Below the pieces are notes generated by a model. The model saw nothing but the letters and a program-made list of their open reading frames with translations, did no database searches and had not been told where the DNA came from. Below are positions 1-30,532 of a stretch of DNA of 30,532 nt, piece by piece (position 1 is the stretch's first letter; every line of letters starts with the position of its first letter). Source of the stretch: a virus; the IMG/VR virus record IMGVR_UViG_3300025120_000320, positions 1 to 30,532 of that record; one strand, 5' to 3'. Position numbers and translations under genes: made by a program.

Positions 1-1382
1 CAATGAACTTACCTTCTGGTCTAGTATTTTTCCTAGATTTCCAATACGGACAAGATAAAGAAATTAACTTTGGTCCTGCTGGAGACGTATATTCAAGCCC
101 AGCTTCTATGTACGGTAATACAGATCCAGGTGCTAACCTAGACCCATCAGGTGGTCTTTATGGTGCTGGTAGATTTGGATATTCTGTTAACCAATTCTCA
201 TCTTCAGTAGATATGACTGTTGCTACATCTTCATGGTCAGATTTAGACTATGATGCAGAATTATCTGCTTCTTTAGCAACATTTACTACAGTAACTTTAC
301 CAGCTGTTTCATCTTCTGCATTAGCTTTAGACACAAAAGGTGTTAGAGCAATGTTTTTAGCATCAGGTTCAACTGCAGATTATTTTTATCAGCCATCTGT
401 TGATGCTTTAAGACCTCAATACACAAACGTAGCCGCTAATGGAGATGTTAAGTTTGTATTTAAGGGAGCAGTTAACAGTCTTAATATTCCTCAAGCAGGG
501 AAAAATGTATTGTTTTATAACGTACAACCAACTGCTGCTACAAGAGGTGATTTCGAAGATGCTGCAGGTCAAGGTAGACCAAATGCTGAATCTGCTGCAG
601 GTGATGCATTAGCAATTCCTTCAATCGATGTAAAAATGAAATCAGAAGCAATTGTTGCTAAAACTAGAAAGTTAAAAGCACAATGGACTCCTGAATTCGC
701 TCAAGATTTAAATGCATATCAAGCACTAGATGCTGAAGCAGAATTAACATCTATTATGAGTGAGTACATTTCATTAGAAATTGATCTTGAAATCCTTGAT
801 ATGTTAATCCAAGATGCATCAGCTGCTGATGAGTACTGGAGTGCTGTATCAAACAAAAATCTAAATGCTGCAAGAACTGGATGGGTTGAATCAGCTGCAG
901 GTGCAGGTGGATTCTACAACACACAAGGACAATGGTTCCAAACATTAGGAACTAAATTACAGAAAGTATCTAACAAGATTCACCAGAAAACTCTTAGAGG
1001 TGGTGCAAACTTTATGATTATTTCTCCTTCAGTTGCTACTATCATTGAATCAATCCCAGGATTTGCTTCAAGTGCTGATGGTGATGCATCAAAAGGAAAA
1101 TTTGCTTTCGGTATCCAGAAAATGGGTCAAATGAATAGTAGATATGAAGTATACAAAAACCCTTATATGACTGAAAACGTTATATTAATGGGATATAGAG
1201 GTTCTCAGTTCTTAGAAACTGGTGCTGTATTTGCTCCATACATTCCATTGATCATGACTCCACTAGTATACGATCCAGACACTTTCACACCAAGAAAAGG
1301 TCTATTAACGAGATATGCTAAGAAGATGATCAGACCAGAATTTTACGGAAGAGTATTTGTTAACGACTTAGCGTCAGTTTAA
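1..1382 (+). CDS. 23: Major capsid protein, T4 gp23-like (5' truncated by window edge)
   Basis: This protein forms the hexameric lattice of the phage head. The reading frame is open to the left edge, so the methionine at base 3 is probably internal: the visible N-terminus (MNLPSGLVFFLDFQYG) matches the interior stretch of gp23 proteins that reads roughly PMxxPxGLIFAxRxxY, and the preceding bases 'ca' would complete a CCA proline codon. The strongest family signature is at about residues 205-270, with KMKSEAIVAKTRKLKAQWTPEF followed by AQDLNAYQALDAEAELTSI, equivalent to the 'SRxLKAxYxxELAQDLKAxHGLDAExEL' block of T4-like capsids. The C-terminal part (PYIPLIMTPLVYDPDTFTPRKGLLTRY) also fits. A Ser/Ala-rich segment at about residues 30-150 lies between the N-terminal motif and the conserved core and may be a lineage-specific surface insertion. 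The gene is followed by a strong hairpin terminator. Confidence 0.93.
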   Translation, partial: MNLPSGLVFFLDFQYGQDKEINFGPAGDVYSSPASMYGNTDPGANLDPSGGLYGAGRFGYSVNQFSSSVDMTVATSSWSDLDYDAELSASLATFTTVTLPAVSSSALALDTKGVRAMFLASGSTADYFYQPSVDALRPQYTNVAANGDVKFVFKGAVNSLNIPQAGKNVLFYNVQPTAATRGDFEDAAGQGRPNAESAAGDALAIPSIDVKMKSEAIVAKTRKLKAQWTPEFAQDLNAYQALDAEAELTSIMSEYISLEIDLEILDMLIQDASAADEYWSAVSNKNLNAARTGWVESAAGAGGFYNTQGQWFQTLGTKLQKVSNKIHQKTLRGGANFMIISPSVATIIESIPGFASSADGDASKGKFAFGIQKMGQMNSRYEVYKNPYMTENVILMGYRGSQFLETGAVFAPYIPLIMTPLVYDPDTFTPRKGLLTRYAKKMIRPEFYGRVFVNDLASV

Positions 1383-1408
1383 TAAACACTTAACATAAAT
1401 TCAAAATT

Positions 1409-1438
1409 AGACCTGGCTTTTTAGTCAGGTCTTTTTTT
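1409..1438 (+). terminator. Rho-independent terminator after the capsid gene
   Basis: A perfect 7-bp stem, AGACCTG (1409-1415) with CAGGTCT (1426-1432), encloses a 10-nt loop and is followed by an uninterrupted T run to 1438. It lies 27 nt after the capsid stop codon and just before the next late promoter, so it should isolate capsid transcription from the downstream gene. Confidence 0.85.
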
Positions 1439-1457
1439 ATTTTACTTTATCTTCTAA

Positions 1458-1466
1458 TATTTATAA
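1458..1466 (+). promoter_or_regulatory. Late-promoter-like box TATTTATAA
   Basis: TATTTATAA in the wider context TAATATTTATAACAAA, 12 nt before the ATG at 1479 and directly after a terminator. It is one of nine near-identical boxes before gene starts in this window, which suggests the late promoter of this phage. Confidence 0.6.
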
Positions 1467-1478
1467 CAAAATCCAACA

Positions 1479-1964
1479 ATGGCTGATCTTACTGTAACTG
1501 TAAAAGAAGAAATTTTATTGCCAAATAATAATTTTCAATCTACGAATAATATAACTGTTATTAAAAATGTTAATCAAGTAGTTAGAAGAATAGATACTAT
1601 TGCTACTACATTTAGTGGTTCTGGTGTAGAAATTCTTAAATTTGTAGATTCTGAACCTCAACAAGTAGCAGGTTCGTTTGTTAAACAAGATACAAAATAT
1701 ATTAGGATAACACACATATCAGGTTCAAACCCAGTTGAATTATATATTCAAAAAACCAATGAAGAAAGTGTTTTATTTGAATTAGAACCAAAAAAGACAT
1801 TCATGTTAGGAAATGCAGAATTTAATGCATCACAAGCAGGAGATTATGTAGACGATGGTTACGTAGATGAAACATATTATTCATCATTTATTAACTTTGA
1901 TACAATAAAAGCAAAAGCATCAGGATCAAATGCTCAATTAGAGTACTTTGTTGCTTCCTCATAA
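1479..1964 (+). CDS. Small virion structural protein of unknown role
   Basis: 161 residues that I do not recognise as a named T4 protein. The sequence is rich in alternating hydrophobic/polar segments (NNITVIKNVNQVVRRI, TKYIRITHISGSNPVELYI, LFELEPKKTFMLGN), suggesting an all-beta fold, and it has no signal peptide or membrane segment. Three SGS tripeptides (SGSGVE, SGSNPVEL, SGSNAQ) echo the SGS/TGS-rich fibre proteins encoded further downstream. It stands alone between a terminator and its own late-promoter box, immediately after the capsid gene and before the neck genes, so a head-decoration, neck or appendage role is plausible. The ATG at 1479 follows an A-rich leader without a Shine-Dalgarno sequence. 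The function remains unknown; the claim is only that it is a real late gene. Confidence 0.75.
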   Translation: MADLTVTVKEEILLPNNNFQSTNNITVIKNVNQVVRRIDTIATTFSGSGVEILKFVDSEPQQVAGSFVKQDTKYIRITHISGSNPVELYIQKTNEESVLFELEPKKTFMLGNAEFNASQAGDYVDDGYVDETYYSSFINFDTIKAKASGSNAQLEYFVASS

Positions 1965-1973
1965 TATTTATAA
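1965..1973 (+). promoter_or_regulatory. Late-promoter-like box TATTTATAA
   Basis: The box begins immediately after the stop codon of the upstream gene (TAA at 1962-1964) and ends 10 nt before the ATG at 1984. The context TAATATTTATAAATAAAACACA matches the other boxes. Confidence 0.55.
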
Positions 1974-1983
1974 ATAAAACACA

Positions 1984-2508
1984 ATGGCATTAACTTACAG
2001 ATCAGTAAAAGGTTCGGCACTAACAATAGCTGAATTAGACGGAAATTTTGAACATTTTACAGGTTCACACGCTGTAAACGGAGACTTAACTATAACAGGA
2101 TCACTTTCAGTTTTAAGCGTTAGTGGATCTAACCCTCCACCAAAGTTTGATATAGATTTCCTTAAAATGGAAATTACTGGTGGTTTAGATATATCTAGAG
2201 ATTTAATAGTTAGAGATGATTTAGATGTAAAAGACGAAACAACCTTAGATAAACAAGTAGCAATTGGATATCGAGGAAATGAAAACTTATTTAATGGGTA
2301 TACTTTATCGGTATCCCAATCCACAGATACAGGTGCAGTTTTAGTTGAAGGTGCAACATTCATATCAGGTTCACTTACAATTACGGGTAGTTCAGTAATA
2401 TTTAGAAATTTATCTACTACAGAACCAACAGTATCAGGTTCATTATGGATATCAGGTAGCAGTGTAGCTCACCCAAATTCAGGATATTTAATGATATTTA
2501 ACCCTTAA
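1984..2508 (+). CDS. Small fibre-like structural protein with TGS/SGS repeats
   Basis: 174 residues. The N-terminus (LTYRSVKGSALTIAELDGNF) resembles the short N-terminal motif found on many phage fibre proteins, where an 'LTxxELDxNF' segment precedes repeats. It continues with TGSHAVNGDLTITGSLSV, LTITGSSVIF and SGSLWISGSSVAHPNSGYL, all short beta-strand repeats ending in TGS or SGS that recur in the large fibre proteins at 5348-15430. This supports a trimeric fibre or whisker-like appendage, but no receptor-binding domain can be identified. It has its own late-promoter box and is closed by a hairpin terminator, so it forms a single-gene unit. Position between capsid and neck genes could fit a head or neck fibre; that is inference. 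Confidence 0.72.
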   Translation: MALTYRSVKGSALTIAELDGNFEHFTGSHAVNGDLTITGSLSVLSVSGSNPPPKFDIDFLKMEITGGLDISRDLIVRDDLDVKDETTLDKQVAIGYRGNENLFNGYTLSVSQSTDTGAVLVEGATFISGSLTITGSSVIFRNLSTTEPTVSGSLWISGSSVAHPNSGYLMIFNP

Positions 2509-2531
2509 GATTAAAATAACATATTTAAACT

Positions 2532-2562
2532 AAGGGGTTTTCTAATGGGGAATCCCTTTTTT
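2532..2562 (+). terminator. Rho-independent terminator
   Basis: The stem AAGGGGTT (2532-2539) pairs with AATCCCTT (2551-2558), 8 bp with one G-U pair, followed by T residues to 2562. The T run abuts the next late-promoter box (2565), so terminator and promoter are nearly fused. Confidence 0.75.
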
Positions 2563-2564
2563 AA

Positions 2565-2573
2565 TATTTATAA
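2565..2573 (+). promoter_or_regulatory. Late-promoter-like box TATTTATAA
   Basis: TATTTATAA in TAATATTTATAACAAAACG, only 9 nt before the ATG at 2583 and 2 nt after the U-tract of the preceding terminator. It should drive the neck gene cluster 2583-5308. Confidence 0.6.
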
Positions 2574-2582
2574 CAAAACGCT

Positions 2583-3767
2583 ATGAACATTCCAATTTGG
2601 ACAGGTACATCTTCATTCGCCCCAGGCCAAACACCTTTTGGATTTTATGACAACCAAACAGATTTTCAAATAGATTCTAATAAGGTAGCTAATTTTTGTG
2701 CTCAAAGATTAGGTTATCCTTTAGCAGATGTAGAATTACAATCAGGTTCTTTCTTTACAGCATTTGAAGAAGCAGTTACAACATACGGAAATGAAATGTA
2801 TGCATATAAAGTAAGAGAAAATTATTTATCTCTAGAAGGATCTACTTCAAATACAACTTCAAACGAAAAGCTTATTGAACCCAATATGGCTGGGATTGTT
2901 AGAATAACTGAACAATATGGTGAAGAAGCAGGTGTAGGAGGTAATGTCACATGGTATAAAGGATTTCTACCTTTAAAAAGTGGACAACAAGATTATGATA
3001 TGAATGCTTGGGCTCAAGCAAGTGCAAGTTTAGAAAGTGGAGATTCAATAGAACTCAAAAGAATATTTTACGAAGCACCCCCTGCAATAACAAGATATTT
3101 TGACCCCTATGCAGGTACAGGTACTGGTATGATTGATTTAATGGATTCATTTGGTTGGGGAAGTTATTCACCTGCTATCAATTTTTTAATGATGCCTTTA
3201 AATTACGATATGCAAGTAATACAGGCAATTGAATTAAATGATACTATTAGAAGATCAAATTATACATTTGAATTAGTAAATAACAGGTTAAGAGTATTCC
3301 CAATACCGTCTACTGGAGGCAATTACACAAATAGTAGCTCAGGAACAGGACATTGTGGTAATTTAATATTTGAATATATTAAAAAATCAGAAAGACAAAA
3401 CCCATATGTAGATGGATTTGATAAAGTAACTAATGTATCTGAAGTACCTTTTGATAATCCAAATTATAATATTATAAATTCTATAGGTAGACAATGGATA
3501 TTTGAATACACTTTAGCATTATGTAAAGAAATGTTAGGTTATATTAGAGGAAAATATGGTACTGTTCCTATACCAGATGGTAATGTAACATTAAACCAAT
3601 CAGACTTATTATCAGCTGCTACAGCAGAAAAAAATGCATTAATAGAAAGATTAAGAGCTTATTTAGATGAAACATCTAGAGATAAATTATTAGAAAGAAG
3701 ATCGTTAGAAGGAGATTATTTAGAAAAGGAATTAAATAAAGTTCCTTACACAATATACATAGCATAA
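2583..3767 (+). CDS. Probable neck / head-to-tail connector protein (gp13 position)
   Basis: 394 residues. It is the first gene of a cluster whose next two products match T4 gp14 and gp15, the same order as T4 genes 13-14-15, so a gp13-like neck role is the best guess. A helical C-terminal segment from about residue 302 (GRQWIFEYTLALCKEMLGYIR, then GKYGTVPIPDGNVTLN) resembles a motif I associate with phage neck/connector proteins: an aromatic helix, 'LGxIRGKY', then a PxG loop before 'LN'. After it comes a charged helix (about 340-390) rich in Glu, Arg and Leu. The N-terminal half is rich in aromatic and Asn residues. The stop codon is separated from the next ATG by a single base (TAATATG), implying coupled translation. 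Length exceeds T4 gp13 (about 309 residues), and direct similarity to gp13 was not evident by eye. Confidence 0.6.
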   Translation: MNIPIWTGTSSFAPGQTPFGFYDNQTDFQIDSNKVANFCAQRLGYPLADVELQSGSFFTAFEEAVTTYGNEMYAYKVRENYLSLEGSTSNTTSNEKLIEPNMAGIVRITEQYGEEAGVGGNVTWYKGFLPLKSGQQDYDMNAWAQASASLESGDSIELKRIFYEAPPAITRYFDPYAGTGTGMIDLMDSFGWGSYSPAINFLMMPLNYDMQVIQAIELNDTIRRSNYTFELVNNRLRVFPIPSTGGNYTNSSSGTGHCGNLIFEYIKKSERQNPYVDGFDKVTNVSEVPFDNPNYNIINSIGRQWIFEYTLALCKEMLGYIRGKYGTVPIPDGNVTLNQSDLLSAATAEKNALIERLRAYLDETSRDKLLERRSLEGDYLEKELNKVPYTIYIA

Positions 3768-3768
3768 T

Positions 3769-4332
3769 ATGGCTTTATACGGGAGTCAAAGAGATATAAG
3801 CCTATTTAGGCATGTGAATCGGGAATTAATAGGTAATGTTATATCTCAGGAATGTGCTTATTATAAATTTAAATTAGATGAAACTAATGTAAACCTTTAT
3901 GGTGAATCTTCGGGAGCTAAATACTATTATCCACCCGTATTATTAAGTTGTTTAATTGATAATCAACCACAATCTTACCCAGATGATGAGTATGGTGTCC
4001 GTTACTATAGAAATGTTGATTTTAAATTTCTTAGAGATGATTTATTACAAAGAAATCTTGATTTTAATAAAGATTATGATCAAGCAGATTACTTTGGAGC
4101 AGATTTAGAACCTGAAGTAGGTGATATAATAATGTACTATGGAGGTTATTATGAGGTAGATGATGTTATTGCTAATCAATTCTTTATGGGTAAAGATCCT
4201 AGATATGGATATGAAAAAAATCCAATTAACCCAGGATTAGAAGGTTTTGGTAGCAATATGTCTATTATATGTAAAGCACATTACAGCCCAGTTAATAAAT
4301 TACAAATTGAAAAAGGAGGAATAAATGGCTGA
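3769..4332 (+). CDS. 14: Neck protein, T4 gp14-like
   Basis: 187 residues. T4 gp14 sits at the head-tail junction and helps seal the filled head before tail joining. The best match is at residues 114-140 (EPEVGDIIMYYGGYYEVDDV, then 13 further residues including FFMGKDP), which parallels the gp14 segment EPKEGDLIYFP...FEIxWVEPxxPFYQLGQ. The N-terminal half contains LDETNVNLYGES and KYYYPPVLLSCLID, plausible for the head-contact region. It is shorter than T4 gp14 (256 residues), lacking the C-terminal tail. It starts one base after the upstream stop codon and overlaps the next gene by 8 bases, so the three neck genes should be translated in a coupled way. The upstream gp13-position gene and downstream gp15-like gene support the call. 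Confidence 0.68.
   Translation: MALYGSQRDISLFRHVNRELIGNVISQECAYYKFKLDETNVNLYGESSGAKYYYPPVLLSCLIDNQPQSYPDDEYGVRYYRNVDFKFLRDDLLQRNLDFNKDYDQADYFGADLEPEVGDIIMYYGGYYEVDDVIANQFFMGKDPRYGYEKNPINPGLEGFGSNMSIICKAHYSPVNKLQIEKGGING
4315..4320 (+). promoter_or_regulatory. Shine-Dalgarno-like GGAGGA before the gp15-like gene
   Basis: GGAGGA lies 4 nt before the ATG at 4325, inside the 3' end of the upstream coding sequence where it encodes Gly-Gly. It stands out because almost every other start in the window lacks such a site; it may help reinitiation at the 8-nt overlap or may be a coding coincidence. Confidence 0.35.
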
Positions 4333-5308
4333 AAAATATAGAAGACCTACACCTAAATCACAAAGAGAACTATCTGAAGGATTACAAACCCCCTATGATG
4401 CTAAAATGGGTAACCCTAATGATGCAGCTAATAATAAACAGTTCCCACCTGAAAATGAAGCTAATATTCCTTTTAATAGGTCTAACCAAATGTCATTTAG
4501 AAATGATACTACAAAACCTTTTTCAGTAGGATTAAAAGACATCGATGAATCTATAATGTATTATTTTGATAATGTTATTAAACCAACAGTAATACAAAAT
4601 GGAGAACGTATTCCTGTTCCTATAATATATGGTTCACCTGAAAGATGGAAATCAGTTCAAAAAGATACATATTTAAGAGATAAAAAAGGTGCTTTAATGA
4701 TGCCTATAATAGTATTTAAAAGAGATAATTTAGAAAAAAATAGATCTTTAGCAAATAAATTAGATGCTAATATGCCTAATTTATATACATCATGGCAAAA
4801 ATCTTACAATGTTAAAAATATGTATAGTAATTTTGGAGTTTTAAATAATAGAATTCCTACTAAACAATACACAGCTAATGTAGTACCTGATTATGTTAAT
4901 TTAACTTACAGTTGTATTATACAAACTTATTATGTAGAACAACTTAATAAAATAATAGAAGCAATAAATTATGCCTCTGATTCTTATTGGGGTAACCCAG
5001 AAAGATTTAAATTTAAAGCCTTAATAGATAGCTTTGCTACCGTAACAGAGTTACAACAAAGCCAAGAAAGATTAGTAAAAGGCACGTTTTCATTAAAAAT
5101 GCATGGTTACATTATACCTGAAACAATACAAAAAGATCTTAACTCGGTTAAGAAATATAATAGTAAATCTAAAATAATATTTTCAATGGAAACAGATTCA
5201 AACCCAGAAAGATACGAAGCAAACCCTACATCAACTCCTGATGGAAGAACAAGAGAAAATATAGATGGAGAAGTTTTAAATTCTCAAATAAAAGATGCTA
5301 ATAATTAA
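4325..5308 (+). CDS. 15: Tail completion / sheath terminator protein, T4 gp15-like
   Basis: 327 residues. In T4, gp15 forms a hexamer that caps the tail and joins it to the head. Three segments align by eye with gp15: residues 96-108 (IPVPIIYGSPERW) with IRVPITYASKEHF; residues 191-220 (VNLTYSCIIQTYYVEQLNKI, then the following ten) with the gp15 stretch MIYELSIFTRYEDDMFQIVEQ; and residues 250-265 (LVKGTFSLKMHGYIIP) with IEWSLTFEVNGWMYPP. The order of these blocks is also conserved. An N-terminal extension of about 65 polar residues and a variable charged C-terminus are extra relative to T4. It overlaps the gp14-like gene by 8 bases and ends the neck cluster just before a new late-promoter box. 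The order 14-15 is as in T4, but genes 16 and 17 (terminase) do not follow. Confidence 0.72.
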   Translation: MAEKYRRPTPKSQRELSEGLQTPYDAKMGNPNDAANNKQFPPENEANIPFNRSNQMSFRNDTTKPFSVGLKDIDESIMYYFDNVIKPTVIQNGERIPVPIIYGSPERWKSVQKDTYLRDKKGALMMPIIVFKRDNLEKNRSLANKLDANMPNLYTSWQKSYNVKNMYSNFGVLNNRIPTKQYTANVVPDYVNLTYSCIIQTYYVEQLNKIIEAINYASDSYWGNPERFKFKALIDSFATVTELQQSQERLVKGTFSLKMHGYIIPETIQKDLNSVKKYNSKSKIIFSMETDSNPERYEANPTSTPDGRTRENIDGEVLNSQIKDANN

Positions 5309-5319
5309 TTAGTTTCTTA

Positions 5320-5328
5320 TATTTATAA
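5320..5328 (+). promoter_or_regulatory. Late-promoter-like box TATTTATAA
   Basis: TATTTATAA in CTTATATTTATAAACAG, 19 nt before the ATG at 5348. It is the only box ahead of the fibre gene block, whose next four genes have no clear copy of their own. Confidence 0.55.
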
Positions 5329-5347
5329 ACAGTAAATAAGATATTCT

Positions 5348-8185
5348 ATGGCTTCAAATGTAAGATTTCTTGATCAAGTTCCCGTTAGTGCGTATGGTAG
5401 CAACTCATCATTAGCTAATACAGGTTCTTTTATGATTACTGGTTCCGATTCGGGTAGTAAATTAACCTTTACTAAAGGAGATGGTACTACTTTTGATTTA
5501 TTTGTAACTGCTAGTTCAGACGTAATTGCAAACCCCGGAGGATCTGGGACAGCTTTAACTACTATTTCTATTGATAGCGCAGTTTATACAATTAGTGGTG
5601 CTGATGCTTCAATCACAGGTTCATCTTTAATAACAGGTTCAGTTTCTGATAATACTTTAACTTTTACTAAAGGAGATGGCACTACATTTGCTTTAACCGT
5701 AGATACAGGTTCTGGTGGTTCTAGTGATGGTATATTTTCTTCAACAGGTTCATATCAATCTACAACTAATACATTAGTTGTAACAGGTAGTACTTTAGAG
5801 CCCTCACCATATAACCCTTCATACCCAGACTCAAATCTTACATCATCTCAAGGGGCAAATAAATATGCAATGGTAGTAAGTGAATCTGTTTATCATTATA
5901 ACAGTAATGTGGGTGTACCTACTTCTAAAGCATGGAAAACAGATTTAGGTGGTTCCTATTTTGATAGATTTGACCATAATACAGATACCTCAGAAATACT
6001 TAGATTTGTAGCAGGATTACTTAGTTCTTCTGCACCTGATGCTTCCCCCAATACTAAAATATTTAATAGTATAACTACAAACTATAGTGGTCAAGGTTCA
6101 ACATCAAAAGATGCATTATTTAATGGTATATTAGGTTCAAGTTATGAAAGTGGTAGGCTTTCTATAAATTGGACTTCTTCAGAATTTATAGATTATTCAA
6201 AAACTTCATCTTATAAAGAAGCCCAAGATTATTTTCTTTTAAAAGGATTTATGACTTCGGGTGAAAAGGGGAGTTTTGGAAATGACACAGGAACAAATCC
6301 TTTCAATGGAAGTTATGGTACAAATATTCCTACTTCAAATATAATTTCTAGTTTTTCTGGATTAAGTTTTACAGCTACTTCTGTGGCTGCAGGAAGTACT
6401 TTAGTAAGTTCATCAGTTGATACTCAACTATTTGGGTTAGGAGAATTAAATAGTGGAGCTGCCATAGAATTTGCAGTTCAAGTTATAGCTTCTCAATCTT
6501 TTAGTGATAATTCTAGTGTTACAACCCCTGACCAAAGTTCAAATACATTTTTTACATCTTCATTTTCTGATTTTTCATTAACATCTTTTACTACTGCTAA
6601 TGGGTTAACTTTAGGTAAAATTATCCCAAGTAATGCTTCCATCCAACCAGCATATCAAGATGGTAAATTTTCATCCGTAGCAGGAACTATTTCAGGAAGA
6701 TATGCACATGCTGGATCTACAAATAGTAATATTATATCTTCTAGTGGATATTATAGAATGCATGGGGTTAAAACTGGAATTAAAACAGGTTCTCAAGCAG
6801 ATTATAATTATAAAAATGGAAGTGATTCTAGTACTAGTGTTAAGTTTTATATGGCTAGCCCATACAATAGTGGATATTTAGGTTCAGAAGGAATAAATGC
6901 AGATATTACATTAACACCCCCACCAGTAACAGCTTCAAATAATATAGAAGATATTTCATTTAGTGCTACATCTCGTTCTTTATCAGGAGCTCCTTATTTA
7001 AGGGATATATCATATGCTTATAGAATTACTTCTGAAGTATCTAAAAGTTTTGATCCTGCATATGGTAGTACATCTATTATTTTAGAAAATGGTCAATCTG
7101 GGTGGAATAGTATGGGAACTCCAAATTTTACACCAACTCAAGTTTCTGTAACAAATCAGGGAGTTCAAACTACAGGAGGAAATAGTGGTGTGTTATCTGC
7201 AGATAAAAACACTCAAAGAAGTACTAATGATATCCCTCATAAAGATGATATAGCATTTTTATCATCTTCATTTAATTTAAACTCTAATATTTCTTCTAAT
7301 ATAATACAAGGAAATACAACTCCTACATATCCAACTTTAACTTTTACTACAACAGGAAAAAATTGGAAAGGTAGTACTATTAATCCTTCTAATTTAACTA
7401 GGGATTTCTTTAGTTCTACTAGGTTTGATCAACCTACAGATAGTGGTAGTATGTTTATATACGACCAAGACCAAGACTATGATGGGGCTGATACTTTAAC
7501 AGGTAAAACAGAATCATTTGCTGGAGAAAATTATAGAGTACAAATAACTGATAATTTACTATCTGCATCTTATAATGATGTAGACCATTTTAACACATCA
7601 TCTTATAATGTATACAATTTAGGAGATTTAGATTTACAAGTTAAAGGATATCCAAGTGGTTTATCTAATGGTTATTTAGCAAGACCAGGGGGAACTTATG
7701 GTTATTGGATAACTGATCCTGATTCAACTAAAGATTATAAATTTTATGCTAGAATATTTGAATTACCAAGTGGAACATCTAAAAGAGGAACTTTATCTGT
7801 AGATGTAGGAAATAATAATTTAGTAAACTGGAATTCAAATTCATCAGGAATAGGTTTATCTGTATTATATCTTTCATCAATAAAAGGGCAACAAATTGCA
7901 CCTGCACCATCTCCTTTAACAAGACCTTTATTATTTGATTTTACTAATATATCATCAACTGTAATAGAAAATGATATAAGTCAAGATAATTTTAAAAATC
8001 CATTTCCTTCCCCAATAGATTTAAGAGGAATTAGTGGAGGTAATATTTCTGGTGATATTTATACTCAGGTATTATTAGATAACCAAAGTGCGGTGCTTGA
8101 TCCCACCTATAATAGTTTTGTAGTATTAATTAGATATAAAGGAGATATAGCTCCTATAAGAAAGATTGAAGTAAACTATACATAA
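5348..8185 (+). CDS. Large tail fibre / appendage protein A (945 aa)
   Basis: A 945-residue Ser/Thr/Gly-rich protein with beta-repeat signatures. The N-terminal region holds two related units at about residues 30-53 and 96-118, each with TGS followed by LTFTKGDGTTF, a motif seen in phage fibre proteins. From about residue 128 (GIFSSTGSYQSTTNTLVVTG) to the C-terminus it is co-linear with the 1141-aa neighbour. Shared blocks include KYAMVVSESVYHYNSNVGVP, GGSYFDRFDHNTDTSEILRF followed by VAGLLSSSAP (about 200-230), SRSLSGAPYL, GENYRVQITDN and GGTYGYWITDPDSTKDYKFY near the end. No enzymatic or chaperone domain was recognised. The shared C-terminal part may be the receptor-contacting module, but that is inference. 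It opens the fibre block after a late-promoter box and ends in a VLIRYKGD...PIRKIEV segment also present in the paralogue. Confidence 0.75.
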   Translation: MASNVRFLDQVPVSAYGSNSSLANTGSFMITGSDSGSKLTFTKGDGTTFDLFVTASSDVIANPGGSGTALTTISIDSAVYTISGADASITGSSLITGSVSDNTLTFTKGDGTTFALTVDTGSGGSSDGIFSSTGSYQSTTNTLVVTGSTLEPSPYNPSYPDSNLTSSQGANKYAMVVSESVYHYNSNVGVPTSKAWKTDLGGSYFDRFDHNTDTSEILRFVAGLLSSSAPDASPNTKIFNSITTNYSGQGSTSKDALFNGILGSSYESGRLSINWTSSEFIDYSKTSSYKEAQDYFLLKGFMTSGEKGSFGNDTGTNPFNGSYGTNIPTSNIISSFSGLSFTATSVAAGSTLVSSSVDTQLFGLGELNSGAAIEFAVQVIASQSFSDNSSVTTPDQSSNTFFTSSFSDFSLTSFTTANGLTLGKIIPSNASIQPAYQDGKFSSVAGTISGRYAHAGSTNSNIISSSGYYRMHGVKTGIKTGSQADYNYKNGSDSSTSVKFYMASPYNSGYLGSEGINADITLTPPPVTASNNIEDISFSATSRSLSGAPYLRDISYAYRITSEVSKSFDPAYGSTSIILENGQSGWNSMGTPNFTPTQVSVTNQGVQTTGGNSGVLSADKNTQRSTNDIPHKDDIAFLSSSFNLNSNISSNIIQGNTTPTYPTLTFTTTGKNWKGSTINPSNLTRDFFSSTRFDQPTDSGSMFIYDQDQDYDGADTLTGKTESFAGENYRVQITDNLLSASYNDVDHFNTSSYNVYNLGDLDLQVKGYPSGLSNGYLARPGGTYGYWITDPDSTKDYKFYARIFELPSGTSKRGTLSVDVGNNNLVNWNSNSSGIGLSVLYLSSIKGQQIAPAPSPLTRPLLFDFTNISSTVIENDISQDNFKNPFPSPIDLRGISGGNISGDIYTQVLLDNQSAVLDPTYNSFVVLIRYKGDIAPIRKIEVNYT

Positions 8186-8213
8186 AAAAATTAAAAATTA
8201 AAAACAAAAAAAA

Positions 8214-8299
8214 ATGGCAACTTTTTCATCAGCATCAAAATCAAATAGGTTACTCCAAAGTAAAAGATATACTTTGGCTGACTTTGATTCCCAAGAAGC
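8214..8299 (+). repeat. Duplicated DNA block, copy 1 (fibre B N-terminus)
   Basis: These 86 bases match 11735-11820 with only six differences, all synonymous third positions, including a run of about 41 identical bases. It marks a recent duplication or gene conversion between the two fibre genes. Confidence 0.85.
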
Positions 8300-11200
8300 T
8301 TATACACGAGTCTTAGACTTAAATTCTTCTGAAATATATACAAAACAAGATTCATTACCTGGTACTAGTGCTACACTACCATACTCAGGAAGTACACAAG
8401 ATAATTCTTTAATTACATCTGGTAGTGGAGGCGATGAAACTAATATAGCAAGATACTACTATAGAATAGAATTATCCCCCACATCAGTAGTAACAGGTGG
8501 TAAATATTTAACTTGGTTTGCTGTATCAGGTAGTTCTGGAACTGAAGTAGGATATGACTTCCCAGTATCTCCTCAAGTAATCCAAGCTACTCAAATGACT
8601 AATTGGATTTCTAATAAGTATATTCAAGCTGCAGACGCTGCTAACCTTGCCGAAACTCCAGGTGTTGATCCAGGTTCACCAGGATATAATGTTTACCTAA
8701 GAAAAGGAAATAATGCAGCTGAAGAAGATAATAAAATAGCTGATAATGATGTAGTATTTGATTACAAAACAGGTATTTTACAGTGGATGAATGCTACTAA
8801 TGCTCCATCTTCTGCTACAGCTACAAATAATAGAATTTACCTTTCAGGTTACCAATATGAAGGACAAACACTAGACCAATTTGTTGCTTCTGGTTCTGGT
8901 GCAAGCGTTGGTGGAATATTTGTAGAAACTGGTTCAATCTTTTCTACAACAAATGACTTAGAAGTAACAGGTTCATTTACTGTATCTGGATCTATAACAG
9001 CTTCACATGATATTACTATAGAAGGAGACATTACAGCTAGTAATGTTACATTTGATACTGCCTCTATAGATTTTCTATCAGTTGGAACTATAATATCTTC
9101 TTCAACAATCATAACCTCAGGATCTAACCAATTTGGAGATGGAACAGAAGATACTCAAACTTTATTAGGTACTGTTAAAATATCAGGGTCTGCCAACGTA
9201 ACAGGATCATTTCAAGTTAGTGGTTCTACACTATTAAGTGGATCTGTAGACATTTCAGATACTCTTTCACTTCCAGGAATGTCAGATGTATCAGCGTCTA
9301 TAAGCGCTTTACAACAAGAAGAAGGTGGGATATTTGTTGCAACGGGTTCAATTCAAGCAACTACTAATACAGTAGAAATAACAGGAAGTACATTATCGTC
9401 TACTCCTATTGCATCTGGAACAAACCCAACATCAACAGAACCATCAAGTAAGTATGCTTTATTAACTAGCCAATCAGCATGGCATTTCAACCATAATGTA
9501 GGTGTACCTTCTTCAAATGCTTGGGGATCAAGTGGATTAGGTGGTTCATATTTTGAAAACTTTGATCATAACTCAGATGTTTCCGAAGTATTACGATTTG
9601 TAGCCGGGCTATTAAGTGCATCAGCACCTAATGCTATACCAAATTCCAGAACTTATGGTGCTCTTTCACAATCTGCAGTAACTGATAATACCGCAGGATC
9701 TAAACCAAGTGGAAATGTACCACAAGGATCTACAAACCCAGTTATTACTTATTTTAACTCAAAGGGATTTGTACAAGAAGGGAGCCAATTATTTTATAAC
9801 GTTAGTGCAAGTTTAAAAAGTGAATATAATCGTACTAAAACTTATGGATCTAATCCTGCGGGATCAACTGATGTAACTTCATCATTAACCCCAGCAGCTG
9901 AATTATTTGGATTAGGAACAATTGGATTACCTGTAACTATTACAAGTTCAGCTACGTTTGTATATTCCGATAATTCAGATTCAACAGCAACAACCTTTCA
10001 ATCATCATCTCATGCTTCAGTTGTCCAAACAGGAACTGGGGGATCTATTATTAAAATAGGCAATATCCAAACAGCTGCCCCTGCTGTTATACCTAATGCA
10101 TTTCAGGATGGATTTTTTGAAGGAGCTTTTGGATTAAAACAAAATTTTGATTCAAATATTGAAACCCTAGCTTTAAGTTCTACAGGATCAGCTGGATTTT
10201 ATTCTATTAATCAAGCAGTAGCATTACAAACAGGGTCAGGTGCTGTATTTACAGCTGATAAAGCTTTAAATGAACAAGTATTTGTTATTTCTGGAAGTGT
10301 AGATAGTGCAACAAATTTCCCACAAACTTTAGCAATTACTCAAAGACAATCAGGATCATTAACTGCTACTTCTTCATCTTTATCAGGAGCTCCTTATTTA
10401 TTAACTGGTACTTACCATATAGGGACTGAAGTAGGTGGATTATTTAATCCTATGTTTGTAGATAATACTAATATAATAGCACTTTCAGAAAACCCTTCAG
10501 ATTCTAAAATTGGATTATCTAATGCACCAAGCCATAATATATCAGCTAATATAAATAGCTCAGGGCAAGTTAATACGGCAAATACAATATTCCCACTTGC
10601 AGGGGGTGCTGCTAGATCAACAACTACGGTTCCTTTTGAAACAGATTTAGGAATTGTCTCAGCTAGTGTTGCCTTTAATGCTGGAACTGGTGGTGGAACA
10701 GGTAAAACAAGCATTACAAGAACAGGTATATCCTCAGGTAATGGAAATAGTCAATTTACAGTAAGATCTGCTTATAAAAATAAAGCAGGTAGTGCTACAA
10801 ATTTAGATAGTGCAATTCCTTACCATAAAGCAGGGGAATTTGAACAAAATGTAGATTCTGGATCTTTAGCATATTATGGTGCTCTTCAAGGAGAAATTAA
10901 TGATCAACGTTTAACATTTGGTACTACTACAAGATCTGAAAACTTTATAGGTGAAAAATATAGATTACAATTAACGGACAATGCTCTTAAAGGAAATTAT
11001 ACTGAAGGAGATAAATTTGATACTGCATCTTATGCTGTTAATAATTTAGGAGGTAAAGATTTACAAACAAAACCTGGATTTTTAATAGAACCAGGTGATT
11101 CTAGTTTTGGATATTGGTTAAGAAATCCAGATACTACCGCTGCGGGACATTATAAATATTATATAAGAACATTCCAAAAAGATTCAAGTGAAGTAGCTGG

Positions 11201-11639
11201 TCAAGCTAGTACATTTGCTATTAATCTTGTAAAAAGTTCTGATAGCACTAATGTTACATTAACAGATTGGGGTACTGGAACAACAGCAGGTGATATATCT
11301 TGTATTGTATTATACCAATTTAGTGCAGTTGGAGGAGCAAATGGATTATCTAATGCTAGATTTTTTGATATGAGTAATATTAATGGGAATGTTGGAGGAC
11401 AAGCAACTTATACAGCAGGAACTTCAGCTACAAACCCATTCGGCTCAACTATTACAGTTGCTGGAATGGCTGGTGGTGCTACTATTAGTAGTGGTAAAAC
11501 TACACATACCTTAAATGATGGTCAAGGATCAGCAATTACAAACACAAACCCTAATGTAGTAGTAATAGTAAGGTATGCTGGGGATGGTGGTTCTACTTCA
11601 ATTGATCCAATTAAGAGAATTGATGTACAACTATCGTAA
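8214..11639 (+). CDS. Large chimeric tail fibre / appendage protein B (1141 aa)
   Basis: 1141 residues, the longest protein here. It looks composite. Residues 1 to about 228 (SKSNRLLQSKRYTLADFDSQ through WMNATNAP and SGYQYEGQTLDQFVASGSG) are the same module as the N-terminus of the 329-aa neighbour. Residues about 233-365 are a stack of short TGS/SGS beta repeats (ISGSANVTGSFQVSGSTLLS). Residues from about 371 to the end match the 945-aa protein, including GGSYFENFDHNSDVSEVLRF, SSSLSGAPYL and GEKYRLQLTDN. The N-terminal module probably docks the fibre on the virion and the C-terminal module makes the distal part; this is inferred from general fibre architecture. The ATG at 8214 follows a purely A/T-rich leader with no Shine-Dalgarno site. 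A weak hairpin follows the gene. Confidence 0.77.
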   Translation: MATFSSASKSNRLLQSKRYTLADFDSQEAYTRVLDLNSSEIYTKQDSLPGTSATLPYSGSTQDNSLITSGSGGDETNIARYYYRIELSPTSVVTGGKYLTWFAVSGSSGTEVGYDFPVSPQVIQATQMTNWISNKYIQAADAANLAETPGVDPGSPGYNVYLRKGNNAAEEDNKIADNDVVFDYKTGILQWMNATNAPSSATATNNRIYLSGYQYEGQTLDQFVASGSGASVGGIFVETGSIFSTTNDLEVTGSFTVSGSITASHDITIEGDITASNVTFDTASIDFLSVGTIISSSTIITSGSNQFGDGTEDTQTLLGTVKISGSANVTGSFQVSGSTLLSGSVDISDTLSLPGMSDVSASISALQQEEGGIFVATGSIQATTNTVEITGSTLSSTPIASGTNPTSTEPSSKYALLTSQSAWHFNHNVGVPSSNAWGSSGLGGSYFENFDHNSDVSEVLRFVAGLLSASAPNAIPNSRTYGALSQSAVTDNTAGSKPSGNVPQGSTNPVITYFNSKGFVQEGSQLFYNVSASLKSEYNRTKTYGSNPAGSTDVTSSLTPAAELFGLGTIGLPVTITSSATFVYSDNSDSTATTFQSSSHASVVQTGTGGSIIKIGNIQTAAPAVIPNAFQDGFFEGAFGLKQNFDSNIETLALSSTGSAGFYSINQAVALQTGSGAVFTADKALNEQVFVISGSVDSATNFPQTLAITQRQSGSLTATSSSLSGAPYLLTGTYHIGTEVGGLFNPMFVDNTNIIALSENPSDSKIGLSNAPSHNISANINSSGQVNTANTIFPLAGGAARSTTTVPFETDLGIVSASVAFNAGTGGGTGKTSITRTGISSGNGNSQFTVRSAYKNKAGSATNLDSAIPYHKAGEFEQNVDSGSLAYYGALQGEINDQRLTFGTTTRSENFIGEKYRLQLTDNALKGNYTEGDKFDTASYAVNNLGGKDLQTKPGFLIEPGDSSFGYWLRNPDTTAAGHYKYYIRTFQKDSSEVAGQASTFAINLVKSSDSTNVTLTDWGTGTTAGDISCIVLYQFSAVGGANGLSNARFFDMSNINGNVGGQATYTAGTSATNPFGSTITVAGMAGGATISSGKTTHTLNDGQGSAITNTNPNVVVIVRYAGDGGSTSIDPIKRIDVQLS
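8739..8803 (+). repeat. Second duplicated DNA block, copy 1
   Basis: 65 bases, encoding ADNDVVFDYKTGILQWMNATN, match 12257-12321 with a single difference (CAG versus CAA). It lies at the same place in both paralogues, near the end of the shared N-terminal module. Confidence 0.85.
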
Positions 11640-11665
11640 AAAATAGTTAATTGTAAAAAACACTT

Positions 11666-11693
11666 AAAGGGGTGATTTAAATATTATCCCTTT
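11666..11693 (+). terminator. Possible weak terminator hairpin between fibre genes
   Basis: AAAGGGGTGAT (11666-11676) can pair with ATTATCCCTTT (11683-11693), 11 bp including two G-U pairs, around a TTAAAT loop. Only short interrupted T runs follow, so termination may be partial and let the downstream fibre genes be transcribed at lower level. Confidence 0.5.
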
Positions 11694-11734
11694 ATTTAAA
11701 AGAATGTATTTAATTAACTTTTATAAAAATATAA

Positions 11735-11820
11735 ATGGCAACTTTTTCTTCAGCGTCAAAATCAAATAGGTTACTCCAAAGTAAAAGATATACTTTAGCA
11801 GACTTTGACTCTCAAGAAGC
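11735..11820 (+). repeat. Duplicated DNA block, copy 2 (fibre C N-terminus)
   Basis: Partner of 8214-8299, with six synonymous differences over 86 bases. Confidence 0.85.
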
Positions 11821-12724
11821 ATACACTAATGTATTAGATTTAAATGCGTCTGAAATATTTATAGAAACAGAATCTTTACCAACTTCATCATTACTATTAC
11901 CATATTCAGGAAGTAGTCAAGATAGTAATTTTATTACCTCTGGTAGTGGAGCCGATGAAATTAATATAGCACGATATTACTACCAAATAGAATTATCTCC
12001 TACTACAGTAGTAACAAGTGGTAAATTATTAACATGGTTTGCTATTTCTGGAAGCTCCAATGAAATAGGATATGATTTCCCTGTATCTCCTCAAACAATC
12101 CAACCTACCCAAATGGTAAATTGGGTTTCAAATAAGTATATTGACCCTATTTTTGCAGCAAATAAAGCAGAAACCCCAGCTCAAGACCCAGGTTCAGGTG
12201 AACCTGGATATAATGCTTATATAAGAAAAGGAGCTTTAGGTAGTGCTGATAAAGTAGCTGATAATGATGTAGTATTTGATTACAAAACAGGTATTTTACA
12301 ATGGATGAATGCTACTAATGCCCCTAATGCGAATAGTGCTTCTACTAATAAAATGTTTCTAACAGCTTACCAGTATGTAGGTCAAACTTTAAATCAATTT
12401 ATATCTTCTGGTAGTGGAGGTGGAGGAGGAGGGACGCCAGGAGGGGCAAATACTCAAATTCAATTTAATGATAGTAATGCTTTTGGGGGTAGTCCAAGGC
12501 TTACTTTTGATACAACTACAGGTGCAACTACTGTAAGTGGAAGTTTAACAGTTGAGGGATCCGATTTAAATGATATATTCCTTATTAAAAGTGGAAGTGT
12601 AGATATAGCTAAAGTAGATCAAGATGGGAATTTTATACTAGTAGAACGTACAGGTACTACACCAGCTGCAGTAGCTGGAGGAATTATGTATTCTTCTTCA
12701 GCTTTTTATGTAGGAATAGAATAA
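11735..12724 (+). CDS. Fibre / appendage protein C (329 aa), shares N-terminus with protein B
   Basis: 329 residues. Residues 1 to about 228 repeat the N-terminal module of the 1141-aa protein (FSSASKSNRLLQSKRYTLAD, ITSGSGADEINIARYYYQIE, YDFPVSPQTIQPTQMVNWVS, FDYKTGILQWMNATNAP). After a seven-Gly linker comes a short tail, GANTQIQFNDSNAFGGS...LTFDTTTG, then VSGSLTVEGSD and a small C-terminal unit (IAKVDQDGNFIL, then GGIMYSSSAFYVGIE) of a kind seen at the ends of phage structural fibre proteins. It reads as a short version of protein B: same docking module, small end module. Long and short proteins with a common base could compete for, or share, one attachment site on the virion. The leader TTTTATAAAAATATAA before the ATG is A/T-only and lacks a Shine-Dalgarno site. 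Confidence 0.73.
   Translation: MATFSSASKSNRLLQSKRYTLADFDSQEAYTNVLDLNASEIFIETESLPTSSLLLPYSGSSQDSNFITSGSGADEINIARYYYQIELSPTTVVTSGKLLTWFAISGSSNEIGYDFPVSPQTIQPTQMVNWVSNKYIDPIFAANKAETPAQDPGSGEPGYNAYIRKGALGSADKVADNDVVFDYKTGILQWMNATNAPNANSASTNKMFLTAYQYVGQTLNQFISSGSGGGGGGTPGGANTQIQFNDSNAFGGSPRLTFDTTTGATTVSGSLTVEGSDLNDIFLIKSGSVDIAKVDQDGNFILVERTGTTPAAVAGGIMYSSSAFYVGIE
12257..12321 (+). repeat. Second duplicated DNA block, copy 2
   Basis: Partner of 8739-8803, one difference in 65 bases. Confidence 0.85.
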
Positions 12725-12834
12725 TTTACATATGTATAACGGATAAAAAAATTAACAAGTTGGAAATGATCCAATTAATTAAGACAAAAAACAAAAATCA
12801 AAAAAAATTAAATTAACAATTAAAATTTAGAAAA

Positions 12835-14025
12835 ATGGCAGGATGGAAAAAAGTCGTAGTTAGTGGATCTGACGCACGCTTAACAAGTATAGGAGTTGGC
12901 TCAGGAATATTAGCACCTTCAACAGATGGACAAATTTCAGCAAGTGGTAAATTATTTGCTACTACTGCAGTCCCATCAACACCTATAGCAGGTGAATTTA
13001 ATGTAGTAATTAAAAATTCAAATGGAGAATTTGCAATCACAGGATCTGATGCAATTACTCCTGTATTAAAGACTTTAACAAAAGGAGATGGTACCACAAT
13101 GGTTAACACTTCTACAGGTGCTACTGTATCAGGATTTGATGGTAGTGTTGGAGTTTCTGTTGGTATAGATACTGGATCTTTAGCTGGTAATGGTTTAACT
13201 GATACTGGTGGTGCACTAAACGTAGGTGAAGGTACTAACATAACTGTACGTTCTACTGACATTATAGTAAATACAGCTTCTTTATGTGATACTTCTAAAG
13301 GTTTACAAGGAACTACAACTGCAGGTAAAATAGAAGTTAAATTAGCTTCTGCAGGAGGTATAGCTTTTAATGGTAGTGGAGAACTGTCTGCATCATTCGT
13401 AGCAGGTGCTACTTTAAGTGCTGGTAATGGTATTACAATGACTGATTATGATGGTCTTAACGCTAGAACAGCAGCTGTTAATGTTGCAGGATTATCAGGT
13501 GAAGGTATTGAAAGTGATGGAGCAGGTTCTCCAAACTTTAGAATAAAAAATTCAAATAATTTAACTACAAACAGATTAATAAAATGGAATGGTACTCAAT
13601 TTGTAGATTCTCTTGCTTCTGACACGGGTACAGTATTAACTTTAGGTGTAGGTGGAACTGATACTGTTGTAGCAGGTAATTTAAGAGTAGATGGTACTGC
13701 TTCTTTTACACAAGCAGATAATTTATCAATTCGTGATCCATTTATAACATTAAATTCTAGCTCTACAGCTGCTGCAAGTGATACATTTGGTATTATAGGT
13801 TCTGTTAGTGACACTCATGCTATTGGGTGGAATTATGGAGGTTCTTCAAATCCAAGATGGACTATGACTTCAGGATCTTTATTAAGCTCAGGTGGTGATT
13901 ATGGAACCTTAGTAGGTGCTGCTTCATTATTAGTAAATTCTACTAGTACAAGTGAATCGGATACATTTATGGCTCAAGAAGGTAATTTTATGGTATCTTC
14001 TGATGAAATATATGTATATTTCTAA
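12835..14025 (+). CDS. Fibre-like structural protein D (396 aa), MAGWKKVVVSGS type
   Basis: 396 residues starting MAGWKKVVVSGSDARL, a short Trp-Lys-Lys motif leading into an SGS-ended strand that I associate with a group of marine T4-like phage structural proteins. It continues with ASGKLFATTAVPSTPIAGEF, a TKGDGTT unit as in protein A, and a long Ser/Thr/Gly/Ala-rich beta region. The C-terminal part (VLTLGVGGTDTVVAGNLRVD, GTASFTQADNLSIRDPFITL, then NSSSTAAASDTFGIIG) parallels the C-terminal part of the next gene, so the two are paralogues. The 110-nt upstream gap holds only A/T-rich sequence and a small 5-bp hairpin with no U run, and the ATG lacks a Shine-Dalgarno site. No enzymatic domain is visible; a virion appendage role is inferred. 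Confidence 0.73.
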   Translation: MAGWKKVVVSGSDARLTSIGVGSGILAPSTDGQISASGKLFATTAVPSTPIAGEFNVVIKNSNGEFAITGSDAITPVLKTLTKGDGTTMVNTSTGATVSGFDGSVGVSVGIDTGSLAGNGLTDTGGALNVGEGTNITVRSTDIIVNTASLCDTSKGLQGTTTAGKIEVKLASAGGIAFNGSGELSASFVAGATLSAGNGITMTDYDGLNARTAAVNVAGLSGEGIESDGAGSPNFRIKNSNNLTTNRLIKWNGTQFVDSLASDTGTVLTLGVGGTDTVVAGNLRVDGTASFTQADNLSIRDPFITLNSSSTAAASDTFGIIGSVSDTHAIGWNYGGSSNPRWTMTSGSLLSSGGDYGTLVGAASLLVNSTSTSESDTFMAQEGNFMVSSDEIYVYF

Positions 14026-14077
14026 ACATAAAAGTTAAAAAAATAAATAAATTAATAAATTTTAAAAAATATAAATT

Positions 14078-15430
14078 ATGTCTTGGAAACGATTAATAAC
14101 CTCCGGTAGTAAAGCTGCAATTAAAAGTTTAAGTGTAAACTTTGATTCAGATAGTGGTACTGGAGTAATATCCGCTAGTAACAAGATATTTGCACTATCT
14201 GCAGTTCCCAGTACTATTAGTGGGGAATTGGATGTAGTAATAATATCTGGTAGTGGAACTAATGCAGGAATAGGAACATTTGAACAAACAGGTTCAGATA
14301 AATTCTCAAGAGTATTTAATAGTGATTTAACAATAAGTGGAGATTTAAAACCTAATGGTCCTGCTGATGGTGGAATTTTTGATGGATCTCTGGTGGTTCA
14401 ATTATCTGTTGAAACAGGTTCAGTATCTAATACACTCTCGGGTGATGGTTTAGCAGGAGGTGATGGTACAGCTGGAAATCCTATAGAAAGTATAAATATA
14501 TTAGGTTCCACTAAACCTAATTTAGCGATATCTTCTAATGCAGTCAGTGTTAGTTCAAGCCTAATAGGTACTGCAGAAGTTGATAATGTAGTTGCTGGAG
14601 AAAAGGGAATTTTTTATAATGCATTAACTGATAAGATTGGATTACAACACACAAATAATTTGAAATTTATTGTTAATTCAGGTGGAGGTAGTTTAGCAAA
14701 AAAAGCCCCAACTGAATCTCAAGGATTAGCTGGTTTAGGCCTTACAGCTGCTAATGGTATTGATTCTATTGCTTTAAATACTTTTAATTATTCAGCAAAT
14801 AAAGTAGTTATATTTGACTCAGCTTCTTTAGTTGTTGATTCTGCTGGTAGTTACGGTGGTTTAAAAGCCCATGATAATGTAATTAGTATTAGAACTGGTA
14901 GTATAAGTCTTTCAAATACAGCGGCTGTAGCTATAGATGGTGATGAAGCCTTTATTGGTAGAATTGGATTAAATGATGATGGTACTACCTTAACTTTAGG
15001 TCAAGTTAATGAAGTGGTAGAAGTTGTTGGTAACAACTTCCAAGTACAAGGAACACCATCATTTGCTCATGAAACTGATTTAGAAACAGCTGATAAATTT
15101 ATATTAGTAAATTCAGGTTCAGCACCAGCAGTAACACAAAATTTTGGTTACCAAGGTATGAATGGTGTAAATTCATCTATTCAAATGGGATTTACAGCAT
15201 CTGTAACATCTAACCAAACAGAAGGTAGAGGATGGAGAATGGGTGTTGGTAATGGTTCTACTGCTGATTTATCTAATATTAAAGGAAATGTAAGACTCCA
15301 TATAAGCTCTGTTGCTGGAGATCCTAATACAAAAACTTTTAAACCAGAAGAACAAATGGTAGGTAATACTGTTAGAGATTCTAATGCAGATGAAGCAGAT
15401 TCTTTATTTATGTATATACCTAATCCTTGA
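14078..15430 (+). CDS. Fibre-like structural protein E (450 aa), MSWKRLITSGS type
   Basis: 450 residues, paralogous to the preceding 396-aa protein. It shares the N-terminal W-K-(K/R)-hydrophobic-SGS motif (MSWKRLITSGSKAAI), the segment SASNKIFALSAVPSTISGEL, and a C-terminal module (TLTLGQVNEVVEVVGNNFQV, GTPSFAHETDLETADKFILV, then NSGSAPAVTQNFGYQG). Its end differs: GRGWRMGVGNGSTADL and a Met/Asp-rich tail ending LFMYIPNP, against YVYF in its paralogue. Divergence is concentrated in the middle and the C-terminal tip, as expected if the ends contact different targets; that is inference. It is the last gene of the fibre block, followed by a strong terminator. Confidence 0.73.
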   Translation: MSWKRLITSGSKAAIKSLSVNFDSDSGTGVISASNKIFALSAVPSTISGELDVVIISGSGTNAGIGTFEQTGSDKFSRVFNSDLTISGDLKPNGPADGGIFDGSLVVQLSVETGSVSNTLSGDGLAGGDGTAGNPIESINILGSTKPNLAISSNAVSVSSSLIGTAEVDNVVAGEKGIFYNALTDKIGLQHTNNLKFIVNSGGGSLAKKAPTESQGLAGLGLTAANGIDSIALNTFNYSANKVVIFDSASLVVDSAGSYGGLKAHDNVISIRTGSISLSNTAAVAIDGDEAFIGRIGLNDDGTTLTLGQVNEVVEVVGNNFQVQGTPSFAHETDLETADKFILVNSGSAPAVTQNFGYQGMNGVNSSIQMGFTASVTSNQTEGRGWRMGVGNGSTADLSNIKGNVRLHISSVAGDPNTKTFKPEEQMVGNTVRDSNADEADSLFMYIPNP

Positions 15431-15462
15431 TAAATAAAAAATAATAAATAATAAACAATTAC

Positions 15463-15494
15463 AAGGGCTGTCTTTAATTAGTCAGCCCTTTTTT
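15463..15494 (+). terminator. Rho-independent terminator closing the fibre block
   Basis: A perfect 8-bp stem, AAGGGCTG (15463-15470) with CAGCCCTT (15483-15490), a 12-nt loop, then T residues to 15494. The next gene starts only 13 nt later without a visible late-promoter box, so read-through or an unrecognised promoter must express the three small genes. Confidence 0.85.
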
Positions 15495-15507
15495 AAAAAA
15501 TTAAGTT

Positions 15508-15711
15508 ATGTCATTAATAAATAAATTAAGAAAACAATCAGAAGTTTTAAAAGCTGAAAATCCTCAACTTCTTTCACAAAATAGTTTGGATAAAAAAGAA
15601 ATTACTATTATATTAAATTTAATTAAAGGAACTACCTTTAAAGGAGATAATTTAGAAACCATGTATAATTTAGTATTAAAATTACAAAATCAATACACAA
15701 ATTTAAAATAA
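15508..15711 (+). CDS. Small hypothetical protein (67 aa), paralogue of the next gene
   Basis: 67 residues, Lys/Leu/Asn-rich and predicted mostly helical, with no membrane segment. Residues about 29-63 (KKEITIILNLIKGTTFKGDN, then LETMYNLVLKLQNQY) align with KxxELTVIIQSLSALDIKGSD...IYMATLISKVN of the following 72-aa protein: a charged start, a T-(I/V)-I helix, a K-G turn, then a Met-Tyr/Tyr-Met helix. It begins shortly after the fibre-block terminator and is separated from the next ATG by one base (TAATATG). The function is unknown; the position before the sheath gene suggests a tail-assembly accessory or regulatory role, which is a guess. Confidence 0.65.
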   Translation: MSLINKLRKQSEVLKAENPQLLSQNSLDKKEITIILNLIKGTTFKGDNLETMYNLVLKLQNQYTNLK

Positions 15712-15712
15712 T

Positions 15713-15931
15713 ATGTTTAATAGAGAAGAATTAACCGTTATAATCCAATCTTTAAGTGCTTTAGATATAAAAGGAAGTGATGCTATATATATGGCTACAC
15801 TTATATCAAAAGTTAATGGAGAAGTTAATAAAATAGATGAAGAAGCTAATAAAAAAGCAACATTAGCTAAAGAAATATTAGAAAAAGAAAAATTAGAAAA
15901 AGAAAATAAAGAAGTAAATAATAAAAAATAG
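15713..15931 (+). CDS. Small hypothetical protein (72 aa), paralogue of the previous gene
   Basis: 72 residues. The first half (REELTVIIQSLSALDIKGSD, then AIYMATLISKVN) matches the core of the 67-aa neighbour, so the pair arose by tandem duplication of one small helical domain. The second half is a highly charged Lys/Glu helix (EILEKEKLEKENKEVNNKK), probably a coiled coil or disordered tail. Translation is probably coupled to the upstream gene, whose stop codon lies one base before this ATG, and two bases separate its own stop from the next start. The function is unknown. Confidence 0.65.
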   Translation: MFNREELTVIIQSLSALDIKGSDAIYMATLISKVNGEVNKIDEEANKKATLAKEILEKEKLEKENKEVNNKK

Positions 15932-15933
15932 TT

Positions 15934-16212
15934 ATGCCAGATTTAAAAGAAATAACAAAAGAAGAATTTAAAAATATTAATGAAATCCAAATTGAAAACT
16001 CACAAAATATTAATCAATTAGGAATATTAGAATTTCAAATTCAAAAACTTACTAAAGAAAAATTAAATATTACAAATAACATAGAATTAACAGAACAAAA
16101 ATTCCAGGATGAATTAAAAAAAGTTGAGAAAAAATATGGTAATATTAATTTAGATTTATCTACAGGAAAATTTACAGAAACTAAAGAAAACTCAGAATTA
16201 ATTACAAAATAA
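15934..16212 (+). CDS. Small coiled-coil protein (92 aa)
   Basis: 92 residues. Residues about 25-75 form a heptad-rich coiled coil (LGILEFQIQKLTKEKLNITN, IELTEQKFQDELKKVEKKYG), followed by a conserved-looking tail, INLDLSTGKFTETKE. Short proteins with a coiled coil ending 'KYGxxxxDxxTGxF' occur, as I recall, in several phage late regions without an assigned function. It is the last of three closely packed small genes and ends before the sheath promoter. A scaffold, chaperone or adaptor role would fit the coiled coil, but nothing in the sequence proves it. Confidence 0.62.
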   Translation: MPDLKEITKEEFKNINEIQIENSQNINQLGILEFQIQKLTKEKLNITNNIELTEQKFQDELKKVEKKYGNINLDLSTGKFTETKENSELITK

Positions 16213-16236
16213 TTGCGTTTTTAACCCCTTCTGTAA

Positions 16237-16245
16237 TATTTATAA
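16237..16245 (+). promoter_or_regulatory. Late-promoter-like box TATTTATAA (sheath)
   Basis: TATTTATAA in TGTAATATTTATAAACAAAA, 21 nt before the ATG of the tail sheath gene, a gene expected to be strongly expressed late. Confidence 0.6.
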
Positions 16246-16266
16246 ACAAAATAAACATATTATAAA

Positions 16267-18555
16267 ATGGCAGAAGTATTATTATCCCCTGGTGTATTAG
16301 CAAGAGAAACAGATTCATCATTTATCTCTGGACAACCAGTACAAGCAGGAGCAGCTATATTAGGACCTACAGTTAAAGGACCAGTAGGAATACCAACAAT
16401 AGTTTCTTCTTATTCAGATTATCAAAATAGATTTGGTGCTAAAGTAGAAAGTGGTAGTGCAGAATACACTTATTTTACTTCTATATCAGCATACAATTAT
16501 TTCCAACAAGGAGGAGATTCATTATTAGTAACTAGAATAGTTAGTGGTTCGTATACTTCAGCAACTAGTACAGCTATTCAAAATGATGTAGAAAGTGGAG
16601 ATATTGCAGACGCAACTAACTTATTTAGTTCTTATACTTCAGGTGGTACTGGAGGTGATGCTGCTGTTTACGCTAATATAGCTACAAGTGGAGGAACAGG
16701 TTCAGGATTAAAAGTAACAGCTACAAAATCAAGTGGCAGTGGAAAATTATTATCTACAGCAGATGCTTTATTAGCTAGTATTACAACACAACCAACAAAT
16801 GGTTCTATTGCTTCTCATCCAAGTGTTGCTTTAACAGGCAGTTTAAGTGGTACTGGAGCAGTTGCAACAGTAGTATTAGATGCTGTTGATAATGTTTCTA
16901 GTATTACTGTAACTACTACAGGTTCTGGATTTGTAACAGGAGAAACAATAACATTCCCATCAGCCTCTGTAGGTGCTTCAGTAGGTGGAGGAGTTGATCC
17001 TATTTTCACATTAGTAGCAGGTGATTTCTTTGTAGAAACTACTGCATTAGTAGCAACTGGTTCACATGCAGGATATGCTGTAGGTGATGTTATTACAGTA
17101 GCTAATGGTGTTTTAGGAGGTGGAACTGATTTAACGTTTACTTTAGTTGATGGTGACATAGTAGACCAAACAGCTTTCGTATTAGAAACATTAAGTGAAG
17201 GTGCTATTATGAATAGCTCAGGAGCTACGGGTTCAAATGGAACATTAGTAAATGGTACTAAGGATAATATAAGATGGCAAATAGTTTCCCCAAACACTGC
17301 TTCTGGTACATTTAATTTATTAATTAGAAGAGGTAATGATACTACTACTTCTAGAACAGTATTAGAAACTTGGACAAATTTATCTTTAGATCCAAATTCT
17401 AATAATTATATTGAAAAAGTAATAGGTAACTCAAAACAAGTAGTTACTCAAGATCCTTCATCTAATGAATACTATATTGCTGATCAAGGTTCATTTAACA
17501 CATTAAGTAATTTTGTAAGAGTAAAATCTGTAGCATCTAAAACATTAAACTATTTTGATAATGATGGAAGTGCTAAATCTGAATACACAGCATCTATTCC
17601 TGTAGCAGGACAAGGTGAATTTTCAGGAGCTTTAGGTACAGCATTTAATCCAAAAGTAGCTAATTTTTATGAAAATATTAACTCTTCAAATACTCAAGGA
17701 TTAGTAGCAGATAATTATACAATTTCTTTACAATTATTAGCTAATAGAGATGCATTTAGATATAATTTAATTACAGCACCGGGCTTATATGATAAAGATT
17801 ATGCAGCACCTATCAGTACAATGATAAACAATTCTTCATTTAGAGGAGATAATATAGCAGTTATTGATGGTGTACCTTATGGAACAGGTATTAATAATGT
17901 AATTTCTCAAGCAGCAGGAAGAGATACTTCATATGCAGCTACATATTGGCCATGGGTTCAAACAATTGATCCAGATTTAGGATCATTAGTTTGGGTACCA
18001 GCTTCAACAATGATGCCAGGTGTATATGCTTTTAATGATAGAGCAGGAGAAGCATGGTTTGCACCAGCTGGATTAAACAGAGGTGGATTAGGAACTGTAG
18101 TTAGAGCAGAAAGAAAATTAACTAATGGTAATAGAGATTCTCTATATCAAGATAATGTTAATCCAATAGCAACATTCCCAAACACAGGAGTAGTAGTATT
18201 TGGGCAAAAAACATTACAGAAAAAAGCAAGTGCTTTAGATAGAGTAAATGTTAGAAGATTACTAATTGCTCTTAAAAATTATATTTCACAAATAGCAGAC
18301 AATTTAGTATTTGAGGCAAATACAATAGCTACAAGAAATAATTTTTTAGCACAAGTTAATCCATATTTAGAAAGTGTACAACAAAGACAAGGATTATATG
18401 CTTTTAAAGTAGTAATGGATGAAAGTAATAATACACCAGATGTAATAGACAGAAATCAATTAATTGGACAAATATATTTACAACCAACTAAAACAGCTGA
18501 ATTTATATACCTAGATTTCAACATATTACCAACAGGAGCTACTTTCCCGGTATAA
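16267..18555 (+). CDS. 18: Tail sheath protein, T4 gp18-like
   Basis: 762 residues. The protein forms the contractile sheath around the tail tube. The N-terminus is typical (LLSPGVLARETDSS, AAILGPTVKGPVGIP, YNYFQQGGDSLLVTRIVSGS), and the C-terminal domain carries the classic sheath end: ERKLTNGNRDSLYQDNVNPI, VFGQKTLQKKASALDRVNVR, RLLIALKNYI, YLESVQQRQGLYAFKVVMDE and a final strand IYLDFNILPTGATF that links neighbouring subunits. It is longer than T4 gp18 (659 residues). The extra length appears to lie in a Gly/Ser/Thr-rich insert at about residues 100-310, containing two similar beta units: ITVTTTGSGFVTGETITF near 213-230, and HAGYAVGDVITV (267-278) followed by DLTFTLVDGDI near 288-298. It is a single-gene unit with its own promoter box. 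Confidence 0.95.
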   Translation: MAEVLLSPGVLARETDSSFISGQPVQAGAAILGPTVKGPVGIPTIVSSYSDYQNRFGAKVESGSAEYTYFTSISAYNYFQQGGDSLLVTRIVSGSYTSATSTAIQNDVESGDIADATNLFSSYTSGGTGGDAAVYANIATSGGTGSGLKVTATKSSGSGKLLSTADALLASITTQPTNGSIASHPSVALTGSLSGTGAVATVVLDAVDNVSSITVTTTGSGFVTGETITFPSASVGASVGGGVDPIFTLVAGDFFVETTALVATGSHAGYAVGDVITVANGVLGGGTDLTFTLVDGDIVDQTAFVLETLSEGAIMNSSGATGSNGTLVNGTKDNIRWQIVSPNTASGTFNLLIRRGNDTTTSRTVLETWTNLSLDPNSNNYIEKVIGNSKQVVTQDPSSNEYYIADQGSFNTLSNFVRVKSVASKTLNYFDNDGSAKSEYTASIPVAGQGEFSGALGTAFNPKVANFYENINSSNTQGLVADNYTISLQLLANRDAFRYNLITAPGLYDKDYAAPISTMINNSSFRGDNIAVIDGVPYGTGINNVISQAAGRDTSYAATYWPWVQTIDPDLGSLVWVPASTMMPGVYAFNDRAGEAWFAPAGLNRGGLGTVVRAERKLTNGNRDSLYQDNVNPIATFPNTGVVVFGQKTLQKKASALDRVNVRRLLIALKNYISQIADNLVFEANTIATRNNFLAQVNPYLESVQQRQGLYAFKVVMDESNNTPDVIDRNQLIGQIYLQPTKTAEFIYLDFNILPTGATFPV

Positions 18556-18572
18556 AAAATTAAAGAATTAGA

Positions 18573-18581
18573 TATTTATAA
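18573..18581 (+). promoter_or_regulatory. Late-promoter-like box TATTTATAA (tube)
   Basis: TATTTATAA in TAGATATTTATAATCG, 20 nt before the tail tube ATG. Confidence 0.55.
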
Positions 18582-18601
18582 TCGAAAATAAACAATAAAA
18601 A

Positions 18602-19090
18602 ATGGCAGTATTAGATCCCAATGAAATATTTTACACAGCGTTTGAACCCAAACAAGCGAATAGGTTTGTCCTATACATGGATGGGATGCCTAGCTACCTA
18701 ATAAAGCAAGTTAGTGCTGTAACATTACAACAAGGTGTAGTAACATTAAATCACATTAATGTAGAAAGAAAAGTTAAAGGTAAATCAATGTGGCAAAATG
18801 TTACAATGACATTATTTGATCCAATTACTCCTTCAGGTGCTCAAGCAACTATGGAATGGGTAAGATTACATCACGAATCTGTAACAGGTAGAGATGGTTA
18901 TTCTGATTTTTATAAGAAAGATTTAACTATTAATGTTTTAGGACCAGTAGGTGATATTGTTTCAGAATGGATTTTAAAAGGTGCCTTTATTGTAAACACT
19001 AACTTTGGAGAGTATAACTGGGATACAGCAGATACAGCAATTAATATTTCAATTGAAGTAGCAATTGATTACGCAGTATTAAATTTCTAA
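18602..19090 (+). CDS. 19: Tail tube protein, T4 gp19-like
   Basis: 162 residues, almost the same length as T4 gp19 (163). The protein stacks as hexameric rings to form the inner tail tube through which DNA passes. Recognisable features are the N-terminal ANRFVLYMDGMPSYLIKQVS strand pair, the central NHINVERKVKGKSMWQNVTM, LFDPITPSGAQATMEWVR with HHESVTGRDGYSDFYKKDLT, and the C-terminal LKGAFIVNTNFGEYNWDTAD followed by TAINISIEVAIDYAVLNF. These match the tube-protein pattern in which a conserved loop precedes the last two strands. It follows the sheath gene as in T4, with its own promoter box before it and a very strong terminator after it. Confidence 0.95.
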   Translation: MAVLDPNEIFYTAFEPKQANRFVLYMDGMPSYLIKQVSAVTLQQGVVTLNHINVERKVKGKSMWQNVTMTLFDPITPSGAQATMEWVRLHHESVTGRDGYSDFYKKDLTINVLGPVGDIVSEWILKGAFIVNTNFGEYNWDTADTAINISIEVAIDYAVLNF

Positions 19091-19111
19091 AAATAATTAA
19101 ATATTTTATTG

Positions 19112-19143
19112 AAGGAGATTTGGCTTAGCCAGATCTCCTTTTT
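19112..19143 (+). terminator. Strong Rho-independent terminator after the tube gene
   Basis: A 13-bp hairpin: AAGGAGAT, T, TGGC (19112-19124) pairs with GCCA, G, ATCTCCTT (19128-19140), with one G-U pair and a TTA loop, followed by T residues to 19143. It is the longest stem in the window. Confidence 0.88.
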
Positions 19144-19150
19144 ATATTGG

Positions 19151-19159
19151 TATTTATAA
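19151..19159 (+). promoter_or_regulatory. Late-promoter-like box TATTTATAA (gp26-like gene)
   Basis: TATTTATAA only 7 nt after the preceding terminator's T run and 31 nt before the ATG at 19191, the longest leader among the nine boxes. Confidence 0.5.
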
Positions 19160-19190
19160 TAAAGTAAAAGTTATTAACAAATAAAAGATT

Positions 19191-19937
19191 ATGAGCGAAT
19201 TAAAATTCCCTACTGAAGAAGTAGCCTTACCCTCAAAAGGATTAGTATATCCTAAAGACAACCCACTATCAAGCGGAAAAGTAGAAATGAAATATATGAC
19301 TGCTAAAGAAGAAGATATCCTTACTAACCAAAATTATATTAAACAAGGAGTTGTAATAGATAAATTATTAAAATCTTTATTAGTTGATAAAAATGTAAAC
19401 TATGATGATATGATTGTAGGTGATAAAAATGCAGTATTAATTTCTTCTCGTATTTTAGGTTATGGTAAAGATTATGATTTTATGTATAAAGGAGAAGTTG
19501 TAACTGTAGATTTAACAGAATTAGAAACTAGATTCTTGGATGAAACTACTATGATAAACGGGTCCAATGAATTTGCTTTTACTTTACCTCATACTAATAC
19601 ATCTATTACTTATAAAATCTTAACTAATAGAGATGAGAAAAAAATAGAATCAGAAATTAAAGGCCTTAAAAAATTAAACAAACAATCAGACCCACAAATG
19701 TCTACTAGATTAAAATATATGGTTACATCTGTAAATGGAGATACCGATAATAAAATAATTAGAGATTTTATAGATACTTATATGTTAGCTAGAGATTCTA
19801 GAGCATTAAGAAGTCATTTAAAGGAGACTCAACCTGATATTATTATGAGTTTTGATTTTGTTGGAGAAAATGGTACTGAGGAGGATGCTGTCATTCCTAT
19901 GACAGCCGGGTTTTTTTGGCCTGAATCCGGAATATAG
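19191..19937 (+). CDS. 26: Baseplate hub / tail assembly protein, T4 gp26-like
   Basis: 248 residues matching the T4 gp26 family. Typical features are PSKGLVYP (residues 14-21), NPLSSGKVEMKYMTAKEEDI (25-44), GVVIDKLLKSLLVD, GDKNAVLISSRILGYGKDYD (77-96) and a C-terminus ending in FFWPESGI. In T4, gp26 takes part in baseplate hub assembly. Here the gene sits between the tail tube and the tape measure, exactly where other tailed phages encode a tail assembly chaperone with a frameshifted long form. The last codons are GGG TTT TTT TGG; an overlapping frame downstream encodes a gp51-like domain with no good start, so a minority of ribosomes probably shift here to make a fusion of about 341 residues. 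The 248-aa form ends normally at TAG (19935-19937). Confidence 0.82.
   Translation: MSELKFPTEEVALPSKGLVYPKDNPLSSGKVEMKYMTAKEEDILTNQNYIKQGVVIDKLLKSLLVDKNVNYDDMIVGDKNAVLISSRILGYGKDYDFMYKGEVVTVDLTELETRFLDETTMINGSNEFAFTLPHTNTSITYKILTNRDEKKIESEIKGLKKLNKQSDPQMSTRLKYMVTSVNGDTDNKIIRDFIDTYMLARDSRALRSHLKETQPDIIMSFDFVGENGTEEDAVIPMTAGFFWPESGI
19908..19919 (+). other. Candidate programmed ribosomal frameshift site (GGGTTTTTTTGG)
   Basis: In the gp26 frame this reads GGG TTT TTT TGG. A +1 slip of the tRNA on the second TTT (19914-19916 to 19915-19917) keeps perfect TTT pairing, and the next codon becomes GGC, leading into the gp51-like frame, which is open from 19903 to its stop at 20215-20217. A -2 shift would reach the same frame. 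A -1 shift would meet TGA after two codons. The alternative explanation is one extra T in a homopolymer from sequencing or assembly. Confidence 0.55.
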
Positions 19938-19968
19938 ACTTTCGGTATTTAAAATTATACATAGTATA

Positions 19969-20217
19969 GTGTACCATGGGAATGGTGGGTATGATTATTT
20001 CACTGTTTACAATATGCCTATTTGGTTAAGAAACTTTACAGTTAAAGAAATACAAGAACAAAACCAAAGAGAAACTAAACACATTAAAGATTCTCAAAAA
20101 TCAAATAAGAATTCAACATCAACAAATATAGGTGATCCTGTGCCTGATCATGTAAAGCAAATATTTAATCAAAATAAAAAATCTTCAAGCTATATTACTC
20201 AAAGAGCTAAAAAATAA
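19969..20217 (+). CDS. 51: gp51-like baseplate/tail assembly domain, probably made as a gp26 fusion
   Basis: The coordinates give the GTG-initiated form (82 residues), but that start is weak: no Shine-Dalgarno site, a rare start codon, and the recognisable homology begins upstream. The same frame is open from 19903, just after a TGA at 19900-19902, and has no ATG until 20014, inside the conserved segment. Read from the frameshift point it begins GLNPEYRLSVFKIIHSIVYH and continues GNGGYDYFTVYNMPIWLRNF. The 'G-x-G-G/W ... YNMPIWLRxF' pattern is what I associate with gp51-type hub assembly proteins of T4-like phages. After it comes a polar, Lys/Gln/Asn-rich tail that is probably disordered. Its most likely product is the C-terminal 99 residues of a gp26-gp51 fusion of about 341 residues, acting in tail or hub assembly before the tape measure is wrapped. 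Confidence 0.6.
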   Translation: MYHGNGGYDYFTVYNMPIWLRNFTVKEIQEQNQRETKHIKDSQKSNKNSTSTNIGDPVPDHVKQIFNQNKKSSSYITQRAKK

Positions 20218-20227
20218 TACTTTTTAA

Positions 20228-20236
20228 TATTTATGG
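20228..20236 (+). promoter_or_regulatory. Variant late-promoter-like box TATTTATGG
   Basis: TTAATATTTATGG differs from the consensus in the last two bases. It lies 15 nt before the tape measure ATG, in the same arrangement as the other boxes. Confidence 0.45.
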
Positions 20237-20251
20237 TAAACGTATTATATT

Positions 20252-22588
20252 ATGGCAAGTGAATCAGCTAAAAGTGCTAGAGAAATAGCAGAAGAAGTAG
20301 TAAAAATAAGGGAGGAAATGAGTGAGGTAGTATTTGCCTCCCGTGATTTTGCTAATGAAGCTGCTAAAGCTGCTAAAGCTTATTTTGAAAATAACATTCA
20401 AGTAGCAGAAACTAGAAAAGCTTTTAAAGACATTGCTAAGACAATACAAGAAACTTCTATGATGGTTGAAGATATAATCACAGGTCAAAAAGATATATCT
20501 GAAATAGCTAAAAACCAAGTTAAATACGAACAAAATAAGAAAAAATTAGCTTCAGAATTAAAACAAGCTTTAGGAGGTATTAAACTTGATGAAAAGCAAA
20601 TAGAGGAATTTAAAAAAGGAACACTTGATTTAGATACTGCTTTATTAATGCAAGCCCCCAAAATTGGAAAAGAACAAGAACTATTATTAAAACTATACCT
20701 AGAACAATTTAAAGCTTTACAACTCCAGGATAAGGAAATGGAAGAGATGGGTAGAAGAGCTGAAAATATTGAAGGTGGAATGGGTAGATTTGGTAGAGGA
20801 ATAAAAGGTTTAGGAGGAGTACTTAAAAAAGTTGGGCTTGATGGTTTAGGTAAATCAATGGGTCTAGATAAAGCTGTTAAAGAAGGAAGAGAATTATCTG
20901 CTGCATTAACCAAGGGAGGAGATTCTGCATCTAAAATAGGTACCAAGTTAAAAGTTGCAGGTAAAATGGCGGGTTCTATAATAGGGAGCTTAGATAAAGC
21001 TTTTGGACCCTTAGCTATTTTTATGAAGATATTTTCAGTAATGAAAGATATTGATAAATCAGCTGGTGAATTTGCTAAAAATCAAGGAATATCTTACAAG
21101 GAATCAATTAAACTTAGAGGAGAAATGTCTAAAGTAGCTCAGGCCTCAGACAATATTTTAGTTAGTTCTAAAGGTTTAATGGAAACTCAGGGAAGACTAA
21201 ATGATTTAATGGGTTCTAATGTAAGATTTAGTGATGAGTTAGCTTCTGATATGACTTTAATAGCTAAAACAACAAATATGAGTGCTGAAACTCAGGGAGT
21301 ACTTGCATTTGAATCTATGAAATCTGGTAAATCAGCTAAGGATTTATTAAAAACCCAAAAATTAACAGTTTTACAACAAAATAAAGCTAGAGGTTTAACA
21401 ATGAGCACAAAGAAGATTCAAGATGCAATAGGTAAATCTTCTAAAGCACTACAACTAACCTTTAAGGGTAGTACTAAAGAATTAACTAACCAGGTAATGG
21501 CTGCTAAGGCCTTAGGTACAAATCTATCAGGGGTAGAAAAAATATCATCATCTTTATTAGATTTTGAAAGTTCAATACAAGCAGAACTTGAAGCTGAATT
21601 ATTACTTGGGAAAGATATTAATTTAGAAAAAGCAAGAGCAGCAGCATTAGAAGGAGATATGGCTACAGTAGCAGATGAAGTTATGAAAAACAAAGCTATA
21701 ATGAATGCCTTTGATACTAAAAACGTTATTGCACAAGAAGCAGCAGCTAAAGCTTTAGGAATGAGTAGAGGAGAGTTAGCTGATATGGTTCAAGGACAAA
21801 AAGAACTTAAAGTAGTAAGAGACGAAGGATTTAAAAGTATAGATGATGCCCAAGAAAAATACAATGCTATGATAGATAGCGGTATGAGTAAAGAAGAAGC
21901 AGCATCTAAAATAAAAGATAAAGATTTACTTACCCAATTAGAATCAGCATCTATAGCTGATAGGCTTGCTGCTACTATGGAAAGAGTTTCAGAAGTTTTT
22001 ATAGAAATGTCAACCCCAGTGTTAGCATTTGTAGATGGTTTAATGAAAAGTGAAGGGATAGCTGATAAAATAGCAAATACTATTAAAGGTATAGCAGCTG
22101 CTTATTTACTTATAAAGGGTCTACAAGTAGCTATGAATATTTTAAGTATGGTTAATATAGCTCGTCAATCTACTTTATTAGGTATTGAGGTTGCAAAGGC
22201 AGGAGCTGCAACTACTTTTAATGCTATGAGTACTTTTGGATTAGGTACTGTAATTGCTGTAGCTGCAGTTGCAGCTGCAATGGGAGCTGTAGGTATGTAC
22301 TTTATGAATGATGGTATGATTGGATCTGATGGAGGTATGGTAGTATCAGGACCTAAAGGATCTATTCAATTAAATAAAGATGATGAAATTATAGCAGGAA
22401 CTGATTTAATGGGTGGTAAAGACAAACCAGAAAGAGGAGGAGGAGCAAGAAGAGATGCTGCTTTAATAGCAGAAATTCAAAATTTAGCAACAATAAACCG
22501 ACAAATATTAGCTAAGTCAACAACTATAGAAATGAATGGAAGTCAAGTAGGACAAGAAATTAATACATCTGAACGATCAGTCCAATAA
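20252..22588 (+). CDS. Probable tail tape measure protein
   Basis: 778 residues, mostly helical. The N-terminal 170 residues are charged coiled coil (AREIAEEVVKIREEMSEVVF and following). A Gly-rich stretch follows (about 174-200, GGMGRFGRGIKGLGGVLKKV), then a long helical body. Two hydrophobic segments suited to membrane insertion lie at about 611-636 and 661-685 (FGLGTVIAVAAVAAAMGAVG). After these comes a MVVSGPKGSIQLNKDDEIIA motif near 696-715, which I associate with the C-termini of tape measure proteins. Position directly after tube and chaperone genes agrees. Tape measures set tail length at roughly 0.15 nm per residue, which would give a tail near 115-120 nm; that is a rule-of-thumb inference. 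T4 gp29 is shorter (590 residues), and direct similarity to it was not visible. Confidence 0.8.
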   Translation: MASESAKSAREIAEEVVKIREEMSEVVFASRDFANEAAKAAKAYFENNIQVAETRKAFKDIAKTIQETSMMVEDIITGQKDISEIAKNQVKYEQNKKKLASELKQALGGIKLDEKQIEEFKKGTLDLDTALLMQAPKIGKEQELLLKLYLEQFKALQLQDKEMEEMGRRAENIEGGMGRFGRGIKGLGGVLKKVGLDGLGKSMGLDKAVKEGRELSAALTKGGDSASKIGTKLKVAGKMAGSIIGSLDKAFGPLAIFMKIFSVMKDIDKSAGEFAKNQGISYKESIKLRGEMSKVAQASDNILVSSKGLMETQGRLNDLMGSNVRFSDELASDMTLIAKTTNMSAETQGVLAFESMKSGKSAKDLLKTQKLTVLQQNKARGLTMSTKKIQDAIGKSSKALQLTFKGSTKELTNQVMAAKALGTNLSGVEKISSSLLDFESSIQAELEAELLLGKDINLEKARAAALEGDMATVADEVMKNKAIMNAFDTKNVIAQEAAAKALGMSRGELADMVQGQKELKVVRDEGFKSIDDAQEKYNAMIDSGMSKEEAASKIKDKDLLTQLESASIADRLAATMERVSEVFIEMSTPVLAFVDGLMKSEGIADKIANTIKGIAAAYLLIKGLQVAMNILSMVNIARQSTLLGIEVAKAGAATTFNAMSTFGLGTVIAVAAVAAAMGAVGMYFMNDGMIGSDGGMVVSGPKGSIQLNKDDEIIAGTDLMGGKDKPERGGGARRDAALIAEIQNLATINRQILAKSTTIEMNGSQVGQEINTSERSVQ

Positions 22589-22593
22589 TTTAA

Positions 22594-22602
22594 TATTTAT
22601 AA
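22594..22602 (+). promoter_or_regulatory. Late-promoter-like box TATTTATAA (baseplate genes)
   Basis: TATTTATAA in TTTAATATTTATAATAAAAC, 13 nt before the ATG at 22616. No further clear box precedes the genes up to 30071, so it may drive the whole baseplate module. Confidence 0.58.
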
Positions 22603-22615
22603 TAAAACATAAACA

Positions 22616-22933
22616 ATGGGAATACAAGAAAAATTCATTCAAAACGGATCAGCCTATGGAGCTGGTCAAGGAGGTAATTCTTCTAATCTACAATCTGAAA
22701 GAGATGCAATAATAGGGGATTTAAAAGACTCTAAATTACATAGATTTTATTCAATAGATGGAAATCCAGAAGTTTTAGGTGCACCTAGACCTTCACAATT
22801 AGATATACCAGGTGATAGTACTAAATCACCAACCGCCCCTCTTAGAGATGGTCAATCAATGCCTATCAATAATACATTTCAACATGGTACTTATAAAAAT
22901 AGTGCACCTGATGCTGGAGTAGGAAGGATATAA
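22616..22933 (+). CDS. Small hypothetical protein at the start of the baseplate module (105 aa)
   Basis: 105 residues, not recognised. It is Gly/Ser/Pro/Asn-rich with little predicted secondary structure: GSAYGAGQGGNSSNLQSERD near the N-terminus, then LHRFYSIDGNPEVLGAPRPS, and a polar C-terminus ending AGVGRI. No transmembrane or signal segment is visible. The stop codon TAA is immediately followed by a second stop (TAG) and then the ATG of the next gene, so the two are tightly linked. Placed between the tape measure and a probable tube-initiator protein, it could be a small baseplate or tube-cap component; this is inferred from position only. Confidence 0.62.
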   Translation: MGIQEKFIQNGSAYGAGQGGNSSNLQSERDAIIGDLKDSKLHRFYSIDGNPEVLGAPRPSQLDIPGDSTKSPTAPLRDGQSMPINNTFQHGTYKNSAPDAGVGRI

Positions 22934-22936
22934 TAG

Positions 22937-24793
22937 ATGTCTGATTTAGTAAATTTAAAAACAGACCTTAAGTCTTTAAAGTATAGTAAAGATAGACCTA
23001 ATGGAGGTTATAGTGGGCAACCTTTTATACAAAAAGATATAAATGAAGAACCTACTAATAATTCAACAGAAGATTTTTTATTAAGGGGAGGACTAAATGC
23101 TGTTACTGATGCAGCACAAGATGTAAGTAGATTATCTAAATACTTTTTTAATTTAAAATCCCCAAGTGGGCTTTTATTTATAGCAAAACAAAATTTACTA
23201 TCAAAAACATCAGTTAAAACACAAGCTTCAAGTGGTATAGGTTATGGTGGTGGTGTAGATAATCCATTATCTAAACAATATGGACCTATTAACCAAGGTG
23301 TTTATACACCATTGTCTACACTACTACAAGCAGGTACAAATGCTTTAGGAGTTCATGTAAATGCTTTAGGTACTGACCCAACATCACCCATGACACTAGG
23401 GGGTAAAGAACTATATAATACTGGATTAGGTTTAAATACTTACGAATTTGCAATAAAGGATAGAGGAGGTAATGGTAGATTAGTAGACATCGCACAAAGT
23501 TTATCCACAGGTAAAGAAGATAACATAGGAGATATTACTCTTAATCCTACAGGACAGGGATTAGAATTAATGTCATATCAAGGAGGACCTGGAGCTATAT
23601 TAGGCTTTGGTAAAACCAATATTAGAAAAGCTTCTAATTCTATAGGATTAAATTTAACTCCACCTACAATCCAGGATAAAAATGTAGTTGGTAATTCAAT
23701 GATTTTTGCAGGAGGAACTAAATCTTGGACTTATAATCAATTATTATCAGTAAACACAACTGATACTAGTTATACACTTGTTGATGGTTCTAAAAGAGAA
23801 TACAAACCTATTAAATTTAGTACTACTTTTAAAAAAGCAGAATCACAACAAAGAGATTTTCGAGTACCCTTACTAGAAGGTTCTATAACAAGTACGGTAA
23901 CAAGTATATCACCCTCATATAATCCTGAAAATAGTACAACTATAGATGGTAGAAGTACCTCAAGAATAAATTATTCATCTCCTGGTCAAAAAGGAGATAT
24001 TATTAGTTATACTAGAGGAAAACTTATAGATAGTAAAAGAAATATAACAGATAGAATTAATTTTTTACCTATTTATAATTCCCAAAATGTAAGAGGATCT
24101 AATGAAGATGGAATTAATGATTTAGTTAAATTTAGAGTAGCTACTTTATTAAGAGATGGTAAAAAAATATATACTCATTTTAGAGCTTTCATAAATAGTT
24201 TTGCAGATAACTATAGCAGTAAATGGGATTCTTTAAAGTATATGGGAAGAGGTGAAGACTTTTACAAATACGGTGGGTTTAGTAGAGGAGTTAGCGTATC
24301 ATTTACTGTAGCAGCGCAATCAAGACCTGAATTAATGGCCCAATATAAAAAGTTAAATTTTATTGCATCAACCTTAGCCCCTGAATATGGAACCACAGGA
24401 TTAATGGGTGGAACATTACATCAACTTACTTTAGGAGGTTGGTGTTATGAATTACCGGGGTTTATAAGTAAGTTTGACTTATCAGTACCACAAGAATCTC
24501 CTTGGGAAATATCTATTAATGATACTGTATCTGATGGAAAAGGAACAGGTGATAATGGTGTAAAAGAAATGCCTCATATAGTTAATGTAAGTATGACATT
24601 TACCCCAATCCATAAATTCAGACCAGAATTACAAAATAATGTTTATGATAAAACTGGTGGAAGTGTTGGTAAATATGGACCACAACAATATCTTGCTCTT
24701 AATAATGGTATAAATTTAGCTTACAATAGTACTCCTACATTAAAAGAAGCTGAAATAGTAGCAGCTGAAAACCCTCCATTAGATTTTGAATAA
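22937..24793 (+). CDS. Probable baseplate tube-initiator/cap protein (gp48/gp54 position)
   Basis: 618 residues. The C-terminal region from about residue 450 (GVSVSFTVAAQSRPELMAQY, KKLNFIASTLAPEYG, LHQLTLGGWCYELPGFISKF, PWEISIND, KEMPHIVNVSMTFTPIHKFR) has the look of tail-tube-fold proteins that start the tube on the baseplate: a strand with aromatic residues, 'RPELxxxYKxLN', a Gly-rich loop, an 'xPGxI' strand, 'PWEI' and a final 'P-x-I-V-N-V-S-M-x-F-x-P-I-H' strand. T4 genes 48 and 54 occupy the same place after the tape measure gene. The N-terminal 200 residues (SPSGLLFIAKQNLLSKTSVK, TPLSTLLQAGTNALGVHVNA) are conserved-looking but not assignable. T4 gp48 and gp54 are each under 370 residues, so this protein may combine roles; that is speculation. 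Its stop overlaps the next start (TAATG). Confidence 0.58.
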   Translation: MSDLVNLKTDLKSLKYSKDRPNGGYSGQPFIQKDINEEPTNNSTEDFLLRGGLNAVTDAAQDVSRLSKYFFNLKSPSGLLFIAKQNLLSKTSVKTQASSGIGYGGGVDNPLSKQYGPINQGVYTPLSTLLQAGTNALGVHVNALGTDPTSPMTLGGKELYNTGLGLNTYEFAIKDRGGNGRLVDIAQSLSTGKEDNIGDITLNPTGQGLELMSYQGGPGAILGFGKTNIRKASNSIGLNLTPPTIQDKNVVGNSMIFAGGTKSWTYNQLLSVNTTDTSYTLVDGSKREYKPIKFSTTFKKAESQQRDFRVPLLEGSITSTVTSISPSYNPENSTTIDGRSTSRINYSSPGQKGDIISYTRGKLIDSKRNITDRINFLPIYNSQNVRGSNEDGINDLVKFRVATLLRDGKKIYTHFRAFINSFADNYSSKWDSLKYMGRGEDFYKYGGFSRGVSVSFTVAAQSRPELMAQYKKLNFIASTLAPEYGTTGLMGGTLHQLTLGGWCYELPGFISKFDLSVPQESPWEISINDTVSDGKGTGDNGVKEMPHIVNVSMTFTPIHKFRPELQNNVYDKTGGSVGKYGPQQYLALNNGINLAYNSTPTLKEAEIVAAENPPLDFE

Positions 24794-25092
24794 TGAATAG
24801 ATATGCTAACATAAATAAAACTACCTCTAAAAAGGGAAATCAAATATATGAAACTGTAAAATATCCTGATATTCCAAGGTTAAACAGTGATACTTATATT
24901 TTTACAACTATAGGAGATAGATACGATACTTTAGCTCAACAATATTATGGAGATTCTTCTTTATGGTGGGTTATAGCTAATGCTAATGGTAAATTAAGAA
25001 AAGATTCACTAACACCTCCAGTTGGGTCTCAAATTAGAATTCCTGCAAACCCAATCAATACAGTAGCAGATTATAATGAAATAAACGAATAA
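24793..25092 (+). CDS. LysM-type baseplate protein (gp53 / protein X-like)
   Basis: 99 residues. Residues 39-84 form a LysM-like domain: TIGDRYDTLAQQYYGDSSLW, WVIANANGKL, LTPPVGSQIRIP, the 'D-x-L-x-x-I-A-x-x-Y-Y-G-D-x-x-x-W-W-x-I-x-x-A-N' pattern found in P2 tail protein X and in the T4 baseplate wedge protein gp53. Such domains in contractile tails help bind the hub or spike or bridge wedges rather than necessarily bind peptidoglycan. It is shorter than T4 gp53 (196 residues), keeping little beyond the LysM unit and an N-terminal arm. The ATG overlaps the upstream stop by one base (TAATG), so translation is probably coupled, and the next gene begins 4 nt after its stop. The baseplate role is well supported; the exact equivalent is less certain. 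Confidence 0.72.
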   Translation: MNRYANINKTTSKKGNQIYETVKYPDIPRLNSDTYIFTTIGDRYDTLAQQYYGDSSLWWVIANANGKLRKDSLTPPVGSQIRIPANPINTVADYNEINE

Positions 25093-25096
25093 AGTT

Positions 25097-28000
25097 ATGG
25101 CAAATTTACTAGGTGAACCTTTTGATGATTATGTAAATGACCAAATTGATGCAAGACAAAAACTGCATGGTAAACCTACACGAGAACCTGATGAATTAAG
25201 ATATTTAAATGGCCGTAATGCTTGGATTAAGTTAGCATCTGGAGTAGAGTTAAATCAAAATAGATTAAAGTTACTAAAGGGTAACCCATTAGTAAGTCAA
25301 GAGGGAGAAGGTGATACTTTAGCTAAACAAAACGTATTATTTAATGGTTTATCTGATAATAATGGTAATCAAAGATCAGGAATATCAGGTCCTAATAGAG
25401 CTTATGGGGTTGGTGGAGTTGAACAATTTGGATATTCTCCAATGCCTGGAATAATTGATATGGACTTTAAATGTCTAAATAGGGGTTCTATTAAAAAGGC
25501 AACCCTTAACATAAAAGCCCATAACAGAAATCAATTTGATGTTATTGATGTATTATATATGAGATTAGGATATTCTGTATTATTAGAATGGGGATATGAT
25601 AAATATTTAACTAATGCTGATTTAAAAAGTGGTAAATCAAAAGTTGAAAATACACAAGAAACATTAATAAATAATTGGTTTTGGAAACAAAGAAAAAGCA
25701 GTTATCAAAAAATACATCCTAAGATCCAAGAATACAGAGAAAAGTATGACGGAAATTATGATGCTGCTTTTGGAATAATATCAAATTTTTCTTGGGATTT
25801 TGCACAAGATGGAACTTATAATATAAAGATAGAAATTATAAGTATGGGAGATGTAATAGAATCCCTTAAAGTAAATTTACCTTCTTTATATTCTTTAAAA
25901 TCTAATAGTAAAGGAACAGGAGCATCATTAGGAAAAGAATATGCTTCCCTTCTTCAAGAAAATGGGGCAGACGCTGTTGGTGAAAAAGCATTTTATGATA
26001 AATTATACCCAGGATTAAAAGAAGCAATTACAGGGTGGTGGGATAGAGCTATATCAGGGACAGGCACTAAAGTAGGACCTCCACCTTTAGTATATGTAGG
26101 TTCAGACCAAAAACAAAATTGGACGGGAATAAAGGATGGAGCCCAAACTTATTATACTAAATGGAATTGCAAATTAACTGAAATTGAATTTTATGGAAAA
26201 GGTGGTACAACTCCATATGCAAATCCTTTAGCTAAAGAATTAGGAGAAGAGGGTTTTGCTTTTGATGATGTTAAAAAACAAGCAGTTATTGATGGTATTT
26301 TCCAATTATTTAATAACGGAAATTATTTAGATAAAGAAGAAAAAAAAGATAAAAATCAAAATACTCCTTTTGCATCTAACTTTGTAAAAGAAACAACAAA
26401 ATTTGCTAGGGAATTTATTACTGAAAATAAAAGTGGGGTACAAACAGGAGCTTTTGCAGGATGGAATGATGTAGCTGCCGCCAATGATCAAGGATTAATT
26501 TATCATTTTCTTCCTGTAGGAGATACAATTATAGAACCTACAGTTACATTAGAATTTAATGATGGATGGGGTGCTCAAGATATAGATGCGGGTGATATAA
26601 TAACATCAAAAGAAAACAAAAAAGGATATACAAACTTATTAGATGAGGATAACCCAATAGTTAAAAAATTTAAAAAGGGAAATGGAGAACCTTCCTCTTT
26701 AAATAATCCATACAAAACAACTGTTAGAGGTACATGGAATACAGCATTTAAAGACACCCCGGATAACAAAAAATGGAATGTTATATTAAATTCAAAAGAT
26801 ACTAAAGGAAATAACTTAAGTGAATATTTAGGAATTACAAAAGAAGTTTTATTATCTTCGGTATATAATATTTTTGTAGAAAAAAAATTAGCAGATGCTT
26901 ATCCTCAAAATCTTGAACAACAAGGAGAATTAGACGCTTATAAAACAGCAGCAGAACAAGGAGCTCTTTCAAAATCCCAAGAAAGAAATAAATATATGCT
27001 AGAGCAACAAATGGATAGGTTACAAAAAGATTATATAACAAAAGATAGAAATAGAATATATGAATACTTTTATGGTCAAAGAGAAAAATTAAAAGATGTT
27101 TCTAAGGGTAGTGTTACTTTATCTAAAAGTACAGGAAAATTAGGTACTGTAAAAGAACCAAAAGAAATACTTCAATTAGATATAGAACCTTTAGATAATC
27201 AATGGTATATAAGATTAGGTCATTTTTTAAATGTGCTACTAACAGACATTATCCCACAAATATCAGTAGATGATGGTGAAGACCCACCTTTAGTAAATAT
27301 TAATATTAACCCAGAAACAAATATTTGTTATACTATAGATAATGTTTTATCATTAAATATGAAGAAAATATTAATAAGAAATGATTACTTTATAAAGGGA
27401 AATTCCCAAGATGATAAACCCGTTGTAGATCCTATAATGGGAAATGCTGGTATAGAACCTTTTGTAGTAAATGAAGGAGGTCTAATGTATGGTAAAATAA
27501 TGAACATTTACTTTAATATTAACCGGTTAGAAGAAATATTTGATTCAACTGTATCTAATAAAACAGTTAGTCTATTTAAAGCTTTAAAAACAATAAGTGA
27601 TGATATTAATGAATCTTTAGGAAATATTAATAATATAGAACCAATTATAAAAGAAGAAAATGATATCTATTTTATTGATCAATCTACTATCCCAAACCTT
27701 CAAAAAATAGCAAAAAAATTAAATATACCTGCTTTTTTACCAGAAAAAGTTAATAGAGAAACTCTTTTTGAAATATATGGTATTAATTTTAAAAAATCCA
27801 CTCAAGAATCTAATTTTGTTCGTAATATAGGACTTACTACTGCAATTAATAAAAAATTCGCTACTATGATTACTATAGGAGCAACTTCTAATGGAACTAT
27901 TCCTGGAGTAGAAGCTACAGCATTTTCAAGGTGGAATTTAGGTATTGAAGATAAATTTAAAAGTAAATTACTTGACCCAAAAACAAAAGATGATGCTAAT

Positions 28001-28468
28001 GTATCCCCCTTATCGGGTAGTGCAGGGAAACAACTTCAATCTAAATATGCTACTTTATTAGCTGGTGGAGATAGCCCTTGGCAAAAATTTGGATTAAGTG
28101 ATAGTGGGGGTTCTGATGGACTTAAAACAGTAAATGATGATAATATTAAATATACAGAAAATATTGTATCGGATTTTTATACTTTAATGCAAGCTGAGGA
28201 ATCTTATGTAGAAAATTCAAAAGCAGAAAAAAACCCGATTGAAAGTTCAGTTGGATTTTTACCTTTTAATTTAAAAATGGAGATTGATGGTATCGGAGGA
28301 ATAAAAATATTTAATAGGATTAGAGTACAACAATCATTTTTACCATCTAATTATCCTGAAACCTTAGAATTTATTGTAACCCAAGTAAATCATAAGTTAA
28401 GCAATGACGATTGGGTAACAAGTTTACAAACTATAGCAACATCTAGAAGTGTTTTATCTAAAAAATAA
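25097..28468 (+). CDS. Very large baseplate hub-like structural protein (1123 aa)
   Basis: 1123 residues. The N-terminal region (about 101-168: GVGGVEQFGYSPMPGIIDMD, FKCLNRGSIKKATLNIKAHN, VLYMRLGYSVLLEWGYDKYL) and a following strand set (FSWDFAQDGTYNIKIEIISM) look like a hub domain of the gp27/gp44 kind. The C-terminus (about 1050-1115: FLPFNLKMEIDGIGGIKIFN, VQQSFLPSNYPETLEFIVTQ, VNHKLSNDDWVTSLQTIA) has the 'G-G-I-x-x-x-N-x-I ... LP-x-x-Y ... F-x-V-x-x-V-x-H-x-x-x-x-x-x-W-x-T-x-L-x-T' pattern common at the end of phage baseplate hub proteins. The two parts are separated by about 800 residues of Lys/Asn/Glu-rich sequence with aromatic patches. T4 gp27 is only 391 residues. The length is unusual, but the frame is continuous. 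The gene is 5 nt from its downstream neighbour. Confidence 0.65.
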   Translation: MANLLGEPFDDYVNDQIDARQKLHGKPTREPDELRYLNGRNAWIKLASGVELNQNRLKLLKGNPLVSQEGEGDTLAKQNVLFNGLSDNNGNQRSGISGPNRAYGVGGVEQFGYSPMPGIIDMDFKCLNRGSIKKATLNIKAHNRNQFDVIDVLYMRLGYSVLLEWGYDKYLTNADLKSGKSKVENTQETLINNWFWKQRKSSYQKIHPKIQEYREKYDGNYDAAFGIISNFSWDFAQDGTYNIKIEIISMGDVIESLKVNLPSLYSLKSNSKGTGASLGKEYASLLQENGADAVGEKAFYDKLYPGLKEAITGWWDRAISGTGTKVGPPPLVYVGSDQKQNWTGIKDGAQTYYTKWNCKLTEIEFYGKGGTTPYANPLAKELGEEGFAFDDVKKQAVIDGIFQLFNNGNYLDKEEKKDKNQNTPFASNFVKETTKFAREFITENKSGVQTGAFAGWNDVAAANDQGLIYHFLPVGDTIIEPTVTLEFNDGWGAQDIDAGDIITSKENKKGYTNLLDEDNPIVKKFKKGNGEPSSLNNPYKTTVRGTWNTAFKDTPDNKKWNVILNSKDTKGNNLSEYLGITKEVLLSSVYNIFVEKKLADAYPQNLEQQGELDAYKTAAEQGALSKSQERNKYMLEQQMDRLQKDYITKDRNRIYEYFYGQREKLKDVSKGSVTLSKSTGKLGTVKEPKEILQLDIEPLDNQWYIRLGHFLNVLLTDIIPQISVDDGEDPPLVNININPETNICYTIDNVLSLNMKKILIRNDYFIKGNSQDDKPVVDPIMGNAGIEPFVVNEGGLMYGKIMNIYFNINRLEEIFDSTVSNKTVSLFKALKTISDDINESLGNINNIEPIIKEENDIYFIDQSTIPNLQKIAKKLNIPAFLPEKVNRETLFEIYGINFKKSTQESNFVRNIGLTTAINKKFATMITIGATSNGTIPGVEATAFSRWNLGIEDKFKSKLLDPKTKDDANVSPLSGSAGKQLQSKYATLLAGGDSPWQKFGLSDSGGSDGLKTVNDDNIKYTENIVSDFYTLMQAEESYVENSKAEKNPIESSVGFLPFNLKMEIDGIGGIKIFNRIRVQQSFLPSNYPETLEFIVTQVNHKLSNDDWVTSLQTIATSRSVLSKK

Positions 28469-28473
28469 CTTAT

Positions 28474-29244
28474 ATGCCCATAAACACATCAAAATATTTA
28501 ATAGGAGCTAAAATACAGGCAAGTCCAGGCCCTTCATCCCCAGTAGGTACTTATTCTCCACCACCACAAGGAAGTGGAAGTCCTATAACACCTGAAGAAT
28601 TAGCTCAAGCAAAACTTAGGGTAAAAATTACAAGATTATTAGATGATGGTCTTCAAACTTTGGGACAAATGGAAATTTTAGCTGAGGATGAAAAAACAGT
28701 TTTAACTACACTTGCTACTTGTGAATTGCCTTATAGAGGTAACAGAAATTCTGTTAGTTCTATCCCACCAGGAAAAAATTTAGTTAGGAGTTTTAAAAGT
28801 GATCATTATGGAAAATCTTTTTGGGTATATTCTAATGAAGCAGGAGGATGGCAAAAAAACTCAGTAGCAGGAGGAGGTTATAATAGACAAGCTATTTTAA
28901 TTCATAGAGCTCCAACTTCTTCTTGGTTAATGGGTTGTATTGGGCCTGGAAATAGTTTTAGTAATATAAGATCTGGCCCTCAAAAAATAAATAAAGTAAA
29001 ATACCATTCCGAACATTTATCAGGAGCAAAAAAAGGAAACCCTTATGGAACATTTCCAACAGGTCGAGAAGGACTTGATAGGATGGCTGAATTATTATGG
29101 AGTAGTGCTGATGTTACAACAACTTCTTTTTATATGACAATAGATAATAAACCAGGAGGATTACTTACTGGAGAAGGTAATAAATCAAAACTAATTGATG
29201 CTAAAGGTAATTCAATATTTATAGATGCGGCAAAATCTCCTTAA
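28474..29244 (+). CDS. DUF5675-type domain protein in the baseplate operon
   Basis: 256 residues. Residues about 48-160 match the pattern I know for DUF5675: a starting strand (KLRVKITRLLDDGLQTLGQM), a Cys-x-ELPYRGN motif (83-90), SSIPPGKNLVRSF (95-107), YGKSFWV, then ILIHRAPTSSWLMGCIGPGN (141-160) with His144 and Cys155. The His...Gly-Cys arrangement recalls cysteine-dependent L,D-transpeptidase-like enzymes, so a peptidoglycan-directed activity is possible but unproven. A Pro/Ser/Gly-rich N-terminus (about 17-40) may be a flexible linker. After residue 165 the sequence is not assignable to the family (KVKYHSEHLSGAKKGN, then EGLDRMAELLWSSADV). The ATG lies 5 nt after the hub-like gene with no Shine-Dalgarno site. 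Position makes it a candidate tail-tip wall enzyme; an endolysin-type or structural role is the alternative. Confidence 0.65.
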   Translation: MPINTSKYLIGAKIQASPGPSSPVGTYSPPPQGSGSPITPEELAQAKLRVKITRLLDDGLQTLGQMEILAEDEKTVLTTLATCELPYRGNRNSVSSIPPGKNLVRSFKSDHYGKSFWVYSNEAGGWQKNSVAGGGYNRQAILIHRAPTSSWLMGCIGPGNSFSNIRSGPQKINKVKYHSEHLSGAKKGNPYGTFPTGREGLDRMAELLWSSADVTTTSFYMTIDNKPGGLLTGEGNKSKLIDAKGNSIFIDAAKSP

Positions 29245-29267
29245 TGTTAATATAAAACTTAAAACCT

Positions 29268-30071
29268 ATGCCTTTTTATATACCTAAATCCCAAGTAACA
29301 ACTAATTTATATACTAATGGAAATGAGTATATGATAGCCACAACAGGTAAACCTTATACAGGATATTATTATGAAACTTCTAAGGGAAAACAATATACAG
29401 GAAAAGTTCCAAATAATAGGAGTTCAGTTTTATTAATAAAACTAGTTAAAGAAAAAAAAATTCCTGAGGGATTAGAAACTTTAGAATTTATCGAATACAA
29501 ACCAAATCATGATTCTGAATATAAGTTTTTATCTGAAAATAGTTTAATGATTAATGAACGTTATGCTAATCTTATCTATGGAAAAGGTTTAGATAACCTT
29601 AGGGCTATACCTCAACCTCATTATTCATATCCAACTGAAGAACACCTTAAAATAGGTTCATGTGTTAAATATTTTGCTAAAAAAACAACAGATAATTCAA
29701 CTTATTTTGAAATATCAGAAGAAACTTATAAAAAATTTGAAAAAAAAGATAAAAATGTAGCATTAGAACTTTATGAAGTACTTTCAACCCCTTGGTACGT
29801 AGGAAATCAAGAATATCTTAATGAAGACATTGTAAAAAATATTGAAAAAAATAATAATTGGATAAATTTTAATATTTTATTTGGAACCGCTCCTCAACAA
29901 ACTTATAATAACTCTCGCCCTAATGTAAAAAAATCATCTACAGTTACAACACCTTCTTTTTTATCTAATACATCTTCACCTTCAACTAATACATCTTCAC
30001 CTTCAACTAATACATCTTCACCTTCAACTAATACATCCTTACCTTCAAGTGGTGGGGGAGGTGGATATTAA
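29268..30071 (+). CDS. Structural protein with a tandem-repeat Ser/Thr/Pro C-terminus (267 aa)
   Basis: 267 residues, not identified. The N-terminus (YIPKSQVTTNLYTNGNEYMI, TGKPYTGYYYETSKGKQYTG, KVPN, residues about 4-49) is a Tyr/Gly-rich motif I have seen on unannotated structural proteins of marine T4-like phages; the phrase 'K-x-Q-x-x-T-N-L-Y-T-x-G-x-E-Y' is its core. The middle is charged and helical (ISEETYKKFEKKDKNVALEL, YEVLSTPWYVGN). The C-terminus from about residue 232 is low complexity: NTSSPST repeated three times, a degenerate fourth copy, then a Gly run ending GGY. The repeats look like a flexible linker or a length-variable tip. It is the last gene before a gap and a change of gene style, and no clear terminator follows. 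Confidence 0.62.
   Translation: MPFYIPKSQVTTNLYTNGNEYMIATTGKPYTGYYYETSKGKQYTGKVPNNRSSVLLIKLVKEKKIPEGLETLEFIEYKPNHDSEYKFLSENSLMINERYANLIYGKGLDNLRAIPQPHYSYPTEEHLKIGSCVKYFAKKTTDNSTYFEISEETYKKFEKKDKNVALELYEVLSTPWYVGNQEYLNEDIVKNIEKNNNWINFNILFGTAPQQTYNNSRPNVKKSSTVTTPSFLSNTSSPSTNTSSPSTNTSSPSTNTSLPSSGGGGGY
29967..30050 (+). repeat. 21-bp tandem repeat, 3 perfect copies plus 1 degenerate
   Basis: The unit AATACATCTTCACCTTCAACT occurs at 29967, 29988 and 30009 with no differences, then a fourth degenerate copy at 30030-30050. It is in frame and encodes NTSSPST. Perfect copies suggest recent slippage expansion. Confidence 0.92.
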
Positions 30072-30095
30072 AAATATTATTCGTATATTTAGTTA

Positions 30096-30532
30096 TTGTT
30101 TTGGCTAATTGAAAATACAGACCAATTAAAGGGTTTTTACAATAAAGGTTACAAAGAAGCTTACATAGAAGTTATACCATATTCTTACAAAACGCATCCT
30201 GTAACTAATAAAGTATCCCTAATATATGTACATCCTATAGATGCACATAAGGGCTATATTATATCTATTAGTCATAGCGAATCTATGCCATTAAACAGCG
30301 AGTATATTGCTGAATTAATTAATGGATATGATAAATTATACGTTTGGGGTAAGAAGGAATTCTTACATTATTTTGTGCATAGAAATATTATAGATGTTTC
30401 TCTAGCATCCCCAGAATATGAGATGGAAACTACTAAAGCTCACCAAATATTATCACAAAGAGCTAAAGATAAGTTGGATATTAACAGAATAGTTCCTATC
30501 GTTAAACATTATGAAACGTGTGAAAAAAATTA
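30096..30532 (+). CDS. Unrecognised protein, 3' end beyond window
   Basis: The frame is open from 30093 (after TAG at 30090-30092) to the window edge, more than 140 codons. TTG at 30096 is the best start, giving an N-terminus of MFWLIENTDQLKGFYNKGYK followed by EAYIEVIPYSYKTHPVTNKV. The first ATG is far inside, in SHSESMPL. The rest reads as a compact globular protein (KGYIISISHSESMPLNSEYI, YDKLYVWGKKEFLHYFVHRN, LDINRIVPIVKHYETCEKN). I do not recognise it with confidence. Codon use looks slightly less A/T-biased than in the virion genes (more CTA, AGC, TCC, GGC), and no TATTTATAA box precedes it. It may therefore start a non-structural module, for example DNA metabolism; this is a weak inference. 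Confidence 0.6.
   Translation, partial: MFWLIENTDQLKGFYNKGYKEAYIEVIPYSYKTHPVTNKVSLIYVHPIDAHKGYIISISHSESMPLNSEYIAELINGYDKLYVWGKKEFLHYFVHRNIIDVSLASPEYEMETTKAHQILSQRAKDKLDINRIVPIVKHYETCEKN

Follow-up and report, generated by a model that had tools for sequence, protein, structure and literature searches.

Frameshifted tail assembly chaperones of the lambda gpG/gpGT type were reportedly described by Xu, Hendrix and Duda in 2004, and in this role +1 shifts are rarer than −1 shifts. A 2016 review of these chaperones reports wide conservation of the G-T frameshift among long-tailed phages, "except T4", and describes a lambda model in which the long form connects the tape measure with the tube (PMC5009743). 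In phage T4, the proteins gp26 and gp51 are counted among the hub assembly chaperones, and their place in the hub has been a matter of dispute (PMC3004832). The PDB holds chains for T4 gp25, gp27 and gp29 and none for gp26 or gp51, as would be expected of assembly factors, although the support that this lends to such a role is only indirect. No paper was found that reports a frameshift, an origin by duplication or paralogy for gp26 and gp51 (most subscription papers lay outside the search), nor was any found that places the T4 hub chaperone family (phrog_150) in the lambda G/GT scheme.

Here we analyse a locus of this family in a 30.5-kb virus record, referred to at its full length as the window, in which head, sheath, tube and baseplate-type genes all lie on the + strand. 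The features that matter for what follows are these:

16267..18555, + strand: tail sheath gene (phrog_23, E 1.5e-63)
18602..19090, + strand: tail tube protein gene, the upstream neighbour (phrog_4542, E 8.9e-19; Phage_T4_gp19, 5e-6)
19191..19937, + strand: gp26-like gene, encoding the unshifted (short) product of 248 aa (open reading frame; phrog_150; profile match; AF2 model)
19903..20217, + strand: +1 open frame with a conserved C-terminal (T-like) domain (stop at 20215-20217)
19911..19925, + strand: putative slip site TTT TTT TGG CCT GAA (0 frame), a conserved 15-nt island in 186 distinct relatives
19191..20217, + strand: predicted frameshifted (long) product of 341 aa, equivalent of T4 gp51
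20252..22588, + strand: gene for a 778-aa protein in the tape-measure position, the downstream neighbour (synteny with phage immuto)

Profile searches gave no convincing family match for the 778-aa protein, but the gene syntenic to it in the Flavobacterium phage immuto is annotated as a tape measure. The gene pair thus occupies the position between the tail tube gene and the tape measure that is characteristic of the lambda G/GT type. The likeness to lambda extends to a short product and a predicted rarer long product with a shared N-terminus, to a conserved slip site shortly before the first frame ends, and to a 0-frame stop close by. The window differs from lambda in that its inferred shift is +1 rather than −1, in that no stimulator was seen in it, and in that its family is phrog_150. 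In the direction and location of the shift it resembles the halovirus HSTV-2, a myovirus whose tail chaperone locus probably shifts +1 as well (PMC5009743). Elsewhere in the window, at 28474-29244 in the baseplate region, a match to DUF5675 falls slightly below the cut-off (E 5.6e-6).

A reading of the window made from its sequence alone had described a gp26-like frame overlapped by a gp51-like frame open from 19903, poorly supplied with start codons and joined to the first as a continuous product of about 341 residues; direct reading gave the same picture. The 0-frame ORF (19191-19937) ends ...GCC GGG TTT TTT TGG CCT GAA TCC GGA ATA TAG, the TAG stop lying at 19935-19937. The downstream frame, +1 relative to the gp26-like ORF, is open from 19903 to its stop at 20215-20217; its first ATG is at 20014, preceded only by a GTG at 19969, and skipping one base within the T run yields a single protein of 341 residues. 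In the +1 frame, the conserved domain starts with the slip site itself (FFGLNPEYR...) and extends to the stop. The motif TTTYTTTGG is found in a single copy in the window, which is the slip site. The sole other T7 run (1432-1438) lies between two ORFs past the major head protein and is perhaps part of a terminator.

We consider it highly likely that a programmed +1 ribosomal frameshift at this site yields a short and a long tail-assembly chaperone, a conclusion drawn from sequence comparison, since the shifting itself was not measured. Ribosomes would translate the gp26-like gene, and most would terminate at the nearby TAG, a few codons beyond the slip, releasing the 248-aa chaperone. A fraction would slip +1, the Phe-tRNA on UUU re-pairing one base downstream in UUU_YUU_UGG, and would produce the 341-aa protein with its added C-terminal domain. 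The lambda model is the best guide to what follows: by analogy with gpG and gpGT, the shared part may coat the tape measure and the extra domain may recruit the tube subunit, so that the 248-aa and 341-aa proteins would together serve this T4-type phage as its pair of tail-assembly chaperones. T-even phages would obtain the same two products from a pair of paralogues, gene 26 encoding the short one and gene 51, in one frame, the long one. Ribosome shifting, its direction, the exact slip codon and the chaperone role are all inferred.

What is observed directly, beyond the arrangement itself and the homology, copy-number rule and tree set out below, is the conservation of both the frame offset and the slip sequence. 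Scans of IMG/VR returned hundreds of relatives, among which the offset was counted in 156 sequences carrying both halves and the motif in 186 distinct sequences. The +1 offset was observed in 155 of the 156; the exception (L105) is only apparent, because a separate single-base indel in mid-gene precedes the usual motif and +1 step. The first slip codon is TTT in all 186 sequences, the second TTT in 159 and CTT in 27, the third TGG in 179 (TTC in 5, TAC in 2) and the fourth CCT in 184, with the 0-frame stop 5-8 codons past the slip; two contigs (L001 and L002) have a T7 run identical to that of the window. By comparison, Phe elsewhere in the same genes is encoded by TTT in 82% of cases, and TTTYTTTGGCC has one further occurrence in 1.08 Mb of the same loci. 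Conservation of the +1-frame protein sets in at the slip site and, in the fused alignment, is unbroken across the junction. The sequence-only reading had proposed a programmed frameshift joining gp26 and gp51 homologues in the chaperone position, and had looked to relatives for a conserved T run, a fixed offset and protein conservation across the junction; all of these are present, and together with the absence of an independent start and the location between tube and tape-measure genes they support the proposal comparatively. It would have been refuted by a plain fused gene, or by relatives in which gp51 has a good start of its own and the slip run is not conserved, and neither was encountered in the window clade.

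Homopolymers are error-prone, and just such an overlap would result if the T run of an ordinary fused gene had been missequenced or misassembled. The same offset nevertheless recurs in 186 distinct sequences, drawn from many metagenomes, as well as in the isolate genomes of immuto, Mel-JY01 and RM378, and the CTT variants interrupt the homopolymer, so that an indel error cannot account for the pattern; the explanation by error is therefore refuted for practical purposes, and the +1 overlap of the gp26-like and gp51-like frames is confirmed as real, neither error nor chance. The +1 frame might also be a small independent gene, with ribosomes reinitiating past the gp26-like stop or starting there at a codon other than ATG, much as databases annotate the second part as a gene of its own in the relatives S-ShM2 and DLP6 ("baseplate hub assembly catalyst"). 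Within the cyanophage clade, an ATG indeed stands three codons past the slip in 61 of 81 loci, and reinitiation could therefore add to the shift there. We regard a separate gene as very improbable for the window clade, however, where the first +1-frame ATG lies mostly 32-36 codons inside the conserved domain, where no ATG precedes the conserved part in that frame in 148 of 186 sequences (and no ATG, GTG or TTG in 89 of 186), and where conservation reaches as far as the slip. At the nucleotide level, moreover, the slip codons are fixed, and T4 gp51 is itself the fused form.

The direction of the proposed shift is informed by more distant relatives. A hidden +1 frame is also present in the phages immuto (Flavobacterium), Mel-JY01 (Microcystis), RM378 (Rhodothermus), GXN1 (Streptococcus) and LIS04 (Listeria) and in the uncultured LR756508, with no frameshift annotation in the database records examined; RM378, LIS04 and GXN1 are single-copy. 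The slip site of RM378 is T7GG, as in the window, and those of the others include TTT TTT AGT (LIS04), TTT CTA TTC (LR756508) and TTC TTT CGT (GXN1). A +1 slip of the Phe-tRNA from UUU to UUY fits all of the +1 cases, as far as can be inferred from pairing. The sequence-only reading had left the choice between +1 and −2 undecided. Its departure from the −1 direction holds, but a −2 shift, with one extra residue at the junction, now appears rather unlikely, as does transcriptional slippage on the T run. A T7 run does permit full re-pairing for −2 as for +1 and could slip in RNA polymerase, and a −2 shift is known in phage Mu (PMC5009743); yet good re-pairing in GXN1 and LR756508 is achieved by a +1 slip from UUU to UUC and by no −2 slip, from which we infer that +1 is favoured, and the TTTCTTT variants (27 of 186), with no T run longer than 3, disfavour polymerase slippage.

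A +1 shift on Phe codons also has a counterpart outside phages: the UUU_CGU frameshift of influenza A segment 3 is said to have been reported by Firth et al. in 2012. There too, Phe-tRNA reportedly slips +1, moving from UUU to UUC, on the same two codons as in GXN1, in an unrelated virus and with an unrelated function, whereas the window motif is UUU_YUU_UGG. The window clade also differs from the prfB (RF2) type, as its A-site codon is a sense codon and 177 of 186 sequences lack an SD-like 4-mer in the 25 nt that precede the slip. Nor was a stimulatory stem-loop detected downstream, where the mean z was −0.2 to −1.2 over several stretches, with an upstream control equally low, and where no consensus fold and no conserved structure were found. 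A search of genome contigs returned five loci only, all on phage-like contigs binned in MAGs, mostly of Bacteroidota; these relatives of the window gene (L170-L174) come from Flavobacteriales, Winogradskyella and Sphingobacteriales bins, pointing to Bacteroidota as hosts. In a 595-kb phage (LR756511, L166), the junction is apparently −1 (GGT TTT TTC) and the protein groups with the +1 clade.

Fifteen other single-copy T4-type phages, each with a single PF12322 gene, have the C-domain encoded in the −1 frame, in most cases at T_TTT_TTC or T_TTT_TTT (P-SSM2, Syn9, S-PM2, HTVC008M, Cr30, phiM12, phiW-14, Vi01, DLP6, Vibrio D493, Aeh1, R11Z, VAP7, AF3 and S-ShM2). Among cyanophage-type loci from IMG/VR, one or other of these heptamers is present in 81 of 82, and the C-domain, found in 80 of 82, is in the −1 frame in all 80. 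Directly upstream of the two Phe codons stands a codon with T as its last base in all 77 distinct cyanophage-type sequences; for the same residues elsewhere, the codon ends in T only 31-87% of the time. The canonical −1 heptamer X_XXY_YYZ fits the cyanophage-type relatives, and not the +1 window clade. The slip sites of three of the −1 phages depart from the canonical heptamer: GAA ATT TTC in Vi01 (L267), TCA CTT TTC in Vibrio D493 (L366) and CAC GTT TTT CGC in VAP7 (L369). In the cyanophages (L261-L263 and L283-L362), the ATG past the −1 slip stands beside the 0-frame stop, and a free-standing gp51 C-domain made by reinitiation, on top of the shift, is possible.

Homology between the window proteins and those of T4 was observed through profiles. 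The gp26-like protein matches phrog_150 (baseplate hub) with E 4.4e-8 and, in profile-profile comparison, the T4_baseplate clade (prob 98, E 1.7e-13). A direct Pfam search gave no match between PF12322 and the window protein even at E 1; as the gathering score is not reached, we treat the protein as a homologue and not as belonging to the Pfam model itself; the relatives RM378, LIS04 and GXN1 do reach the score. Since an hhalign comparison of the fused alignment with the single T4 gp26 or gp51 sequence returned nothing, the homology of window to T4 rests on intermediates, without which the two are too distant. The +1 domain had no match in phrog_634, but it aligned with the −1 domains of T4-type phages (profile prob 86.5, E 4.5e-6; 43 in another run), the similarity centring on NMPIWLR/NMMPWERE. 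Searches of Pfam and PHROG with this domain alone gave spanin, DUF6760 and MRP-L51 as chance-level matches only.

For structure prediction, the two halves were folded separately. The AF2 model of the gp26-like protein (pLDDT 90) had T4-type hub assembly proteins as its BFVD matches. Among 588 PDB chains compared by VIA-align, the best were YqbN (3klu, Z 5.9), a tail chaperone of the XkdN type from a B. subtilis prophage, and, from HK97, the tail assembly chaperone (2ob9, Z 5.3); the next-ranked chains scored 4.2 and then 2.4, all Z values were under 8 and hence weak, and Foldseek gave E 3.3 for 2ob9. The predicted resemblance to known chaperones is thus modest and only suggestive, and a fold search with the C-domain gave no useful match.

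T4 itself differs from the window in having two separate genes, 26 and 51, on opposite strands and with no frameshift. Their products share a homologous N-terminal domain (BLASTP E 2e-6), PF12322 matching gp26 over its whole length and gp51 over residues 1-201, and an extra C-terminal domain, phrog_634, is found in gp51 alone; gp51 therefore represents the long version and gp26 the short one. In the alignment, T4 gp26 ends ...VIRGLKEFFELL where the frameshifting phages show ...VVLEGLQSFF and the slip, its "...GLKEFFELL" end falling at the slip position, past which gp51 reads on into the extra domain. The correspondence of gp26 and gp51 to a chaperone pair, as proposed from the sequence, accordingly stands in a refined form: T4 gp51 is equivalent to the whole fusion product rather than to its second half, and gp26 to the unshifted product, so that T4 carries the pair as two genes.

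Two copies without a shift were observed in T4, RB43, Aeromonas phage 31, KARL-1 and Campylobacter phage CP220, one copy being long in a single frame and the other short. The rule that a single copy goes with a shift and two copies with none has no exception in 20 T4-type phages. In a tree of the shared domain, from which CP220 was left out and in which long branches make fine placement unsure, gp26 and gp51 of the T-even type group together (96/87), beside the frameshifting Aeh1 and R11Z, also Straboviridae (91/87), and inside the −1 group. From this nesting, the gene that was duplicated most likely belonged to an ancestor with a −1 frameshift, as far as sequence relationships can tell.

We therefore think it likely that T4 is no exception to the G/GT rule, and that gp26 and gp51 are duplicated short and long chaperones in which duplication has replaced recoding, inside Straboviridae and apparently again in Campylobacter phages, the source gene being one that shifts by −1 in the majority of T4-type phages and by +1 in the window's Bacteroidota clade. 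Gene duplication would then explain the frameshift missing from T4: every single-copy T4-type phage examined carries the frameshift signature, and the T-even lineage has two genes instead. T4 gp26 and gp51 would thereby gain a concrete, testable role, duplication and recoding would be exchangeable ways to two forms of one protein, and many cyanophage genes that now bear the name "baseplate hub assembly catalyst" would need to be reannotated. In CP220 (L389, L390), the short copy and the long in-frame copy lie about 8 kb apart, and here too a duplication has probably taken the place of the shift. In RB43 (L373), gp51 and gp26 stand in tandem on one strand, as against the divergent pair of T4, an arrangement that may be nearer to the original duplication.
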